Assembly: GCA_016196755.1 (NCBI GenBank)
Contig: JACPXC010000030.1
Coordinates: 1 to 64,000 of the forward strand
Direction: 5' to 3'
DNA: 64,000 nucleotides
Source: Elusimicrobiota bacterium
Lineage (GTDB): Bacteria; Elusimicrobiota; Elusimicrobia; UBA1565
The position numbers were made by a program, and so were the translations under genes. Numbering within the stretch: the stretch's first letter is position 1; the number at the start of each line of letters is the position of its first letter. The notes beneath the pieces were generated by a model that was not told where the DNA came from, made no database searches, and saw only the letters and a list, made by a program, of their open reading frames with translations. This document shows positions 1-64,000 of this stretch, piece after piece.

Positions 1-55
1 CGAGGGCGACGTCTTCATCGCTGATGATCCGGCCTTGGATGCGACGCGGCTTCAT
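1..55 (-). CDS. N-terminal fragment of an unrecognised leftward gene
   Basis: The reverse strand opens with ATG at position 55 and stays open to the window edge, reading MKPRRIQGRIISDEDVAL. Only 18 codons are visible and no clear Shine-Dalgarno sequence precedes the ATG, so this could be chance. The divergent neighbour is galE, leaving about 137 bases between them. No function is assigned. Confidence 0.25.
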   Translation of the reverse strand, partial: MKPRRIQGRIISDEDVAL

Positions 56-192
56 GCGTCGTTAATCTACAACAGAGGACGTGAGTTAGTCCAGCAGAAA
101 ATCTATGCGCACGAACCGCGAAGGACCTGAGTAGTTACGATATTTTACCAAACCCCGCCGATAAGGCCCGCCGTTTTAATATCATCCCCTCC

Positions 193-1206
193 ATGCGCAT
201 TCTCGTCACCGGCGGCGCCGGCTTCATCGGCAGCCACTGCACCCTGGACCTCCTCAAGGGCGGCCACGACGTCCTCTCGGTCGACAACCACTCCAACAGC
301 TCCCCCGAGTCCCTGCGCCGCGTCGCCAAGCTGGCCGCCCGCGAGGCCGAGGCCGTCGAAGGCGACATCCGCGACCGCGCCCACCTCCTGAGCCTGTTCC
401 GGCGCTTCACCCCCGACGCCGTCATCCACTTCGCCGGCCTCAAAGCGGTCGGCGAATCCGTGGAAAAGCCGCTCGAGTACTTCGACAACAACCTAGTCGG
501 CACCAACATGCTGCTCTCGGTCATGCGCGAGACCGCCTGCCGGAACCTGGTGTTCTCCTCCTCGGCCACCGTCTACGGCACCCCCGAGAAAAACCCCATC
601 CCCGAGGACCACCCGCGCGGGGCGCTCAACCCCTACGGGCGCACCAAGCTCGTCATCGAGGACATGTGCCGCGACCTGGCCGGCTCCGAGGCGGGGTGGC
701 ACATCGCCCTCTTGCGCTACTTCAACCCCGTCGGCGCCCACGAGTCCGGCGAGATCGGCGAGGACCCGCGCGGGACGCCCAACAACCTGATGCCCTACGT
801 CATGCAGACCGCCGTGGGCCGGCGGCCGCACGTCAACGTCTTCGGGACCGACTACGCCACCCCCGACGGCACCGGGGTGCGCGACTACATCCACGTCGTC
901 GACCTGGCCGCCGCCCACGTGGCGGCCCTAGAGCGGCTCGACTCTTTCGAAGGCGCGGAGGCGGTCAACCTCGGCACCGGGCGCGGCTACTCCGTGCTCG
1001 AGGTCCTGGCCGCGGCCTCCAAGGCCGCCGGCAAGGATATCCCCTTCAAGCTCCGCCCGCGCCGGGCGGGGGACGCGGCGGCGGCCGTGGCCGACCCCTC
1101 GCTGGCCAAGACCAGGCTCGGCTGGACCGCCAAGCGCGGCCTGGGCGACATCTGCGCCGACCATTGGCGCTGGCAGGAGCGCAACCCCGCGGGCTACGGC
1201 GCGTGA
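193..1206 (+). CDS. galE: UDP-glucose 4-epimerase
   Basis: GalE interconverts UDP-glucose and UDP-galactose in the cytoplasm with tightly bound NAD, feeding surface polysaccharide synthesis. The 337-residue length is normal for the family. The Rossmann motif GGAGFIGSH is at residues 7-15, the FSSSATVYG segment with the catalytic serine is near residue 122, and the YGRTK segment holds the Tyr148/Lys152 pair of extended short-chain dehydrogenases. The C-terminal substrate region runs through VRDYIHVVDLA and the NLGTGRGYSVLEV segment. No SD sequence precedes the ATG; a TAATAT box ends 10 bases upstream. The stop codon overlaps the GTG of the next gene (GTGA), so the two are probably translationally coupled. 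Confidence 0.95.
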   Translation: MRILVTGGAGFIGSHCTLDLLKGGHDVLSVDNHSNSSPESLRRVAKLAAREAEAVEGDIRDRAHLLSLFRRFTPDAVIHFAGLKAVGESVEKPLEYFDNNLVGTNMLLSVMRETACRNLVFSSSATVYGTPEKNPIPEDHPRGALNPYGRTKLVIEDMCRDLAGSEAGWHIALLRYFNPVGAHESGEIGEDPRGTPNNLMPYVMQTAVGRRPHVNVFGTDYATPDGTGVRDYIHVVDLAAAHVAALERLDSFEGAEAVNLGTGRGYSVLEVLAAASKAAGKDIPFKLRPRRAGDAAAAVADPSLAKTRLGWTAKRGLGDICADHWRWQERNPAGYGA

Positions 1207-2159
1207 GGCGGCTCGGCCGCCCCCATGCCCTCGGAGGCGGCACTTCCTCGCGATATCGCTCGGTCGGCCCCATCGCCCTGGCGGCGCTGGCCGCCTGCGC
1301 AACGCCCCAGCCCGTCTATCAGGCCGACGACCCCTTGTCGGGGGCTCGACCCGCCCGACTCTTCTACGAGACCGGAACCTCCTCCGGGACGGCCGCGTTC
1401 ACCGCCGTCCTGCCGCTCGACTACACCCCCTCCGACGGGATCCTGCTCGCGCCGGTGGTCGCCGTCCTGCGCCGCGATACCGCCTTCGGCGAGGCGGCGA
1501 TCGTCGTGGAGCGCTATGGCGAGCAATGGGGCTCGGCGCTCGGCCGCGAGGAGTTCGCGGCCCACCTCGTCGAGGGGCGCGCCCCGGCGCCGACCCAGCA
1601 CCAGGCCGGCGGCCGGGCCGTGACGGCCTACCATGACCTGCGCTTCACCCTCAGCGAGCGGCGCATCGACGCCGACGACCCCTGGGCCGGCGTCCTGGGG
1701 CGCCGGATCGAGCCGCCCAAGCTCAGCCCCATGGAGGGCCGGCGCTTCCCGGTGGGCGGCGAGGCCTACCGCCTGCACCGCTGCCGCCGCATGGGGGCGT
1801 GGGACGTGCTGGCCGACTACCGGCGCGCCCAGGCCGCGGGCCTGCTCGAGGCCTTCCGACAGACCCACCCGCCCGAGGAGCGGCGGCTGGTCTCGACCTG
1901 CTTTGGCAGCGCCGTGGCCCACGCGGTCAGCGAGGGACGGCCCGTGCCGCCCATCCCCAAGCCCTCGAGCGGCCGCCTGCGCGCGATGGCGCGCCAGGAA
2001 TGGGAGCGCGGCGTCGTCACGCGCCAAGAGCGCGAGTGCGTCGTCCTCCTCGACGTGCCCGGCGGGTTCTGGGCCCTGCGCCTGCGCGCCCCCGAGGCGG
2101 GCTTCCCCGCCGAGCACGCGGGGTTTCTGGCCTTCGCGGCCGGCTTTAAACCTTCCTAG
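1203..2159 (+). CDS. Putative lipoprotein of unknown function
   Basis: The 318-residue product starts at the GTG that overlaps the galE stop. A hydrophobic stretch (GPIALAALAAC) ends in a lipobox with Cys32, so it is probably lipidated and exported. The mature part has no domain I recognise; it alternates short beta-type segments with charged loops and ends LAFAAGFKPS. The basic n-region of the signal peptide (about residues 9-21) is encoded by a copy of the 51-bp repeat also found in jag and murD, here in a different reading frame. The last 25 codons and the stop are repeated downstream at 3482-3556. Confidence 0.65.
   Translation: MRRLGRPHALGGGTSSRYRSVGPIALAALAACATPQPVYQADDPLSGARPARLFYETGTSSGTAAFTAVLPLDYTPSDGILLAPVVAVLRRDTAFGEAAIVVERYGEQWGSALGREEFAAHLVEGRAPAPTQHQAGGRAVTAYHDLRFTLSERRIDADDPWAGVLGRRIEPPKLSPMEGRRFPVGGEAYRLHRCRRMGAWDVLADYRRAQAAGLLEAFRQTHPPEERRLVSTCFGSAVAHAVSEGRPVPPIPKPSSGRLRAMARQEWERGVVTRQERECVVLLDVPGGFWALRLRAPEAGFPAEHAGFLAFAAGFKPS
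1216..1266 (+). repeat. 51-bp dispersed repeat, copy 1 (in lipoprotein signal peptide)
   Basis: This stretch matches 26424-26474 in jag and 42619-42669 in murD with only about 3 differences per pair over 51 bases. The core reads GGCACTTCCTCGCGAT. In this copy the repeat is translated in another frame than in the other two, giving ALGGGTSSRYRSV instead of SEAALPRD.ARS. The genes are unrelated, so common ancestry of the proteins cannot explain the similarity. Confidence 0.85.
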
Positions 2160-2294
2160 GACCTGGGGCCCGGAAAGCCCGCGGCCCGATGCCGCGGCCA
2201 TCCTTCTCCTCCCGCCCCGCTTTCGCCAAGTCCCGGACGGCTTCGGTTGGGGGACGCCCGGCCTAGCCCGGCTCTTCGGCGGCCGAGGCTCCTC
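2084..2294 (+). repeat. Direct duplication, left copy, with internal 100-bp deletion
   Basis: Bases 2084-2199 are identical to 3482-3597. Bases 2201-2294 then match 3699-3792 with about four mismatches, so the left copy lacks the roughly 100 bases 3598-3698. The missing part holds the start codon of the gene at 3653, so this copy is the end of the lipoprotein gene joined to a dead 5' fragment of the downstream gene. The two copies enclose the toxin-antitoxin pair and an inverted-repeat element. Confidence 0.85.
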
Positions 2295-2305
2295 AAATGA
2301 CGCGG

Positions 2306-2722
2306 CTAGAGGGGTAGCTTTCTTAGGGCCTGGTCGGGAGATAGGATCTCGATTCGTTCGTAGGATTTAAGCCGAAGCAAATGGGGATCTCCGGAGATAA
2401 TCCACTCGGCCCCTGAAGACAAGGCGCATGCCAGGACTTTGTCGTCCGAAGGGTCCTCTTTGATGACCGGCGGAATCGGCAGGTCTGGATAGAAGTGGGC
2501 AAGCTCTTCGAAAATCTCCAACACCTGGTCCACGGATGTGTTCCGCTCCGCCAGCTTCCCCGCGAATTTCTTCCTCTTGAGCACGCCGCCCAATTCCTCG
2601 GCCAAGTGCTTGCTCGAGCATAACGTGAGATGGCCTTCCTCAATCGCCTTCAGGAGCCTATTGGGTTTGCCGCGCCAAAGCAGGCCGGAAATCAGGACAT
2701 TGGTATCCAACACCACCTTCAC
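2306..2722 (-). CDS. PIN-domain toxin of a type II toxin-antitoxin pair
   Basis: The 138-residue protein is a PIN-domain ribonuclease of the single-domain type paired with AbrB-like antitoxins. The metal-binding acidic residues are visible: Asp6 in LDTNVLISG, Glu42/Glu43 in LAEELG, Asp93/Asp94 in PSDDKVLACA and Asp112 in ISGDPHLL. Such toxins cut RNA when the antitoxin is lost. Its ATG overlaps the antitoxin stop by four bases (ATGA), the usual coupled order of antitoxin then toxin. The pair points against its neighbours and lies between two duplicated pieces of chromosome, which suggests acquisition. Confidence 0.85.
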   Translation of the reverse strand: MKVVLDTNVLISGLLWRGKPNRLLKAIEEGHLTLCSSKHLAEELGGVLKRKKFAGKLAERNTSVDQVLEIFEELAHFYPDLPIPPVIKEDPSDDKVLACALSSGAEWIISGDPHLLRLKSYERIEILSPDQALRKLPL

Positions 2723-2961
2723 GAGAGGCTTTTACGCTCCTGCCGGTAGCGTCGAATCTCATTGACGATGCCATGCATGGGCATCGCCCTGCCCTTGGTC
2801 CGATGGGAGAGTTCGGAGAGTTTGGCGTGGTGGAGCTTTTTGAGGACCACGGTGTCCTTGGACACAAAGACGAGCACCTCATCATTCGGCTTGAATCGGG
2901 AACGTATCGCCTTGGGAAGGATTAGGCTACCGTTGGGCCCGACTTGGATTATATGGGTCAT
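2719..2961 (-). CDS. AbrB/MazE-type antitoxin
   Basis: The 80-residue protein starts with a swapped-hairpin AbrB fold (VGPNGSLILPKAIRSRFKP..DEVLVF, about residues 7-33) and ends in a basic, helical tail (EIRRYRQERKS) of the kind that wraps a PIN toxin. The family neutralises the toxin and usually represses its own promoter by binding the region just upstream. A TTATCT box lies 6 bases before the ATG. The toxin gene follows with an ATGA overlap. Confidence 0.8.
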   Translation of the reverse strand: MTHIIQVGPNGSLILPKAIRSRFKPNDEVLVFVSKDTVVLKKLHHAKLSELSHRTKGRAMPMHGIVNEIRRYRQERKSLS

Positions 2962-3011
2962 GCCCCAAGATAACAGTTGTCCCCCTATTTTTCAATCGTT
3001 GCCCTTGTCCG

Positions 3012-3412
3012 AGTTCCCGGGGTTTGGGCCGAACTGTTGATCCCGCAATGCCGACAAACGGAGCAATTTACGCGCTTCGGGCGCGTGGATCGAAGGATTG
3101 CGATACGGCCGCAATCCTTCGATCTGGAGCAATGTACGGCAGACGGCGGTAGGATTGGGCGACCTGCGTGCACGCTTCGCGCACTGACTTACGCCTTTCA
3201 AAAACAAAATCGCAAGATGATGCCGAGAGAAATCCACCGAACTGTCCGCGCGGACAACTGTAGTGCGCTGAGCCGTGCGCGAAACGTGCACACAGCCTTG
3301 CCCTTTCTTCCCGCCGTTCTCTGTTCGAGATCGAAGAATCGCAGCCGTTAGCGATTCTTCGATCCACGCGCCCGAAGCGCGTAAATTCCGCCGCAGCTAA
3401 ACCCCGGGAACT
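3012..3412 (+). repeat. Dyad-symmetric element, copy A (about 400 bp)
   Basis: This fills most of the gene-free stretch 2962-3652. It has 14-bp terminal inverted repeats (AGTTCCCGGGGTTT at 3012-3025 and its complement at 3399-3412), a perfect 31-bp inner inverted repeat (3065-3095 with 3357-3387), two 14-bp-stem hairpins (3088-3124 and 3329-3364) and a central palindrome TGTCCGCGCGGACA at 3243-3256. Related sequence occurs at 12282-12569 (inverted) and about 34655-34735. No open reading frame of note lies inside. No clear target duplication was found for this copy. Confidence 0.75.
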
Positions 3413-3481
3413 GGGAGTTCCCCTTGGCAACCAGCGCCGTACTAGTCCCGCCGCGTTCTCGACGGAACCCTTTTCCCAGCC

Positions 3482-3792
3482 GCGCGCCCCCGAGGCGGGC
3501 TTCCCCGCCGAGCACGCGGGGTTTCTGGCCTTCGCGGCCGGCTTTAAACCTTCCTAGGACCTGGGGCCCGGAAAGCCCGCGGCCCGATGCCGCGGCCGCG
3601 CCGGGACCGCGGACCGGGCTTCATCGCGGGCCCCGCGGCGCATAATCTCGGCATGAGAAAGCGCCTTGCCGCCGTCGTCGTCCTGCTGGCCGCCGCCCTC
3701 CTTCTCCTCCCGCCCCGCTTCCGCCAAGTCCAGGACGGCTTCGGTTGGGGGACGCCCGGCCTAGGCCGGCTCTTCGGCGGCCGGGGCTCCTC
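3482..3792 (+). repeat. Direct duplication, right copy (intact)
   Basis: This copy starts abruptly with the last 25 codons and stop of the lipoprotein gene, continues through the intergenic spacer and enters the signal peptide and early codons of the gene at 3653. The left copy at 2084-2294 lacks bases 3598-3698. The right copy therefore preserves the ancestral junction upstream of the gene at 3653. Confidence 0.85.
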
Positions 3793-4975
3793 CCTCGACT
3801 TGGTCGGCGGCGGAGAACACGCTCGGGATACCGCCCATGTCGAGAAGCGTCGTCATCGGCGGGGGACCACGTCTGGCGAACTGCGCGACGCCTTGAGCGC
3901 CGCGCCGGGGTCCGCCGACGCCTCCTCGGCATTCTGGCAAAGCGGCCTGGACGCCGGGCTCAAGTCGGTCCGGCGCCGCGCCGACGGACGAACCGCCGTA
4001 GGCGTGCCGCCCGCGGCCTCCGTCTTCGGCGGCCGTGCTCCGGCCCGGACCGCCCCGCACCGCGCGGCAAGCCGTGCCGCGTCGCCGGCGCGGGGTCTTG
4101 CCCATCGGCAGGAGCGGCTAGCCCAGGGCGGAAGTCGGGAAAGAGGAGCGCGGGGGCCGGCATCAGCACCCGCCGGCCTGCCGCTCGAGCGCCGGCGCGA
4201 GGCTAGGGATTTCGACGGCCGCCCCGGGGCCGGTTCCTCGGGCCGCCTGACCCGCGAGACGTCCGTGGCCGTCTCGCCCTGGTCCCCCAAGGAGCGCGCC
4301 AAGCCCAAACCCGCCGCGCCGCCGCGCATCCCGCCCCAACTCGACCTGGCCGACTGGCTCGGCAAGGGAGCGCTCAAGGCGCCCAAGGGGAAGCTCTCGC
4401 CGCCCAGCTTCTCCGCGCTCAAGGAGCTCTTTCCGGAGCGCCTGCCCGACGGGCGAGCGTACCGGCGCGCCGCGCCCGCCCCCGGCGTCGTGGAGCACGT
4501 CCCGCCTCCCGAGGAGCGCGCGGACTACGAGGCCTGGCTCGAGAAAGACCGGCGCCGCGGACGCAAGAAGGAGGCGCACTGGCACCAGGACGGCAAGACC
4601 TGGGTCTTCCATGCCGGCAAGGCCTGGGCCGCGGCGGAGGGGGAGGACTGGTCGTGGTTCTTGGAGGGCGGCCGGCGCTGGTGGACCGTGGCCGACGGGG
4701 CCCAGCGCATGGTCCGCCATGAAGGGTCCTGGTGGTGGCTTACCAAGGACGGCTGGTTCCTTCTCAAGGGCGGCGAGCCCTGGGCCTGGCGGCATTTCCC
4801 GGAGTGGCTGGGCTCCGGGGTCATCCATCCTACCCGGGGGACGCAGGTGGTCTACAGCGCCGACGGCCTCCGGCTGGCCGTCCTGACTCCCGGCAAGGAG
4901 ACGGTGGTGCTCGACGCCCGGACCGGGGAGCTCCTGGCCCTCTACCCCGCCGAGAAGCTCCCCTACGGGAAGTAG
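3653..4975 (+). CDS. Exported protein with aromatic-rich C-terminal repeats, unknown function
   Basis: The start at 3653 is chosen because it gives a clear signal peptide (MRKRLAAVVVLLAAALLLL) and because a CATAAT box ends 6 bases upstream. The 440-residue product has a low-complexity Arg/Ala/Gly/Pro-rich region (about 35-215), then a basic Pro/Lys linker, then a tryptophan-rich stretch (about 305-400) built of loose repeats such as KTWVFHAGKAW, WSWFLEGGRRWW and GSWWWLTKDGWFLL, ending in a beta-propeller-like segment (YSADGLRLAVLTPGKETVVL). No family is recognised. The last 13 bases overlap the convergent gene. Confidence 0.55.
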   Translation: MRKRLAAVVVLLAAALLLLPPRFRQVQDGFGWGTPGLGRLFGGRGSSLDLVGGGEHARDTAHVEKRRHRRGTTSGELRDALSAAPGSADASSAFWQSGLDAGLKSVRRRADGRTAVGVPPAASVFGGRAPARTAPHRAASRAASPARGLAHRQERLAQGGSRERGARGPASAPAGLPLERRREARDFDGRPGAGSSGRLTRETSVAVSPWSPKERAKPKPAAPPRIPPQLDLADWLGKGALKAPKGKLSPPSFSALKELFPERLPDGRAYRRAAPAPGVVEHVPPPEERADYEAWLEKDRRRGRKKEAHWHQDGKTWVFHAGKAWAAAEGEDWSWFLEGGRRWWTVADGAQRMVRHEGSWWWLTKDGWFLLKGGEPWAWRHFPEWLGSGVIHPTRGTQVVYSADGLRLAVLTPGKETVVLDARTGELLALYPAEKLPYGK

Positions 4976-5661
4976 AGCTCGAGCTCGGCGGCGTCGACGC
5001 GGGCGCGCAGCTTGACGCGCGCGCCGTCGTAGAGCTTGTAGGTGGTCAGCCCGCCGCCCTCGAGGGCGCGGAAGGGGATGATGTAGCTCCGGAAATCCGG
5101 CTCGCCGCCGCCGCCGGTGTCCGTCACCAAGCATAGGGTCCGGCTGGCGGGATCGGCCCGCGCGGGCTCGCCCTTGAGGACGCCGTTGCCGAAGAACACC
5201 CGGTACTCGCGGCCGGCGATCGTCACCGCTGTGCCCAGCGGGTAGGTCGAGAGCAGGACGTCGCGGATCTTGCGGCGGTAGACCTCGCGGCCGTCGGAGC
5301 GGCGCTTGATGACGACCAGGTTGTTGGTACGGGCGCGGAAGATGCTGACGTCGAGCGAGAGGTCGTAGGTCTCGCCCCCGGCCTGCCAGGAGCCCTTCAT
5401 CCCGGCCTCGTACCTGTAGTGCGTGGCCACCATGGCATGCGGGGCCATGACGGCGAGGTAGGTGTTGCCCTCGGCGTCGAACTGGGTCCCCAGCGCCACC
5501 GGGCCGCCCGGGGTATCGTGCGTCTCGGCCTTCCAGTTCTTGTTGAAGACCGCCCCGAGGTCGACGACGGCGTCGGGCTCGCCGGCCACGGCCGCGACGC
5601 GGTCGACTCCTACCGGGACAGCCAACTGGATGGACAACGCCGCCGCCGCTGCCGCCTTCAT
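4963..5661 (-). CDS. Exported protein of unknown function
   Basis: The 232-residue product starts MKAAAAAALSIQLAVPVGV, a plausible signal peptide, and continues as a beta-rich protein without a recognised domain. A CAAAAT box lies 6 bases before the ATG on the reverse strand. It converges on the gene at 3653 with a 13-base overlap and diverges from the gene at 5788. Confidence 0.6.
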   Translation of the reverse strand: MKAAAAAALSIQLAVPVGVDRVAAVAGEPDAVVDLGAVFNKNWKAETHDTPGGPVALGTQFDAEGNTYLAVMAPHAMVATHYRYEAGMKGSWQAGGETYDLSLDVSIFRARTNNLVVIKRRSDGREVYRRKIRDVLLSTYPLGTAVTIAGREYRVFFGNGVLKGEPARADPASRTLCLVTDTGGGGEPDFRSYIIPFRALEGGGLTTYKLYDGARVKLRARVDAAELELYFP

Positions 5662-5787
5662 AGGGCAATTTTGGCCGAAAGCACCGGTCCGCGGATGGGA
5701 CGAGGGGCCCAGATTCCTGCCGGCAAGCGGCCCAGGCCCCGCCTGGGACCAAATTTCTTAATATCTGGCTGTTACATTGGTGACCGA

Positions 5788-6753
5788 GTGCTCAAGACCC
5801 TAGCCCTTTGCCTGGCCGTCTCGCCGTGGGCCCATGCCGCCACCGGCGTGATCTCGGTGGATGAGCCCGCGGTGAAGAAGGCGCCCAGCGGCGGCTCCCA
5901 GCGCAAGACGCCGCGCCCGACGGCCACGCCCAGCGGCAGCCGCGTGCCGGGGATCTTCGCGGTCTACGAGTCGGGCGGGCGCTGGATGCTCGTCGACCGC
6001 TCGGGCAAGCGCCCGCTCGCTCGCGGCGCCTCGCTCATCGTCATCGGCTCCCAGGGCCTCGACGTTTTCAACCTCGAGAAAGCCACCAAGACCTACGAGG
6101 CCGGCTGCGAGGGGGGCAGGCCCGTCCCGCGCCGGGCGTGGTTTCTCGGCGGCAAGGACCCTAAGGCCTTCAAGCGCGTCGGCACGCCGGTCATCGCCAT
6201 CCTGCTCAAGCCCGGGGCGCGCTTCGACTCCTCGAGCGCGCGCTTTGCCGCGCTCAAGAACGAGGTCAGCGAGGCGCTCTACCGGAAGCTCGAGGAACCC
6301 CTGCGCGCCGCCGCCGCCGCGGACCTGGCCGACGGCACGTTCCAGCTCGACCTGGGCGACGAGGAGGGCCACCGCACGGCCGCCGCGCCCGATCCCGAGA
6401 AGATCCGCCTCAAGATCGATTTCGCCTCCCGCCTCAAGCTCGCCGGCTTCAGCGACGCCCTGCTGGTCATCGAGGGAGCGGAGTACTCGCGCAGCTACCG
6501 GCGCTGTCTGCGCCTCTTCGACGGGGAAAAACCGGTGGGCGCCTGCGTGGAGATGCCCCACGAGCTCATGGCGGAGACGGCCCTCCTGCAGTTCGTGGCC
6601 TACGACCCGTCCCGGGCGGGGCGGCCGTTCATCCTGGCCTTCTCGCGCAAACAGCTCTGGGGGCACGAGCGCTGGGGCTTCCAGACCACGCCGAAGGGCT
6701 TTAAGTCCTTCCTGCGCGACGCCCTCGACCCGCGCTGCCGCGACGCCTTTTAA
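5788..6753 (+). CDS. Exported protein of unknown function
   Basis: The GTG at 5788 is preferred over earlier in-frame codons because it opens directly into a signal peptide (VLKTLALCLAVSPWAHA, cleavage after residue 17). The 321-residue product has a Lys/Pro-rich linker, a segment FAVYESGGRWMLVDRSGKRP near residue 53, and a mixed alpha/beta remainder with no motif I know. A TACATT box lies 9 bases before the GTG. The end overlaps the convergent PilZ gene by four bases. Confidence 0.6.
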   Translation: MLKTLALCLAVSPWAHAATGVISVDEPAVKKAPSGGSQRKTPRPTATPSGSRVPGIFAVYESGGRWMLVDRSGKRPLARGASLIVIGSQGLDVFNLEKATKTYEAGCEGGRPVPRRAWFLGGKDPKAFKRVGTPVIAILLKPGARFDSSSARFAALKNEVSEALYRKLEEPLRAAAAADLADGTFQLDLGDEEGHRTAAAPDPEKIRLKIDFASRLKLAGFSDALLVIEGAEYSRSYRRCLRLFDGEKPVGACVEMPHELMAETALLQFVAYDPSRAGRPFILAFSRKQLWGHERWGFQTTPKGFKSFLRDALDPRCRDAF

Positions 6754-7208
6754 CCGCCCAGCCTCTTGAGCAGTCCCAGGAAGTTCTCGGGGTGGCGCAT
6801 GAGGTCCACGGCGACCAAGCCGAAGAGCACGGCGGCGGCGATGAGGAGCAAGCCGTCGATGAGGCGCTCGACGATGGGCGGCTGACCGTCGATCGCGCGC
6901 GAAAGCCGCCGGCGCGCCAGCCAGCCCAGGTCGGTGATCTCGATGCCGCCGCGGTAGCCCATGTGGAAGGCCTCCGCCCAGACCACCTTGGCGCCGCCCT
7001 TGACCGAGTCGCCGGGCATGTCGAGCTCGAACTTGAGGGCCTGCCCGGCCTTGATCTCGGCGTTGACCTGGACGCCGAACCCGCCCGAAGAGACGTTCCT
7101 GAGCTGGACGTCGGGAAGGGAGCGCCCGCTGAAGCTCAGACGGAGCGTGAGGTCGTCGCGGTCTCGGCGCTCGTGGCGGCGGCGTTCGCCGCCGGAGAGG
7201 GTGGCCAT
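6750..7208 (-). CDS. PilZ-domain protein with C-terminal membrane segment
   Basis: The 152-residue protein carries the two PilZ signatures for cyclic-di-GMP binding: a basic ERRRHERRDR stretch at residues 8-17 and NVSSGGFGVQ at about 39-48. A hydrophobic segment (LIDGLLLIAAAVLFGLVAVDL, about 116-136) would anchor it in the inner membrane with the PilZ domain in the cytoplasm. It is followed upstream by a second PilZ gene of the same design, so the pair is probably a duplication. The output of this receptor cannot be told from the sequence. Confidence 0.8.
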   Translation of the reverse strand: MATLSGGERRRHERRDRDDLTLRLSFSGRSLPDVQLRNVSSGGFGVQVNAEIKAGQALKFELDMPGDSVKGGAKVVWAEAFHMGYRGGIEITDLGWLARRRLSRAIDGQPPIVERLIDGLLLIAAAVLFGLVAVDLMRHPENFLGLLKRLGG

Positions 7209-7253
7209 GGTCGCCTTCGATTATGCCGCCCTGGAGGGGCGTTGTCCAGGGTC

Positions 7254-7802
7254 TCAGATCTTGGAGACGACCCAGCCCAGGAAGCCCGCCACGATGAGGA
7301 TCATGATGACCGGAAGGCGGGCCGGGTCGGAGAGCATCCAGTCGGCGGCCACGCCCACCGAGACGGTCAGCGCGCCGAACTGCAGGGCCATGGTGATGAG
7401 CCCGTCCGGGCCCAAGACGGTGGGGTCGATCCGGCGGCGGTCCCAGAAGCTCAGATTCTGGAGCTCCAGGCCGTAGGCCGTCATGACGCCCTCGGGCCGC
7501 GCCCAGCGGACCTTGGCCTTGGCGTCGACGGTCCCCTCGGGGGTCTTGAAAGTGACCCCGAAGGAGTCGCCGACGCGGAAGTCCTGGCTGGCGCTTATCC
7601 CCAGGCCCACGCCGCTCAGGTCCAGAAGATGGACGGCCCCGTGCGCGGGCCTACGGGCCGCGTCGAGCAGCTCGACTCGATAGTCGAGCGTCGCGCGGGC
7701 CGATCGGCGCCTCTCCGTTCCGGCTGCTTTGGAGGCCGAGGGGTCGGCTGACGGGACCGAGAACCTCTTGCGGGCGCTATCGAGGATCCGCATGAGGTTC
7801 AT
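7254..7802 (-). CDS. PilZ-domain protein with C-terminal membrane segments
   Basis: The 182-residue protein has a PilZ domain at about residues 29-122, with the ERRRSARATL basic motif and DLSGVGLGIS in place of the usual (D/N)xSxxG. Two hydrophobic stretches follow (about 136-155 and 163-180). It is the likely first gene of a two-gene PilZ unit with 6750-7208. A TATCCT box ends 6 bases before the ATG. Confidence 0.78.
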   Translation of the reverse strand: MNLMRILDSARKRFSVPSADPSASKAAGTERRRSARATLDYRVELLDAARRPAHGAVHLLDLSGVGLGISASQDFRVGDSFGVTFKTPEGTVDAKAKVRWARPEGVMTAYGLELQNLSFWDRRRIDPTVLGPDGLITMALQFGALTVSVGVAADWMLSDPARLPVIMILIVAGFLGWVVSKI

Positions 7803-7873
7803 GTCACCAGGATACGGCGCCGAGCTCGTAAATAAGAGGGTCGTGATGCCCGAGCGCGGTTGGGTCCAAGGGC

Positions 7874-8461
7874 CTACTCAACAACCGGGGTCTCGAAGAT
7901 GGCCAAGGTCAGGGAGTCGAGCAGGCGCTCGAGGACGCGGCGATGGCGCGCGAACTCGCCCACCGGCGCGTCGTAGCGGATGAGGAAGATGCCCTGCGCG
8001 TCGGGGAGCATGAACAGCTCGGTCCGGGCCACCGCCACCTTGACCCCGAGCAGGTACTCCGGGGAGTACTCGTGGGTGGTGAAGACGACGTGGGCGGCGG
8101 CGCGCGAGGAGAGCTCGACCTCGTCGACGATGTGGGAGTCCGCGGTCGAGCCCTGCTGGCGCATCCAGCGCCGGTACTCGCGCGGGTCCTTCCAGCCCGG
8201 CGCGCCCTCGAGGTGATAGGAGACCGTGATCGCCGCGGCGCCTCCGGGATGCTTGAAGCGCACCCCGCCCTCCACCTGGGTCGGTCCCTTCCAGCGGCGC
8301 TTGATCTCGAAGGAGAACTTGGGGTTCTCCATGAACGGCACGGCGGAGGGCCGGAAGACGTACTTGAAAGGGGGGACGCGGCGGTGCCAGCCCGAGCGGC
8401 AGCCCGCCAAGGCCAAGACGAGGACGACCGACGTCCATGCGCGCACGGCGTCGTATACCAT
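7874..8461 (-). CDS. Putative lipoprotein of unknown function
   Basis: The chosen start (ATG at 8461) yields a short signal sequence ending in a lipobox, VLVLALAGC, with the cysteine at residue 21; a GTG five codons later is also possible. The mature domain (about 175 residues) is a compact alpha/beta unit with segments FSFEIKRRWKG, VSYHLEG and LLDSLTLAIF, the pattern of small lipoproteins that are fused to or follow gliding or secretion modules, but I cannot name a family. It diverges from nadE with only 10 bases between the start codons. Confidence 0.6.
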   Translation of the reverse strand: MVYDAVRAWTSVVLVLALAGCRSGWHRRVPPFKYVFRPSAVPFMENPKFSFEIKRRWKGPTQVEGGVRFKHPGGAAAITVSYHLEGAPGWKDPREYRRWMRQQGSTADSHIVDEVELSSRAAAHVVFTTHEYSPEYLLGVKVAVARTELFMLPDAQGIFLIRYDAPVGEFARHRRVLERLLDSLTLAIFETPVVE

Positions 8462-8466
8462 ATAAT
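8461..8466 (+). promoter_or_regulatory. -10 box of nadE, leaderless spacing
   Basis: TATAAT at 8461-8466 ends 5 bases before the nadE ATG at 8472. A transcript starting the usual 6-7 bases after the box would begin at or next to the A of ATG. No convincing TTGACA lies 16-18 bases upstream. Confidence 0.6.
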
Positions 8467-8471
8467 CCGGA

Positions 8472-10106
8472 ATGCGCGTAGCGCTGGCCCAGCTCGACCC
8501 GGTCGTCGGGGACGTCCGCGGCAACCTCGAGCGCGTGCGCGCCGCCTACAAGGCAGCCGTCGCCCAGGGCGCCGAACTGGTGATGACCCCGGAGCTGGCC
8601 CTGGCCGGCTATCCGCCGCGCGACCTGCTCGAGCAGCCCGATTTCGTGCGCGCCAACCGCCAGGCCTTGGCGGCCCTCGCCAAGCAGACCCGCGCGGCGG
8701 GGCTTCTGGTGGGCTTTGTCGAGGCCAACCCCGCCCCGCGCGGGCGCGCGGTGTTCAACTCGGCGGCCCTCCTGCACCAGGGGAAGGTGACGGCGACCCG
8801 GCGCAAGACCCTCCTGCCCACCTACGACGTCTTCGACGAGGTCCGCCATTTCGAGCCCGCCCGGGAGAACGCCCCGGTGCGCTTCAAGGGCCGCCGCCTC
8901 GGCATCACGATCTGCGAGGACGCCTGGAACGACGAGGCGTTCTGGGGCAAGCGCCTCTACCAGGACGACCCCGTGGCGCGCCAGGTCAAGGCCGGGGCCG
9001 AGCTCCTGCTCAACGTCTCGGCCTCGCCGTTTGAGACCGGCAAGCTGGCCTTCCGGCGCGGGATCGTCGCCGGCCACGCCCGGCGCCACGGCCTGCCGTT
9101 CCTCTATTGCGCCCAGGTGGGGGGCAACGACGAGCTCGTCTTCGACGGCTACTCCTTCGCGGTGGACGCCCGCGGGCGCACCCTGGCCGCGGGCCGCGGC
9201 TTCGCGGAAGACCTCATCATGGTCGACACCGACGCCCCGGGACGGGCCTCGTTCCCGGAGCGGCCTCCCGTCGCCGACCTCCACGACGCCCTGGTACTCG
9301 GCATCCGCGACTACGCCGCCAAATGCTCCTTTAAGTCGGCGCTGATCGGCCTCTCGGGAGGCATCGACTCGGCCGTCACCTGCGCCCTGGCCGCCGCGGC
9401 CCTCGGCCCCGAGAAGGTGCTCGGCGTGTCGATGCCGTCGATGTACTCCTCGCCCGGCAGCGTCAGCGACGCCGAGGCCCTGGCCGTGAACCTGGGGGCC
9501 CGCCTCATCTCCCTGCCGATCAAGGGCCCCTACGACGCGCTGATGCGCGCCTTGGCCGGCCCGTTCAAGGGCACCGCCTCCGGACTGCCCGAGCAGAACC
9601 TCCAGGCCCGCATCCGCGGGAACCTGCTGATGGCCTTGTCCAACAAGTCCGGCAGCCTGCTCCTCAGCACGGGCAACAAGTCCGAGCTGGCGGTGGGCTA
9701 CTGCACGCTCTACGGGGACATGTCCGGCGGCCTGGCCGCCATCGCCGACGTGTTCAAGACCGACGTCTACGCCTTGGCCCGATACATGAACCGCGAGCGT
9801 GCCGTCATCCCCCAGGACTCCATCGACAAGGCCCCGTCCGCCGAGCTCAAGCCCGACCAGAAGGATCAGGACGACCTGCCGCCCTACGACCAGCTCGACC
9901 GCATCCTCCGCCTCTATATAGAGGAAGGCAAGGACGCCGCCGCCATCGTCAAGACCGGCGAGCCCGCGGCGCTGGTCCGCGACCTCCTCGACCGCGTCGA
10001 CCGCGCCGAGTATAAGCGCCGCCAGGCGCCGCCCGTCCTGCGGGTGTCCCCGAAGGCCTTCGGCGTCGGCCGCCGGATGCCGATCGCCCGCGGGCCCCAC
10101 CGCTGA
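8472..10106 (+). CDS. nadE: Glutamine-dependent NAD+ synthase
   Basis: This two-domain enzyme makes NAD from deamido-NAD and ATP, using ammonia released from glutamine. Residues 1 to about 260 form the carbon-nitrogen hydrolase domain with its Glu-Lys-Cys triad (Glu41 in TPELALAGYPP, Lys112 in RRKTLLP, Cys148 in ITICEDAW). The synthetase domain starts near 275 with the ATP pyrophosphatase motif SGGIDSA at 295-301 and STGNKSELAVGYCTLYGDM further on. The 544-residue length is normal for the prokaryotic fused form. It starts its own transcription unit and is followed at once by a 76-bp palindrome. Confidence 0.96.
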   Translation: MRVALAQLDPVVGDVRGNLERVRAAYKAAVAQGAELVMTPELALAGYPPRDLLEQPDFVRANRQALAALAKQTRAAGLLVGFVEANPAPRGRAVFNSAALLHQGKVTATRRKTLLPTYDVFDEVRHFEPARENAPVRFKGRRLGITICEDAWNDEAFWGKRLYQDDPVARQVKAGAELLLNVSASPFETGKLAFRRGIVAGHARRHGLPFLYCAQVGGNDELVFDGYSFAVDARGRTLAAGRGFAEDLIMVDTDAPGRASFPERPPVADLHDALVLGIRDYAAKCSFKSALIGLSGGIDSAVTCALAAAALGPEKVLGVSMPSMYSSPGSVSDAEALAVNLGARLISLPIKGPYDALMRALAGPFKGTASGLPEQNLQARIRGNLLMALSNKSGSLLLSTGNKSELAVGYCTLYGDMSGGLAAIADVFKTDVYALARYMNRERAVIPQDSIDKAPSAELKPDQKDQDDLPPYDQLDRILRLYIEEGKDAAAIVKTGEPAALVRDLLDRVDRAEYKRRQAPPVLRVSPKAFGVGRRMPIARGPHR

Positions 10107-10182
10107 TTGTTGCGTTCGGGGTCAGACCTTGATGTTGCGCTTCTAGAAGCGCAACATCAAGGTCTGACCCCGAACGCAACAA
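10107..10182. repeat. 76-bp perfect palindrome after nadE
   Basis: Two 38-base arms meet with no loop at 10144/10145 and are perfectly complementary; the core of each arm is GGGGTCAGACCTTGATGTTG. The palindrome starts at the base after the nadE stop. It could act as a transcription stop, but there is no clean T-run, and its perfection suggests a recent mobile sequence. From memory, GGGGTCAGACC palindromes occur as REP-like units near Y1-type transposases in other genomes; no transposase gene is in this window. Confidence 0.85.
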
Positions 10183-10244
10183 ACCTAGAGGGGATAGGAC
10201 CTACGGCCTAAGGCGGGCCGGAGGGGCCGTGATATCATGACAGC

Positions 10245-12281
10245 ATGACGATTTTCCTGGCGTTTTTGCTGTCGGTCGCGCCGCTCCATGCTTCGTTCAA
10301 GTCGGTCCTGCCCGCCCCGGCCCTTCCAGCCGCCACGCTGAGCTCGCCCGTGCCGGTCTTCGCGCCGCGCCTGGCGGTACCGACCGCGGCGGCCGTCCTC
10401 CCCACCCTGACCCTGACGCCGGCGCTGGCCCCGGCGGCCCCCGTAGTCATCAAGGCCGCCGTCGCCGCCGCGGCCGTTCCTGCCGCCCAAGCCGCCCCCC
10501 TGCCCGCCACCGCCGAGGCCGCGCGGCCGGCCCTGAGCGGCAAGTCCTCCTGGGTCAACCTCTTCGACGGGCGCGCGCGCTCGGCCGTCAACGGCGTCGT
10601 CGCGGGCTCGGCCTTCGTCTCGGAGCGCGCCTCCTACGAGACCGCGCGGAGCATCCAAGGCTTCTATCACGAACTGGCGACGATCCACGCCCTCGAGCGC
10701 GGCGCGCTGGTCTCCGAAGCCCTCGAGACGCGCAAGCGCACGCTCTGGACCTCCCTGCGCGCCGTCGACGCGCGCCTGAGCGGACCGGCCGCCGAGCCAT
10801 TCGCGGCCGTTTCCGCCCGGCTCAAAGCCCAGCGCGCGGCCCGCGCGGCCCTGCCCGCCGTCGCGCCTGAGGCCCTGGCGGCCGACCAAGCCCTCCTGGC
10901 CACCCAGGTCCGGGCCGCCCTGCTCATGCTGGAAGGCGGCTCGCGCCTGGCCTCGAAGGACGCCCGCCGCAACGCGGCCCTGTGGACTTTAAACGGCGCC
11001 TGGGGCACCGCGGCCTCGCTACGCGCCGAGACCCGCTGGCTGGAGAGCCGGCGTCAGATCCCCGCCGCCTTCTCCGCGGCGCCGGTGGCCATCCCGCAAA
11101 CCCGCTGGCATAACGCGGCGACCGGGCTCGACGACGCCGGCCGCGACGCGCGCAACGGCCGGCCCGCCGAGGCCGCGGCCAAACTGGCCGGACTCGAGCG
11201 GCTCTTCACAGTCTCGCCGGAGGTGCTGGAGCCGGGATTTACCGCCCCCACCGGTCAGGTCAAAGCCGGCATCGTCCAGGCGCGCCAAGCGCTGGCCGGC
11301 GGCGACGCCGCCGCCTTGGCCGCGGCCCTGGACGCCGCCAAAGGCATGATCGCCTATCCCAAGATGTCCTCCGTCGAGGTCGTCGAGTATGCCGACACGG
11401 CCGCGGCCGGCCGCGCCCAGCGCCATAAGCTCGAGTCGATGGCCGCGGAGTCCGAGCGCGTGTCCCAGCGCGCGGCCGAGACCGACTACTGGGCCGAGCT
11501 GGCCGGAGCCGCGGGACTCAAGGGTCCCGAGCGCCGCCCGCTGGTCGGCCTCGAGGTGACGGCGTTCCGTTCCTTCCTCGCCGACGCCGCGGCCTGGGCC
11601 GGGCGCGGCTTCGTGCGCTCCCGCCAGGAAGCGGCCGAGCGCCTGGCCGCCGCCGCCGAGGCCGCGGAAGCCGGCCGGTTCGACCTGGCCGCGGCGCGCC
11701 TGCGCTCGGCCAAGTCGACCTTGGACAAGCGCGTCAAGGACTTAAGAGACATGCGCGCCGCCATCGAGCGCCGCGCCAAGTCCCTCAACGGCCGCCATGA
11801 GACCCTGCTCGAGGCCGCGGCGCGCTGGAAGCGCGCCTTGGCCAAGCCGCTAGACGAGACCCGCGCCCGCGACCTCGCCGGCGACGTCCGCAGCCACCGC
11901 GAGGCCTATCTCGCCGCCGTCGAGCCCGGACTGCCCGGCTACGCCCGCGCCGCCGAGGACCTCGCCCGGCTCGAGACCGCCCTGGCGGCGCTCAAGCGCG
12001 ACGAAGCCAAAGCCCTCGTGGCCCGCTTCCAAGAGGACCTCATCCACCGCCGCTCGCTGCGCGTCTCGGTGGTCCTGCGCCCCCGCAAGAGCGGCGGCAT
12101 CAAGCGCGCCTCGGACCGCTTCGTCCTGCCGGGAACGACCCTGGGGACCCTGCTCAAGCGCGTCGGCGGAAAGCCGGAGAAGCCCGAGGTGCGCCTCGAC
12201 CGCGGGGAGTGGACCCCTTGGTCCGAGCTCGACCTACGCGGCAAGCTCGCCGACCGGACGCTAGTGGAGATCCTTCTTTAG
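10245..12281 (+). CDS. Long alanine-rich exported helical protein, unknown function
   Basis: The 678-residue product begins with a signal peptide (MTIFLAFLLSVAPLHA), then a Pro/Ala-rich stretch to about residue 100 and a long, mostly helical alanine/arginine/glutamate-rich body with coiled-coil character (for example about 460-600). The last 70 residues look like a separate small beta domain ending VEILL. TATCAT lies 6 bases before the ATG. The gene ends in TTCTTTAG, the 8 bases duplicated by the inverted-repeat element inserted directly after it. No function is assigned. Confidence 0.6.
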   Translation: MTIFLAFLLSVAPLHASFKSVLPAPALPAATLSSPVPVFAPRLAVPTAAAVLPTLTLTPALAPAAPVVIKAAVAAAAVPAAQAAPLPATAEAARPALSGKSSWVNLFDGRARSAVNGVVAGSAFVSERASYETARSIQGFYHELATIHALERGALVSEALETRKRTLWTSLRAVDARLSGPAAEPFAAVSARLKAQRAARAALPAVAPEALAADQALLATQVRAALLMLEGGSRLASKDARRNAALWTLNGAWGTAASLRAETRWLESRRQIPAAFSAAPVAIPQTRWHNAATGLDDAGRDARNGRPAEAAAKLAGLERLFTVSPEVLEPGFTAPTGQVKAGIVQARQALAGGDAAALAAALDAAKGMIAYPKMSSVEVVEYADTAAAGRAQRHKLESMAAESERVSQRAAETDYWAELAGAAGLKGPERRPLVGLEVTAFRSFLADAAAWAGRGFVRSRQEAAERLAAAAEAAEAGRFDLAAARLRSAKSTLDKRVKDLRDMRAAIERRAKSLNGRHETLLEAAARWKRALAKPLDETRARDLAGDVRSHREAYLAAVEPGLPGYARAAEDLARLETALAALKRDEAKALVARFQEDLIHRRSLRVSVVLRPRKSGGIKRASDRFVLPGTTLGTLLKRVGGKPEKPEVRLDRGEWTPWSELDLRGKLADRTLVEILL

Positions 12282-12569
12282 GGCTCATGGCACTGAACTG
12301 TGGGCTAGCAGGGCCGAGCAAAGGGGTCTGAGAACCAATCTAAATTTACGCGCCTCGGGCGCGTGGATCGAAGAGTTGCGATACGGCCGCAACTCTTCGA
12401 TCTCGTACGGATCAACGGAAAACGGAAGAGGGTTGGGCGAGTCGTGTGCACGCTTCGCGCACGGTCCAAATGATGGAAAACGCAATTCGACTATCCACGT
12501 GGATAGTTCGGTGGATATCTTTCCGAATCAGCCTGTGATAAGGATTGCAGCCGTATCGTGCCATGAGCC
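12282..12569 (-). repeat. Dyad-symmetric element, copy B, with target-site duplication
   Basis: The 288-bp element has 12-bp terminal inverted repeats, GGCTCATGGCAC at 12282-12293 and GTGCCATGAGCC at 12558-12569, and is flanked by the direct repeat TTCTTTAG (12274-12281 and 12570-12577). Inside are a GATCGAAGAGTTGC hairpin with loop GATACGGCC, the GTGCACGCTTCGCGCAC hairpin and the palindrome CTATCCACGTGGATAG (12491-12506). The inverse orientation aligns collinearly with copy A. It carries no gene of its own, which makes it a MITE-like non-autonomous element. Confidence 0.85.
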
Positions 12570-13135
12570 TTCTTTAGCGCGCGCAGTTCCGGCTCGCCGA
12601 GCGGCCGCCACGTCCCCGGGGCCAGCCCTTCCAGCCCCAACGCCCCGATCCGGACCCGGACCAAGCGCAGGGTAGGATGGCCGACGTGGGCCGTCATCCG
12701 CCGCACCTGCCTGTTCTTCCCTTCGGTCAACGTCAGCTCGAGCCAGGCCGTGGGCACGGACTTGCGGAAGCGGATCGGCGGCGTGCGGGGGGGGAACGCC
12801 GGCTCCGTGCCGAGCAGGGCCACGACGGCCGGCCGGGTCTTCCCGTCGCGCAGGACCACGCCGCGCCGGAGGCTTTCGAGCGCGGCGTCATCAGGCAGGC
12901 GCTCGACCTGGGCCTGATAGGTCCGCGGATGACGATAGCGCGGCTCGGTCAGCAGATTCTGGAGCGTGCCATCGCCGGTCAGGAGCAGGAGCCCCTCGCT
13001 GTCGTGGTCGAGGCGGCCCGCCGGATAGAGCCCGGGCGGGATGCCGTAGTCGGCCAGCGTGGGATGGCGGCCCAGCGGCGTGAACTGGCTGACCACGCCG
13101 TAGGGCTTGTTGAAGAGGACAGCCCGGACCGCCAC
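12491..13135 (-). CDS. RluE/RsuA-family rRNA pseudouridine synthase with element-derived tail
   Basis: The protein converts uridine to pseudouridine in ribosomal RNA. The catalytic motif [14 protein letters not shown] places the active Asp at residue 43, and the C-terminal [25 protein letters not shown] block is typical of the RluE/RluB branch. There is no N-terminal S4 domain, as in RluE. It starts at GTG 13135, two bases after glyS. The last 23 or so residues ([20 protein letters not shown] and onward) are encoded by the inserted element, and the stop TAG lies in the element's central palindrome. Without the insertion the frame would read LKKDLH and stop. Confidence 0.88.
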
Positions 13136-13137
13136 CG

Positions 13138-15234
13138 CTACGCCTGGATCTGGCTGATGTCGGCGACCAGCGTGAAGAGGCGGGTCAGGCGGGCCAGGAG
13201 CGCCAGGCGGTTCTTCTTGACGTCCGCGTCCTCGACCATGACCATGACCTTCTCGAAGAACAGGTCCACGTCGGGCTTGAGGCCCACCAAGGCGCGCAGG
13301 GCCGTCTCGAAGTCGCCTTGGGCCGCCTTCTCGCGCAGGTCGCCTTCCAGTCGGGTCAGCGCGGCGTAGAGCCCGCGCTCGGCCGGCTCGCTCAGGCGCT
13401 CGGCGTCGACGGCCCCGTCCTCGCGCGCGTCCACGCCGGCCTGCTTGAGGATGTTGGCCGCGCGCTTAAACGCCGCCGCCACCGGGACGAAGTCGGGGTC
13501 GGGACGCAGAGCGTGCACGGCGGCCAGGCGGTGGAAGGTCCGGGCCAGGTTTTTCAGGCCGCCGACCTTCACCGCCTTGAGCTCGTCGGGCCGGTAGCCC
13601 TTCTCGCCGAACAGGCTCTCGACCCTCTGCCACAGGAACTCGAGCGTCTCGGCTCTCGCGAGCGCGGCGTCGAAGGGGTTCTCCGCGCCGCGCGCGGCGA
13701 CGAGTTCCATGGCCTTCTCCACCGCCGCCTCGAGGTCGACGGGCAGTTGGCGCTCGAGGACGATGCGCACCGCGCCGTTGCCGAGGCGCCGGAGGGCGAA
13801 AGGGTCCTCGCTGCCGCTGGGCTTAAAACCCGCCGCCAGCATCGCGCAGACGGTGTCGAGCTTGCCGGCCAGGGAGACCAGCGCCCCCTCGAGGTGCGCC
13901 GGCAGGGGGCCGCGCGCCTGGGTGGGCTGGTAGAACTGCTCGAGCGTCAGGGCCACCTTCTCGTCGAGTCCCTCCGCGCGCGCGTAGACCCCGCCCATGA
14001 CGCCCTGGAGCTCCGGGAACTCGCCCACCACGCCGGTGACGAGGTCGGCGTAGACCAGGCGCGAGGCCGTGGCCACCGCCGAGACGTCGACGGCGCGGTC
14101 CTGCAGGACGCCGTGCGCCAGCCACTCGGAGAGCTGGGCGACGCGCTCGGTCTTGTCGGCCAGCGTGCCCAGGCCCTTCTGAAAGGAGACCCGGGCCAGT
14201 TTCTGGGCGTGGTAGGCCAAGCGCGTCTCGCGGTCGCGGCCGAAGAAGAAGCGGGCGTCCGAGAGGCGCGCCGCGATGACGCGCTCAAAGCCCGCCTGGA
14301 CCTCGCGCTGGCCCTCGGAGACCCCGTCGCGCACGCCGATGAAGTCGGCGGTCAGCGCGCCGTCCTTGCCGAGGATGGGGAAGAACATGAGCTGGGTCTT
14401 CATGACCATCGACAACAGCGCCGCGGGGAGCTGGAGGTTGGCCTCGTCGAAGCGTCCCAGCACGGCCACCGGATGCTCCACGAGGAAGAGCACGCGCTCG
14501 AGGAGACCCCCTTCCTCGTCGATGCGGCCGCGCGAGCGCTTCGCGGCGGTCTCCAGCGTCTTGCGCAGGGCCTTGCGGCGCTCCTCCACGTCGACGAGCA
14601 CGCAGCGGTCGCGCAGCAGAGCGGCGTATTTCTCCGGCGAAGGGATCGTCACCGACTTGGCGCCGAGCGCGGCCAGGCCGCGGGTCTTGCCGGTGGATTT
14701 GACGCCGGCGACGGAGAACCGCACCGGCTTCTTGCCGTAGAGCGCGCACAGGGCGCGCAGGGGCCGGCCGAAGCGGAACTTGGACTCCTCCCAGACCAGG
14801 GTCTTGGGGAACTCGAGCGCGGCGATCAGCGCCGGAAAGAGCTCGCCGAGGACCTTGCCCGTCGCCTCGCCGGGGACGGTCTTGCGGACCGCGAGGACCT
14901 CGCCCTTGGGGCTGGTCACGGTCAGGAGCGCGACGGGCTCTATGCCATGCGAGCGGGCGAAGCCCTCGGCCTGCTTCGTGTAGGCTCCGGCTTGGTCCTT
15001 CCAGAGCCGCGCCGGGGGGCCGGTGAGCTCGAGCTCCTGGGCCTCGGAGCGCTCGGGGACACCCGACACGATGAGGGCCAGACGCATCGGCGTGCCCGAG
15101 GCCTTGATGGCCGTAAACGAGAGCCGGCGCTCCGTCAGGAGCTTGGCCGCCTTCTCCTCGAGCTGGGCCAGCGCCGACGGGATGAACCGGGCCGGCATGG
15201 TCTCGACGCCGATCTCGAGCAGGGCGCTCTTCAT
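13138..15234 (-). CDS. glyS: Glycyl-tRNA synthetase, beta subunit
   Basis: The beta subunit of the alpha2-beta2 glycyl-tRNA synthetase recognises and holds tRNA-Gly. The start at 15234 gives the family N-terminus [20 protein letters not shown] and overlaps the glyQ stop (ATGA). The 698-residue length is normal. Family segments visible include [36 protein letters not shown] and the [15 protein letters not shown] block, followed by the C-terminal anticodon-binding helices. Confidence 0.95.
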
Positions 15235-16115
15235 GACGCGGCCCCGGCGGCGGCCGGCGTGGGGGCCGGCTCCTTGAGCTTGAGATAGGTGGCGATGACC
15301 TTCTTGGCCAGGCCGCGGACGCGGCCGATGTACTGCTGGCGCTCGGTGACCGAGATGGCCCCGCGCGCGTCGAGCAGGTTGAAGAGGTGCGAGGCGCGCA
15401 GGACCGAGTCGTAGGCGGCCAGCGGCAGGCCCGCCTCGCAGAGCCGCCGGCACTCGGCCTCGTGGTCGACGAAGTGCCGCGTCAGCATCTCCGGGTCGGA
15501 GGCCTCGAAGTGGTAGCGCGAGAGCTGGTACTCCTGGTCCTTGAACACGTCGCCGTAGGTCAGCTGGTCGTTGTACTGGATGTCGTAGATGTTGTCCTTG
15601 CGCTGGGCGTACATGACCAGGCGCTCGACGCCGTAGGTGATCTCCACCGACACGGGGTCGAGCGTGACGCCGCCCATCTGCTGGAAATAGGTGAACTGCG
15701 TCACCTCCATCCCGTCGAGCCAGACCTCCCAGCCCACCCCGGCCGCACCCAGGGTGGGGGACTCCCAGTCGTCCTCGATCCAGCGCACGTCGTGCTTCTT
15801 GGGGTCGAGGCCGATGGCGGCCAAGGAGCGCAGGTAGAGCTGCTGGACGTCGGCCGGCGCGGGCTTGAGGATGACCTGGTACTGGAAATACTTGGCCAGG
15901 CGGTTGGGGTTGTCGCCGTAGCGGCCGTCGGCGGGGCGGCGGCAGGGCTCGACGTAGGCCGCGCGCGTGGGGACCTTGGTAAGGGCGCCGAAGAAGGTGG
16001 CGGGGTTGAAGGTCCCGGCGCCCTTCTCGACGTCGTAGGGCTGGGCGATGAGACAGCCCTCCCGGGCCCAGTAGCGCTCCAGCGCCATGATCGTGTCCTG
16101 TAGAGTCATCTTCAT
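15231..16115 (-). CDS. glyQ: Glycyl-tRNA synthetase, alpha subunit
   Basis: The alpha subunit carries the class II catalytic site that forms glycyl-adenylate. The 294-residue product starts [20 protein letters not shown] and contains the family blocks [36 protein letters not shown] and [20 protein letters not shown]. Its ATG shares one base with the recO stop (TGATG) and its stop overlaps glyS. It is the usual partner of the downstream beta subunit. Confidence 0.97.
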
Positions 16116-16807
16116 CAGCCTACCCGTGCCCCCGCGGAGGCCTCGCGCATCCGCTCGCGGACCTGCATGCTGCGCAGAGGCCGCTCGACCGCCGTCTCCA
16201 CCGTCCGTCCTATGAGCACCTCGAGCCGGCCCAGGCGCCCCTCGTCGGCCGGGAGACCGGAGACCGTCTCCCAAGAAGCGCCGTGGAGCACGTCCCAGAG
16301 CGCGCGGTTCTCCTCCGACACCCGGCGCTTGGCCATCCCGTACCCGGCCGCCTCGAAAAGCCTCAAGCCGTAGGCCGCGTACACCCAGCCCAGGCTCTCC
16401 GTCCGTCCTTGCCCGGCGCGGCGCTCGAGCTCCGTCAGCGCCGCCAGCGTCAACTCGAACTTCTCCGCGCTGGCCTGCCACCACGGCGTCAGCCGGTCCA
16501 GGAGCTCGAGGACGCCCAGGCCGCGCATCAAAGGCCCCAGTCCGGCGCGCAGGGCCGGGAAGGCCGTCAGGATCGAGCCGCCCGCCGCCGTCGCGTACTC
16601 GGCGCCTTGCCGGACGTAGACGCGCAGGTCGCAGTGGACGAGCGGCTCGCACATGGCCCGCAGCTTGCCCGTCGGACGGTCCACACCCGGGAAGCGCACC
16701 GGGATCTTGCCGAACTCCGCGCTGAAGACGGCCGCGACCCGGTCGGCTTCGCGATGGGGACGCCGCCCGAGGACCAGCCCTCGCGCTCCCGCAAGGCGGC
16801 CGCGCAC
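16115..16807 (-). CDS. recO: DNA repair protein RecO
   Basis: RecO loads RecA onto SSB-coated single-stranded DNA with RecR. The 230-residue protein begins with the OB-fold pattern ([20 protein letters not shown], then [20 protein letters not shown]) and continues as an all-helical domain; the zinc cysteines of some family members are absent. It sits 4 bases downstream of a response regulator gene and is coupled to glyQ, an order (recO, glyQ, glyS) common in bacteria. Confidence 0.85.
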
Positions 16808-16811
16808 GGGC

Positions 16812-17534
16812 TTAGAGCGAGCGGCTTTCTTCGGCGGAGATCAGACCCGTCTCGATGCCCTTCACCACGGCTTCGGTGCGGTTGGAGACGTTGAGCTTCT
16901 GGAAGATGCTGTTGAGGTGGTTCTTCACCGTCTTCACCGAGCAGCCGAGCTGGGCGGCGATCTCTTTGTTAGAAAGGCCGCGACCCAGATACGAGAGGAC
17001 CTTGATCTCGGTCTTGGTCAGCGCGGTCAGGTGGGCGTCGGGGCCGCCGGCTCCCTTCGAGCGCAGGCCCTGGAGGAGCTTGCCCATGACGCTCTGCGGG
17101 ATCATCACGCCGTCGGTGGCGAAGGTCTTGAGCGCGCGCACGAGCTCGGAGGCCGGCAGCATCTTCGAGAGGTAGCCGTTGGCGCCGGCCTGGATGGCCT
17201 CGAGCACGTGGGCCTCGTCCTCGAAGGAGGAGAGGATCAGGATGTTGGTGGAGGGCATGTCCGTGCGAAGCTGGCGGGTCGCCGAGATGCCGTCGAGATG
17301 GGGGAGCTTGATGTCCATCAGGATGACGTCGGGCTTGAGCTTCTTGGCCATCCGGACGACGTCCTGCCCGTCGACGGCCTCGCCGATGACGGAGATCTCC
17401 TTCTCGGCCTCGAGCAGGTCCTTGATGCCCTCGCGGAACAGCGTCTGATCGTCGGCGAGCAGCACGGTGATCTTTTTCTTGGCGACTGCCATCACGGGCC
17501 TCCGGGTGGTTCGAGCCGTCGTCTTTGTCGTCAT
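16812..17534 (-). CDS. NarL/FixJ-family response regulator
   Basis: The 240-residue regulator has a receiver domain (about 20-137) with the acidic pair in LLADDQ, the phosphorylation site Asp in ILMDIKLP and Lys in LSKMLP, then a LuxR-type helix-turn-helix (about 170-230; LTKTEIKVLSYLGRGLSNKE and VSNRTEAVVKG). No kinase gene is adjacent, so it is an orphan. The start at 17534 is supported by a TAGAAT box 9 bases upstream; the ATG at 17492 (MAVAKKK) is the alternative. It heads a likely unit with recO, glyQ, glyS and the pseudouridine synthase. Confidence 0.93.
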   Translation of the reverse strand: MTTKTTARTTRRPVMAVAKKKITVLLADDQTLFREGIKDLLEAEKEISVIGEAVDGQDVVRMAKKLKPDVILMDIKLPHLDGISATRQLRTDMPSTNILILSSFEDEAHVLEAIQAGANGYLSKMLPASELVRALKTFATDGVMIPQSVMGKLLQGLRSKGAGGPDAHLTALTKTEIKVLSYLGRGLSNKEIAAQLGCSVKTVKNHLNSIFQKLNVSNRTEAVVKGIETGLISAEESRSL

Positions 17535-17575
17535 AGCTTCGTCATTCTAACCGATAAAAGGCGGCGTTTCCACGA

Positions 17576-19225
17576 TTATCGCGGCAAGGGCAGGGAGACG
17601 GCGCCGCTGAGGGGCAGGGGAGGCGGCGGGGCCTCCGGGGGCGGCGGCCCGGCGCGCTCGAGCTGTATGGGGAAGAACTCGCGCGTCATCTTGTCGTGGT
17701 TCAGGCGGAACACCCCGGGGGAGAAGAGGGTCTCGAGGCGCGGGTCGCCGAGCAGGATGGGGTCGGCGCGCAGGGCGAGGTAATAGCGCCCCGGCGTCAG
17801 GTCGCGGAAGTGGAAGCGCCCTTCCGCGTCGGGCCAGGCGGCGGCCACCAGGCCGCTTTCGGCCGAGGGCGCGGTCGTCGTCGAGGTCAGCATGAAGAGG
17901 CCCACCTGCACGGCGGAGGCGGGGCGGCCGTTGTAGGTGAGCGAGCCGGTGACCTCGCCGCCGTGCTGGTCCTCGACGGGGTCGACGTTCACGTCGTCGT
18001 CGTAGAGCGGCCAGAGCTTGCGGATGCGCGCCAGCCAGAGGTTGGAGTTCTCGAGGTCGCCGAAGCGCGCGTAGGCGTCGGAGAGACCCTGGAAGAGGTT
18101 GCCGGCCTTCTTCACCGAGGCGATGCGGCCGTGGTCGCCGGCGCGCGCCATGTTCTCGAGGCGCTCGTAGTTCTCGGGCGTGGCGGGAGCCACGAGGATG
18201 CCCTTGAGGAAGGCCTCGTAGTCGGGGGGGAAGCGCGGGCCCAGGCGCACCAAGGCGGCGTCCATCGCGCGCTCGGGCTCCCAGAGCAGGGTCCAGCCGC
18301 GGCGCATATAGCCCAGCGACTCCTTGAGGAAGATCGTCCGATAGCCCTGGGTCTCGAGATAGCGGCGCACCGCCTCGAGGCCGGCGCGCGTCACCGCCAG
18401 GCCCTCCGCCGCCATGAACTCCTCGCGGCGCTGGACGCCGGGACCGGCGTCGCGTCCGGCGAGGACCAGCACCGTCAGGGTGTCGGCGGCCGCGGCGCCG
18501 CGCACGCCGGCCGCCTGGGCCAGGCCCGGCCGGCCGAAGTCCCAGGCCAGCCGCAAGGCCGTCTCCACGCAGCCCAGGGGGACGAGCCAGAGCAGCAGGG
18601 CCGCCGCCACGCCGCCGAGCCGCCAGCGCGGCTCCCAGGAGGAACCGCGCGCCGCCAGCCAGACCACGAGGATGCCGGTGACCAACAGGACAGGCACCGT
18701 GCCCCAGAGCAGCAGGCCCCCGGCGATCCGGAACCCGAGCCGGCCCAGGGCGTCGGCGACGAACAAGGCCCGGGAGGCCTCGAGCCCGGCCGCGCCCAGC
18801 ACCGCCCCGGCGGCCGCTCCCCAGAAGACCAGCGAGACCGAGCGGCCGGGCTTGGCCTTGTTGCCCCAGCGCTCGAACGCGCCGGCCATCGCACCCACCG
18901 TCAGGAAGGCCGCGGCCCCGAACGCCGAGAGCATCAGCAGATGGCTTAAGGCCGCCCAGCCCGACACGCGCCTGGGCCAATAGACCACCCCGAACACCTT
19001 GGCCGGGAGGACGGGGTGGAGCGAGACCCGGATGAAGAGGCCGCAGAGCGCCCAAGAGAGCGCGCCCCAGACCCGTCCCGCCCAGGGCGCCAGGACCACG
19101 TCGGGCGTGAAGCGCGCGTTGAGCGCGTGGGCCATGAGGCCCGCCAGGAGCACGAGTGCGGCCCAGGCCGCGGCCTGGACGAGCCCCGGCACCTGGACCA
19201 GCTCGGAGAACGCCAGGACGCTCAT
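17576..19225 (-). CDS. Multi-pass membrane protein with carboxypeptidase-regulatory-like domain
   Basis: The 549-residue protein has about five or six membrane segments in the first 235 residues, a helical soluble region (about 250-410) and a C-terminal beta domain near 425-500 of the carboxypeptidase-regulatory-like type (GGEVTGSLTYNGRPASAVQV, then GRFHFRDLTPGRYYLALRAD). A proline-rich tail ends it. No enzyme family is recognised. Its ATG overlaps the stop of 19222-20379 by four bases, so both are probably made together. Confidence 0.6.
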   Translation of the reverse strand: MSVLAFSELVQVPGLVQAAAWAALVLLAGLMAHALNARFTPDVVLAPWAGRVWGALSWALCGLFIRVSLHPVLPAKVFGVVYWPRRVSGWAALSHLLMLSAFGAAAFLTVGAMAGAFERWGNKAKPGRSVSLVFWGAAAGAVLGAAGLEASRALFVADALGRLGFRIAGGLLLWGTVPVLLVTGILVVWLAARGSSWEPRWRLGGVAAALLLWLVPLGCVETALRLAWDFGRPGLAQAAGVRGAAAADTLTVLVLAGRDAGPGVQRREEFMAAEGLAVTRAGLEAVRRYLETQGYRTIFLKESLGYMRRGWTLLWEPERAMDAALVRLGPRFPPDYEAFLKGILVAPATPENYERLENMARAGDHGRIASVKKAGNLFQGLSDAYARFGDLENSNLWLARIRKLWPLYDDDVNVDPVEDQHGGEVTGSLTYNGRPASAVQVGLFMLTSTTTAPSAESGLVAAAWPDAEGRFHFRDLTPGRYYLALRADPILLGDPRLETLFSPGVFRLNHDKMTREFFPIQLERAGPPPPEAPPPPLPLSGAVSLPLPR

Positions 19226-20379
19226 CGCACGTCCAGGAGGCGGCCGTTGACCGCGTCCATGCGGAAGATGCTGCGCCCGACGGTCAGCTCCCAGAGCACG
19301 CGCACCTTCCAGAGCCCCGGGTCGTTGAACGGCGGCGTCTTATACTGCCGCAGGAGCAGGGTCCCGTTGCGCGTGAACTTGCGGCCCATGGTCTCGTGGA
19401 AGGCGTCGCCGTGGGTGACCAGGAGGTCGTCGACGGCCACGTCGGAGTCGATGTAGGGGCCGGCGATCGGCTCGTGGCGGGCCAGGTCCAGCGGGATGTT
19501 GCGGGTCGGGCCCGGGCCCACGAAGCCGTTGCAGGCGAAGAGCACCTCGAAGTCGCTGCGCCGGGGGCTGTAGAAGTAGAACGCCCAGCCGTCGCCCGGA
19601 CCGGTGCAGGGCGAGCCGCCCCAGGCGTCGACGAAGCCCTCGATGGCCATGAGGTTCGCGTCGGCGAAATGCTTGCGCGCGTAGGCCAGGGCGTTCTCGA
19701 GGTCGGTCTTGGCGGTATAGACGTCGGTGCGCTTGGGGCGCTCGGCCAGGTTCACCGAGTTGGCCACCATGCTGGCCAGCGCCACCGAGTAGTCGTGGCC
19801 GTAGCGCGTGGGGTCGAACTTCTCGTTGTGGACGGCGTCGACCACCCAGTGCTCGCCGCCGCCGCTCACGCGCCAGACCATGGGGTGGGCCTTGAAACGG
19901 TCGTCCTCCAGCCGCGCCAGCATCAGCGAGAACGCCCGCTTGCCCGGGGTCTTGGCCTCGATGCCGGCCAGGTCGATCCCGGCCCGGGCCAGCGCCTTGA
20001 GCGCCTGGTCGGAATCGATGAACTTTCCGGAGACCGTCAGCTTCGAGAGCTCCTCCGCCTTGGCGCGCAGCTGGCGCAGCGGGCCGGCGGTCGCCCCGCC
20101 GCACTCCGCCATCATGATGAACTCGCCGGACCCGGGCGAGAAGAACGTGAAGCGCCAGCCGTTCTGGAACGGGAACTTCGGGCTGCAGCGCGCGCGGCCC
20201 TCCAACGACGAGGCGCCGGAGATCGAGATGAGCTTCGCGTCGGGGAACTTGGCCCGGGCCAGGGCCCAGACCTCGCGCAGCTTGGAGCCGGCCGTGCCCT
20301 GCAGCGGCACGGCCTCGAGCGCCCCCGCCGGCCGGGCCAGCGCGGCGGCCAGGCTCAGGACGCAAAGCCACGGGCGCAT
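19222..20379 (-). CDS. Exported protein with two tandem homologous domains
   Basis: The third in-frame ATG (20379) is preferred: it gives a normal signal peptide (MRPWLCVLSLAAALARPAGA) and lies 7 bases after a TAAACT box. The 385-residue protein repeats itself: WALARAKFPDAKLISISG... GWRFTFFSP near residue 40 corresponds to ALAYARKHFADANLMAIEG... GWAFYFYSP near residue 235, and HWVVDAV matches SIFRMDAV in the second half. The repeat unit resembles PepSY-like extracytoplasmic domains, but that is weak. Function unknown. Confidence 0.65.
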   Translation of the reverse strand: MRPWLCVLSLAAALARPAGALEAVPLQGTAGSKLREVWALARAKFPDAKLISISGASSLEGRARCSPKFPFQNGWRFTFFSPGSGEFIMMAECGGATAGPLRQLRAKAEELSKLTVSGKFIDSDQALKALARAGIDLAGIEAKTPGKRAFSLMLARLEDDRFKAHPMVWRVSGGGEHWVVDAVHNEKFDPTRYGHDYSVALASMVANSVNLAERPKRTDVYTAKTDLENALAYARKHFADANLMAIEGFVDAWGGSPCTGPGDGWAFYFYSPRRSDFEVLFACNGFVGPGPTRNIPLDLARHEPIAGPYIDSDVAVDDLLVTHGDAFHETMGRKFTRNGTLLLRQYKTPPFNDPGLWKVRVLWELTVGRSIFRMDAVNGRLLDVR

Positions 20380-20412
20380 CCCCATGAGTTTAACCGGCAA
20401 AGGCCGTTTCCG

Positions 20413-22392
<1,980 letters not shown>

Positions 22393-22648
22393 GGACGTGA
22401 CTTTAGCAAAATTGCCGTGGGCGGGCCACGCGGCGCGCGAAAGTGGCGACCGGATTCTTAAATTGCAATTATTTTAATTGCAATTTTTTACATTAACCTC
22501 CAGCGCTGGAGGAAAGAGAAAAATTGCACAGCAAACGCCAAGACTATTCGCTAGAGCCCTCGCCATCGCGAGTTCGATTTCGAAGCGCAACACATCGCAC
22601 TTGCCAGATTGAAGGGAACTTTTTTCGACCTTTTGCGTATTAACGTCT
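22393..22648. promoter_or_regulatory. AT-rich divergent control region with palindromes
   Basis: The gap between acs (left) and the HNH gene (right) holds two copies of the palindrome AATTGCAATT (22461-22470 and 22476-22485, 15 bases apart), a T-run, and the 16-bp palindrome CCTCCAGCGCTGGAGG (22497-22512). Because both flanking genes are transcribed away from it, operator sites are a better reading than a terminator. It is much richer in A+T than the rest of the window. No TTATCCACA DnaA box is present. Confidence 0.5.
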
Positions 22649-23659
22649 ATGGACCTGACCGGGTTGTCGGATCAAGCTCTGATGGGAAAGATCGAAGCGC
22701 TTGCCGAGACCGAGCGCTTCTCGATGGTCGACTTCTTGTTGCATCTCGGCGAGCTCGATGAACGCAAAGCCTGCGAGAGGACTGCCTATGGGACTCCGTT
22801 TGGGTTCCTTACGCGTAGGCTGGGCCTCTCGGAGTCGGAAGCCGTCAGGCGCGTCCGCGTCGCTCGCGCGGCAAAGAAGTATCCGTCCATCCTTCGTCTT
22901 CTCGCGGCCGGCGAGCTCAACCTGCTTGGCGTGGCGATCTTGGAACCGGTCCTGACCTCCGCCAACCACGAGATGCTGCTTCGCCGCGCGACGCGAAGGA
23001 GCACGCGGGAGATCGATAGGATGGCGGCAGAGCTGGGGCCCGCCGCGCCGCCGCCGCGCGAGTACATCCGCGCCTTGCCGGAGCCTCGGCGAGCTTCCGA
23101 GACGGCGGACGCGGCGGCACCCCCGCCGCCCGTGATGAGCTCCTCCGACGGAATCCTCGGAGACCTATTCTCGACGAGGACGCACAGTGAGACTGCGGGG
23201 CCGGCACCCTCAGGCGAGCCCGAGGAGCCGCACCGCGTCGTCTTCAATTTCACCGCGGACGAGCAGATGCGTGAGCGGTTCGAGGAAGCCCGCGACCTGC
23301 TCCGGCATCGCTTCCCGGCGGGGCGCATGGAAGAAGTGCTGGGCGAGGCGCTGAGGCGCCTGGTCGAGGTCGAGCGAGAGAAGCTCACATCCAAGCGCTC
23401 ACCAAGGAAGACGGATTCTCCGCCGTCTCGCCGCGTGCCGAAGCGGGTCCGCGACGAAGTATGGCGACGGGATGGGGGGAGATGCTCGTACGCTGGAACG
23501 GATGGGATCATCTGCGGCGCCACCGGCTGGCTGGAGTTCGATCACGTGACGCCTTGGGCCAAGGGCGGCAAGTCGGACGATCCGGCCAACATCCGGCTCC
23601 TGTGCCGAATACATAACGCGGCGGAAGCCAGGCGGGAATTCGGCTCCGGTTCCATATAA
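22649..23659 (+). CDS. HNH endonuclease domain protein
   Basis: The 336-residue protein has a helical N-terminal region (about 1-110) like that of DUF222-type HNH proteins, a proline-rich linker (about 130-190), a basic helical segment, and a C-terminal HNH nuclease domain: RRDGGRCSYAG, a Cys pair, then EFDHVTPWAKGGKS and NIRLLCRIHN. The His of the FDH motif and the final Asn/His are the metal and catalytic residues. Genes of this kind are often mobile or present in many copies. TATTAA lies 5 bases before the ATG. It separates acs from the rpmH cluster and may be a late insertion. Confidence 0.8.
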   Translation: MDLTGLSDQALMGKIEALAETERFSMVDFLLHLGELDERKACERTAYGTPFGFLTRRLGLSESEAVRRVRVARAAKKYPSILRLLAAGELNLLGVAILEPVLTSANHEMLLRRATRRSTREIDRMAAELGPAAPPPREYIRALPEPRRASETADAAAPPPPVMSSSDGILGDLFSTRTHSETAGPAPSGEPEEPHRVVFNFTADEQMRERFEEARDLLRHRFPAGRMEEVLGEALRRLVEVEREKLTSKRSPRKTDSPPSRRVPKRVRDEVWRRDGGRCSYAGTDGIICGATGWLEFDHVTPWAKGGKSDDPANIRLLCRIHNAAEARREFGSGSI

Positions 23660-23683
23660 AGGCGGCGCGGGACGCGAATCATG

Positions 23684-23689
23684 TATAAT
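23684..23689 (+). promoter_or_regulatory. -10 box of the rpmH operon
   Basis: TATAAT at 23684-23689 ends 8 bases before the rpmH ATG at 23698, leaving room for at most a 1-3 base leader. No SD sequence is present between them. Confidence 0.6.
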
Positions 23690-23697
23690 TCCTGACC

Positions 23698-23835
23698 ATG
23701 CTACCTACATTCCGCCCCAACAAGCGCAGACGCGCGAAGAAGATCGGTTTCCGTGCCCGGATGGCCACGCCCGGCGGCCGCCAGACCCTGAAGCGCCGGC
23801 GCCAGAAAGGCCGCTACAAGCTCATCAACAAGTGA
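23698..23835 (+). CDS. rpmH: 50S ribosomal protein L34
   Basis: The 45-residue, very basic protein reads [20 protein letters not shown] and ends [13 protein letters not shown], the complete L34 pattern including [19 protein letters not shown]. It is a late-assembling component of the large ribosomal subunit. It heads the run rpmH, rnpA, yidD, yidC, jag, mnmE. Confidence 0.97.
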
Positions 23836-23896
23836 GGCCCTGACGGAAGGGCGTTCCGGCCGATTCGGGCGCGACGCGCGCCTCACGGGCTCCGAG

Positions 23897-24205
23897 ATGG
23901 AGCCCGTGTTCGAACGGGGCGCCAAGCTCGCCCGCAAGGACGTGATCCTGTGGTCCCTGCGGCGGGCGGACGGGGGCGGCGCTCGCTTCGGGCTGTCGGT
24001 CTCGCGCAAGCTGGGACCGGCCCTGAGGCGCAACAGGCTCAAGCGCCTTCTCCGCGAGGCCTTCCGCCTCAACCGGACCGGACTCGACCCCCGCGCCGAC
24101 ATCGTCGCGTATCCGCGCCCGGGGTGCACGTGGGACGGGCTGGCGCAAGCCGAGGCCGCCTTGATGGCGGCGGCCAAGGCGGCCGGACTGCTGAAGGAGA
24201 CATGA
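23897..24205 (+). CDS. rnpA: Ribonuclease P protein component
   Basis: RnpA assists the RNase P RNA in trimming the 5' ends of tRNA precursors. The RNA-binding signature RRNRLKRLLREAFRL is at about residues 44-58. From the first ATG (23897) the protein is 102 residues and lacks the usual N-terminal arginine-rich strand; the frame stays open upstream and encodes EGRSGRFGRDARLTGSE, which fits the family. Upstream of the ATG the only plausible start in frame is CTG at 23840, just after the rpmH stop, so the true product is probably about 121 residues. Its stop overlaps yidD (ATGA). Confidence 0.9.
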   Translation: MEPVFERGAKLARKDVILWSLRRADGGGARFGLSVSRKLGPALRRNRLKRLLREAFRLNRTGLDPRADIVAYPRPGCTWDGLAQAEAALMAAAKAAGLLKET

Positions 24206-24429
24206 AGACGCGAGAGTTTGCGGCCCTGCTGATCCGGATCCTGCGTCCCGTCCGCGCCGCGCTTTTCCCCGCGGCCTGCCGCTTCGCCCCGTCCTGTTCC
24301 CGCTACGCCGAGGAGGCCGTCCTGCGCCTGGGGCTCCCGCGCGCCGTGCCCCTGGTCGCCGCGCGCCTCCTGCGCTGCCACCCGTTCCACGCCGGGGGCT
24401 ACGACCCCGTGCCCCTTTCCAATGGATAA
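24202..24429 (+). CDS. yidD: Membrane protein insertion efficiency factor YidD
   Basis: The 75-residue protein has an amphipathic N-terminus and the family motif with three cysteines, CRFAPSCSRYAEEAV, followed by RLLRCHPFHAGGYDPVP. YidD helps YidC-dependent insertion of inner-membrane proteins. It overlaps rnpA upstream by four bases and yidC downstream by eight, in the standard gene order. Confidence 0.96.
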   Translation: MKTREFAALLIRILRPVRAALFPAACRFAPSCSRYAEEAVLRLGLPRAVPLVAARLLRCHPFHAGGYDPVPLSNG

Positions 24430-26062
24430 AAACCTGATCATCGCCGTCGTCCTCTCTGGCGTCGTCTACCTGGGCTGGTTCAAGCTCATCGAGCACTATT
24501 ACGGGAAACCCGAAGTGCCGCTTGTCGCGGGCTCCGCCGTCCCCGGCGCGCCCGCCGGCGGCTCGCCTCCGACGGCCTCCGCCGCCGCGGGCGAGCCCGG
24601 GATGGTCGCCGCCGAGTTCAGGTCTCCCGAGCCGGAGAAGCCGGCGCGGAAAGGCGGCCTCGACGGCGCGATGGCCTTCAGCGCCAGCGGCGTCGACATC
24701 AAGATCCAGCCTCTCGGGGCGGGCCTGGTCAGCGTCGCCTACCCCGGCCCGCTGGGCCCGGTGGAGCTCGTGCCCGACCCTTACCCGGGGTTCCTCGCCG
24801 CCTGGCCCGACCTGCGCTTTTCCCGCGTGGGCAGCGACGCGAACTGGCCGGTCTTCGAGGCCAAGCTCCCCAACGGCGTGCTCATCCGCAAGGAGTACAT
24901 CTTCGGGGACCGCGACGGGATGAAGACCCTGCGTCTCACGTTCACCAACCCGTCTGAAGCCCCCGCGGCCGTCGAACCGTGGTCGCTCGCCCTCGGCCCG
25001 GGCCTGGGCATCGTGGACAGCGAGAAGAAGGAGAATCCCAGCCTGTGGCACTCCGTGGTCCTCCTCGCCGACACGCCGCGCCCCAACGACTACCAGGCCC
25101 TCGACCTCGAGAAGGAGCCCGCCGCCGTCCCGGGGAAGGTCTCATGGGCCGGCGTCTCCAACCGCTACTTCCTCGCCGCGGCGTTCCCGCCGGCCGAGAC
25201 GTTCAAGGGCGCGACCAGCGGCGCCAAGCCCGTCCCCTTCGAGACGACCGGCTGGCTGGGCGGCAAGAAGATGACCGAGGTGCTCGAGCCCTGGATCCGC
25301 TTCGACGCCGCCGCGCTGACCCTTCCCGCCGGAGGCTCGTCCACCGTCGAGGTCCCCTTCTACTTAGGCCCGAAGGGCTACACCCACCTCAAGTCGTTCG
25401 AGCGCGGCCTGGAGCGCTCGGTGGACTTCGGCTGGTTCGACAAGTACCTGCGCCTGGGCCGCTTCACGCTGAGGGTCCTCCACAAGTTCCACAGTTGGAC
25501 CGGGAACTGGGGCTGGGCCATCATCATGCTGACGCTCTGCCTGCAGGCGTTCCTCCTCCCGCTGAGCTATAAGCAGATGAAGTCGATGGCCGGCATGAAG
25601 AAGGTCCAGCCCGAGGTCCAGAAGATCCAGCAGAAGTTCGCCAAGGACCCCAAGCGCCTCCAGCAGGAGATGATGGAGGTCTACAAGAAGCACGGGGTCA
25701 ACCCGCTGGGCGGCTGCCTGCCCATCCTCCTGCAGATGCCGATCTTCATCACCCTGTTCAACACCCTGCGCGAGGCCTGGGAGCTGCACGGCGCCGGGTG
25801 GATGTTCTGGATCAAGGACCTGTCCGCCCACGACCCGTACTACGTCCTGCCTCTCATCATGGGCGGGATCATGTTCCTGCAGAACCAGATGAACCCGCAG
25901 CCGACCGCCGACCCGGCCCAGGCCCAGATGATGAAGATCATGCCCGTGATGTTCACCTTCATGTTCCTGAACTTCCCGTCCGGCCTCGTGCTGTACTGGC
26001 TGACCAACAGCGTCATCGGCTTCGTCTTTCAGATGGCGATGAAAAAGCGCCTGGAAGCCTGA
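24422..26062 (+). CDS. yidC: Membrane protein insertase YidC
   Basis: YidC inserts and folds inner-membrane proteins alone or with SecYEG. The 546-residue length and layout are those of the Gram-negative form: an N-terminal membrane anchor (about 3-22), a large periplasmic beta domain (about 70-330) and the conserved five-helix core from about 350 (WGWAIIMLTLCLQAFLLPLS, KMMEVYKKHGVNPLGGCLP-type loop, then the helices up to FVFQMAMKKRLEA). The large periplasmic domain supports a diderm host. Confidence 0.96.
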   Translation: MDKNLIIAVVLSGVVYLGWFKLIEHYYGKPEVPLVAGSAVPGAPAGGSPPTASAAAGEPGMVAAEFRSPEPEKPARKGGLDGAMAFSASGVDIKIQPLGAGLVSVAYPGPLGPVELVPDPYPGFLAAWPDLRFSRVGSDANWPVFEAKLPNGVLIRKEYIFGDRDGMKTLRLTFTNPSEAPAAVEPWSLALGPGLGIVDSEKKENPSLWHSVVLLADTPRPNDYQALDLEKEPAAVPGKVSWAGVSNRYFLAAAFPPAETFKGATSGAKPVPFETTGWLGGKKMTEVLEPWIRFDAAALTLPAGGSSTVEVPFYLGPKGYTHLKSFERGLERSVDFGWFDKYLRLGRFTLRVLHKFHSWTGNWGWAIIMLTLCLQAFLLPLSYKQMKSMAGMKKVQPEVQKIQQKFAKDPKRLQQEMMEVYKKHGVNPLGGCLPILLQMPIFITLFNTLREAWELHGAGWMFWIKDLSAHDPYYVLPLIMGGIMFLQNQMNPQPTADPAQAQMMKIMPVMFTFMFLNFPSGLVLYWLTNSVIGFVFQMAMKKRLEA

Positions 26063-26081
26063 GCTTCAACCGGAGAGAACC

Positions 26082-27047
26082 ATGAAAGAGATCGAATGCG
26101 AAGGAAAGACCGTGACGATCGCCGTCGAGGCCGGCCTGCGCGACATCGGCCTGCGCCGCGACCAGGTCGAGGTGCAGGTGCTCGATGAGGGCTCCGCCGG
26201 CATCCTCGGCTTCGGCATGAAGCCCGCCCGCGTGCTGGTCCGCGAGAAGCGCTGGGGCGAGGCCTCGGCCGCTCCGTCCCCGTCGGCGCCGTCGGCCTCG
26301 GCCTCCAAGCCCTCGCCGCGCGCCCGCCTCTCCTCCGCCCGCCCCGCGCGCGCGCCGCGCCCCGCGGCCCGCGCGCCGCGCCCCGAGCCCAAGCCGGAGC
26401 AGCCCCGGCCCGAGCCCCAGCCCGCCGCCCCCAAGACCTCGGAGGCGGCACTTCCTCGCGATAACGCTCGGTCGCCTCGGCGCGAAGAACCGCGCCGAGA
26501 AGATCGCCGCCCGGCCCGCGCCGAGAGCGCCCCGCGGCCCCGACGCGACGTCGAGCGGCCGCCGCGCGGCCCCGAGGACGGCCCGAAGGCGGCTTCCGCC
26601 GCGCGCACCGTGCTCTCGGAGCTGCTCGGTCTCGCCGGCCTGCACGACGTCGTCGTCAGCGCCAACTGGGACGCCGAACAGGATCGTGTCCAAGCCGAGG
26701 TGAAGACAGCCGACGCCGCCTTCGTGCTCGGCAAGGACGGCCGGACCCTCGAGGCCCTGCAGTTCCTCACGACGATCATCGTAGGACGCCGCACCGGGGC
26801 CCCCTCCGCCGTCCAGGTCGAATGCCAGGGCTGGTGGAAGCAGATCGAGGAGAGGCTCGGACAGGAAGCCGACCGCGCCGCCGGCGAAGTCTCGCAAACC
26901 GGGAAGCCATTCCGCTTCGAGCCGATGGACCCCGCGATGCGCCGCCTGGTTCACCGACGCCTGGCCGCCCACCCCGACGTCGAGACGGCGTCGGAGGGAG
27001 AGGGCTCCTGGCGCAAGGTCGTCGTGCGCCTCAAGCGCCAGGACTGA
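26082..27047 (+). CDS. jag: RNA-binding protein Jag/KhpB with inserted repeat peptide
   Basis: The 321-residue protein has the Jag N-terminal domain (about 1-55), a long disordered Pro/Ala/Arg linker (about 60-170), a KH domain (about 180-255) and an R3H domain (about 260-320; FRFEPMDPAMRRLVHRRLA). The family binds RNA and affects cell envelope and division. Within the linker, residues 119-131 (TSEAALPRDNARS) come from a copy of the 51-bp repeat, in the same frame as in murD. GGAGAG upstream of the ATG is a normal ribosome-binding site. Gene order yidC-jag-mnmE is classical. Confidence 0.92.
   Translation: MKEIECEGKTVTIAVEAGLRDIGLRRDQVEVQVLDEGSAGILGFGMKPARVLVREKRWGEASAAPSPSAPSASASKPSPRARLSSARPARAPRPAARAPRPEPKPEQPRPEPQPAAPKTSEAALPRDNARSPRREEPRREDRRPARAESAPRPRRDVERPPRGPEDGPKAASAARTVLSELLGLAGLHDVVVSANWDAEQDRVQAEVKTADAAFVLGKDGRTLEALQFLTTIIVGRRTGAPSAVQVECQGWWKQIEERLGQEADRAAGEVSQTGKPFRFEPMDPAMRRLVHRRLAAHPDVETASEGEGSWRKVVVRLKRQD
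26424..26474 (+). repeat. 51-bp dispersed repeat, copy 2 (in jag linker)
   Basis: This copy lies in the disordered linker of Jag and is read as PK-TSEAALPRDNARS. It differs from copy 1 (1216-1266) and copy 3 (42619-42669) at about three bases each. Insertion here would leave the KH and R3H domains intact. Confidence 0.85.
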
Positions 27048-27055
27048 GAGCCCCC

Positions 27056-28402
27056 TTGCGGGACACGATCGCCGCGCTGGCCACGCCCCCGGGCGCCGGA
27101 GCCGTGGCGCTGGTGCGGGTGAGCGGGCCCGCCGCCTGGGAGACCGCCGCGTCCTTCCTGGACCTGAAGAGCCCTCCCGAACCCCGCCGACAGACCCTGG
27201 CCTGGGCGCTGGACGGGGACGCACGCCTCGACCAAGTCCTCGTCACGCTGTTTTCGGAGGGGGCCTCCTATACCGGCGAGGAGACCGTCGAGCTGGCCTG
27301 CCACGGCTCGCCCTACGTGGTCGAGCGGCTCCTCGAGCTGGCCCGCGCCGCCGGCGCCCGCCAAGCGCGTCCCGGGGAGTTCACCCAGCGCGCCTACCTG
27401 GCGGGCCGCGTGGACCTCGCCCAAGCCGAGGCGGTCTGCGACCTCATCGCGGCCGCAAGCGCCGACGAGCACCGCGCGGCCCTGCTCCAATTGGACGGCG
27501 GGCTCTCGCGCCGTGTCGAGGCCCTGCGCGCCGGGCTGCTGGACCTGGCCGCCCTCGTCGAGGCCAACCTTGACCATCCCGATGAGGACCTGCCGCCGGT
27601 CGACCCCGCCGCGGCCGCGGCCCGCGCCGCCGCCCTGGCCGAGCAAGCCTCGGAGCTCTCCGTTGCCCGCCGCCGCGGCCGCCCCGGCCGCCGCGCCCCG
27701 CGCCTCGTCCTTCTCGGCGCCCCCAACGCGGGAAAATCAAGCCTGCTCAACGCCCTGCTCGGCGAAGACCGCGTCCTGGTCTCGCCCGAGCCCGGCACCA
27801 CGCGCGACGCCGTCGAGGCTCCGGCCGTGCTGGCGGGGCTCTCCTGCGCCGTCGTCGACACCGCCGGCCTGCGCGAACGTCCCGCGGACGAGCTCGAACG
27901 CCTCGGCCAGGAGCGCTCCAGAGCCGAGGCGCGCTCCGCCGACCTGGCCCTCATCGTCGTCGACCGGACCGGACCTCCCGAGGAGGCCCGCCGGCTGGCC
28001 GCCGAGGCCGCGGCGCTGACGGGGGCGGACCGCCTCGCCGGCGTCCTGAGCAAGTGCGACCTCGCCGGCGCGGCCGTGCGCGCCGCGGACCTGGGGGGAC
28101 TCGAGACCGTCGAGGTCTCGGCGCTCACCGGAACCGGCTTGCTGGAACTGACCGCCTTGGCCCGGCGTCGCCTGGGCGCCTTCGGCGGGGAGGCCTTCTC
28201 GGTCTCCGAGCGGCATGCCGCGGCGCTCTCGTCGGCCGAGGCCGCCCTGCGGCGCGCGGCCGGCGAGCTCAAGGCCGCCCGCGAGGAGCTGGCCGCCCGC
28301 GAGCTGCGCGCCGCGCTCGCCGCGCTCGACTCGATCGTCGGCCGCGACACGCCCGAGGAGACCCTGGCGGCGGTCTTCTCGCGCTTCTGCGTGGGTAAAT
28401 GA
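27056..28402 (+). CDS. mnmE: tRNA modification GTPase MnmE
   Basis: MnmE works with MnmG to modify the wobble uridine of certain tRNAs with 5-(carboxy)methylaminomethyl groups. The TTG at 27056 is chosen because translation then begins LRDTIAALATPPGAGAVALV, the family N-terminus. The 448-residue protein has the formyl-THF-binding domain, helical domain, a Ras-like G domain (P-loop GAPNAGKSS; DTAGLRE; SKCD in the NKxD place) and the C-terminal FCVGK with the essential cysteine. The NKxD lysine motif reads SKCD, a mild deviation. The stop overlaps the next gene (ATGA). Confidence 0.96.
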   Translation: MRDTIAALATPPGAGAVALVRVSGPAAWETAASFLDLKSPPEPRRQTLAWALDGDARLDQVLVTLFSEGASYTGEETVELACHGSPYVVERLLELARAAGARQARPGEFTQRAYLAGRVDLAQAEAVCDLIAAASADEHRAALLQLDGGLSRRVEALRAGLLDLAALVEANLDHPDEDLPPVDPAAAAARAAALAEQASELSVARRRGRPGRRAPRLVLLGAPNAGKSSLLNALLGEDRVLVSPEPGTTRDAVEAPAVLAGLSCAVVDTAGLRERPADELERLGQERSRAEARSADLALIVVDRTGPPEEARRLAAEAAALTGADRLAGVLSKCDLAGAAVRAADLGGLETVEVSALTGTGLLELTALARRRLGAFGGEAFSVSERHAAALSSAEAALRRAAGELKAAREELAARELRAALAALDSIVGRDTPEETLAAVFSRFCVGK

Positions 28403-29619
28403 GACCTCGGACCGTCCTCGGCATCCTCTTCGCCATCAACCTGGTCAACTACGCCGACCGGCAGATCCTATTCGTCCTCCTGCCGCTCGTGAAGGCCGAG
28501 CTCGCCGTCAGCGACGCGAAGCTGGGCGCGTTGGCCTCGGCCTTCATGGTCGTCTACATGTGCGCGGCCCCCGTGGTCGGCTGGTTCGCCGACCGCGGCA
28601 GCCGGGTCAAGTGGATCGCCGGCGGGATCGGGCTCTGGAGCCTGGCCACCGCGTTCTCGGGCCTGGCCCGCGGCTACGGCCAGCTCTTCGCGGCGCGCGC
28701 CCTGGTCGGCGTCGGCGAGTCGGGCTACGGCGCGGTCTCGCCGTCCTTCGTCGCGGAGCACTTCCCCAAGGAGCGCCGCGGCGGCGTCCTGGCCCTGTTC
28801 TCGATGGCGATCCCCGTCGGCAGCGCGCTGGGCTACCTGGTGGGCGGCTGGATCGGCGGGCGCTGGGGCTGGCGGACGGCCTGCGTGGCGGCGGGCGCGC
28901 CCGGTCTCCTGCTGGCTCTGCTCGCCATGCGCCTGCGCGACCCGCGGACGGAGACGGGGGCCGTCCCGACCGCCCCCCCCTCGGCCAAGGACTACGCGGC
29001 GCTGACCCGCGTGAAGAGCTACGTGGCCACCACGGGGGCTATGTCGGCGATGACCTTCGCGCTGGGGGGACTGCTGGTCTGGATGCCCAGCTTCCTCAAC
29101 CGGACCTGGGGCCTCTCGGTCAGCGAGGCCGGGACGGTCTTCGGCGGCATCACCATACTCTCCGGCCTCTTCGGCAGTCTGCTCGGCGGCTGGCTCGGCG
29201 ACCGGCTCCTGCGCACGACCGGCAAGGCCTACTTCATCGTCTCGGGCGTCGGGCTCCTGCTGGCGATGCCGGCCGGGATCGCCGCGGTGCTCTGCCCTTC
29301 CTACGCGGGGACCTTGATCCTCCTCTTTATCGCCGAGACCCTGGCCTTCCTCAACATGGGGCCGCTCAACGGCGTCATCGTCTCGGTGACCGCCCCGTCG
29401 GTGCGCTCGATGGCGTTCGCCGCCAACATCTTCGTCATCCACGCCCTGGGCGACGCCTTGAGCCCGACCTTCATCGGCATGGCCTCGGACCGCTGGGGCC
29501 TGGCGCCGGCCTTGGTCGGCGCGATGACGTTCCTGGGGCTGGCCGGGGCCTTCTGCGCCTGGGGGACCCGCCACGTGGAGCGCGACGCCGCGGAGGTGGA
29601 CCGTGTCCATGCCGTCTGA
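28399..29619 (+). CDS. Major facilitator superfamily transporter (Spinster-like)
   Basis: The 406-residue protein has the 12-helix MFS plan. The N-terminus VNYADRQILFVLLP and the loop GWFADRGSRVKWIAGG (the 2-3 loop A motif) followed by ARALVGVGESGYGAVSPSF resemble the Spinster/sphingolipid-transporter-like branch, whose bacterial substrates are mostly unknown. It is translationally coupled to mnmE and overlaps the next gene by 17 bases, so this pair interrupts the normal mnmE-mnmG order. Confidence 0.85.
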   Translation: MRPRTVLGILFAINLVNYADRQILFVLLPLVKAELAVSDAKLGALASAFMVVYMCAAPVVGWFADRGSRVKWIAGGIGLWSLATAFSGLARGYGQLFAARALVGVGESGYGAVSPSFVAEHFPKERRGGVLALFSMAIPVGSALGYLVGGWIGGRWGWRTACVAAGAPGLLLALLAMRLRDPRTETGAVPTAPPSAKDYAALTRVKSYVATTGAMSAMTFALGGLLVWMPSFLNRTWGLSVSEAGTVFGGITILSGLFGSLLGGWLGDRLLRTTGKAYFIVSGVGLLLAMPAGIAAVLCPSYAGTLILLFIAETLAFLNMGPLNGVIVSVTAPSVRSMAFAANIFVIHALGDALSPTFIGMASDRWGLAPALVGAMTFLGLAGAFCAWGTRHVERDAAEVDRVHAV

Positions 29620-30382
29620 AGCCCTGCGCCTGGCCTGGGATTTCGCGTTTCGCCCGCGGCGCGGCGTCGGGCGCGTGCTCGACGCGCCGCGCAAGGCCCC
29701 GCGCCTGGCGGGCCTCATCCTGCTGGCCTACATGGCGGCCTCGGCGGTCTTCTATCGCCTCAAGCCCGAGGGCTTTCCGATGCCGATGGAGGGGTTCGTG
29801 CCGCTTGAGACCCCTCATTCCCTGTTCTTCTGGCTCAAGGTCCAGCTCTGGACGCCGGCGCTGGCCGCCGTCCTCGTGGCCGCCACGGCCTGGTTCTCGG
29901 GGCTCCTCAAAGACGGCAAGCTCCCTCTTCGCCTGGCCGCCGCGGTCTTGAGCGCGGCAGCCCCGGTCATCCTCCTCGTCCTGCACGCCAACGGGAAGGT
30001 CGGCACGCCGCTCTTCGCGGGACTCTGGGTCGTCCTGCTGGCCGCGATGGTGCCGGGCTGGCGCGCGCTCGACGCCCGGACCTGGTCGGCCTTGGGCGCT
30101 ATCCTGCTGGCCGCCAACGCTCCGGCCCTGGCCCTCCTGCCGGCCTTCAGCGCGGCCGTCCTCCTGCGCTCCGAGCCGCTCTACCACGTGCTGGAGATGA
30201 CGCTCCTGTTCTGGACCTTGGGCGTCTGCGCCTTCGGCGTCGGCCGCGCGCGCGAGATGCCGACCGCGCGCGCCTTCGCGGCGGTCTTCCTGGGCTTCAT
30301 CGCCCAGATCTTCTTCGTCTTCTCGATGCACAACGCGGGACTCCTGCCCAAGGACGTCTTGAAGGCCCTGATGGCGGTATGA
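29603..30382 (+). CDS. Yip1-like integral membrane protein
   Basis: The 259-residue protein begins with a cytoplasmic stretch ([20 protein letters not shown]) and has about six hydrophobic segments from residue 33 on. The pattern of a short amphipathic N-terminus before evenly spaced helices recalls Yip1-domain proteins; no catalytic motif is seen. It overlaps the MFS gene upstream and mnmG downstream (ATGA), so it is co-translated with both. Confidence 0.6.
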
Positions 30383-32100
30383 GTTACGACGTCATTGTCG
30401 TCGGGGCCGGCCATTCCGGCTGCGAGGCCGCGCTGGCCGCGGCGGGCATCGGCTGCCGGGTCCTGCTCCTCACCCAGAACCTCGACACCGTGGCCCACAT
30501 GTCCTGCAACCCGGCGGTGGGGGGGGTGGGCAAGGGCCACATGGTGCGCGAGCTCGACGCCCTGGGCGGGATGATGGCCGTGGCCGCCGACCGCTCGGGC
30601 CTGCACTTCCAGGTCCTCAACTCCGGCAAGGGCCCGGCCGTGCGCGCCCCGCGCGTGCAGTGCGACAAGCTCGAGTACCGGCGCGAGATGCGCCTCATCG
30701 TCGAGGAGCGGGAGAACCTCGACCTGCGCCAGGGCGAGGCGGCCGCGCTGCTCATCGATGGGAGCCGATTGGCGGGTGTGCTGACCCGCACCGGGACGCG
30801 GTGGGAGGCCCCCTGCGTCGTCCTCACCACCGGCACTTTCCTGCGCGGCTTGGCGCACGTCGGCGAACGGAACTTCCCGGCCGGCCGCGCCGGCGAGCCT
30901 CCCGCCAAGGACTTGAGCGCCGCGCTCGAAAGCCTCGGCCTCGAGGTCCGGCGCTTTAAGACCGGCACCCCGCCGCGCCTCGACGCCCGCAGCCTCGACC
31001 TCTCGCGCTGCGAGCGCCAGGACCCGCATCCGGCCGCCCGCCCGCTCTCGCACCGGCATTCCCGCTTGCCGGACGACCAGCTGCCGTGCTGGATCACCTG
31101 GACCAACGCCGAGACCCACCGGCTCATCCGGGACAACCTCGGCCGCTCGCCGCTCTACTCGGGGGCCATCAAGTCGCTGGGCCCGCGCTATTGCCCGTCG
31201 ATCGAGGACAAGGTCGTCAAGTTCCCGGAGAAGCCCCGCCACCAGCTCTTCCTCGAGCCCGAGGGCCGGCGCACCCGCGAGGTCTACGTCAACGGGCTCT
31301 CGACCAGCCTGCCCGAGGACGTCCAGCTCGCCCTCGTGCGCAGCGTGCCCGGCCTCGAGCGAGCCGAGCTCATGCGCCCCGGCTACGCCGTGGAGTACGA
31401 CTATTGCCCGCCGCACCAGCTCGGGGCCACCCTCGAGACCAAGACGGTGCCCGGCCTCTTCCTCGCCGGACAGATCAACGGCACGACCGGCTACGAGGAG
31501 GCCGCCGCCCAGGGGTTTGTCGCCGGCGTCAACGCCGCCCACCGCGCCCTGGGCCGCGCGCCCTTCACGCTGGCGCGCGACGAGGCCTACATCGGCGTCA
31601 TGGTCGACGACCTGGTGACGCGCGGCGTCGACGAGCCCTACCGGATGTTCACCGCCCGCGCCGAGCACCGCCTGAGCCTGCGGGCCGGCAACGCCGACCT
31701 GCGCCTCATGGAGCGCGGCCGCGCCCTCGGACTCGTGTCGGATGCGCTATGGGAGCCGTTTTTGCGCTATCGCGAGGCCGCGGCCGGGCGCGCCGGCCAC
31801 GACGACGCGGCGCTAGCGCCGTGGAGCGCCGCCCAAGCCCGAGAAGAGGCCGAGGTCGAGCGCCTCTACGCGCCGTTTGTCGACATCGACCGCCGCGCCC
31901 TGGCCGAAGTGCGCGCCCTCGACGATTCTCCGCTCCCCGCGGATTTCCCGTACGCGGACATCCCCCTGTTGGCCGAAACCCGCCAAAAGCTGACGCGCAT
32001 CCGGCCCACCAGCCTCGGCCAAGCGGCGCGCGTCCCCGGCGTGACCCCGGCCGACGTCCAGATGCTGGCGGTCTGGCTCAAAAGGACTCTAGCGGCATGA
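30379..32100 (+). CDS. mnmG: tRNA uridine-5-carboxymethylaminomethyl modification enzyme MnmG
   Basis: MnmG is the FAD- and NADH-using partner of MnmE. The 573-residue product has the dinucleotide-binding motif [16 protein letters not shown], the family block [20 protein letters not shown] and [20 protein letters not shown], and a C-terminal helical domain ending in [20 protein letters not shown]. It is about 50 residues shorter than the common 620-630, with no obvious missing motif. It overlaps rsmG (ATGA). Confidence 0.95.
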
Positions 32101-32747
32101 GCCCCGAGGCCGCCGTCGTGCGCGCTTGGCTCGGCGACGCCCTTCCCGAGCCCGTCTTCGAGCGCCTGGACGCCTACGCCGGCGAAGTGCTGCGCTGCGG
32201 CCGCCGCGTGAACCTGACCGCCGCCAAGGACCTAGGGGAGATCTGGCGGCGCCACCTGGCCGACGGCCTGGCCGCGCTGGCCCCGCTCAAGGCGCGCCTG
32301 GCGGGAGTCTCCGCGCCGCGCCTCGTCGACCTCGGCTGCGGCGCGGGCTTCGTCGGCATAGCACTCAAGGCCGCCTGGCCCGAGCTCGAGGTCTGGCTCG
32401 TCGAATCCTCCTACCGCAAGGCCAGCTTCCTGACCCTGGCCACCGTGCGCCTCGGCCTGCCGGGCATCCGGGCCTATCACGGCCGCGCAGACGGCACCGG
32501 CCTCCTCAAGCTCAAGCGCCAGGATGGGGGGGAGGCGGGGACCGCGGAGCCGGCCGCCGACGCCGTCCTCGCCCGGGCCCTGGCCCCGCGCGACGAGGCG
32601 CTGGCCCTGGCCCGTCCGCTGGCCAAGCTCGGCGGCTGGGCGGGCCTGTTCCAGAGCGAGAAGCCCGAGGGATTCGAGTCGGACGCCTATCGCCTTCCCG
32701 CCGAGACGTCGGACCGCTATCTCATGTTCGCACGGAGGACCGCATGA
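32097..32747 (+). CDS. rsmG: 16S rRNA (guanine-N7) methyltransferase RsmG
   Basis: RsmG methylates G527 (E. coli numbering) of 16S rRNA using S-adenosylmethionine. The 216-residue protein has the N-terminal helices with [19 protein letters not shown], the SAM-binding motif [16 protein letters not shown] and [11 protein letters not shown]. The conserved late segments include VLARALAP. It follows mnmG with an ATGA overlap, as in most bacteria. Confidence 0.94.
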
Positions 32748-33259
32748 ACCTTCTCAACCTCTACTTCACCCCGTTCGCGGCGGTGATGGTCGTCACCGCG
32801 ATCTACTTCTCGGACCCCGACGCGCGGACCAAGTGGCTGTCCTTCGGGGTGCTCCTGGCCTCCCTGCTCGTCAACCACTGGTTCTCGAAGAACATCTACC
32901 GCTTCGTCGGCTGGGCCCAGCGCCTGAAGCTCCTGCAGGTCTGGCTGACCTTCCTCTGGTCGGCGGTGCTGGCCTACCTGCTCATGCCGTATTGGGCGCC
33001 GATGTGGCTGCTCCTGACCCTGCCGCCGGTGACCGCCGCGCTCTACCAGAGCCGCGGCCAGACCCTGCTCACGGCCGGGGTCTGCGCGGCTTCGGTCCTC
33101 GGGCTCTACTGGGCCTACCAGATGAAGGTCGGGATGCCGCTGGGCGAGGTCATGTGGGCTCAGGGCGTCATCCATGCCGCCTTCATCCCCGTCCTGGCGG
33201 CCTTCGTCCACGAGTTGGCCCAGACCGCCCTGCGCATGCGCGACGCCGGCCGGGGCTAG
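32744..33259 (+). CDS. Small multi-pass membrane protein, unknown
   Basis: The 171-residue protein is almost entirely hydrophobic with about five membrane helices (for example FTPFAAVMVVTAIYF, LLQVWLTFLWSAVLAYLL and AGVCAASVLGLYWAYQ). It overlaps rsmG by four bases, so it is part of the same operon. No family is recognised. Confidence 0.65.
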   Translation: MNLLNLYFTPFAAVMVVTAIYFSDPDARTKWLSFGVLLASLLVNHWFSKNIYRFVGWAQRLKLLQVWLTFLWSAVLAYLLMPYWAPMWLLLTLPPVTAALYQSRGQTLLTAGVCAASVLGLYWAYQMKVGMPLGEVMWAQGVIHAAFIPVLAAFVHELAQTALRMRDAGRG

Positions 33260-33318
33260 CGAACGCGGCGCTTCCCGGGTAGACTGAATATAGTCGTGGC
33301 TGCTTATTAAGGAAGGGC

Positions 33319-34515
33319 GTGGACATCCTAATACGCCTGAGGATGGTCCTTTGGGTCCTGGTGCTTTCGCTCTGGGGCCTGATGGTCTATCAGTTCCTGG
33401 GCGACGACTCGGCCCCCGAGCAGGGGCAGATGAAGTGGGTCAGCCGCCGGGTCGAGAACGTCCACCGCCGCGAGCTCGACGTCGAGGACGACCTGCCCGA
33501 CATCGAGGCCGACGGCACCATCCCGGCCGACAAGCTCTTCGAGCAGAAGCCGCCCTCGGACCTCACCTCCCAGCCGGCGGCGACGGTGAAGGGCTCCGAA
33601 ACGGGCGCGAAGCTGGCCCGCATCCCGGCCTCGGTGGGGGCCATGACGCCGATCAAGCCGCCGCCGGGCTACACCGGCCCGGTCCCCTTGGGCCGCAAGG
33701 AGCAGCCCCGGCCTCCGCCGGAGGCGCGCCCCATTCCGACGCGGCCCGTACGCCCCGCGCAGCCGCCCGAGGAGGACGCGACCCCGCCCAAGGGGTTCAC
33801 GCGCACCCAGACCAAGCACTTCAACGTCTTCGCCGAGGGCAGGCCCCCGTCGCTCGAGTTCCTCGAGACGCTCGAGAACCTGCACGCGAACCTCATGCTG
33901 GACTTGGCGGCGTTCTCGCCGTGGGCGCGCGAGGAGCGCGCGTCGATATTCCTGTTCCGCGACCAGGAGAGCTACCGCCGCGTCACCGGCCGTCCCGCTT
34001 GGTCGGGGGGGGCCTCCTCGGTCAAGCGCCGCAAGATCTACCTCTACGAGTCCGAGGAGCTCGTCGGCATCCTCGCCCACGAGCTGACCCACATCTATTT
34101 CGACAGCTTCTTCCTCGGCGGGGTCACCGACCCGCTCTGGCTCTCCGAAGGGATGGCCACGCTGGTGCAGACCGAGCGCGGCCTGGCCGCGCCGAACTGG
34201 CTCAAGCAGAACCTCGACGTCATCAAGCGCGGCGGCGGCTACGCGCTCGACGAGCTCATCCGCGTCGAGAACACCTCGGGCGCGGCCGACGAGGAGATAC
34301 GGCTCTGGTACTCGCAGTCCTACAGCGTCGTCAGGTTCCTCATCCGCTCGCAGTACAAGTCGTCGTTCTATAAGTTCTGCAGGTTCATCCGCGACGGGTC
34401 GACCGTCAAGGAGTCCTTGTACCGCGCCTACGGCATGCCCTTCACGACGGTGAAGGCGCTCGAGTATGCGTGGCGGTATGACGCGCAGTCCGGGCCCCGG
34501 CGCGCGCAGCAGTAA
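33319..34515 (+). CDS. Membrane-anchored gluzincin-type metallopeptidase (peptidase MA-like)
   Basis: The 398-residue protein starts at GTG with a clear AAGGAAGG ribosome-binding site and a TATAGT promoter box about 27 bases upstream. An N-terminal membrane helix (about 9-27) is followed by a Pro-rich linker (about 95-155) and a catalytic domain with the zinc motif HELTH (in GILAHELTHIYFDSF) and the downstream glutamate in WLSEGMATL, the arrangement of peptidase MA-like enzymes. The domain would lie in the periplasm. The substrate is unknown. Confidence 0.8.
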   Translation: MDILIRLRMVLWVLVLSLWGLMVYQFLGDDSAPEQGQMKWVSRRVENVHRRELDVEDDLPDIEADGTIPADKLFEQKPPSDLTSQPAATVKGSETGAKLARIPASVGAMTPIKPPPGYTGPVPLGRKEQPRPPPEARPIPTRPVRPAQPPEEDATPPKGFTRTQTKHFNVFAEGRPPSLEFLETLENLHANLMLDLAAFSPWAREERASIFLFRDQESYRRVTGRPAWSGGASSVKRRKIYLYESEELVGILAHELTHIYFDSFFLGGVTDPLWLSEGMATLVQTERGLAAPNWLKQNLDVIKRGGGYALDELIRVENTSGAADEEIRLWYSQSYSVVRFLIRSQYKSSFYKFCRFIRDGSTVKESLYRAYGMPFTTVKALEYAWRYDAQSGPRRAQQ

Positions 34516-34528
34516 TTAATCCTGATGA

Positions 34529-34614
34529 GTGCCGTGTCCGGGGTGTTGCCCCGTCGACGCGCATTCGAACGCTAACGTCCACGCGCCGACGGGGCAACAC
34601 CCCGGACACGGCAC
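34529..34614. repeat. 33-bp-stem inverted repeat
   Basis: Bases 34529-34561 pair with 34582-34614 with one mismatch, around a 20-base loop; the arm begins GTGCCGTGTCCGGGGTGTTG. It stands alone in the gap between the metallopeptidase gene and mraZ. Long REP-like hairpins of this type are often mobilised by Y1-type transposases; it might also stop transcription, though no T-run follows. Confidence 0.75.
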
Positions 34615-34654
34615 AAATCAAGAATAGGCGCGATTGCGTTTCCGTTAATCGAAC

Positions 34655-34735
34655 GATCCGCGCGGACAGTCGCTCCTCGGGGTTGATTGGCCGTGCGCGA
34701 AGCGTGCACGCGTAAACTCCGCCGTAGCCAAACCC
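34655..34735 (+). repeat. Dyad-symmetric element, copy C (deletion remnant)
   Basis: This stretch aligns with the centre and right arm of copy A: GATCCGCGCGGACAGTC, then GTGCGCGAAGCGTGCAC (34693-34709), then GCGTAAACTCCGCCGTAGCC followed by AAACCC. The two long hairpins found in copies A and B are missing, with the GTGCAC hairpin joined directly to the GCGTAAA arm. Together with the 33-bp-stem repeat it accounts for most of the 311-base gene-free stretch 34516-34826. Confidence 0.65.
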
Positions 34736-34757
34736 GCCAAGCAGAACAAATAAGGGC

Positions 34758-34786
34758 TTGACAGGATTGGACTCAACCATTAGACT
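34758..34786 (+). promoter_or_regulatory. Sigma70-type promoter of the mraZ division cluster
   Basis: TTGACA (34758-34763) and TAGACT (34781-34786) are separated by exactly 17 bases, close to the consensus for the housekeeping sigma factor. Transcription should start near 34793, just before the MraZ boxes. This is the only promoter in the window with a perfect -35 element. Confidence 0.8.
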
Positions 34787-34797
34787 CTCCCTGTTGG

Positions 34798-34832
34798 TGG
34801 GGAGAAGTGGGGGAGGGTGGAGAGAAGTGGGG
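34798..34832 (+). promoter_or_regulatory. Four MraZ operator boxes, 10-bp period
   Basis: TGGGG (34798), TGGGG (34808), TGGAG (34818) and TGGGG (34828) follow each other with 5-base spacers, exactly one box per helical turn. In E. coli and other bacteria MraZ binds TGGGN direct repeats with 5-base spacers upstream of its own gene, so this is the expected autoregulatory site. Here the boxes lie downstream of the promoter and the last overlaps the likely GTG start of mraZ, so bound MraZ could block both RNA polymerase and the ribosome. Confidence 0.88.
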
Positions 34833-35285
34833 ATTTCGGTTCTGATAGGAAAATATGACTACACGCTCGACGACAAGAACCGCCTTGTCGTCCCACCGAA
34901 ATTCCGCAAGCTTCTCGAGCAGGAGAAGGGCTCCCACTTTTTCCTGGCCAAGAACGTCGACGGCTGCCTCTCGCTCTTTTTGCCGTCCCAGTGGGAAGGC
35001 CACCTCATGAAGTTCGACGAGGCCGCCAAGACCCAGAAAAACGCCACCGCCATCCGCGCGGCCAAGCGCGACCTGTTCAACACCGCCGAGGAAGCCCTGG
35101 TCGACGAGCAGGGCCGCATCCTCGTGCCGGAGAGCCTCAAGGAACAGGCCCACCTGCGCAAGGACGTCATCGTCGCCGGCGCCGGGGACAAGGCCGAGAT
35201 CTGGGACGCCCAGCGCTACGAGCGGCACATGGCCAAGCAGGCCAAGCCCGCTTTCGAGAAAGTCGCCAAGGAGCTCGCGTTCTGA
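34827..35285 (+). CDS. mraZ: Transcriptional regulator MraZ
   Basis: The GTG at 34827 with GGAG just upstream is the best start; an earlier TTG at 34758 lies within the promoter and cannot be used. The 152-residue protein has the two tandem AbrB-type domains of MraZ (LIGKYDYTLDDKNRLVVPPK near the N-terminus; EEALVDEQGRILVPESLKEQ in the second half). It represses the cluster by binding the TGGGN boxes. rsmH follows with a one-base stop/start overlap. Confidence 0.94.
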   Translation: MGISVLIGKYDYTLDDKNRLVVPPKFRKLLEQEKGSHFFLAKNVDGCLSLFLPSQWEGHLMKFDEAAKTQKNATAIRAAKRDLFNTAEEALVDEQGRILVPESLKEQAHLRKDVIVAGAGDKAEIWDAQRYERHMAKQAKPAFEKVAKELAF

Positions 35286-36196
35286 TGCCCCTTTTGATGG
35301 AAGAGAGAAACGAGGAATACACCCACGAGCCGGTCCTCCTGAGCGAGGTCCTCGAGCTCCTGGTCACCGACCGCGCGGGCGTCTACCTCGACGCCACGCT
35401 GGGACTGGGGGGGCATGCCGAAGCCGTCCTCGAGGCCCTCGACCCCGAGGGGCGCCTGCTCGCGGTAGACGCCGACCCCGAGGCGCTGGCCCATGCCGGC
35501 CGCCGCCTGGCCGCCCAGGGACCGCGCCTGCGCGCGGTGCACTGCAACTTCCGCAACCTCTCCAAGGTCCTGGCGGGGGAGGCTCCGGCCTCGCTCTCGG
35601 GCGCCCTCTTCGACCTCGGCGTCTCCTCTTTGCAGATGGACAAGCCCTCGCGCGGCTTCGCGTTCCGCCACGACGGCCCGCTGGACATGCGCCTCGACCC
35701 CGGCAGCCCGCTGACCGCGGCCCGCATCGTCAACGAGTGGCCGGCCGAGCAGCTCGAGCTCCTGCTTCGCGAGTACGGCGAGGAGCGCGCCGCGCGCCGG
35801 ATCGCGCGCTGGATAGTCGACGCCCGCGCCCACGAGGCCTTCGAGACCACCGGCCAGCTCAAGACCCTGCTCGAGCAGCGCCTGCCGCGCGTCGGCCGCA
35901 TCCACCCGGCCACCAAGACCTTCATGGCCCTGCGCATAGCGGTCAACCAGGAGCTCGAGGCGCTGACCCGCGGCCTCGAGAGCGTCCTGCCGGCTCTTAA
36001 GCCCGGCGCGCGCCTGGCCGTCATCTCCTTTCATTCCCTCGAGGACCGCATCGTCAAGAACCTGTTCAAGTCCTTAGTCGAGGCCGGGACCTGCGCGTCC
36101 GTCACCGATTCGCCCGTCTGCGCCGCGCCCGCGGAAGTCGCCCGCAACCCGCGTTCGCGCAGCGCCAAACTCCGCGTGATAGAGAGGCGAAAATGA
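35285..36196 (+). CDS. rsmH: 16S rRNA (cytosine-N4) methyltransferase RsmH
   Basis: RsmH methylates C1402 of 16S rRNA. The 303-residue protein begins near YTHEPVLLSEVLELL and shows the SAM-binding LDATLGLGGHAEAVLE, the LFDLGVSSLQMDKPSRGFAF block and the C-terminal NPRSRSAKLRVIER. Starting at 35285 uses the ATG overlapping the mraZ stop; an ATG four codons later is also possible. It stands second in the division cluster, as usual. Confidence 0.96.
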   Translation: MPLLMEERNEEYTHEPVLLSEVLELLVTDRAGVYLDATLGLGGHAEAVLEALDPEGRLLAVDADPEALAHAGRRLAAQGPRLRAVHCNFRNLSKVLAGEAPASLSGALFDLGVSSLQMDKPSRGFAFRHDGPLDMRLDPGSPLTAARIVNEWPAEQLELLLREYGEERAARRIARWIVDARAHEAFETTGQLKTLLEQRLPRVGRIHPATKTFMALRIAVNQELEALTRGLESVLPALKPGARLAVISFHSLEDRIVKNLFKSLVEAGTCASVTDSPVCAAPAEVARNPRSRSAKLRVIERRK

Positions 36197-36342
36197 AATG
36201 CATGTCACTGACGTCCGCCGTGATGCATCTCCCCGCGGCGCGGCGCCAAGGGATCCTGCTCTCGCCCACGGGTTCCGCCCCGGGCAACGGCTACGTCTGG
36301 AAGCGGGTCTTCCTCAAGGGGGATAAAGTCCGCGTCCGTTAA
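36193..36342 (+). CDS. Possible small protein between rsmH and ftsL
   Basis: A 49-codon frame starts at an ATG overlapping the rsmH stop (ATGA) and reads MKCMSLTSAVMHLPAARRQG, ending VWKRVFLKGDKVRVR. The coupled start argues for translation; the composition is plausible for a small basic protein. It occupies the place where many clusters go straight into ftsL. It could also be a chance reading frame, since nothing like it is known to me. Confidence 0.35.
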   Translation: MKCMSLTSAVMHLPAARRQGILLSPTGSAPGNGYVWKRVFLKGDKVRVR

Positions 36343-36399
36343 ACCGCACCGATCTGGCGGGCACCTACTCGGCGGGGTGCCTGCCGAATTTCCGACTGC

Positions 36400-36427
36400 G
36401 GCCCCTCCCCCTAGCGGGGGAGGGGCC
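36400..36427. repeat. 12-bp-stem GC hairpin before ftsL
   Basis: GGCCCCTCCCCC (36400-36411) pairs with GGGGGAGGGGCC (36416-36427) around TAGC. It lies 13 bases upstream of the ftsL ATG. With no T-run it is not a good intrinsic terminator; it may slow ribosomes or attenuate, or be a small repetitive unit. Confidence 0.6.
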
Positions 36428-36440
36428 CCGGTCCCAAAAG

Positions 36441-36803
36441 ATGAGACAAAAGACCATCCTCTTGAGCCTGGCCGCGCTGGCCGCGCCCGCTTTCCTGTTC
36501 CTCTGGGAGCAGGTGCAGGCCACGCGCTTGGGTTATCAGGTCAGCGCGGCCCGGACCGAGGTCCGGCGCGCGCGCGAGCGCGTCGCCTATCTGCGCCTCG
36601 AGCTCGAGCGCTTGAACGCGCCCGAGAGCGTGGCCGAGGCGGCGCGCCGGCGCCTGCGCATGGGCCCGCCGCTGCCCGAGAGCGTGGTCGTCCTGGGCGC
36701 GCCGCGCCTGGCTCCCGTCCCGACGGCCGTCCCCAAGCGCCCGGCGCCGGCGCCCGCCCCGCTGTTGGCCTCCGCCATCGAAACGTCGGCTCCCGCGGAA
36801 TAG
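36441..36803 (+). CDS. ftsL: FtsL-like cell division protein
   Basis: The 120-residue protein has a single N-terminal membrane helix (TILLSLAALAAPAFLFLWEQ) and then a coiled-coil of about 45 residues rich in Arg and Glu (ARTEVRRARERVAYLRLELE), the plan of FtsL/FtsB bitopic divisome proteins, and a Pro/Ala-rich tail. Sequence is poorly conserved in this family, so the call rests on topology and its place between rsmH and ftsI. Confidence 0.7.
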   Translation: MRQKTILLSLAALAAPAFLFLWEQVQATRLGYQVSAARTEVRRARERVAYLRLELERLNAPESVAEAARRRLRMGPPLPESVVVLGAPRLAPVPTAVPKRPAPAPAPLLASAIETSAPAE

Positions 36804-36807
36804 CCCG

Positions 36808-38580
36808 GTGAGCACGCTCACCCGCCTGCGCCTGTGCGGGTGGCTCTGCCTGCTTCCCGTCCTCCCGCTGGCCGGCCGCCTGTTCTGGCTCCAGCTGGTG
36901 CGCCACGAGGCCTATGAGGCGAAGGTCGACCGCTCGGTCGAGCGCCAGGACCTCGAGATCATCCCGCGCGGCCGCATCCTCGACCGCGACGGCCGCGTCC
37001 TGGCCGAGTCGCTTCCGGCCTGGTCCGCCTTCCTCGACCTCAAGGCCCTGGCCGACATGGACCAGCCGCCCGAGCGCGTCCTGGCGCGCATCGGCGAAGC
37101 CCTCGGCCTCGAGGATGCCGAGCTCCGCAAGCTCGCGCGGGCCGAGCGCCGCACCGTCTGGCTCAAGCGCAAGATGGACTACGACGACGCCCGGCGCCTG
37201 CGCGCCCTGGACCTGCCCTGCGTGGGACTCGAGCCCGACGAGCTGCGCGGCTACCCCAACGGCGCGCTGGCGCGCCCGATGCTCGGCGAGGTCAACTCGG
37301 AGGGCCGCGGGGCGGCCGGCCTCGAGCTGGCCTACGACCGCTCGATCAGCGGCCGCGCGGTCCCGGTCCGCCTGCGCCGCGACGGGGCCGGGCGCTCGAT
37401 CCGGCGCGACGACGAGGACCCCGCGCTGACGCCGCCGGATCTGACCCTGACCATAGACCGCGCCGCGCAGTTCTTCGCCGAACAGGCCCTCGACGAGGCC
37501 CTGGCGGCCCGCCGCGCCGCCGGCGGCGTCGTCATCGTCCAGGACCCGTCGACCGGCGAGGTCCTGGCCATGGCGGTGCGGCCCGCCGACGCGCGGCGCA
37601 ACCACGCCGTGCAGGACGTCTACGAACCGGGCTCCACCTTCAAGCTGGTGACGGCGGCCGCCGCGCTCGAGAACCGCACCCTCAAGCCCGGCGAGCTGGT
37701 CGACTGCGAGGACGGCCGCTGGCAGGTCGCGCCCTCGGTGACGATCAAGGACCACGACAAGCAGGGGCGGCTCGACCTCGCCGACATCATCAAGCATTCC
37801 TCGAACATCGGCACGGGGAAGCTCGGCCTGCGGCTCGGCGCCAAGGAGTTCTTCCGCTTCTCGCGCCTGTTCGGGTTCGGCTACAAGACCGGGGTGCCCC
37901 TGCCCGGCGAGAGCGCGGGCCTCCTGCCCGACGGTCCCGCCGACGACGTCCGGCTCGCCAACGCCGCCTTCGGGCAGGGCGTGGCGGTCACCGCGCTCCA
38001 GCTCTCGGCCGCCTTCGCCGCGGTCGCCAACGGCGGGACCCTCTACGAGCCCAGCCTCGTGCGCGCCGTCGGCGCCCAGCCGCCGCGCGCCCCGGTGGCG
38101 GTGCGGCGCGTGGCCTCGCCCGAGACCGTGGCCGGCCTGCAGGAGATGTTCATCGGCGTCGTCGAGGAGGGGACCGGCGTCAGCGCCAAGATCCCCGGCT
38201 ACTCGGCCGCCGGCAAGACCGGCACGGCCCAGAAGATCGACCCCGCCACCCGCAGGTACTCCGCCACCGACTACGTGGCCTCCTTCGCCGGCTGGGTGCC
38301 GGCGCGCCGGCCGCGCTACAGCATCCTCGTGGTCATCGACACGCCGCGGGTCGGCTACTACGCGGCCGAGGTGGCCGCGCCGGTCTTCTCCCAGGTGGCC
38401 CGGCGCCTCCTCGCGCTCAACGGCGTCCCGCCCGACCGGCCGCTGTCGGTCAAGGGCCGGGTCCACGTGGAGAATACTCCCGCGCCTAAACCCGTCGCGC
38501 CCGCGCCGAGCCCGAGCCCGCTCCCGCGCCACCCGTCCCTGCCGCGTCCGTCCTTCCTGCGCTCGGCCCCGCGCGCATGA
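36808..38580 (+). CDS. ftsI: Division-specific transpeptidase FtsI (PBP3 type)
   Basis: FtsI crosslinks septal peptidoglycan with FtsW. The 590-residue protein starts at GTG with a membrane helix (about 8-27), then the pedestal domain with RGRILDRDGRVLAESLPAW, and the penicillin-binding domain with the catalytic serine in PGSTFKLVTAAAALE, the SSN motif (KHSSNIGTGKLG) and KTGT (SAAGKTGTAQK). A Pro/Ser-rich tail of about 40 residues follows. The end overlaps murE. Confidence 0.95.
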   Translation: MSTLTRLRLCGWLCLLPVLPLAGRLFWLQLVRHEAYEAKVDRSVERQDLEIIPRGRILDRDGRVLAESLPAWSAFLDLKALADMDQPPERVLARIGEALGLEDAELRKLARAERRTVWLKRKMDYDDARRLRALDLPCVGLEPDELRGYPNGALARPMLGEVNSEGRGAAGLELAYDRSISGRAVPVRLRRDGAGRSIRRDDEDPALTPPDLTLTIDRAAQFFAEQALDEALAARRAAGGVVIVQDPSTGEVLAMAVRPADARRNHAVQDVYEPGSTFKLVTAAAALENRTLKPGELVDCEDGRWQVAPSVTIKDHDKQGRLDLADIIKHSSNIGTGKLGLRLGAKEFFRFSRLFGFGYKTGVPLPGESAGLLPDGPADDVRLANAAFGQGVAVTALQLSAAFAAVANGGTLYEPSLVRAVGAQPPRAPVAVRRVASPETVAGLQEMFIGVVEEGTGVSAKIPGYSAAGKTGTAQKIDPATRRYSATDYVASFAGWVPARRPRYSILVVIDTPRVGYYAAEVAAPVFSQVARRLLALNGVPPDRPLSVKGRVHVENTPAPKPVAPAPSPSPLPRHPSLPRPSFLRSAPRA

Positions 38581-40094
38581 TGCGCCTGGGCGAGCTGGTC
38601 GCCGCCGTCGCCGGCGCCGAGCTGCGCGGCAGCGCGGAGGTCCAGGTGGAAGGCCTCGAGTTCGACTCCCGCCGGGTCCGCCCCGGCTGCGCCTTCGTCG
38701 CCCTGCGCGGCGAGAAGACCGACGGCAACCGCTTCATCCGCCAGGCCGCCGAGGCCGGCGCCGTGGCGGTCTTCAGCGAGTTGGCGCCGCCGCCGGCCCC
38801 GATGGAGCTTTCGGGACCGCGAGGGACCCTGGCCTGGGTCCGCGTGCCCGACGCCCTAGCCGCCATGTCGGAGGCCGCCGCGGCGTTCTACGGCGACCCC
38901 AGCGCCGCCATGACCGTGGTCGGCGTCACCGGCACCAACGGGAAGACCACCACGACCTGGCTGCTGGAGTCGATCGCCAGCCGGGCCGGCAAGACCCCGG
39001 GCGTCCTCGGGACGACCGGCCACCGCCTGCGCCACCGGGCCTTGGAGGAGGCCGCCAACACGACGCCGCCGGCCGCCGACCTCCTGCGCCTGCTGGGACG
39101 CATGCGCGACGGCGGGGCCGACTTCGTCGCCATGGAGGTCTCCTCGCACGCCCTGGCCCTCAAGCGCGCCGACGGCGTGCGCTTCGACGCCGCCGTCCTG
39201 ACCAACCTGCACTCCGACCATCTGGATTTCCACGGCACCCGCGAAGCCTACCTCGAGGCCAAGGTCCGCCTCTTCGAACTGCTCGAGCGTCCCGACGGCG
39301 GCAAGCCGCGGCGCGCGGCCCTCCTCAACCGCGACGACCCGGCCTACGACCGCTTCCGCCGCCGCATCCAGGCCGTGCCCTGCGCCGGCTTCGGCCTCTC
39401 GCCCGAGGCCGACTACCGAGGGGAGGCCGTCGTCCTGTCCCAGACCGGGACGCTCTTCACGCTCAAGGCCAGGGGCCGGGCGCTGTCGGTCCGCCTGCGC
39501 CTGCTGGGCGAGCACAACGTGATGAACGCGCTGGCCGCGGCCTCCGCGGCGCTCGAGCTGGGCCTCCCCGACCAGGCCGTCGTCGAAGGCCTCGGTGCTC
39601 TGGAAAGCGTGCCGGGCCGGCTCGAGCCGGTCTCGGCCGGCCAGCCCTTCGCCGTGCTGGTCGACTTCGCCCACACGGCCCAGGCGCTGGACACCGTCCT
39701 CGCCGCCATATCCCGTCTGCCCCATCGCCGCGTCATCACCGTCTTCGGCTGCGGGGGGGACCGCGACCGCACCAAGCGCGCCCCGATGGGACGCGCCGCC
39801 GCCGAGGCCTCCGACCTCGTCATCGCCACCTCGGACAACCCGCGCGGCGAGGAGCCCGTCGACATCCTGCGCGAGGTCGAGGCCGGCCTGCGCTCCGTCG
39901 GAAGGGAAAATTATAGAATCGTGCCGGACCGCCGCGAGGCGATCCGGGAGGCGCTCTCCGTGGCCCAGGCCGGCGACGTGGTGCTCCTGGCCGGCAAGGG
40001 CCACGAGACGACCCAGACCCTGCGCGACCGCGTGGTCCCGTTCGACGACCGCCAGGTCGCCCGCGAGGCCTTGAAAGACCTGGGGCGCGCCTAG
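38577..40094 (+). CDS. murE: UDP-MurNAc-tripeptide synthetase MurE, meso-DAP type
   Basis: MurE adds the third amino acid to the cell-wall precursor. The 505-residue protein has the ATP motif GVTGTNGKTTTTWLLE, the carbamylated-lysine region and HNVMNALAAASAALELG in the central domain, and SDNPRGEEP in the C-terminal domain. The DNPR motif is the established mark of meso-diaminopimelate-adding enzymes, so the peptidoglycan is predicted to be of the meso-DAP type. It overlaps ftsI by four bases. Confidence 0.95.
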   Translation: MMRLGELVAAVAGAELRGSAEVQVEGLEFDSRRVRPGCAFVALRGEKTDGNRFIRQAAEAGAVAVFSELAPPPAPMELSGPRGTLAWVRVPDALAAMSEAAAAFYGDPSAAMTVVGVTGTNGKTTTTWLLESIASRAGKTPGVLGTTGHRLRHRALEEAANTTPPAADLLRLLGRMRDGGADFVAMEVSSHALALKRADGVRFDAAVLTNLHSDHLDFHGTREAYLEAKVRLFELLERPDGGKPRRAALLNRDDPAYDRFRRRIQAVPCAGFGLSPEADYRGEAVVLSQTGTLFTLKARGRALSVRLRLLGEHNVMNALAAASAALELGLPDQAVVEGLGALESVPGRLEPVSAGQPFAVLVDFAHTAQALDTVLAAISRLPHRRVITVFGCGGDRDRTKRAPMGRAAAEASDLVIATSDNPRGEEPVDILREVEAGLRSVGRENYRIVPDRREAIREALSVAQAGDVVLLAGKGHETTQTLRDRVVPFDDRQVAREALKDLGRA

Positions 40095-40097
40095 CGT

Positions 40098-41456
40098 ATG
40101 TCAAAGGCCATGATGACCTGGGCCGAAGCCGCGGCCGCCGCCGGCGGCCGCCTGGCGGCCGGCGCCCCGGGCGCGCCGCTGGGTCCGCTGTCGACCGACA
40201 GCCGGACCGCGGGAGGCGGCGCCGTGTTCGTCGCCCTGCGCGGCCCCAAGTTCGACGCCCACGACTTCCTAGACGCCCGCCTCGCCGCCGAGTGCTCGGG
40301 CTGGATCGTCCGCCGCGGGGCGCGCCTGCCCGCGGCGCGCCCCGCCCAGCTCCTCGAGGTCGACGACACCCAAGCCGCCCTGAGCGCTTTGGCCGCGGCC
40401 TGGCGCGCGCGCTTCACGATCCCGGTCGTCGGCGTCACGGGCTCCAACGGCAAGACCACGGTCAAGGAGATGCTGCGCGCCGCGCTCTCGGCCCGAGGGG
40501 CCGTCTGCGCCACGGCCGGCAACTTCAACAACGAGATCGGCCTGCCCTTGTCGGTCTTGGGCCTGCGCCCGGAGCACGCCTTCGCGGTGTTCGAGCTGGG
40601 CGCCTCGCGCAAGGGCGACATCGCCCACCTGTGCGCCGTCGCCAAGCCCACCGCCGCGGTGCTGACCAACATCGCCCCGGCCCACCTCGAGTTCTTCGGC
40701 TCGCTCGAGAACGTCCTGCGAACCAAAAGCGAGCTGCTCGAGGCCCTGCCGCCCGGAGCGCCCGCGGCCATCGGCGGCGACGACCCCATGCTGGCGCCTC
40801 TGGTGCCCGGCCTAGGCGCGCGCGCGTTCACTTTCGGGACCGGCCCCGCCAACCGCTTCCGCGCGCTGTCCGGCCTGCCTCCCCGCCTCTCGCTCGACGG
40901 GACGGAGATCGCCCTGCCGCCCGCCTTCGCGGGCTCCGTCCATCGCCTCAACGCCGCCGCGGCCGCCGCGCTGGCCACCGCCCTGGGCCTCTCCCCCGAG
41001 GAGATCGCCCGCGGCCTGGCCGCCTACACGCCCGCCCCGCTGCGCTTCGCCGAGCGCCGGCACCCGTCGGGGGCGCGCCTGGTCATCGACGCCTACAACG
41101 CCAACCCGGCCTCGATGCGCGCCGGGCTCTCCACCTTCCTCGAGACCTCCCCGGAGCCCGCCCGCCTGGCCGTGCTGGGCGACATGCGCGAGCTGGGCCC
41201 GGAGTCGACCCGCCTGCACGCCGAGCTCGGCGCCTGGCTGGCGCGCCAGCCGCTCTCCGGCGCCTACCTCGCCGGGGTGGAGATGCGCGCCGCCGCCGAG
41301 GCCTCGCGCGCCGAGCGGGCCCCGTTCCCGGTCGAGCACGCCGACGAGCCGGGGGCGCTCGCGGCCGCCATCCGGCCGCGCCTGGCGGCCGGGACCGCGG
41401 CCTACTTCAAGGCCTCGCGCGCCCTGCGCCTCGAGGCGCTGGCGGAGTCGCTCTGA
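40098..41456 (+). CDS. murF: UDP-MurNAc-pentapeptide synthetase MurF
   Basis: MurF adds D-Ala-D-Ala to the UDP-MurNAc-tripeptide. The 452-residue protein shows GVTGSNGKTTVKEMLRAAL, the NFNNEIGLPLSVL segment that marks MurF among the Mur ligases, IAPAHLEFFGSLENV and a C-terminal domain with VIDAYNANPASMRAGL and VLGDMRELG. It follows murE by three bases and runs into mraY with a shared stop/start base. Confidence 0.96.
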   Translation: MSKAMMTWAEAAAAAGGRLAAGAPGAPLGPLSTDSRTAGGGAVFVALRGPKFDAHDFLDARLAAECSGWIVRRGARLPAARPAQLLEVDDTQAALSALAAAWRARFTIPVVGVTGSNGKTTVKEMLRAALSARGAVCATAGNFNNEIGLPLSVLGLRPEHAFAVFELGASRKGDIAHLCAVAKPTAAVLTNIAPAHLEFFGSLENVLRTKSELLEALPPGAPAAIGGDDPMLAPLVPGLGARAFTFGTGPANRFRALSGLPPRLSLDGTEIALPPAFAGSVHRLNAAAAAALATALGLSPEEIARGLAAYTPAPLRFAERRHPSGARLVIDAYNANPASMRAGLSTFLETSPEPARLAVLGDMRELGPESTRLHAELGAWLARQPLSGAYLAGVEMRAAAEASRAERAPFPVEHADEPGALAAAIRPRLAAGTAAYFKASRALRLEALAESL

Positions 41457-42541
41457 TGTTCTACCTCCTCTACGACCTGCGCCACCTCTGGAGCCCGCTC
41501 AACGTCTTCCGCTACATCTCGGTGCGCGCCGGCGGGGCCGCGCTGACGGCGCTGGTCCTGTCCCTGCTCCTGGGGCCGCCCCTGATCGCCTGGCTGCGCT
41601 CCAAGAAGGTCGGCCAGTCCCAGCGCAAGGACGGCCCGGCCTCGCACCTCGCGAAGGAAGGCACGCCCACCATGGGCGGGGTCCTCATCGTCCTGGCGGT
41701 CGTCGCCTCGGCCCTCCTGTGGATGCGCCTCGACGTGCGCTTCACCTGGATCCTGCTGTTTGTCACCGCCGCGCTGACCGCGGTGGGCTTCTGGGACGAC
41801 TGGCTCAAGCTCATCCGCAAGGACCCCAAGGGCGCGCCGTCGCGCGCCAAGTTCGCGGTCCAGATCGGCACCGCCCTCCTCGTCGTGGGCTACCTGGCCG
41901 TCGACCCGCCCAGCGCCGGACACTCCACCGCCCTGCTCGTCCCCTACGTGCCCAACCGCTACGTCGAGCTGGGGTCTCTCTACTACGTCCTCGCCGTGCT
42001 CATGCTCGTCGGCGCCTCCAACGCCGTCAACCTCACCGACGGGTTGGACGGCCTCGCCGCCGGCAGCACGATCTTCTGCGCCATCGCCTACGGCGTCTTC
42101 GCGTACATGTCGGGCAACGCGAAATATTCGGGCTATCTGCTTCTCCCCTTCGTGCCCGGGGCCGGCGAGATCACCATCTTCCTGGCCGGCCTGATCGGGG
42201 CCTGCCTGGGATTCCTATGGTTCAACTCGTACCCGGCGCAGATCTTCATGGGCGACACCTCCTCGCTCTTTATCGGCGGGGTCATCGCGGCCGTGGCGCT
42301 CTGCGTCAAGCAGGAGCTGCTCCTGCCGATCGTGGGCGGGGTGTTCCTGGTCGAGACCCTCTCGGTCATCATCCAGATGGCCTCCTACAAGCTGCGCGGC
42401 GGCAAGCGCGTCTTCCGGATGGCCCCGCTCCACCACCATTTCGAGCTGGGCGGCATCGCCGAGCCTAAAGTGACGGTCCGGTTCTGGATCGTCAGCATCG
42501 TGCTGATGCTGGCCGCGCTGGCCTCGCTCAAGATCCGCTGA
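41456..42541 (+). CDS. mraY: Phospho-MurNAc-pentapeptide transferase MraY
   Basis: MraY moves phospho-MurNAc-pentapeptide onto undecaprenyl phosphate, making lipid I in the inner membrane. The 361-residue, ten-helix protein has KEGTPTMGGVLI, GFWDDWLKLIRK (the acidic pair), NAVNLTDGLDGLAAG and the HHHFE motif (APLHHHFELGGIAE). The normally GDTGSL-like motif reads GDTSSLFIGG, with Ser for the usual Gly. Stop and start bases are shared with murF and murD. Confidence 0.96.
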   Translation: MFYLLYDLRHLWSPLNVFRYISVRAGGAALTALVLSLLLGPPLIAWLRSKKVGQSQRKDGPASHLAKEGTPTMGGVLIVLAVVASALLWMRLDVRFTWILLFVTAALTAVGFWDDWLKLIRKDPKGAPSRAKFAVQIGTALLVVGYLAVDPPSAGHSTALLVPYVPNRYVELGSLYYVLAVLMLVGASNAVNLTDGLDGLAAGSTIFCAIAYGVFAYMSGNAKYSGYLLLPFVPGAGEITIFLAGLIGACLGFLWFNSYPAQIFMGDTSSLFIGGVIAAVALCVKQELLLPIVGGVFLVETLSVIIQMASYKLRGGKRVFRMAPLHHHFELGGIAEPKVTVRFWIVSIVLMLAALASLKIR

Positions 42542-44046
42542 TGAAGAAGATGGCGAAGAAAGCCCCCAAGAAGGCCAAGACAGCCCGCCCCCGCAAGCCC
42601 AAGGCCCCGCCGCCCTCCGCCGCCCCCAAGGCCTCGGAAGCGGCACTTCCTCGCGATAGCGCTCGGTCGGACCGCTTCCTGCCCGCGGTCTGGAAGCGCG
42701 GTCCGGCCGCGGTGCTGGGCATGGGCCGCTCCGGGCTGGCCGCGGCCAAGCTCCTGGCCAAGAAGGGCTTCAAGGTCCTGCTCTCCGACGAGCGCCCGCG
42801 CAAGGCTCTGCGCGCCGCCGCGGCAAAGCTCCCGGCCGGCGTCTCCTGGGAGGGCGGCGGGCATTCGGACCGCCTGCTCAAGTGCCGCTTCGCCGTGAAG
42901 AGCCCGGGCCTGCCCTCGCACGCCCCGGTGCTCGAGCGGCTCAAGGCGGCCGGCATCCCGGTCTTCAGCGAGCTCGAGGTGGCCCTGGCCTTCCTGCCCG
43001 CCGTCGAGACCGTGGCCGTCACCGGCACCAACGGCAAGACCACGACGGCCACGCTGACCGCCGCGGTGTTCAAGGCCGCCCGGCGCCGCGTGCACCTCTT
43101 GGGCAACGTCGGCGTGCCGGTCTGCGCGGCGGTCGCCGGCGTCAAGAAGGGCGACCTGCTGGTCCTGGAGACCTCGAGCTACCAGCTCGAGGACAGCCGG
43201 CGCTTCCTGCCCGAGGCCGCGGCCATCCTCAACCTCACGCCCGACCACCTCGACCACCACGGCGGGATGGAGGCCTACGCGGCCGCCAAACGCAGGGTCT
43301 TCGCCTGGATGGACCGCCGGCACTCCTGCGTGTTCAACGCCGACGACGCCGGCGTGGTCGCCATGGCGCGCTCCTGCCGCGGGCGCAAGCTCTTCTTCGG
43401 GCGCTCCCCGTCGACCATGACGGCGGCCTGGCCGGAGGGAGGGAAGATCCTCCTGCGCCTGCAGGGCTGGAAGAAGCCGGTGAAGCTCTCCCCGCCCAAG
43501 CTCCCCGGCGAGCACAACCTCCAGAACGCGATGGCCGCCGCCCTGCTCGGCGCCGCCCGCGGGGTCAAGCCCGAGGCCATCCAGAAGGCGTTCAAGGCCT
43601 TCAAGGGCGTGTCGCACCGGCTCGAGGACTGCGGCGTCCGCAAAGGCCTGGCCTGCGTCAACGACTCGAAGGCCACCAACGTCGACTCGACCTTGGTCGC
43701 GCTGGCCACCATGCCCCAGACCAAGACCACTTTGCTCATCCTCGGCGGACGGCCCAAGGCCGGGGGCTTCGCGGGCCTGCGCTCCCAGGTCGAGCGCCGG
43801 GTCAAGGCGGTCCTGAGCGTCGGCGAGGCCGCCGCGCGCGTCGAGACCGACCTGCAGGGCGCGGCCCACGTCTTCCCCTGCCAGACCCTCGAGAAGGCGG
43901 TCGAGGTGGCGTTTCAGATCGGGCTCAAGGGCGAGACCCTCCTGCTCTCCCCGGCCTGCGCCTCCTTCGACCAGTTCACCGACTACGAGCACCGCGGCCG
44001 GACGTTCAAGGAGCTCCTGGCCGTCCACGGGGGCAAGCCCAAGTGA
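42541..44046 (+). CDS. murD: UDP-MurNAc-L-alanine:D-glutamate ligase MurD with repeat-bearing extension
   Basis: MurD adds D-glutamate to UDP-MurNAc-L-Ala. The catalytic part starts near residue 55 (AAVLGMGRSGLAAAKLL) and has AVTGTNGKTTTATL, the SSYQLE and LTPDHLDHHG segments and a C-terminal CVNDSKATNVDSTLVAL. The 501-residue length exceeds the usual 440-460 because of a Lys/Pro/Ala-rich N-terminal extension of about 50 residues; its residues 31-43 (ASEAALPRDSARS) come from the 51-bp repeat. The extension is in frame with the ATG overlapping the mraY stop. Confidence 0.95.
   Translation: MKKMAKKAPKKAKTARPRKPKAPPPSAAPKASEAALPRDSARSDRFLPAVWKRGPAAVLGMGRSGLAAAKLLAKKGFKVLLSDERPRKALRAAAAKLPAGVSWEGGGHSDRLLKCRFAVKSPGLPSHAPVLERLKAAGIPVFSELEVALAFLPAVETVAVTGTNGKTTTATLTAAVFKAARRRVHLLGNVGVPVCAAVAGVKKGDLLVLETSSYQLEDSRRFLPEAAAILNLTPDHLDHHGGMEAYAAAKRRVFAWMDRRHSCVFNADDAGVVAMARSCRGRKLFFGRSPSTMTAAWPEGGKILLRLQGWKKPVKLSPPKLPGEHNLQNAMAAALLGAARGVKPEAIQKAFKAFKGVSHRLEDCGVRKGLACVNDSKATNVDSTLVALATMPQTKTTLLILGGRPKAGGFAGLRSQVERRVKAVLSVGEAAARVETDLQGAAHVFPCQTLEKAVEVAFQIGLKGETLLLSPACASFDQFTDYEHRGRTFKELLAVHGGKPK
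42619..42669 (+). repeat. 51-bp dispersed repeat, copy 3 (in murD N-terminal extension)
   Basis: This copy is read in the same frame as the jag copy, giving PK-ASEAALPRDSARS. A GGAAG..CTTCC inverted repeat (loop CGGCA) is visible inside, with a G-T pair in the other two copies. It sits in a basic extension ahead of the catalytic core. Confidence 0.85.
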
Positions 44047-45158
44047 GCTCGCTGGCCCCGCGCCGCGCCCGCTCGGTCGACCCCCAGCTCCTCGGCTGGG
44101 CGGCGTTCATGCTCGTCGGCGGGATCCTGGCGCTCTATTCGGCCAGCGCCATCCTGGCCGACAAGGAGCACGGCGACGCTTTCTTCTACCTCAAGCGCCA
44201 GGGCCTGTTCGCCGCGGCCGGGACCCTGGTCATGGCGGCCCTGATGCGCGTCTCCTACCAGCGCCTGCGCGAGTGGATCTGGCTGCTCCTCCCGCTCACG
44301 GCCCTGGCCCTGGTCGCGGTGCTGTTTGCCCCCAAGATCGGCGGGGCCCGGCGCTGGCTCCATCTGGGCCCGTTCGGCCTCCAGCCCGCGGAGTTCGCCA
44401 AGCTGACCGTCCTCCTCTTCCTCGCCGACTACCTCGACCGCAAGCGCTCGCGCCTGCAGAACGCCGTGCAGGGCCTCGTCGTGCCGTGGGGGGTGGTGGG
44501 GCTTCTCCTCGGCCTCATCCTGCTCGAGCCCGACCTCGGCACCCCGGTCCTGATCTTCGCGGTGACCCTCGGGGTGCTCTTCGTCGGCGGAGCGCGGGTC
44601 CGCTACGTCGTCGGCGCCGTCCTGGCCGCCCTGCCGCTGGCGGCCTGGCAGCTTTGGGCCTATCCCTATCGCCGCGCGCGCCTGCTGAGCTTCCTCGACC
44701 CGTTCGCCGACGCCTCCGGCACCGGCTACCAGCTCTCCCAGTCCCTGCTCGCCGTCGGCTCGGGCGGCTGGTTCGGGAAAGGGCCGGGACTCTCGGACGT
44801 GAAGCTGCTCTACCTCCCGGCGCCGCACACCGACTTCATCTACCCGGTGCTCTGCGAGGAGCTGGGCGTGCTCGGAGGCCTGAGCGTCCTCGGGCTCTTC
44901 GCCTGGTTCCTCTCGCGCGGGCTCTCGATCGCCCGCCGCGCCCCCGACCTCTACGGCACGCTCCTCGCCGCCGGCGTGACCTTCCTCGTCTCCCTGCAGG
45001 CGTTCTTCAACATGGCGATGTCCTTGGGCCTCATACCGACCAAGGGCCTGCCGCTGCCGTTCATCTCCTACGGCGGGTCCTCCCTGCTCGTGACCATGGC
45101 GGCCACCGGGATCCTCCTCAACATCTCGCGCCACGCCGCCGAGCTGCCGCGGCGCTGA
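44043..45158 (+). CDS. ftsW: Septal peptidoglycan polymerase FtsW
   Basis: FtsW polymerises lipid II glycans at the septum with FtsI. The 371-residue SEDS protein starts at the GTG overlapping the murD stop, has about ten membrane helices and family motifs GGARRWLHLGPFGLQPAEFA, the catalytic-aspartate loop region LEPDLGTPVL, and the C-terminal IPTKGLPLPFISYGGSS. It ends sharing a base with murG. Confidence 0.95.
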   Translation: MSSLAPRRARSVDPQLLGWAAFMLVGGILALYSASAILADKEHGDAFFYLKRQGLFAAAGTLVMAALMRVSYQRLREWIWLLLPLTALALVAVLFAPKIGGARRWLHLGPFGLQPAEFAKLTVLLFLADYLDRKRSRLQNAVQGLVVPWGVVGLLLGLILLEPDLGTPVLIFAVTLGVLFVGGARVRYVVGAVLAALPLAAWQLWAYPYRRARLLSFLDPFADASGTGYQLSQSLLAVGSGGWFGKGPGLSDVKLLYLPAPHTDFIYPVLCEELGVLGGLSVLGLFAWFLSRGLSIARRAPDLYGTLLAAGVTFLVSLQAFFNMAMSLGLIPTKGLPLPFISYGGSSLLVTMAATGILLNISRHAAELPRR

Positions 45159-46234
45159 TGCGCGTCCTCATCGCCTCCGGGGGCACCGGCGGCCACTTCT
45201 ACCCGGGCTTGGCCCTGGCCCGCGAGCTGGGCCGGCGCGGGCACGAGTGCCTCTTCGTCCTGCGCCGCGGCGACCCCGGGGGCCCGAGGCTCGACGCCGA
45301 GGGCCTGCCCTGGACCGAGCTCGACCTGGCCGGGCTTTCGCGCCGTCCGTCGCTTAGCTGGCTGAGCGTCGGCCCGCGCACGCTCATGGCGCTCAAGACC
45401 GCCTATCAAGCGACGCGGGCCTGGCGCCCCTCGGTCCTCGTGGGGATGGGAGGCTACCTCACCCTGCCCGCGGCGCTGGCGGCGGCCGCGCGCCGCGTGC
45501 CGGTCGTCCTCCACGAGTCGAACGCCGTCCTGGGCCTGGCCAACCGGCTCTGCGCGCCGTTTGCGGCCGCGCTGGCGCTGGGCCTGCCGCGCGAGGACGG
45601 GGGGGAGGGGACCTTGGTCGGCACGCCGCTGCGCGCCGAGCTCCACGCCCGCGGCGACGCTCATGAGGCGCGCCGCGCGCTGGGCCTCGACCCCGCTCTG
45701 CCCACCGTGCTCGTCCTCGGCGGCTCGCAGGGAGCGCGGGCGCTCAACGCCGCCGTCCCCGCCGCCGTCGCCGCGCTGAAGGCCCCGGTACAGGTCCTGC
45801 ACCTGGCCGGAAAGAACGGGGCCGAGGCCGCGCGCGCGGCTTACGCCGCCGGCCCGGCGCGCGCCGTCGTGGTCGAGTACTTGGAGCGCATGGACCGCGC
45901 CTACGCCGCCGCCGACCTGGCCGTCTGCCGCGCCGGGGCCGGCACGGCGGCCGAGCTGGCCGCGCAGAGCCTGCCGGCCGTGCTCGTCCCTTATCCGCAC
46001 GCGGCCGGGGGGCATCAGGACGTGAACGCCCGCCTGCTCGAGCGGGTCGGGGCCGCGGTCCGCATACCCGAGGCCGACCTCTCCTCCGCGGCGCTCTCCA
46101 ACCGCCTCAAGACCCTGCTCGGCGATTCCTCGGGACGGACGGCGATGGGAGAGGCCTACGCCAAGCTCGGCCTGCCGTCACCCAAGGACTGCGTCGGGCG
46201 CTTCGCGGGGCTCGTCGAGGCGGCCGGCCGATGA
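45158..46234 (+). CDS. murG: UDP-GlcNAc:lipid I N-acetylglucosamine transferase MurG
   Basis: MurG converts lipid I to lipid II at the inner face of the membrane. The 358-residue GT-B protein has the N-terminal loop ASGGTGGHFYPGLALA, GMGGYLTLPAALAA with HESNAVLGLANR, and the UDP-binding C-domain (VLGGSQGARALN, RAGAGTAAELAAQSLPAVLV, GGHQDVNARLL). After it the cluster ends: no murC, murB, ddl, ftsQ, ftsA or ftsZ follows. The acetyltransferase gene overlaps by four bases. Confidence 0.95.
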   Translation: MRVLIASGGTGGHFYPGLALARELGRRGHECLFVLRRGDPGGPRLDAEGLPWTELDLAGLSRRPSLSWLSVGPRTLMALKTAYQATRAWRPSVLVGMGGYLTLPAALAAAARRVPVVLHESNAVLGLANRLCAPFAAALALGLPREDGGEGTLVGTPLRAELHARGDAHEARRALGLDPALPTVLVLGGSQGARALNAAVPAAVAALKAPVQVLHLAGKNGAEAARAAYAAGPARAVVVEYLERMDRAYAAADLAVCRAGAGTAAELAAQSLPAVLVPYPHAAGGHQDVNARLLERVGAAVRIPEADLSSAALSNRLKTLLGDSSGRTAMGEAYAKLGLPSPKDCVGRFAGLVEAAGR

Positions 46235-46767
46235 TCCGGCTGGCAGTGAAGAGCGACGCGCGCGCCCTGGCCGCCATCTATCGGCCCATCGTCGAGAAGA
46301 CCGCCGTCTCGTTCGCCGCGAAGCCTCCCACTCCAGCCGAGATGGCGAAGCAGGTCGCCGAACTGACGCCGCGTCTGCCCTGGCTGGTCTTCGAGGAGGA
46401 CGGCGCCGTGCTCGGCTACGCCTACGCCGGGCCGCACCGGGCGCGCGAAGCCTACCGTTGGTGCGTGGAGACCTCGGTCTACGTGGCGCCGAAGGCCCAG
46501 GGCAAGGGCGTGGGCCGCGCGCTGTATCAGGCTCTGCTCAACACCCTCCGGGCCCAGGGCTACGTCAACGCGTACGCGGGGATCGTCCTCCCGAACAAAG
46601 CCAGCATCGCGCTCCACGAGGCCGTGGGCTTCCGCCGCTTCTGCGTCTACGAGGGCATCGGCTACAAGCTTGGCAAGTGGCACGACGTGGGCTGGTGGCG
46701 CCTCCGCCTACGGAAGACCCGCCGCCCGACGGAACCGGTCCCGCTCAAGAAGCTCCTGGCCCGATAG
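46231..46767 (+). CDS. GNAT N-acetyltransferase, phosphinothricin/methionine sulfone acetyltransferase type
   Basis: The 178-residue protein begins IRLAVKSDARALAAIYRPIV, with Tyr/Pro/Ile-Val as in the Pat/MnaT branch, and has the acetyl-CoA loop VAPKAQGKGVGRALYQALL and the NKASIALHEAVGFRRFC block. Members acetylate the amino group of phosphinothricin or methionine derivatives; the natural substrate here is uncertain. Its ATG overlaps the murG stop, tying it to the division operon. Confidence 0.85.
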   Translation: MIRLAVKSDARALAAIYRPIVEKTAVSFAAKPPTPAEMAKQVAELTPRLPWLVFEEDGAVLGYAYAGPHRAREAYRWCVETSVYVAPKAQGKGVGRALYQALLNTLRAQGYVNAYAGIVLPNKASIALHEAVGFRRFCVYEGIGYKLGKWHDVGWWRLRLRKTRRPTEPVPLKKLLAR

Positions 46768-46788
46768 TAGCCGCCGGGGAAAAGTCGC

Positions 46789-46794
46789 TATAGT
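46789..46794 (+). promoter_or_regulatory. -10 box of surE, leaderless spacing
   Basis: TATAGT at 46789-46794 ends 5 bases before the surE GTG at 46800. Any transcript from it would begin at or within one or two bases of the start codon. Confidence 0.5.
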
Positions 46795-46799
46795 ACATC

Positions 46800-47546
46800 G
46801 TGCCCAAATCCCCCCGCATCCTCCTGGTCAACGACGACGGCGTCCACGGCGAGGGCCTCGACCCCTTGCGCGCCGCGCTGGCCGCGCTCGGCGAGCTCAA
46901 GGTCCTCGTCCCGGAGCGCGAGCGCTCGGCGGCCAGCCACAGCCTGACCCTGCACAAGCCGCTGCGCATGCGCGAGGCGCGCCCCGGGGTCAACACCTTG
47001 AACGGCACGCCGGCCGACTGCGCGCGCTTCGGGATCCTGCATCTGCTGCGCGGGAGATGCGACCTGGTGGTCTCCGGCGTCAACCGCGGCCATAACCTCG
47101 GCCAGGACGTGGTCTATTCCGGCACCGTGGCGGCCGCGATGGAGGCCGCGCTGCTCGGCGTCTGCGCCATCGCCGTCAGCCAGGGCGTCTCGCGCAGCCG
47201 CGACTACACGGCCGCCGCGGCGTTCGCCGCGGAGCTCGGGCGGCGCGTGCTGGCCAAAGGCCTCCCTCCCGGCGTCGCGCTCAACGTCAACGTCCCGCCG
47301 GACGTCAAGCCGCGCGGCTGGAAGCCTTGCCGCCTCGGCGAGCGTCTCTACGACAAGACCGTGGCCGAGCGCCGCGACCCGCGGGGGGATTCCTATTTCT
47401 GGCTGGCCGGACGCCGGGTCTGGGGACGCAACCTGCCCGGCACCGACGTGGCCGCCGTCAACGCCGGCTACATCTCGGTGACGCCGCTGCGCCTCGACTC
47501 CACCGACCGGGCGCTCTTGGGGAAGCTGGGGTCGTGGCGGCTCTGA
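46800..47546 (+). CDS. surE: 5'/3'-nucleotidase SurE
   Basis: SurE dephosphorylates nucleoside monophosphates and helps survival in stationary phase. The 248-residue protein starts at GTG and has the metal-binding ILLVNDDGVHGEGLDPLR (Asp pair), the RSAASHSLTL segment, LNGTPADCARFG and VVSGVNRGHNLGQDVVYSGTV with the catalytic asparagine. The next gene begins 12 bases before its stop. Confidence 0.95.
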   Translation: MPKSPRILLVNDDGVHGEGLDPLRAALAALGELKVLVPERERSAASHSLTLHKPLRMREARPGVNTLNGTPADCARFGILHLLRGRCDLVVSGVNRGHNLGQDVVYSGTVAAAMEAALLGVCAIAVSQGVSRSRDYTAAAAFAAELGRRVLAKGLPPGVALNVNVPPDVKPRGWKPCRLGERLYDKTVAERRDPRGDSYFWLAGRRVWGRNLPGTDVAAVNAGYISVTPLRLDSTDRALLGKLGSWRL

Positions 47547-48529
47547 GCCTTCCGCTGGCGCTCCTTCTCGGCGCCGCCAACGCCGGGGAGGCCGTCCCTG
47601 ATCCAGAGGTGACCGTCGTCGTCGTGGGCGATATCCGTCTCGACGGGCCCGTGGCGCGCCTGGTCGCCGAGGACGGCCCGGCGGCGCCGGTGGCCGCGGT
47701 GCGCGAGGCCCTGCGCGGCGACATCCTGCTCGGAAACCTCGAGGAGCCGCTGACCACCCGCGGAGAGCCGGCCAAGAAGAAGTTCATCTTCCGCGGCCGG
47801 CCCGCCGCCGCGAAGGTGCTCAAGGCCTGCGGCTTCGACGTGCTCGGCCTGGCCAACAACCATGTGATGGACTACGGCCCCGACGGCCTGACCGATACCC
47901 TCGCCGCGCTGGATAAGGCGGGCCTGGGGCGCCTCGGCGCGGGAAAAGACGCCGCCGAGGCGCGCAAGCCGCTCATCCTGGAGCGCAACGGCCTCAAGGT
48001 GGGCCTGCTCGCCCTGACCAGCACGTTCCCCGAGGAGAACTGGGCGCGCAAGGACCGTCCCGGCGTGGCCTTCTCGGCCCTCGAGCGCGTGTCGGGCTGG
48101 GTCCGGGACGCGAAGGCGCTCTGCGACGTGCTGGTCGTCTCGTTTCACGGCGGCACCGAGCTGGCCGCCGAGCCCAACGAGGTCCAGCGCGCGTTCGCCC
48201 GCGCCGCCGCCGCCGGCGGGGCCGACGCCGTCATCGGCCACCACCCGCACGTGGTCCAGGCGGCCGAGCTCATCGGCCGGACGCTCGTCATCCATAGCGT
48301 CGGCAACTTCATGTTCGAGTCGCCGACCGCGGGCACCGAGAAGAGCCTCATCGCCCGCCTCACCCTCTCGCGCTCCGGCGTCCGCGCCGAGCTCGTGCCG
48401 ATCGACACCGAGGGCGGCCGGCCGAAGCCGGTCACCCCGTCCCAGCGCTCCGAGATCCGGGCCCTGCTCGACGCGCTCGGCGCGCTCAGCGCGGACCCCG
48501 AGCGCATCCGCCTCCAGGAGGCTCCGTGA
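47534..48529 (+). CDS. CapA/PGA-capsule-family metallophosphatase-like exported protein
   Basis: The GTG at 47534, overlapping the end of surE, gives a signal peptide (VAALSLPLALLLGAANA). The 331-residue protein matches the CapA family: VVVVGDIRLDGPVARL, LGNLEEPLTTRGEPAKKKF, GLANNHVMDYGPDGLTDT and the later FHGGTELAAEPNEVQRAFAR and IGHHPHVVQ blocks that carry the metal ligands. CapA proteins act in capsular or polyglutamate export and on envelope polymers; no other capsule gene is near, so its substrate is open. Confidence 0.88.
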   Translation: MAALSLPLALLLGAANAGEAVPDPEVTVVVVGDIRLDGPVARLVAEDGPAAPVAAVREALRGDILLGNLEEPLTTRGEPAKKKFIFRGRPAAAKVLKACGFDVLGLANNHVMDYGPDGLTDTLAALDKAGLGRLGAGKDAAEARKPLILERNGLKVGLLALTSTFPEENWARKDRPGVAFSALERVSGWVRDAKALCDVLVVSFHGGTELAAEPNEVQRAFARAAAAGGADAVIGHHPHVVQAAELIGRTLVIHSVGNFMFESPTAGTEKSLIARLTLSRSGVRAELVPIDTEGGRPKPVTPSQRSEIRALLDALGALSADPERIRLQEAP

Positions 48530-50091
48530 ACGACGAGCCCCTCGGCCCTTTGCCGGCCCGCGGGGGGCTCGTCGCCGCCGCCGCGGCGGCGGCCGGCCCC
48601 TGCTGGCTGGCGGCGGTCGGCGCCGACGCCGCCGCGGACCTGCGGCGCGAGCGAGGCGACGCGGTGGCCGAGCGCCTGGCCGCCCGCCTCGGCGACGCCC
48701 TGCGCTCGGCGGCCGCGCCCGGGGACGTGGTGGGGCGCCTGGCTCCCGACACCTTGGGCGTGCTGGTCACCGGACCGCGGGCGGCCGCCCCCGCCGCCCT
48801 GCTGGCCGCCTTCCACGGCGCCGCGTCGCGCGCCTCGCGCGTCCCGGTCAGCGCCGGGGCCGCCGCCGGCGACCCGCTCACCGTGTTCGACCGCGCCGAG
48901 GCCGCGCTGGCCGCGGCGCGGCGCGACGGGGGCGGCCGCGCCCTCCTGGAGGGCGGAGCGTCCAGCGCTCCCGCCCAAGGCGTAGCGCCCGACTCGCTGG
49001 CCGCGCGCTACCAGCGCCTGGTCCTCCTCAACCGCGTGGGCCTCACCCTGTTCTCGAAGCGGCCCTCCGACGGCGGCCTGGCCGCGGCCCTGCCCTACAT
49101 CCTGGCGCTCTCGGCGGCGCGCTCGGTCCGCGCCTTCGGGCCCCACGGCGGCCTCGGAGGCCTGGGCGAGAAGACCCCCGAGGGGCCGGCCTTCCTCGAG
49201 GCCTACGCCGCGGCCCGCGAACGCAACGAACCGGCCTGGCGCGCGGGCGGCCCTAACGGCTGGTACGCCCTGCCGCTGGCGGTGGCCGGCACGGCGCCGG
49301 ACGGGGCCCTCATGTTCGCCTTCCCGCCCGAACAGGAGCCGGGGGGAGACCTGGCGGCCGTCCTCGCCGACGTGGCCCGCTCCCTGCAGGCCGCCCTGCG
49401 CTCGGAGGAGATGGACCGGCTCAAGGATGAGTTCGTGGCCTTGGTCACCCACGACCTGCGCACCCCCCTGACCTCGATCCGCGGCTTCGCCGACACTTTG
49501 CTCAACTTCGAGGAGAAGCTCCCTCTGGAGGAGCGGCGGCGCTTCACCGCCGTCATCCTGCGCGAGGCCAAGCGCATGAGCCGGATGGTCGACGACTTCC
49601 TCGACCTCTCGCGTCTGGAGGCCGGGGCGGCGCCGCTGCGCAAGGAGGCGCTCGACCTGAGTGCCCTCTTCGAGCGCGTGGTCGAGACCCTGCGCGGCTA
49701 CGGCTCCGGCGTGCGCTTCGCGTTAACGGCCGACGGCCTGCCGCCGCTCTCGGGCGACGTCGAACAGCTCGAGCGCGTGCTGGTCAACCTGGGCTCCAAC
49801 GCGGTGAAGTACTCCCCGAAAGGCGGGGTCGTCAGCTTCACGGCCCGCGCCGCTGCCGGCGCGGTGCAGGTGACGGTGGCCGACCAGGGTCCCGGGGTGC
49901 CCGCCGAGGCCCGGCCCCACCTCTTCGAGAAGTTCTTCCGAGCCGCCGACGCGGTGGCCGCGCGCACCAAGGGCACCGGCCTCGGCTTGGCCGCCGCCAA
50001 GGCCATCGTCGTCGCCCACGGCGGCGCCATCCGCTGCGAGGACGGCCCCGGCGGCGGGGCGGCCTTCGTCTTCACGCTCCCCGTCGAATAA
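48526..50091 (+). CDS. Hybrid sensor histidine kinase with degenerate GGDEF-like N-terminal domain
   Basis: The 521-residue protein has no membrane segment. Residues 25-140 (RRERGDAVAERLAARLGDAL ... GRLAPDTLGVLV) follow the fold pattern of a diguanylate cyclase domain, but the catalytic GGDEF is replaced by APDTL, so it should be inactive. A GAF-like middle (about 160-300) follows, then the HisKA domain with His in ALVTHDLRTPLTSIRG and an HATPase with DQGPGVPAEARPHLFEKFFR and GTGLGLAAAKAIV. Its GTG overlaps the capA-like stop. The crp-type gene follows after 14 bases. Confidence 0.9.
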   Translation: MNDEPLGPLPARGGLVAAAAAAAGPCWLAAVGADAAADLRRERGDAVAERLAARLGDALRSAAAPGDVVGRLAPDTLGVLVTGPRAAAPAALLAAFHGAASRASRVPVSAGAAAGDPLTVFDRAEAALAAARRDGGGRALLEGGASSAPAQGVAPDSLAARYQRLVLLNRVGLTLFSKRPSDGGLAAALPYILALSAARSVRAFGPHGGLGGLGEKTPEGPAFLEAYAAARERNEPAWRAGGPNGWYALPLAVAGTAPDGALMFAFPPEQEPGGDLAAVLADVARSLQAALRSEEMDRLKDEFVALVTHDLRTPLTSIRGFADTLLNFEEKLPLEERRRFTAVILREAKRMSRMVDDFLDLSRLEAGAAPLRKEALDLSALFERVVETLRGYGSGVRFALTADGLPPLSGDVEQLERVLVNLGSNAVKYSPKGGVVSFTARAAAGAVQVTVADQGPGVPAEARPHLFEKFFRAADAVAARTKGTGLGLAAAKAIVVAHGGAIRCEDGPGGGAAFVFTLPVE

Positions 50092-50093
50092 AA

Positions 50094-50099
50094 TATAAT
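50094..50099 (+). promoter_or_regulatory. -10 box of the crp-type gene, leaderless spacing
   Basis: TATAAT at 50094-50099 ends 6 bases before the ATG at 50106, inside the short gap after the kinase gene. It suggests that the regulator can be transcribed separately from the kinase. Confidence 0.6.
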
Positions 50100-50105
50100 C
50101 GGCCG

Positions 50106-50798
50106 ATGCTCCTGACGCACCTCAAACGCTTCGGACTCATCGGCATGCTGCCCGCGCCGGCGCAGAAACGCCTCCTGGCGATCTCGCGCCAGGACAACTT
50201 CGGCCCCGGCGAGCGCATCTTCTCGCGCGCCGACGCCGCCGACCACATGTTCGTCGTCATCTCCGGGCGGGTCAAGATCTTCCTCGCCGGCGTCGGCCGG
50301 CGCAGCAAGACCTTCGCCTACCTCGACCCCGGCGAGTTCTTCGGCGAGATGGCGGTCATCACCGGGAAATCGCGCTCCGCCTCGGCCGAGGCCGTCGAGC
50401 AGACCAGCCTCCTGCTCATCCACAAAAACGACTTCCGCCGCCTGCTCGAGAGCGACCCCAAGCTCGCCCTCTACATGCTCAAGGCCGTCTCCGAGCGCCT
50501 GCGCCTGGCCGACGAGGAGATCGAGGACATCCTGTTCCGCAACGTCCTCGGCCGCGTGGCCAAGTCCCTGCGCGACCTGGCGCGTCCCGCGCGACGCGGC
50601 ACCGAGCCCTGCCAACTGCCGCGCCGCTACACCCACCAGGAGCTGGCCGACATGATCGGCACCACGCGCGAGCCGCTCTCGCGCGCGCTGGCCGCCCTGC
50701 GCCGCGCCGGCCTCATCGACATGGTCGACGGCCGCGTCACCCTGCTCGACCCGGCCAAGCTCGACCAGGCGATCTCGGCCTCCGTCACGCAGGACTGA
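50106..50798 (+). CDS. Crp/Fnr-family transcriptional regulator
   Basis: The 230-residue protein has an N-terminal cyclic-nucleotide-binding fold (about 15-130; DPGEFFGEMAVITGKSRSAS at the phosphate-binding cassette position), a dimer helix (about 120-150) and a Crp helix-turn-helix (about 165-220; YTHQELADMIGTTREPLSRA). The cassette keeps GEFFGEM but has K-S-R-S-A where cAMP binders have R-x-A-x-A, so cyclic nucleotide binding is possible but not certain. There are no Fnr-type N-terminal cysteines. Confidence 0.92.
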   Translation: MLLTHLKRFGLIGMLPAPAQKRLLAISRQDNFGPGERIFSRADAADHMFVVISGRVKIFLAGVGRRSKTFAYLDPGEFFGEMAVITGKSRSASAEAVEQTSLLLIHKNDFRRLLESDPKLALYMLKAVSERLRLADEEIEDILFRNVLGRVAKSLRDLARPARRGTEPCQLPRRYTHQELADMIGTTREPLSRALAALRRAGLIDMVDGRVTLLDPAKLDQAISASVTQD

Positions 50799-50802
50799 GC
50801 CC

Positions 50803-52125
50803 ATGGCCGAGACCCAGCCCGTCCGGGGCTTCCGCGACCTCACGGCTCCCGAGTCCACCCGCACCGCGGCCCTCGAGGCCGCCGCGCGCGAGACCCTCTC
50901 GCTCTACGGCTTCTCGGAGATCCGCCTGCCCACCCTCGAGCTGGCCGAGCTCTTCGTCAAGTCCACCGGGGAGACCTCGGACATCGTCGAGAAGGAGATG
51001 TTCCGCTTCGAGGACCAGGGCGGCCGCGCGCTGGCGCTCCGGCCGGAGGGGACGCCCGGGGTCGTGCGGGCCTATCTCGACAAGAGCCTGCGCCAGCAGG
51101 GCGGCCCGGTCAAGCTCTACTACGTGGGCTCGATGTTCCGCGCCGAGCGCCCCCAGAAGGGCCGCTACCGCGAGTTCGAGCAGATCGGCGTGGAGACGCT
51201 GGGCAACCCGCACCCGGCCGCCGACGTGGAGGCCATCCTCGCCCTCAACGCGCTCTTCGCGGCGCTGGGCCTCGAGGGGCGCGTGCGCCTGCGCGTGAAC
51301 AACCTCGGCTGCGACACGGAGGCCTCCTGCCGGCCTGCGTTCCGCGACGCCCTGCGCGCCTATCTGCACAAGCACCTCGACACGCTCTGCGACTCCTGCA
51401 AGCGCCGGGTCGACAGGAACCCCCTGCGCGTGCTCGACTGCAAGGGCGACGGGCCGCGCCTCTCCGCCGAGGCGCCGCGCTTCGCCTCCTGCGCCGCCTG
51501 CAAGGCCCACGTCGACCAGGTCTCCGCCCTCCTGACCGACAACGGCCTGACCCACGCCTACCCCGACCCGACCTTGGTCCGCGGACTCGACTACTATACC
51601 CGCACGGTCTTCGAGTTCGCCGGCACGGGCCTGGGCTCCCAGGACGCCGTGGCCGGCGGCGGACGCTACGACGGCTTGGTGAAGCTCATGGGCGGCCCGG
51701 ACACGCCGGCCGTGGGCTGGGCGCTGGGCGTCGAGCGCCTGCTCCTCGCCGTCGAAGCTTCCGATCCCTCGTTCAAGAAGCTCGAGGCGCACCGCGGGAC
51801 AGGACGCGACGTCTTCGTGGCCGTGCAGGGGACGGAAGCCCCGACCCTAGCCAAGGCCACGCGGCTCATGGAGACCATGCGGCGCTTCAGCATCCGCGCC
51901 GGGGGGGGGCTCTTCGCCTCCAGCCTCAAGGCCCAGATGAGGGAGGCCGGCCGCGAGGAGGCGCGCTGGTGCGTCATCATCGGCGACGCCGAGGCCGCCA
52001 AGCTCCCGCCCACCTGCCAGCTCAAGGACATGACCACCGGCGCCCAGAGCGAGGTCCTCATCGACGCCGTAAAAGACGCTATCGCCACCAGTTTGAGCAA
52101 GAAGGAACCCACCCATGGCCTCTGA
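50803..52125 (+). CDS. hisS: Histidyl-tRNA synthetase
   Basis: The 440-residue class II enzyme charges tRNA-His. It has GFRDL at the N-terminus, motif 2 region LALRPEGTPGVVRAYLD and MFRAERPQKGRYREFEQIGVE, the histidine-specific RGLDYYTRTVFEFAGTG, motif 3 PAVGWALGVERLLL and a C-terminal anticodon-binding domain. Its end overlaps the aspS start by 11 bases. hisS-aspS is a common pair. Confidence 0.97.
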   Translation: MAETQPVRGFRDLTAPESTRTAALEAAARETLSLYGFSEIRLPTLELAELFVKSTGETSDIVEKEMFRFEDQGGRALALRPEGTPGVVRAYLDKSLRQQGGPVKLYYVGSMFRAERPQKGRYREFEQIGVETLGNPHPAADVEAILALNALFAALGLEGRVRLRVNNLGCDTEASCRPAFRDALRAYLHKHLDTLCDSCKRRVDRNPLRVLDCKGDGPRLSAEAPRFASCAACKAHVDQVSALLTDNGLTHAYPDPTLVRGLDYYTRTVFEFAGTGLGSQDAVAGGGRYDGLVKLMGGPDTPAVGWALGVERLLLAVEASDPSFKKLEAHRGTGRDVFVAVQGTEAPTLAKATRLMETMRRFSIRAGGGLFASSLKAQMREAGREEARWCVIIGDAEAAKLPPTCQLKDMTTGAQSEVLIDAVKDAIATSLSKKEPTHGL

Positions 52126-53890
52126 GACCAACCCGTACCGCGACCGCCCCTGCGCCTCCCTGCGCTTGTCGGACGCCGGCAAGACCGTGCGCCTGGCGGG
52201 CTGGGTGCACGCGCGGCGCGACCACGGCGGCGTCTACTTCTTCGACCTGCGCGACCGCACCGGCCTGGTCCAGGTCGTGGCCAAGCCCCAGCACGCCGAG
52301 GCCTTCAAGGTCGCCGCCGGCCTGGGCTCCGAGTTCGTGGTCCGCGTCGACGGGACCGTGACCAAGCGCCCCGCGGGCAGCGAGAACCCCGAGCTGCCCA
52401 CCGGCGCCGTCGAGGTCGACGCCGCCGACGTGACGGTGCTCAACGAGTCGAAGACGCCGCCGTTTGCGGTCGACGACGCCGCCACGGCCGGAGAGGACAC
52501 CCGCCTCAAATACCGCTTCATCGACCTGCGCCGGCCGCGCATGCTCAAGAACCTGACCCTGCGCGCCAAGGCCTCTTCGGCGGCGCGGCGCTGCTTGGAC
52601 GCCCAGGGCTTCCTCGACATCGAGACCCCCTGCCTGACCAAGTCGACGCCGGAAGGGGCGCGCGACTTCCTCGTCCCGGTGCGCCTGCACCCGGGGACGT
52701 TCTACGCCCTGCCCCAGTCGCCGCAGATCTTCAAGCAGATCCTCATGGTGTCGGGGGTGGAGCGCTACTACCAGTTCGCGCGCGCCTTCCGCGACGAGGA
52801 CCTGCGCGCCGACCGCCAGTTCGAGCACACCCAGATCGACCTCGAGATGTCCTTCGTGCGCGAGGAGGACGTCCACTCGACGGTGGAGGGGATGCTCAAG
52901 GAAGTTTTCCAGGCCACCATCGGCTTGGACATCGCCCCGCCGTTCCCCAGCCTCGACTACGCCGAGGTGGTGGCGCGCTGGGGCTCGGACAAGCCGGACA
53001 TCCGCTACGGGCTGGAGTTCTCCGACCTCTCCAGTCTCTTTGCCGCTTCCGGCTTCCGAGTCTTCGCCGACGCCGTCAAAGGGGGGGGAGTCGTGCGCGG
53101 CTTCCTGGCCCGCGGCGAGAAGACGCTGTCCCGGGCCGACCTCGACAAGCTCACCGACCTCGTCAAATCCTTAGGCGGCAAGGGCCTGGCCTGGATCCGC
53201 TGGAAGGGGACGGAGTTGGCCGTCGAGTCGCCGCTGGCCAAGTTCCTGAGCGCGGACGAGCTCGCCGAGCTCAAGAAGCGCTTCGACCCGCGCCCCGACG
53301 AGGTGCTCCTGCTGGCGGCGGGAGACTCCACCACGGCCTCCACCCACCTCGGCGCCGTGCGCAAGGAGCTCATCGTAAAGCTCGGCCTAAAGCCCTCCAA
53401 GCCCTGGGCGTTCCTCTGGGTCAAACACTTCCCTCTGCTCGAGAAGGACGCCGAGAGCGGCGGCTGGACCTTCACCCACAACCCCTTCACGGCGCCGCTC
53501 GAGAGCGAGCTCCACAAGCTCGACAGCGACCCCGGCAACATCAAGTCCCACCAGTACGACCTGGTCGTCAACGGCGTCGAGCTGGCCTCGGGCTCTATCC
53601 GCAACCACCAGGCGCCGATCCAGGAGAAGATCCTGGGCCTCATGGGCTACGACGCCGAGGAACGCCGCAAGCGCTTCGGCCTGCTGCTGAGCGCCTTGGA
53701 GCACGGCGCTCCGCCGCACGGCGGCCTGGCCATCGGCTTCGACCGGCTCTGCGCGCTGCTCTGCGGAGAAGATTCCATCCGCGAGGTCATCGCCTTCCCC
53801 AAGACCGCCAAGGGCACCGACCCGCTCTCCGAGGCCCCGACGGCGGTCTCCGAGCGCCAGCTCAAGGACTTGGGAATCAAGCTTCTTTGA
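52115..53890 (+). CDS. aspS: Aspartyl-tRNA synthetase, bacterial type
   Basis: The 591-residue protein has the N-terminal OB-fold anticodon domain (VRLAGWVHARRDHGGVYFFD), motif 1, motif 2 (YYQFARAFRDEDLRADRQFE), the bacterial GAD insertion (about 285-420) and motif 3 (HGGLAIGFDRLCALLCG). Length and insertion are those of bacterial AspRS. The sequence cannot settle whether it also charges tRNA-Asn. A tRNA-Ala gene follows after 14 bases. Confidence 0.97.
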   Translation: MASETNPYRDRPCASLRLSDAGKTVRLAGWVHARRDHGGVYFFDLRDRTGLVQVVAKPQHAEAFKVAAGLGSEFVVRVDGTVTKRPAGSENPELPTGAVEVDAADVTVLNESKTPPFAVDDAATAGEDTRLKYRFIDLRRPRMLKNLTLRAKASSAARRCLDAQGFLDIETPCLTKSTPEGARDFLVPVRLHPGTFYALPQSPQIFKQILMVSGVERYYQFARAFRDEDLRADRQFEHTQIDLEMSFVREEDVHSTVEGMLKEVFQATIGLDIAPPFPSLDYAEVVARWGSDKPDIRYGLEFSDLSSLFAASGFRVFADAVKGGGVVRGFLARGEKTLSRADLDKLTDLVKSLGGKGLAWIRWKGTELAVESPLAKFLSADELAELKKRFDPRPDEVLLLAAGDSTTASTHLGAVRKELIVKLGLKPSKPWAFLWVKHFPLLEKDAESGGWTFTHNPFTAPLESELHKLDSDPGNIKSHQYDLVVNGVELASGSIRNHQAPIQEKILGLMGYDAEERRKRFGLLLSALEHGAPPHGGLAIGFDRLCALLCGEDSIREVIAFPKTAKGTDPLSEAPTAVSERQLKDLGIKLL

Positions 53891-53896
53891 TATAAT
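53891..53896 (+). promoter_or_regulatory. -10 box of the tRNA-Ala gene
   Basis: TATAAT starts at the base after the aspS stop and ends 8 bases before the mature tRNA. TTGGGA about 15 bases upstream, inside aspS, is the best -35 candidate. Confidence 0.55.
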
Positions 53897-53904
53897 CCGT
53901 ACAC

Positions 53905-53980
53905 GGGCGTGTAGCTCAGCTGGGAGAGCGCTACCTTCGCAAGGTAGAGGCCGCAGGTTCGATCCCTGTCACGTCCACCA
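53905..53980 (+). tRNA. tRNA-Ala, anticodon CGC
   Basis: The 76-base sequence folds as a complete cloverleaf: acceptor GGGCGTG with CACGTCC, D-stem GCTC/GAGC, anticodon stem CTACC/GGTAG with loop TTCGCAA, and T-arm GCAGG-TTCGATC-CCTGT. The anticodon CGC reads GCG (Ala), and the third acceptor pair is G-U, the main identity element of tRNA-Ala. The CCA end is encoded. It has its own promoter box and a terminator at 54002-54032. Confidence 0.97.
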
Positions 53981-54001
53981 GATTTGTACTCGTCAAATAG
54001 A

Positions 54002-54032
54002 CCGGGAGTCCACAGGGGCTCCTGGTTTTTTT
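54002..54032 (+). terminator. Intrinsic terminator after tRNA-Ala
   Basis: CCGGGAG (54002-54008) pairs with CTCCTGG (54019-54025), one G-T pair included, around a 10-base loop, and is followed by seven T residues. It is the clearest rho-independent terminator in the window. Confidence 0.88.
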
Positions 54033-54055
54033 GGTTTTTCGGTCGCAGTCCCCAG

Positions 54056-55372
54056 ATGAAAGAATCTCAGGTCCTTGAGCGCCCGCTCCGCCGCGCCCGC
54101 CAAAGGGCGCGGCTCGCGCTTTTGCTCGCCTCGGCTCTGGCGGCCCCCGCCGAGGCCGGCGTCGTCGCGGTTTTAGAGGCCTCCGGCGACCGAACGGCCC
54201 CGGGCCGCCTCGAGCGTCTGCTTGAGACCTCGGCGGGAGAGGACTTCGACCCCGCCCGCTGGGACGACGACCTGGCCCGGCTCCGGCGCACCGAGCTCTT
54301 CTACGAGGTGCAAGGCGCGACGACGGCGGTTCCGGGCGGCGTCGCCGCGCGCGTCGCGGCCAAGAACAAGCACTCGACCTTGCCGGTCCTCAAGGTCAAG
54401 CAGGGAGGCGGCTCCTCGCTCTTGACGCTCGGGCTCTACGACGTAAACCTGGCTCGGCGCCTCCTCGAGGCCGGGGGCCAGTTCGAACGCTTCAACGGCC
54501 GCAACGGCTTCGCCTTCTGGTTCCGCCACCCCTACGGAGGCGGTCCCCGGGTGCGCCTGGGAGCCGACGTCGTCGCCCACACCATCGACCTGCCTCTCTT
54601 GGATGTCCATGGCCGGCCGGAGGCCCACTTCCTTAACGAGGAGAGCAGGGCGACCCTGCGCTCGAGCTTCGAGGCCGGACGCCGCATCCGCACGGACCTC
54701 AACGTCTCGGTCTACCGGAACGTCTTCAAGCAAGACGACTCGACCCCCCTGAAATCGGGCCGAAACGCCGCCTTCCGCGCCGCCCAGCCCCTGCGCTCCG
54801 GCCTGACGGCGTCGCTCCTCCCTAAAATCGCCTACGGCCGCCTCGAGCGCGCCCCGACTTTCTTGACCGGCTGGGAGGCCGCGGTGGGGGGAGAGCTCGC
54901 CGCGAAAGCCCTGGGCTCCGACTTCTCCTTCGCCCGCGGAGAGCTCGAGCTGACGGGGGGCCTTCTGCCGCACCCAGCCTGGAACATAGCGGCCCAGGCG
55001 CGCCTGGGTACCAAGACCGGCCGCGACTTCCAGCACAAGCACTACCTAGGCGGCCTCGACAGCGTGCGGGGCTTTCTCGACGGCCAGCTGCGCGGCGACC
55101 AGTTCTGGCATGTGAACCTCGAGGCGAGGCCGACGCTTCTTGAACGGCCGTCGGCGGTGCTCCAGGGGAACCTCTTCACGGACTGGGCCAAGACTTGGGA
55201 TGCCCGAGCCTTCGGCGCCGAGGGGTTCCACGACCCGGTGACCAGCGTGGGGGTCGGCGCCCGGCTGATCCTTCCTCGCGTCTATCGGGCCGTCTTACGG
55301 ACGGATTTCGCCTGGACCCTGCGCCCCATCCGGCGGTTCGGGTTCAGCCTGGGGCTGCAGCAGTTCTTCTAG
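54056..55372 (+). CDS. Omp85-family outer-membrane protein
   Basis: The ATG at 54056 gives a 438-residue protein with a basic, hydrophobic signal (RQRARLALLLASALAAPAEA). Residues about 40-105 form a short POTRA-like element (FDPARWDDDLARLRRTELFY); the rest is a beta-barrel with alternating hydrophobic strands, the L6 motif SVRGF (GGLDSVRGFLDGQLRGDQFW) and a terminal phenylalanine (LGLQQFF). Omp85 proteins fold or move proteins across the outer membrane. With one short POTRA it is smaller than BamA; a TamA/YaeT-like accessory role is likelier. Confidence 0.8.
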   Translation: MKESQVLERPLRRARQRARLALLLASALAAPAEAGVVAVLEASGDRTAPGRLERLLETSAGEDFDPARWDDDLARLRRTELFYEVQGATTAVPGGVAARVAAKNKHSTLPVLKVKQGGGSSLLTLGLYDVNLARRLLEAGGQFERFNGRNGFAFWFRHPYGGGPRVRLGADVVAHTIDLPLLDVHGRPEAHFLNEESRATLRSSFEAGRRIRTDLNVSVYRNVFKQDDSTPLKSGRNAAFRAAQPLRSGLTASLLPKIAYGRLERAPTFLTGWEAAVGGELAAKALGSDFSFARGELELTGGLLPHPAWNIAAQARLGTKTGRDFQHKHYLGGLDSVRGFLDGQLRGDQFWHVNLEARPTLLERPSAVLQGNLFTDWAKTWDARAFGAEGFHDPVTSVGVGARLILPRVYRAVLRTDFAWTLRPIRRFGFSLGLQQFF

Positions 55373-55415
55373 AGGGAGGGAAGCGGCGGCTATTCAACAC
55401 CCCCCGTTCGGATGC

Positions 55416-55421
55416 TAAAAT
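55416..55421 (+). promoter_or_regulatory. -10-like box before the receiver gene
   Basis: TAAAAT at 55416-55421 ends 6 bases before the ATG at 55428, again a spacing with no room for a leader or SD site. Confidence 0.4.
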
Positions 55422-55427
55422 CCTCCC

Positions 55428-55799
55428 ATGGCGCGGGTGATGATCATCGAGGACGACAACGGGTTGCTGAGCATGCTCGGCGACCTGCTCTCCAAGGACC
55501 ACGAAGTCTCGGCGTTCTTCGACCCTCGCTTAGCGAAGCTGGCCCTGGCCCAGGGCAAGCAGCTTCCCCAGGTCATCCTGCTCGACGTCATGCTTCCCGG
55601 CCTCGACGGGTATTCGTTCATGAGCGAGCTTCTGGCCGATGAGCGTACGAGCGGCATCCCGGTCATCATCATGACGGCCAAGGCCAACATGGCGGACGTC
55701 TTCCGAGGGATGCCCAACTTAGCCGGCTTCCTCGACAAGCCGTTCAGCGCCGCCGCGATGGCGCAACTCGTCGCCAAGGCCGCCTCCCAGGCCGGCTAG
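55428..55799 (+). CDS. Single-domain response regulator (receiver only)
   Basis: The 123-residue protein is a stand-alone receiver: acidic pair in IIEDDNG, phosphorylated Asp in ILLDVMLPGLDG (residue 53), Thr in IIMTAKA and Lys in LDKPFS. There is no output domain, so it must act by protein contact, for example on a kinase or motor. It converges on mltG with 10 bases between. Confidence 0.92.
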   Translation: MARVMIIEDDNGLLSMLGDLLSKDHEVSAFFDPRLAKLALAQGKQLPQVILLDVMLPGLDGYSFMSELLADERTSGIPVIIMTAKANMADVFRGMPNLAGFLDKPFSAAAMAQLVAKAASQAG

Positions 55800-55809
55800 C
55801 CTCCCAAAG

Positions 55810-56766
55810 CTACTTCGGTTTCTTGAGCGCCTTGTTGCGGGCGATGGCGGCGTTGTGCTCGACCAAGGTGCGCGAGAAGCTGTGGCGGCCGGTCTCGCCG
55901 TCGGCGACGAAGTAGAGGAAGTCGACCTTCGCTGGAGAGAGAGAGGCCTTGATGGCGTCGGCTCCCGGGCTGCAGATCGGACCGGGGGGGAGGCCGAAGA
56001 AGCGGTAGGTGTTGTAGGGCGAGTCGATCTCGAGGTGCTTGAAGCGCATCCCCTTCATCCACTCGCCGGTGTCCTTGCCGTAGGCGTACTGCACGGTCGG
56101 GTCGGCCTCGAGGCGCATGCGCTTGACGAGGCGGTTGCGGTAGACCGCGGCGATGGTCGGCATCTCGTCGACCGCGCGCGCCTCGCGCTGGACGATGGCG
56201 GCCAGGGTCACGATCTGGTGGAGCGTGTAGCGCGACTCGCCCGACTCCTTAAACAGCGGCCCCGAGCGCGCCTTGAACTCCTCGTGCATGGTGTGGGCCA
56301 CCGACTCCGCGGGCAGGCTCTTGGCGAAGAGGTAGGTGGTCGGGAACAGGAAGCCCTCGAGGTTGTTGGCCCTGACGTAGTCCATGAAGGCCTTCCCGTC
56401 GGTGATCCCGGCCGCCTCGAGCCGGTCGGCGATCTGCTTGGCCATGAAGCCTTCGGGGATGGGGACCCGGACCGACTCTATCTTGCCCTCGTAGAGCTTC
56501 CAGAGCGCGAAGGGCTCGCCCATGGGCTTCTTGAGCTCGTAGAGGCCGGGCTTGAGGCTGCGGTCCCACTTCGTGAGCTTGCCGACGAGCTTGAATACGA
56601 GGACGCTGCGGATGACGCCCTCTTTCTTGAGGAGGACCGCGGTCTCGCCGGCCGAGCGGCCCGCGGGGATCTCGACTTTCGCGGGCATGCCCGGGGGGAA
56701 GAGCCACCACAGAAGCAGGACGGCCACGGTGCCGAGCACGGCCAAGGCGGTCAGGGCGCGCTTCAC
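55810..56766 (-). CDS. mltG: Endolytic murein transglycosylase MltG
   Basis: MltG cuts nascent glycan strands and ends their polymerisation. The GTG at 56766, overlapping the thpR stop (GTGA), gives 318 residues with an N-terminal membrane helix (about 4-23), a LysM-like subdomain and the catalytic YceG domain: the catalytic glutamate is in LAAIVQREARAVDEMPTIAA, with LEADPTVQYAYG, SPYNTYRFFGLPPGPICSPG and FVADGETGRHSFSRT. It is the last gene of the long leftward unit that starts beyond 64000. Confidence 0.95.
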   Translation of the reverse strand: MKRALTALAVLGTVAVLLLWWLFPPGMPAKVEIPAGRSAGETAVLLKKEGVIRSVLVFKLVGKLTKWDRSLKPGLYELKKPMGEPFALWKLYEGKIESVRVPIPEGFMAKQIADRLEAAGITDGKAFMDYVRANNLEGFLFPTTYLFAKSLPAESVAHTMHEEFKARSGPLFKESGESRYTLHQIVTLAAIVQREARAVDEMPTIAAVYRNRLVKRMRLEADPTVQYAYGKDTGEWMKGMRFKHLEIDSPYNTYRFFGLPPGPICSPGADAIKASLSPAKVDFLYFVADGETGRHSFSRTLVEHNAAIARNKALKKPK

Positions 56767-57317
56767 GAGAGCTCCGTGTGGATGGGCCCGTTCGGGGTCA
56801 GGACGCTTGCGATGAGCCGTACCGGGCCGCAGGCGAAGGAGGCGCCGGCCCAGGCCTCGGGGGCGCGCCACCGCTCGGCGGCGGCGGCGAGCGCGGCTAG
56901 GCCGCGCTTCGAGCGCAGGCGGCCCAGCGTGGCGTGAGGGACAAACGGCCGGTCCTCCACCGGGAAGCCATGAGCGGCCAAACGGCGGATTATCGCGCGT
57001 CCGGCGGCCGTCAGGTCCCCGCCGCCCCGGCCCACGCCGGCCCACAACACCTTGGGCGCCTCCCAGGACGGGAAGGCGCCGAGGCCCTCCAGCGCGGCCT
57101 CGGCGGGGGGCGGCGCCTCGGCGGCCGCCTCGGCCGCGCAGGCGCGCAAGTCCGCCAGGCGGGAGGCGTCGGTCTCGCCGAGGAAGGCGGCCGTCACATG
57201 GAAGGGCGGGCCGTCCGCCCACTTGGCGTCGGCGCCCGAGGCGCGCAAGGCCCCCTGCGCGCGGAGCACGAGCTCCGCCGCGGGACCGGTCACCGTCCAG
57301 GCCAAGAACAGCCTCAG
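56763..57317 (-). CDS. thpR: RNA 2',3'-cyclic phosphodiesterase (2'-5' RNA ligase family)
   Basis: The 184-residue protein has both HxT motifs of the 2H phosphoesterase superfamily, FHVTAAFLG and FVPHATLGR, and the usual beginning RLFLAW. No ATG, GTG or TTG lies at the position where the family starts; CTG at 57317, overlapping the stop of the response regulator (CTGA), fits exactly, with TTG at 57305 as the alternative. The activity opens 2',3'-cyclic phosphates on RNA ends. Confidence 0.85.
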   Translation of the reverse strand: MRLFLAWTVTGPAAELVLRAQGALRASGADAKWADGPPFHVTAAFLGETDASRLADLRACAAEAAAEAPPPAEAALEGLGAFPSWEAPKVLWAGVGRGGGDLTAAGRAIIRRLAAHGFPVEDRPFVPHATLGRLRSKRGLAALAAAAERWRAPEAWAGASFACGPVRLIASVLTPNGPIHTELS

Positions 57318-57691
57318 GCCTTTGCCCGGCGCAGGACCGCGCGCAGGCGCGCCAGCAGGTCGTCGGCCTGGAAGGGCTTGACGATGAAGTCGTCGACCCC
57401 GAAGTGCAGGGCCTCGAGCTCGTCGTCGGCGGTCTGCTTGACCGTCAGCATGATGACCGGCAAGTCCTTCTTGGCCGGATCGCGCCGCAGGTTCTGGACG
57501 AAGGTCTGGCCGTCCATGCGCGGCATCATCCAATCGACCAGGACGACCTCGAAGTCGTCGCCGGCCAGGGCCTTGAGCCCGGCCTCCCCGTCGCCGGCCA
57601 CCGTGACCCGGCAGCCGGCGGTCTCGAGCACGTCCTTGATGATGATCCGATAGTCTTCCTCGTCGTCGACGACCAGCACCTTCGTCTGCAT
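57314..57691 (-). CDS. Response regulator, receiver-only
   Basis: Of two ATGs, the inner one (57691) is chosen because GGAGG lies 7 bases upstream; the outer ATG at 57715 overlaps the kinase stop. The 125-residue protein is one receiver domain: VVDDEEDYR, phosphorylated Asp in VLVDWMMPRMDG (residue 53), Thr in MLTVKQ and Lys in IVKPFQ. No output domain is present. It follows its probable kinase directly. Confidence 0.93.
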   Translation of the reverse strand: MQTKVLVVDDEEDYRIIIKDVLETAGCRVTVAGDGEAGLKALAGDDFEVVLVDWMMPRMDGQTFVQNLRRDPAKKDLPVIMLTVKQTADDELEALHFGVDDFIVKPFQADDLLARLRAVLRRAKA

Positions 57692-57711
57692 GCCGCCTCC
57701 AGAAAGCGTCG

Positions 57712-59088
57712 TCATGTCATCTTCACGCTGAATTGGAACTGCGTGCCCTTGCCGGGCTGAGACTTCACGCCCACCTTGCCGCCGTGCGCCTCGACGATCG
57801 ATTTGACGATCACCAGGCCCAGCCCGGTGCCGCGCGGGCCCGAGATGCGGGCTTCCGCGTTCTTGCCCTGCGCGAACTTCTCGAAGAGCTTCTTTAGGTC
57901 GTCGGGCTCCATCCCGCGGCCGTTGTCGACCACGGAGACCTCGAGGAAGCGCGCCCCGGCCTCGCGGTACTGCTCGCCGGAGATCCAGACCGAGCCGCCC
58001 TGGGGCGTGAACTTGATCGAGTTGGAGACCAGGTTGACCAACACCTGGCGCAGGCGCTCGGGGTCGCCGCTGACCGGCGAGAGGTTCGCGTCCAGGCGGG
58101 TCAGCAGGGTGACGCCCTGCTCCTTGGCCTTCGCCTCGAAGAACTGCACGACCTCGGAGGCCACCTCCTGGATCCTCATCGGGCGCAGGCTGCACTCCAT
58201 CTTGCCGCGCTCGATCTTGGCCACGTCGAGCAGGTCGTTGATGAACCCGGTCAGGCGCGTGACGTTGGCGCGGATGCGGTCGAAGTAGGTCTGGAACTGG
58301 ACCGGGTCGGTCGGACGCCCGCCGACCATCTTGCCCTGCATGAGGGCGAGGAAAGACTCGATGGCCCCCAGAGGCGAGCGCAGCTCGTGGGTGACCGCCG
58401 ACACGAAGTCCTTCTTCATCATGTCGAGCTCTTCGAGCCGCTGGGACATGCGGTTGAAGCCCTCGACCAAGGCCCCCACCTCGTCGTTGGACTTCCACTC
58501 CAGGCGCACGCCGAGCTTGCCCCGCCCGATCTCGCCGGCCACCTCGGAGAGCGCGGCCAGCGGCCGGGTCAGCTTGCGCGCGAACCAGTCCGAGAACAGC
58601 GCCGCCGCGATGAGGGCGATGCCGAACAGGCGGGCCAGGTCGCGCCCGATGCGCCCGATCTGCTTGTCGACCTCGTCATGGAAGTAGCCCTGGTCGATGC
58701 CGATGTCGAGCTGGACCTGGCGGTCCGGCGAGGTCGGGTCCTTGACCCGCAGGGTGTGCTCCATCACCGTCGACGGCGCGGCACCCGCGGAGGTCCCGAT
58801 GCGGTGGGTCCGCGCGCGTCCGGCGTCCATCCACGACACCTCGACGTAGGACAGCGCCGGGAACTGCTTCTGCAGGAACTTGACGTACGACAGGAGCAGC
58901 AGGTCGTCGCGCTGGACCAGGGCGTCCCGCGCGGCGCGGTCGACGGTGCTTGCGATGATGCGGGCGTCCTCCTCCGCCTGCTTCTCCAGCTGGACCCGCT
59001 CCAGGCGCACGAAGACCAGCCCCAGCGTGCCCAGGGCGGCCGCGAAGAGCAGGGTCACCGACAGCGTCAGCTTCGAGCGTATCGTCAC
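57712..59088 (-). CDS. Transmembrane sensor histidine kinase with HAMP domain
   Basis: The GTG at 59088, with GGAGGG upstream, gives a 458-residue protein. It has a first membrane helix (about 8-27), a periplasmic sensor region of about 120 residues, a second helix (FGIALIAAALFSDWFA), a HAMP segment (LTRPLAALSEVAGEIGRGKL), HisKA with His in SAVTHELRSPLGAIES, and HATPase boxes (NLVSNSIKFTPQGG, VVDNGRGMEPDD, GTGLGLVIVKSIV). It sits one base after the PorV-TPR gene and is followed by the receiver protein, so it may sense the envelope state set by that secretion module. Confidence 0.93.
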   Translation of the reverse strand: MTIRSKLTLSVTLLFAAALGTLGLVFVRLERVQLEKQAEEDARIIASTVDRAARDALVQRDDLLLLSYVKFLQKQFPALSYVEVSWMDAGRARTHRIGTSAGAAPSTVMEHTLRVKDPTSPDRQVQLDIGIDQGYFHDEVDKQIGRIGRDLARLFGIALIAAALFSDWFARKLTRPLAALSEVAGEIGRGKLGVRLEWKSNDEVGALVEGFNRMSQRLEELDMMKKDFVSAVTHELRSPLGAIESFLALMQGKMVGGRPTDPVQFQTYFDRIRANVTRLTGFINDLLDVAKIERGKMECSLRPMRIQEVASEVVQFFEAKAKEQGVTLLTRLDANLSPVSGDPERLRQVLVNLVSNSIKFTPQGGSVWISGEQYREAGARFLEVSVVDNGRGMEPDDLKKLFEKFAQGKNAEARISGPRGTGLGLVIVKSIVEAHGGKVGVKSQPGKGTQFQFSVKMT

Positions 59089-59089
59089 C

Positions 59090-61102
59090 TTATTGCTGCC
59101 CTCCCTGCAGGATCTCGGCCTGCACACGCCGCAGGGCGCGCTGGGCCGAGGCGTTCTTGGCGTCGATGCCGAGGATGCGCTGGAACATGTTCGCCGCCTC
59201 GCTGAGCCGCCCCTGGGCGTAGAGGTCCACTCCCGCCTCGTATAGGCGCTGGATCTCGACAGGGCTGCCCTTGCCGGTATCGGTCGGCTTGAGCGGCATG
59301 GTCTCGGGGCGCGGCTCCTCCTTCTCGCGCGCGCCGCGCTCGATGAGCGCTACCAGCGCGTCGACGTAGGCCTTGAGCCGCTTGCGCTCGTCGCCGTCGC
59401 GTTCGAACTTGAGCGCCGAGCGCAGGGCGCGCAGCGCGTCCTCGTACTTCTTGACGGCATAGAGCGCCGTGGCCTTGCGCTTGAAGGCCAGCACGCTCTG
59501 CGGGTCGAGCTCGAGGACCTCGTCGGCGAGCTTGAGGACCTTCGGGTAGTCCGACTCGCGCAGCGCGACCTCCATGAGCGCCATCCCGGCGCCCACGGCC
59601 TTCTCGCGGCCCAGGGTCGGGGCGGTCGCCACCGTGTCGGGCAGCTCGCGCGTGATCCCGGCCTTGCGCTCGGCGGTCTGCAGGAACCGCTCGAAGCGCT
59701 CGTCTCCGGGCTGGAGGCTCGCCGCATAGGAGAGCTTGCGCACCGCCTCCTTGTCGCGGCCGGCCAGGAAGTCCATGACGCCCTCGTAGAGCGCCGCCTG
59801 GGCCGCGTCGGTCCTAAAGCCCGTGATCTCCGGGAACACCTCGGCCGTCAGGGCCACGCGCTCCAGGCTGGCCTGGATGCGCAGGTCCTTGGGGTTGAGG
59901 CTCAGGGCCTGGTTGAGCTTCTCGCGCGCCTCGGCGAAGCGCCCCTCGCCGGTGTCGGCGCGGGCCTGGCGCAGGAACTCCTGCTGGGCGGTGCGCTTGT
60001 AGAGTGCTAGCTCCTCGGACTGGGCCCGGAACTCGGGGCTGCCGACGTCGGCGAGCTCCCGCATGTTCTCGAGGATGGCCTCGGCCAGCTGCGGCTCGGC
60101 ACCCCGCGGGCGGCCGAACCGGAAGCTCAGGCCCATGCGGTGCGTGCCGAAGGTGTCGGCGATGCCGCCGATCGGCAGGGTGAAGCCGTAGTCGAGCTGG
60201 AGCCGGTGGACCCGGTACGAGAGGCCGGCCGTGAGCTGCCGGAAGTCCCGGTCGCCCAGCCCCACCGAGGTGCGCACGCCGAAGGTGCCGTGCACGAGGG
60301 TCGGCAGCCACTTCTCGAACGCCAGCGTGCCCACCTTGTCGGTCTTGCCGTCGGGAGCCTTCAGGAAGTCGAGTTCCCCGGCGATCGAGGTCCAGGCCGT
60401 CTGCCAGGCCAGGCCCAGCTTGACGTTGCGGCCCAGCTTGTCGTCGTCGCCGGCGGCGAAGGCGATGTTGGGCTCCATCAGGTGCTGGACCATGAGGCCG
60501 GCCGAGAGCCGGGGCCGGATGCGGTACAGCAAGCCCAGGTCCAGGTCGATGTTGGTCTTCGAGGCGTCGACTAACACCGGGTCCGGCGAGCCGATGCGCG
60601 CGCCCGTGTTGTTGACGGCGTTGTCGGCCACGTCGGTGTTGCCGACCGAGCGGCGCAGCAGCTTCATCGAGGCCCCGGCGTAGAAGCCGTTGGGCAGTTG
60701 CTGGGCGAAGAGCCGCCGGCCGTAGGAGGCGTAGAGGCTGGTCTCGGAGTACAGCGAGTCCAGCGTGAAGTAGTTCCACGCCGCGCCCCAGGCTCCCTGG
60801 CGGCCGTGCTTGATCGGCCGCGCGTAGGCCACAAACGAGTTCTGCAGGGCCGAGTCGTCCGAGAGGCCCATGTGCAGGCGCGAGTAGGTCGTGCCCAGCA
60901 TCGGCCGGTCGATCGTGCCGAGGCCGGCCGGGTTGTAGTAGACCGAGTAGACGTCGTCGGCGATGGCCGTGAAGGCCCCGCCGAGGCCGGTCACCCGGGC
61001 CCCGACTCCGACGTCGTCGTACGCGGCGCGCGCCATCCGGGCATTGTGGCACTCGGCGGCGAGGAGGGTCAAGAGAAGCAGCGTCTTTTTAAAGTTTTTC
61101 AT
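59090..61102 (-). CDS. PorV/UPF0164-type outer-membrane barrel fused to TPR domain
   Basis: The 670-residue protein starts MKNFKKTLLLLTLLAAECHN, a signal peptide, and continues with the PorV-family opening GARVTGLGGAFTAIADDVYS followed by VYYNPAGLGTI. The barrel runs to about residue 345 and is closed by GTHRMGLSFRFG. The C-terminal half (about 355-670) is helical with TPR-like repeats (REKLNQALSLNPKDLRI, KVLKLADEVLELDPQSVLAF, EAANMFQRILGIDAKNASA). In type IX secretion PorV carries cargo with C-terminal signals; two proteins with such domains are encoded just upstream. Confidence 0.85.
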   Translation of the reverse strand: MKNFKKTLLLLTLLAAECHNARMARAAYDDVGVGARVTGLGGAFTAIADDVYSVYYNPAGLGTIDRPMLGTTYSRLHMGLSDDSALQNSFVAYARPIKHGRQGAWGAAWNYFTLDSLYSETSLYASYGRRLFAQQLPNGFYAGASMKLLRRSVGNTDVADNAVNNTGARIGSPDPVLVDASKTNIDLDLGLLYRIRPRLSAGLMVQHLMEPNIAFAAGDDDKLGRNVKLGLAWQTAWTSIAGELDFLKAPDGKTDKVGTLAFEKWLPTLVHGTFGVRTSVGLGDRDFRQLTAGLSYRVHRLQLDYGFTLPIGGIADTFGTHRMGLSFRFGRPRGAEPQLAEAILENMRELADVGSPEFRAQSEELALYKRTAQQEFLRQARADTGEGRFAEAREKLNQALSLNPKDLRIQASLERVALTAEVFPEITGFRTDAAQAALYEGVMDFLAGRDKEAVRKLSYAASLQPGDERFERFLQTAERKAGITRELPDTVATAPTLGREKAVGAGMALMEVALRESDYPKVLKLADEVLELDPQSVLAFKRKATALYAVKKYEDALRALRSALKFERDGDERKRLKAYVDALVALIERGAREKEEPRPETMPLKPTDTGKGSPVEIQRLYEAGVDLYAQGRLSEAANMFQRILGIDAKNASAQRALRRVQAEILQGGQQ

Positions 61103-61107
61103 GGCAT

Positions 61108-61590
61108 TCACCTCGCCACCACCACGGTCCCCGTGACCGCGGTCTCCTCGGCCTCGATGCGGTAGACGTAGACCCCGCTCGTGACCACGCCGCCGCCGGC
61201 CACGCGGCCGTCCCAGGTCAGCGCCTGGGGCTTGAACTGCCCGCCGAAGAGGATGTCGCACATGCCGAGCGCCCCGCCGAGGGGGCCGACGGTCGTGTGG
61301 ACCATGTCGGCCACGAAGTGGCCGCGCAGGTCGAAGATCTTGCCGCGCACCGCGAAGTCCTTCGGATTGTCGGCGCAGAGGATGGCGAGGTCGTTCTTCT
61401 GGTCGGCGTTAGGGGTGATGAAGCGGTTGATATAGCCGCGGAAGGTGAACTCGCCGCCGGCGGCATGGGCCCGGCCGGTCTCGAGCGACGAGCCCAGCAG
61501 GACGGCCAACGCCGCGGCCAAGAGCAGCAGCGCCCAGCGCGCCACGCTCTCGCTTGCGAATTTCTCGTGAATATCATTCATGTTTTTCAT
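61108..61590 (-). CDS. Small exported protein with FlgD/CHU_C-like C-terminal domain
   Basis: The ATG at 61590 has a strong site (AAGGAAGGAG) upstream. The 160-residue product has an N-terminal signal or anchor (WALLLLAAALAVLLGSS) and is otherwise a single C-terminal domain: FITPNADQKNDLAILCADNP, IFDLRGHFVADM, ALTWDGRVAGGGVVTSGVYV and a VVVAR end. The same domain closes the large FN3 protein next to it. Such domains act as sorting or surface attachment signals in gliding and type IX systems; here the domain alone is the protein. Confidence 0.8.
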   Translation of the reverse strand: MKNMNDIHEKFASESVARWALLLLAAALAVLLGSSLETGRAHAAGGEFTFRGYINRFITPNADQKNDLAILCADNPKDFAVRGKIFDLRGHFVADMVHTTVGPLGGALGMCDILFGGQFKPQALTWDGRVAGGGVVTSGVYVYRIEAEETAVTGTVVVAR

Positions 61591-61613
61591 AACGCTCCTT
61601 CCTTTATAGACGC

Positions 61614-64000
61614 TCACCGCGCCACCACGCACGTACCGTTGAAGAGCTTCCCGTCGCCTTCCACCTGATAGACGTAGACGCCGCTGGTGACCGGCTTGCC
61701 GTTCATCATGCCGTCCCACTGCAGGCTGTCCGGATTCGGCCCGGGGGCCATCGAGGCCACCTTAGCGCCCCGCAAGTCGAAGATCGAACCCGAGACCGAC
61801 GCGCCCTTCGGGTTGTCGAAGAGCATGATCATCAGATCGTTCTTGCCGTCGCCGTTGGGCGTGATGACCCGGGTCGTGATGTTGGAGAGGTCGAAGGTGG
61901 CCGCCGAGTCGCGGAACACGCGGCGGACCTGGAAGGCGCCGATGTTGGGCGTCTCGGCCGTGACGGTCTGGCCCAGCGGGTCGACTTGGCCGTAGATCTT
62001 CTTGTACTCCTTGTTGTCGTTCCAGTAGAGCCCGAGGTTCTTGGCCTCGTCGGCCGCGCCGGCGGAGAACGACTCCAGGCGCACGCCCTGGGCCGCGGCC
62101 GCGGCGTCGGCCGACACGGACTGGGCGGAGGCCGGCACCGGCTTGCCCGAGCCGTCGGTCTGGTAGCGGACCGCGATCCGGACCGGCTTCTTGAAGGCGA
62201 AGTTCTTGATGGGCTCGCCGCCGTCGGAGAGGGCCCGGAACTCCACGGTCTGGAGGACCTCGCCGCCGTTCTGCTCGAGGTGGAACTCCTTCTTGATGTA
62301 GATGTCCTTGCCGGTGCCGTTGACCGAGCCCAGGAGCTCCCGGCTCAGGAGCTCGGGGACGGTGACCCCCGAGGCGCAGTCGGGCAGGGAGTGGATCTGG
62401 TCGCCGAACGGGCTCAGGACCACGGCCGCGGTCGACACCTTGAAGTCGTTGACGGCCATGACCTTATAGAACGCGCTCTGGCCGATGTCCGCCTCGGTAT
62501 GGCTGGCGACGCTTAGGCCGTAGGCCGCGAAGGGGGCGAAGGGCGAGCAGGCGCCGGTCGAGCGGTAGATCGAGTAGCCGCTGAGCTCGTCGGAGAACGG
62601 CGCCGCCGGGTCGTAGAACGGCTCGGTGCTCTCGAAGCGCGTGGTCGGCGCCCAGCTCAGCGTGATCGAGGACCCGTCGCGCGAGAAGCGCAGGCCGAAG
62701 GGCTCCTGCGGCGCCAGCGTGAAGGGCAGGGCGGACACCGAGGGCGACGGGGCGCTCTCCAGGCCCTCGGAGTCCCGCGCGCTCAGGCGGAAGTAGAAGG
62801 TGGTCTCGGCGCGCAGCGGGCGGTCGGTGTAAGCCACGCCCGCCTGCGTGGTGACGGTGACGAACTGCGCGTCGTCGGTCGAGCGCTGGACGCGGTAGTG
62901 CGTGAAGTCCAGGCCCTTGCCGCCCAGGCCCGCCGGCAGGTCGGTCCAGGACAGCCCCACCCGCTTGAGGCCGTTGAGGGTGGTCAGGCCCGCGGGCACG
63001 GCCGGCGGCAGGTTCAAGGGCTTCACGAAAGCCTGCGGGCGCGGGTCGCTGGCGTCGGCGCCGGTGTCCACGAAGGAGGTCTCGCCCAGGACGTCGACCG
63101 AGCGCACCGCGAAGTAGAAGGTCGAGGAGGGGAAGAGGCCGCCCACGCTCAACTGCTCCACGGCGCCGGGCGCCTGCGCCGGGGCCAGCGGGGCCGAGGT
63201 GGTCTGGAGGTTGAACCAGGCGGTGGCGTCGCCGGCCAGCGCGCTCACCGGGAAGGTGCCGAAGCGCACCTCGTAGCGGACGATGGGCATGAGGTTCTTG
63301 TTGCGCGGGGCGGTCCAGGAGAGCGCCACCGCGCCTTCCTGCGCGCCGGGCAGGGCGGTCAGGTCGGTGATCGGCTCGGGCAGGTTCGCAAAGAAGCTCG
63401 GCACGCCGAAGTTGCCGACGTTGCGCCCGAGCGTCACATCGCGCTGCCAGCGGCCGAGGTTGACGACCGGGGCCGAGGAGTCCTCGACCCGCAGGGCGAA
63501 GTAGTAGGTCGTAAACGGCGCGAGGCCGGTGACGCTGAAGAGCTCGCGCGAGGCCGCGGCGCCCACGGCGGGCAGCGGGCTGGAGGAGAACGCGCTCAGG
63601 GGCTTGGCGGCCGCGAAGTCGGCGTCGCTGGAGATCTGGCCCAGGGTCGACATCTTGACCGTGTAGCGCTCGGGGTTGACCGGGAAGACCCGGGCCGGCG
63701 CGGTCCAGGAGAGGTCGACGATCCCGGCCCCGGCGCCCGAGGCGGCGGCGAGGTCGGTCACCCCGGCCAGGCCGCGGGAGCGGCCGGAGGCCTGGGGCAG
63801 GGGGTTCGCGCCGTCGAGGCCGGCGTCGAGGAGGCCGGCCGTGCCGAGCTGGTCGAAGGCGCGCAGGCCGAAGAAGTACTCGACGCCCGCGTCCAGGCCG
63901 CTCAGGACCAGGCTCTCCGCCGAGCCCGGGACGTTGGCCGGATAGTAGACGTAGCTGAGGCCGGCGGCGTTGAACCAGGCCGTGGCGTCGCCGGCCAGCG
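61614..64000 (-). CDS. Large exported fibronectin-III repeat protein, 5' end outside window
   Basis: About 795 residues are visible and the frame is open at the window edge, so the start is missing. There are at least four FN3-type units with recurring ALAGDATAWFN and YYFALRVEDSS-like strands, DNA repeats such as 63212-63241 against 63971-64000, a beta-rich region (about 62000-62400) and the C-terminal domain ITPNGDGKNDLMIMLFDNPK ... SGVYVYQVEGDGKLFNGTCV-VAR. The TPNGDG.ND pattern matches the CHU_C/gliding-type domain. It is a likely surface or secreted adhesin exported with the PorV-like barrel. Confidence 0.85.
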   Translation of the reverse strand, partial: LAGDATAWFNAAGLSYVYYPANVPGSAESLVLSGLDAGVEYFFGLRAFDQLGTAGLLDAGLDGANPLPQASGRSRGLAGVTDLAAASGAGAGIVDLSWTAPARVFPVNPERYTVKMSTLGQISSDADFAAAKPLSAFSSSPLPAVGAAASRELFSVTGLAPFTTYYFALRVEDSSAPVVNLGRWQRDVTLGRNVGNFGVPSFFANLPEPITDLTALPGAQEGAVALSWTAPRNKNLMPIVRYEVRFGTFPVSALAGDATAWFNLQTTSAPLAPAQAPGAVEQLSVGGLFPSSTFYFAVRSVDVLGETSFVDTGADASDPRPQAFVKPLNLPPAVPAGLTTLNGLKRVGLSWTDLPAGLGGKGLDFTHYRVQRSTDDAQFVTVTTQAGVAYTDRPLRAETTFYFRLSARDSEGLESAPSPSVSALPFTLAPQEPFGLRFSRDGSSITLSWAPTTRFESTEPFYDPAAPFSDELSGYSIYRSTGACSPFAPFAAYGLSVASHTEADIGQSAFYKVMAVNDFKVSTAAVVLSPFGDQIHSLPDCASGVTVPELLSRELLGSVNGTGKDIYIKKEFHLEQNGGEVLQTVEFRALSDGGEPIKNFAFKKPVRIAVRYQTDGSGKPVPASAQSVSADAAAAAQGVRLESFSAGAADEAKNLGLYWNDNKEYKKIYGQVDPLGQTVTAETPNIGAFQVRRVFRDSAATFDLSNITTRVITPNGDGKNDLMIMLFDNPKGASVSGSIFDLRGAKVASMAPGPNPDSLQWDGMMNGKPVTSGVYVYQVEGDGKLFNGTCVVAR

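Follow-up and report, generated by a model that had tools for sequence, protein, structure and literature searches.

A 76-bp perfect palindrome behind nadE in an Elusimicrobiota genome: probably a gene-less miniature element of a Y1 transposase family

The window, that is, the whole 64,000-nt stretch of DNA analysed here, is contig C57 of a 4.59-Mb Elusimicrobiota genome in 67 contigs. As the original prediction stated from the letters alone, a 76-bp perfect palindrome lies directly after nadE: the stop codon TGA of nadE occupies 10104-10106, the palindrome begins directly 3' of it, and its two arms are 100% complementary over 38 nt with a gap of 0 nt (Table 1). The domains expected of nadE were confirmed as well. 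Among the longest 25 of the window's 34 inverted pairs, this is the sole perfect one. Folded as single-stranded DNA, the palindrome reaches -49 kcal/mol, compared with -9.2 +/- 2.2 kcal/mol for shuffled sequences (z -17.9). A single 38-nt arm alone reaches -4.4 kcal/mol (z -1.45), a value equalled by 16 of 200 shuffles. A hairpin of the single arm as a conserved structure was ruled out by this weak fold and by variants that break the outer pairs: arms in which CAA precedes or TTC follows the core do so, leaving only GGGGT-CAG-ACC intact. Severe instability has been reported for longer palindromes. The accessible part of the review PMC7999016 gives no length threshold for palindromes. A second large inverted repeat is present in the window at 34517-34626 (45-nt arms, 89% complementary, 20 nt apart) and contains GTGCCGTGTCCGGGGTGTTGCCCC; its 15-mer GTGCCGTGTCCGGGG was absent from the 335 loci compared.

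Table 1 The palindrome, its parts and its surroundings (positions in the window).
Feature	Position	Strand	Basis
nadE, glutamine-dependent NAD synthetase; neighbour outside the element	8472-10106	+	NAD_synthase and CN_hydrolase domains
CTGAT at the left junction, possible target, overlapping the nadE stop	10103-10107	+	found at 4/16 outer arm ends
Perfect palindrome, 76 bp, two 38-nt arms head to head without spacer	10107-10182		sequence, fold
Left arm	10107-10144	+	arms of the same family at 10 other places in the genome
Outer word TGTTGCG, left arm	10108-10114	+	direct repeat with 10133-10139; invariant in 12 distinct arms
Core GGGGTCAGACC, left arm, recurrent across phyla	10118-10128	+	motif search
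Inner word TGTTGCG, left arm	10133-10139	+	invariant in 12 distinct arms
Right arm	10145-10182	-	inverted-repeat listing
Inner word TGTTGCG, right arm	10150-10156	-	mirror of left arm
Core GGGGTCAGACC, right arm	10161-10171	-	motif search
Outer word TGTTGCG, right arm	10175-10181	-	mirror of left arm
ACCTAG, joined directly in congener G002 to the nadE codon found here 5' of the insert	10183-10188	+	locus comparison

The genome harbours further copies, in line with the original prediction. Arms were found at 11 places including the window: four complete palindromes (C57, i.e., the window, C37:151887, C25:33405, and C48:20124, the last with one mismatched pair apart from the centre), one truncated palindrome (C37:365917, right arm truncated), five single arms (C52:60530, C33:52238, C10:24668, C13:39210, and C28:120362), and two arms in direct tandem (C33:50239-50304). 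Own-genome matches at E values of 0.004 or more (C47, C51, C37:121817, and others) were excluded as chance or coding. All 16 whole arms contain GGGGTCAG, which fits the terminal inverted repeat (TIR) motif GGGGWSAS; the 17th arm (C37:365917) ends before the motif. Among 57 genomes of relatives, own included, two gave matches at E<=0.001, namely the own genome and one congener, where the match to the arm is a single one of 23 bp (E 9e-4). The arm family is, as far as seen, confined to the window's species, and the recent arrival that had been proposed for the palindrome fits the presence of real copies in the own genome only. The genome is known from contigs alone, and an assembler might in principle have made false palindromes. 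We regard this as extremely improbable, since the four complete palindromes are internal to their contigs and bordered on either side by unrelated sequence, each has its own arm variant, and the same design is found in the assembly of another genome (G091, see below).

A gene of the TnpA-REP type, likewise anticipated, is present. The genome contains 12 Y1_Tnp matches (11 over the cut-off), and one of these 12 Y1 genes, C33:51402-52205 (hereafter the C33 RAYT), begins 68 bp downstream of an arm. This arm is identical to the arm of the C37:365917 palindrome over its remaining length. No arm lies directly downstream of the gene; the nearest on that side are the tandem arms, about 1.1 kb off and beyond two response-regulator-like ORFs. 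With an arm on the upstream side only, the C33 RAYT element is not intact. The protein matches Pfam Y1_Tnp (2.2e-9) and the profile of TnpA-REP 4er8 (6.4e-11), and its catalytic residues H63, H65, and Y122 are invariant across 43 aligned RAYTs. Its AlphaFold2 model (pLDDT 93.8, pTM 0.75) resembles 4er8, the structure of TnpA-REP with a REP hairpin, over residues 4-187 (Foldseek 1.5e-7; Z 16.4), while residues 194-268 resemble DnaA domain IV on its box (3pvp and 1j1v; Z 11.1, rmsd 1.9-2.0, 75 aligned). Pfam at E 0.1 reported Y1_Tnp only in this protein, and no DnaA domain. The model predicts for the C33 protein an HUH nuclease joined to a DNA-binding domain like DnaA domain IV. The closest two relatives of the C33 RAYT (L025 and L032, on C31 and C34) are situated at contig ends and have a long run of identical upstream DNA in common, as though they had inserted into a longer repeat or been assembled against one.

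A sister family was found in Elusimicrobia bacterium STA_59 (Elusimicrobiota; G091), whose arms contain GGGGTCAGACCTCCCGTTGTTGCG (76 match rows) and also TTGTTGCG. Here a RAYT gene is flanked by TIRs on both sides (C152:7567-7594 and 8364-8390), and there are 53-bp near-perfect palindromes whose inner ends are those of the RAYT TIRs, with a 3-nt loop. Inverted arm pairs at other spacers are also present. In the RAYT tree, genes from G091 are intermingled with those from the window's order, which, together with nadE (55-58% identity in two pieces, though not clearly higher than for other phyla), suggests Elusimicrobiota as the phylum of the window. The sister family shows the whole design, that is, a gene with both ends together with gene-less palindromes. 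We consider it probable, at roughly three chances in four, that the palindrome in the window is a gene-less miniature element in which the TIRs of a Y1 element (TIRtron) are joined at their inner ends, the cognate enzyme being most likely the C33 RAYT/TIRYT. The original prediction had linked its core to REP-like palindromes. The link to Y1 transposases held, but the tetramers GTAG, GTGG, and CGTC occur on neither strand of the arm; a strict REP reading was ruled out by the missing tag, and the arms are better assigned to a family of terminal inverted repeats (TIRtron).

The arms of each copy resemble each other closely. Only two within-copy mismatches were counted in the four complete palindromes, both in C48, and the observed pairing of the eight arms is the lowest of the 105 possible pairings (mean 10.6 mismatches), whereas the five palindromes differ from each other at 1-6 positions. 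Each palindrome is thus matched to itself. Such a pattern would also be expected if the RAYT spread single arms and each palindrome then arose in place by fold-back copying (template switch), a process that PMC8604942 describes as homogenising the arms of inverted repeats. Inverted pairs were found at 5 of the 11 places, single arms at five, and a direct pair at one, numbers too few for a doublet-versus-singlet statistic, and the equal count of single arms and inverted pairs does not single out the palindrome as the mobile unit. Nevertheless, four of the five own palindromes turn at a common point, CTTC[TC], at their inner ends, which random fold-back would not give. Furthermore, the G091 palindromes share their inner ends with a RAYT element and other spacers exist, which fits gene deletion or movement as a unit. 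On balance, we judge an origin of each palindrome in place to be unlikely.

The nadE locus was compared with that of congeners. In G002, nadE ends with CAC CGG ACC TAG, followed by a RAYT element with 27-bp TIRs and then by the same downstream gene; in the window it ends with CAC CGC TGA T, followed by the remainder of the palindrome and then by ACC TAG. The comparison places the insert just before a G002-like stop and leaves nadE one residue shorter. The G002 element (L268, G002:C65), directly after nadE, is a complete RAYT element with 27-bp perfect TIRs, in which TCCATC is repeated on both sides of the core. With the palindrome here and this element in G002, the same small spacer has been hit at least twice, by different elements. 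At C37:151887, the match to the host gene in G001 and G002 extends to the stop, with divergence from there on. A clean empty site was found in the congeners at neither locus, the nadE site holding another RAYT element and synteny at C37:151887 ending on one side; no excision or insertion event was seen in these comparisons. It is very improbable that nadE has kept the palindrome for function, as its native terminator or as a structure of its mRNA end. The palindrome does form a very stable hairpin directly 3' of the nadE stop, and some other copies also directly follow stop codons, but no terminator-like site was found at 9900-10400, the congener carries a RAYT element in that place, and copies occur at unrelated loci.

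CTGAT precedes 4 of the 16 outer arm ends, on one side only in three of the four complete palindromes, and has a frequency of 3.8e-4 in the window; this pentamer was picked post hoc, and in G001 the host gene's own stop codon provides the CTGA at C37:151887. IS200/IS605 elements have a one-sided target, and CTGAT may, by analogy, be one of this kind. A target-site duplication, as expected of a MITE, was not seen at the C57 and C37:151887 flanks; Y1 elements are not known to make one.

The core of the arm was said in the original prediction to be known near Y1 transposases in other phyla, and its recurrence was borne out. The species-genome collection contains at least 120 stretches with inverted pairs of the form GGGGTCAGACC-N(10-40)-GGTCTGACCCC. 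The 120 stretches listed cover at least 15 named phyla according to their record titles (Pseudomonadota 60, Bacillota 25, Actinomycetota 8, Verrucomicrobiota 6, and eleven more; 3 of 120 without assignment). By our own estimate, about 0.45 such pairs would be expected by chance (257e9 x 31 / 4^22). Eight viral contigs (L169-L176) also have inverted GGGGTCAGACC pairs, against none for the reversed core, a control scan made on viral contigs only; core-bearing elements may travel with phages.

To this end of the analysis belong 40 genomes hand-chosen for spread from the 120 listed loci, all of them core-bearing. A Y1 match was found in 36 of the 40 at E<=0.001 and over the cut-off in 32. They gave 110 Y1 matches, of which 30 + 60 regions were examined. 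Genes below 80 bits on the own-genome profile were left out, a filter that removed the classical IS200 transposases and retained 65 genes in 29 genomes (11 of the 40 genomes unscored). The core lies within 300 bp of the RAYT, in either orientation, for 24 of the 65 genes (22 of the 29 core-bearing genomes), and faces inward on at least one side for 22 (21 genomes) and on both sides for eight, while four control 11-mers lie near none of the 65. Core sites number 60 in 36,969 bp near RAYT genes versus 17 in 87,192 bp further off. The C33 RAYT could be a passenger that landed by chance beside an arm, another enzyme or recombination having spread the arms; the single arm beside the C33 gene and the weak fit of the core label to the RAYT tree (below) agree with this. 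Given the inward-facing core beside the RAYT in 21 of 29 core-bearing genomes and the absence of the controls from all 65 genes, we find it quite improbable.

On the RAYT tree of 103 leaves, a quick tree with 37 of 100 inner branches open, the 24 core-labelled leaves need 18 changes (mean of shuffles 21.8; 2 of 300 as low), and the both-side label needs 9 (12.5 in shuffles; 0 of 300 as low). The chosen 40 genomes alone (64 leaves) need 17 changes versus 19.0, with 54 of 300 shuffles as low. A simple picture in which the core is bound to a single RAYT clade was rejected, given 18 changes for 24 labelled leaves. With the label so scattered, simple co-descent does not link core and enzyme; the tree signal is weak, and the identical 11-mer recurs on numerous separate branches. 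Among 29 RAYTs sampled from the window's phylum regardless of motif, the core is absent from all 29. An inverted flank pair (score 14 or more) was found in 18 of them, and a head GGTG[TC]C or (G)GGAC, partly cut at the edge, fits all 18 paired flanks. We read GGGGTCAGACC as one state of a general TIR head. GGTGYCAG...CTGRCACC pairs were found at one place in the own genome, as was the control. The occurrence of an 11-base core on distant enzymes, from Pseudomonadota to Elusimicrobiota, raises the question of whether it represents an address shared since ancient times or has arisen repeatedly.

Di Nocera 2013 (PMC3733652) describes TIRtrons/TIRYTs as RAYT-like genes with TIRs carrying the motif GGGGWSAS, and TIR families dispersed as singles, dimers, and clusters. 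The window family is of this kind, in a gene-less, REPIN-like form: it has a RAYT-like gene, TIRs in place of GTAG REPs, GGGGTCAG fitting the motif, and dispersed arms. It differs in that the C33 RAYT retains one arm (the G091 sister element both), and in forming spacer-less perfect palindromes with TGTTGCG words flanking the core. REPINs, whose arms show compensatory changes according to Bertels and Rainey 2011 (PMC3116915), are likewise gene-less hairpin-forming inverted doublets with a RAYT in the genome and arms that change together; the window family, unlike them, lacks a GTAG-type REP, has low copy number and no spacer, and, at these small numbers, its doublets are not commoner than singlets. 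In Quentin 2018 (PMC6006769), TnpA-Y1 subclass 2.1 is reported without REP-like sequences and a TIRYT link is noted. The C33 protein resembles this subclass (Bertels group 1) in its HUH (NHFH) and Y---NP motifs and its C-terminal Bac_DnaA_C/HTH-like extension, whereas such genes are here linked to short, dispersed families of inverted repeats. E. coli TnpA-REP (4er8; PMC8266576) shares the Y1 fold of the C33 model, but its 165-residue chain corresponds to the matched N-terminal stretch of C33 only, with the DnaA-like domain beyond. A large Y1 class reported without REP-like sequences is now tied to short dispersed families of its own, and the C33 RAYT with the 38-nt arm makes a concrete, testable cognate pair. 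Less expected are the one core on distant transposases, the arms matched within a copy, and a possible second address for the DnaA-like domain. By title, no repeat or transposase paper contained the core or close strings in open-access text (figures and supplements outside the search). The name TIRYT occurs in two papers of the open-access text. Among the papers listed in the literature search, none beyond PMC3733652, PMC6006769, PMC3116915, and PMC8266576 dealt with a RAYT with a DnaA domain or with RAYT/REPIN in Elusimicrobiota.

If the miniature-element reading is right, the palindrome locus would become single-stranded, e.g., at the replication fork, and the Y1 domain of the C33 protein would recognise the arms as hairpins with a CAG loop from the core. 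The enzyme would then cut the strand and join it elsewhere without duplicating the target, possibly at positions 3' of CTGA(T), a motif frequent at the ends of genes. Identity of the two arms within a copy would be maintained by fold-back copying (template switching), and the C-terminal domain might give element specificity by binding the repeated TGTTGCG. The variable positions in the first 32 nt of 12 distinct arms are 8, 9, 10, 19, 23, 24, and 25, none of the seven falling in the two TGTTGCG words (chance 0.009, in a test designed after the data were seen and with kinship uncorrected).

A broader version of this idea, which we advance tentatively as possible but doubtful, is an address in two parts. 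On single strands the Y1 domain would read a near-universal head, GGKGNC, with GGGGTCAGACC as one of its states; on double strands the DnaA-domain-IV-like C-terminal domain would read a repeated element-specific word of 7-9 nt, as in initiator iterons. Gene-less palindromes would be the minimal substrate. Direct repeats (p<=0.05) were found in 7 of 15 TIRs belonging to genes with the C-terminal domain versus 3 of 30 without (Fisher 0.009), in a test set up post hoc without kinship correction and confounded by kinship, as the domain profile comes from the same lineages. The three without the domain show core self-repeats or an inverted pattern. Individual p values are 0.035 for the window arm, 0.045 for the G002 nadE TIR, and 0.95 for the G091 TIR.

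Other RAYTs of the genome also have recognisable ends. Five of the 12 Y1 genes (L026, L027, L029, L031, and L033) are bounded by terminal inverted repeats that are nearly perfect (score 24-31), with heads GGTG[TC]CAG and a tail particular to each gene. Between the TIR and the start codon, several (L026-L031) carry a stretch GGGAAC...CGTA that may be a shared promoter or leader. The genome's second family, that of RAYT L026 (C45), forms inverted pairs at C6:80982, C48:5795, and C13:77431, the arms of which change together within a pair, making the window palindrome one of several such cases in the genome.

Follow-up and report, generated by a model that had tools for sequence, protein, structure and literature searches.

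The stretch of DNA analysed here, a window of 64,000 nucleotides from an Elusimicrobiota bacterium (contig JACPXC010000030.1), carries one 51-bp repeat three times, always on the forward strand and each time within a gene (Table 1). The repeats lie where the original prediction, made on the window alone, had placed them, and its estimate of about 3 mismatches per pair is borne out by pairwise differences of 3, 3, and 4 over the 51 bases; the exact core common to all three copies is GGCACTTCCTCGCGAT. Pfam assigns Jag_N, KH, and R3H domains to one host gene and MurD domains to another, in agreement with the predicted jag and murD. As had also been proposed, the repeat is read in the same frame and gives the same peptide in both, as residues 115–131 of Jag and 27–43 of MurD, placed in a linker in the former and in an N-terminal extension in the latter.

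Table 1. Copies of the 51-bp repeat in the window and the genes that contain them
Feature	Positions	Strand	Hairpin 1	Hairpin 2	R1 (bits)	Description
Copy 1	1216..1266	+	1216-1241	1243-1266	60.3	In signal-peptide region of predicted lipoprotein gene
Copy 1 host	1203..2159	+				Predicted lipoprotein; GTG start overlaps galE stop; lipobox LAAC; no Pfam family
Copy 2	26424..26474	+	26424-26449	26451-26474	55.7	17 codons, AAPKTSEAALPRDNARS
Copy 2 host	26082..27047	+				jag/khpB (Jag_N, KH, R3H); insert after Jag_N in Pro/Arg/Ala-rich linker
Copy 3	42619..42669	+	42619-42644	42646-42669	53.2	17 codons, AAPKASEAALPRDSARS
Copy 3 host	42541..44046	+				murD; insert before MurD N domain, in N-terminal extension

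Copy 1 is in frame as well, but its frame differs from that of jag and murD, translation from the GTG start at 1203 giving MRRLGRPHALGGGTSSRYRSVGPIALAALAAC. Without the 51 bp the predicted lipoprotein would begin MRRLGPIALAALAAC, which, to judge from the residues alone, is an ordinary lipoprotein signal. In most copies the frame used by copy 1 is closed by a TAG or TAA stop codon (ATAG or ATAA); copy 1 has TAT (ATAT) at this point, a variant found in 4 of the 69 copies of the genome described below. No Rfam family for the element was matched in the window, where the sole match at the gathering threshold was a tRNA; a tRNA gene lies at 53905–53977.

Within the window alone, the occurrence of a 16-bp core of the repeat is borderline when compared with shuffled sequence. 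Across the organism's own assembly (4.59 Mb in 67 contigs) the exact 16-bp core occurs 58 times, and a 28-bp core searched with up to 3 mismatches gives 69 matches, against 0 for a reversed-pattern control; a chance origin is therefore excluded, and the repeat is not confined to three fortuitous places. The copies, about one per 66 kb, match over the full 51 bp and differ from their consensus at a mean of 3.2 of 51 positions. More than 90% are intragenic, 63 of the 69 lying in frame inside genes. By a codon model, 34 copies are in the sense orientation in frame 0, 29 are antisense in frame 1, and 6 are elsewhere, so that each orientation uses essentially one of three possible frames, giving the peptide AAPxASEAALPRDSARS in the sense orientation (34 copies) and DRALSRGSAASEALGAA in the opposite one (29 copies). 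The six remaining copies include some that are open in another frame, such as copy 1, and some that lie at the ends of genes or ahead of start codons. The frames were called with a codon-usage model for which the window served as training set, and protein homology supports the calls at 17 sites. Across Elusimicrobiota the element sometimes stands in tandem, the spacing being exactly one unit: 51 bp, or 54 bp at one locus (L086). At a locus of the own genome (L027, contig C37 near 286660) the halves are reversed, hairpin 2 preceding hairpin 1, and the unit looks circularly permuted, as if derived from a circle or from a trimmed tandem dimer.

That the repeat is an insertion is shown by comparison with orthologues. 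The murD genes of two species of the same genus (G001 and G002) lack exactly 51 bp, the site reading CCGCCGCCCTCC[51]GACCGCTTC in the genome under study and CCGCCGCCCTCCGACCGCTTC in G002, and ileS of G001 likewise lacks exactly 51 bp. The peptide is missing from the jag orthologues of G001, G002, and G004, where the linker is too variable for an exact boundary to be drawn. Queries made of joined flanks found same-genus orthologues for 15 hosts, and the element was common to the corresponding site in only one of these, L005 compared with G002; most of the other sites lie in fast-evolving loops, several of them variable in length, and the exact boundaries rest on the two clean sites. No copy was detected in G001 even when the 28-bp core was allowed as many as 3 mismatches. 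The original prediction would have been refuted by a peptide conserved at the same place in distant orthologues of jag and murD, or by a repeat limited to three chance occurrences, and neither was found in the comparisons made. In a same-genus orthologue the L005 site carries a different, CCCTCTCCCGCAAGCGGGAGAGGG-like palindrome (L192 and L194, contig C512 of G001), which suggests a hotspot that tolerates repeats of several families. In a UvrD/PcrA-like helicase gene the insertion is older and has been inherited vertically: two species of a single genus carry the element at the same position (L100 in G048 and L232 in G017), and it has diverged between them about as much as its flanks.

The host proteins include MurD, Jag, isoleucyl- and arginyl-tRNA synthetases (IleRS and ArgRS), DnaG, and GlgA. 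Some inserts lie in linkers, as in the C-terminal part of DnaG, between HisKA and HATPase of a histidine kinase, and between the two domains of GlgA; others follow signal peptides. Inserts are also present within Pfam domains, namely in IleRS, in the DALR domain of ArgRS, and in an amidohydrolase. When ArgRS, IleRS, and GlgA were aligned to chains of solved structures, the known proteins were gapped or unaligned at the insert. In one 6-phosphogluconolactonase-like ORF (L054, contig C67 near 141100) the element stands where orthologues have the catalytic GADGHTASLFPG segment; the product is probably inactive, as inferred from the missing segment, although the frame stays open.

Across Elusimicrobiota the element has the form GGCCGC-TTCC...GGAA-GCGGC followed by CACTTCCTCGCG-NNAN-CGCTCGGTCG, that is, two adjacent hairpins. 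Its consensus ends, GGCCGC and GGTCG, share only a weak terminal match of 5 bp (GRCCG). The folding energy of single copies is unexceptional relative to shuffled sequences, with one copy excepted, and the structural case rests on covariation. Of the cells at 15 pairs, 94% are paired, and double changes were found in 7 of the 15 pairs, with 16 such cells, compared with a shuffled mean of 3.6; none of 500 shuffles reached this level, and slid controls were lower. Double-sided variants include CGCG..CGC to CGCC..GGC, GGCAC..GGTCG to GGCAT..GGTCA, and CCGC..GCGG to CCCC..GGGG, while a change from TCGC..GCTC to GCGC..GCGC fills an internal mismatch. RNAalifold recovers the same two hairpins unprompted. 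Since MAFFT misaligned the 51-bp and 54-bp forms, the covariance model was built from 55-column rows only; it recovers the three window copies with E values of 1e-9 to 2e-8.

The flanks point to a preferred target. The sequence SCSGC follows the right end in 34 of 69 copies, compared with approximately 2.8% of coding positions, and no target-site duplication was detected, at most 5 of 69 copies matching outside the 51-mer at any length from 2 to 9. This target resembles the junction that two abutting elements would make, GGTCG|GCCGC, which fits the tandem copies at exactly 51 bp and 54 bp. Choice of target is not enough to account for the frame of the copies: SCSGC-like sites in coding DNA are spread over the phases and would place 43% of insertions in the two common frames, whereas 63 of 69 copies are found there (P about 4e-17), as are 33 of the 34 SCSGC-flanked copies (P about 2e-11). 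Codon phase itself shapes the flank sequences from which the null expectation was drawn; with this caveat, selection after insertion is the simplest reading of the bias.

When 84,980 prokaryote species were scanned for the exact pattern, the element turned up in Elusimicrobia only, and the named records with the pattern are all metagenome-assembled genomes of Elusimicrobia, mostly labelled groundwater. Matches to the covariance model are patchy: of 248 genomes in the phylum 18 gave them, and 17 of the 18 belong to a single order. Most units measure 51 or 54 bp, with 57 and 60 bp also seen; 51 bp is the length in the organism's own genus and 54 bp is most common elsewhere. Lengths that are not a multiple of three stand mostly, though not always, at positions without a clear coding signal. 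Searches of viral contigs, plasmids, and phages did not find the element.

Taken together, these observations make it very probable that the repeat is a lineage-specific, non-autonomous mobile palindromic element of Elusimicrobia, built of two adjacent hairpins and working in the manner of the Rickettsia palindromic elements (RPEs). That the element moves is an inference from its dispersal, the empty sites, and its patchy distribution; neither excision nor transposition was observed, and no transposase has been linked to it. We propose that the element is copied to new sites by an inferred factor acting in trans, which would most likely recognise the folded single strand. The left end, GCCGC, and the right end, GGTCG, would be inserted beside a target like (C)G|(G/C)C(C/G)GC without target duplication, and the element would land in genes in both orientations. 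With a length divisible by three and five open frames out of six, the element can enter a gene without necessarily destroying it. Selection would then purge insertions that bring a frame shift, a stop codon, or a harmful peptide, leaving presumably translated and nearly neutral, bland hydrophilic peptides in loops, linkers, N-terminal extensions, and signal peptides.

The identity of the mover bears on one rival, which is compatible with a mobile element: that a RAYT/Y1 transposase of the IS200/IS605 type moves the repeat as a REP- or REPIN-like MITE, cutting the hairpins as single-stranded DNA. Hairpin ends, tandem units, and the lack of target duplication are consistent with single-strand transposition, and Y1_Tnp matches occur in 44 of 57 relatives and twelve times in the organism's own genome. 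Against this, a 97% complete genome (G008) with at least 23 R1 matches has no Y1_Tnp match at E<=0.001, and another (G033) has copies and no Y1. Only 2 of the 12 Y1 regions of the own genome contain a copy, 2–3 kb from the Y1 gene, and none is closely flanked by one. REPs are small high-copy hairpins, sometimes in tandem and presumed mobile in trans (PMC3733652); some are intragenic, but they are mostly extragenic; a GTAG or CGTC tag is present on most of them, and REPs of the GTAG kind flank RAYT genes (PMC3733652, PMC3116915). The Elusimicrobia element is largely intragenic, its consensus lacks both tags, and its copies do not closely flank the Y1 genes. We regard this rival as unlikely, while leaving it a real place. 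The twelve Y1_Tnp (PF01797) matches themselves (L133–L144) lie mostly in ORFs of some 280–390 codons.

A second rival holds that the insert is kept under positive selection because it is beneficial, either as a domesticated linker peptide or as a regulatory hairpin in mRNA or DNA. Paired-base conservation, frequent placement in linkers or after signal peptides, and the cross-species persistence in the helicase gene could be read in this way. Such a benefit is difficult to reconcile with nearly equal orientations (34 and 29) that encode different peptides, with sites that are mostly not common to same-genus species, with a shared helicase copy no better conserved than its flanks, and with a 6-phosphogluconolactonase-like host whose catalytic motif seems to be gone from the insertion site. 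We consider this explanation improbable. Still less probable is spread at the RNA level through a reverse transcriptase of the group II intron or retron type, or mobilisation by an IS110-family enzyme: the two-hairpin fold and the reverse transcriptase genes of G002, G007, and G033 would suit it, yet RVT_1 has no match in the own genome, G003, G008, or G030, and the IS110-type Transposase_20 is absent from G007, G008, and G030 and represented in the own genome by one broken remnant. Uptake-signal-like motifs can be frequent inside genes and frame-biased, but the idea that the repeat is such a motif, or a chromosome-organising one, arisen by point mutation rather than insertion, is scarcely tenable in view of the clean 51-bp gaps in orthologues, the full 51-bp copies, and a density of only about one per 66 kb.

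Under the favoured reading of a mobile palindromic element moved in trans, the mover could still be an enzyme of the host, or a Y1 enzyme that some lineages have lost. As common movers, Y1_Tnp, RVT_1, and Transposase_20 were each rejected, every one of them being missing from some copy-rich genomes. An autonomous parent was not found, the loci examined (not whole genomes) containing no larger transposase-encoding element with the same ends, and the copies have no neighbour gene in common beyond orthologous hosts and recurring families. With no transposase in common, the means by which such elements move again becomes a question. A bolder version, which we advance only tentatively and would not yet favour, is that the element represents an undescribed protein-coding palindromic family, selfish and gene-adapted, whose multiple-of-three length and sequence have been shaped to offer a harmless frame in each orientation, and which spreads without any recognised transposase class.

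The palindromic elements of Rickettsia (RPE-1 to RPE-3 especially) and Wolbachia are in-frame repeats in unrelated, often housekeeping genes, whose products keep the extra segment (PMC2229807, PMC10969869, PMC3767692). The likeness drawn to them in the original prediction is upheld: the Elusimicrobia element is likewise a short palindromic repeat in frame in many unrelated protein genes, with dispersed, polymorphic inserts that same-genus orthologues lack and hairpins with compensatory changes. The claim that the host differs also stands, the element having been found in Elusimicrobiota only; the claim that the sequence differs rests on length, ends, and architecture, without a comparison to RPE sequences. 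RPEs are approximately 100–150 bp long, have 12-bp terminal inverted repeats, and occur in obligate intracellular Alphaproteobacteria, whereas the Elusimicrobia element is mostly 51–60 bp, consists of side-by-side hairpins without long terminal inverted repeats, and resides within genes in both orientations with essentially one frame for each. It thus works like an RPE but is not filed as one, differing in length, ends, taxon, and architecture. RU-1 (ERIC), RU-2, and RU-3 of enterobacteria and other MITEs with intragenic copies are small, non-autonomous mobile sequences for which in-frame fusion with genes is possible (PMC2229807). Unlike the present element, MITEs end in inverted repeats and are usually accompanied by target duplications. 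No description of the repeat or its peptides was found in the literature searched, and as far as that search reached the element is undescribed.

In-frame palindromes have so far been treated as a peculiarity of the obligate intracellular Rickettsia and Wolbachia. Their presence in a separate phylum, and in a 4.6-Mb genome, suggests that mobile palindromes which live within genes arise independently, lengthening conserved, even essential proteins by a peptide. Several features could not be seen from the window alone, namely how many copies there are, that both orientations are used, the arrangement in two hairpins, and the presence of inserts within folded domains of essential enzymes. The inserts in IleRS, ArgRS, DnaG, GlgA, and MurD form a natural series in which tolerance of a 17-residue insertion is directly testable.

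One further stretch of the window, 22341–22391, gave a weak match to the covariance model (15 bits, E 0.33). Its ends, CATTTCC...GCTCGGTCA, are like those of the GGCAT/GGTCA subfamily of G007, and it may be a decayed copy or a chance match.
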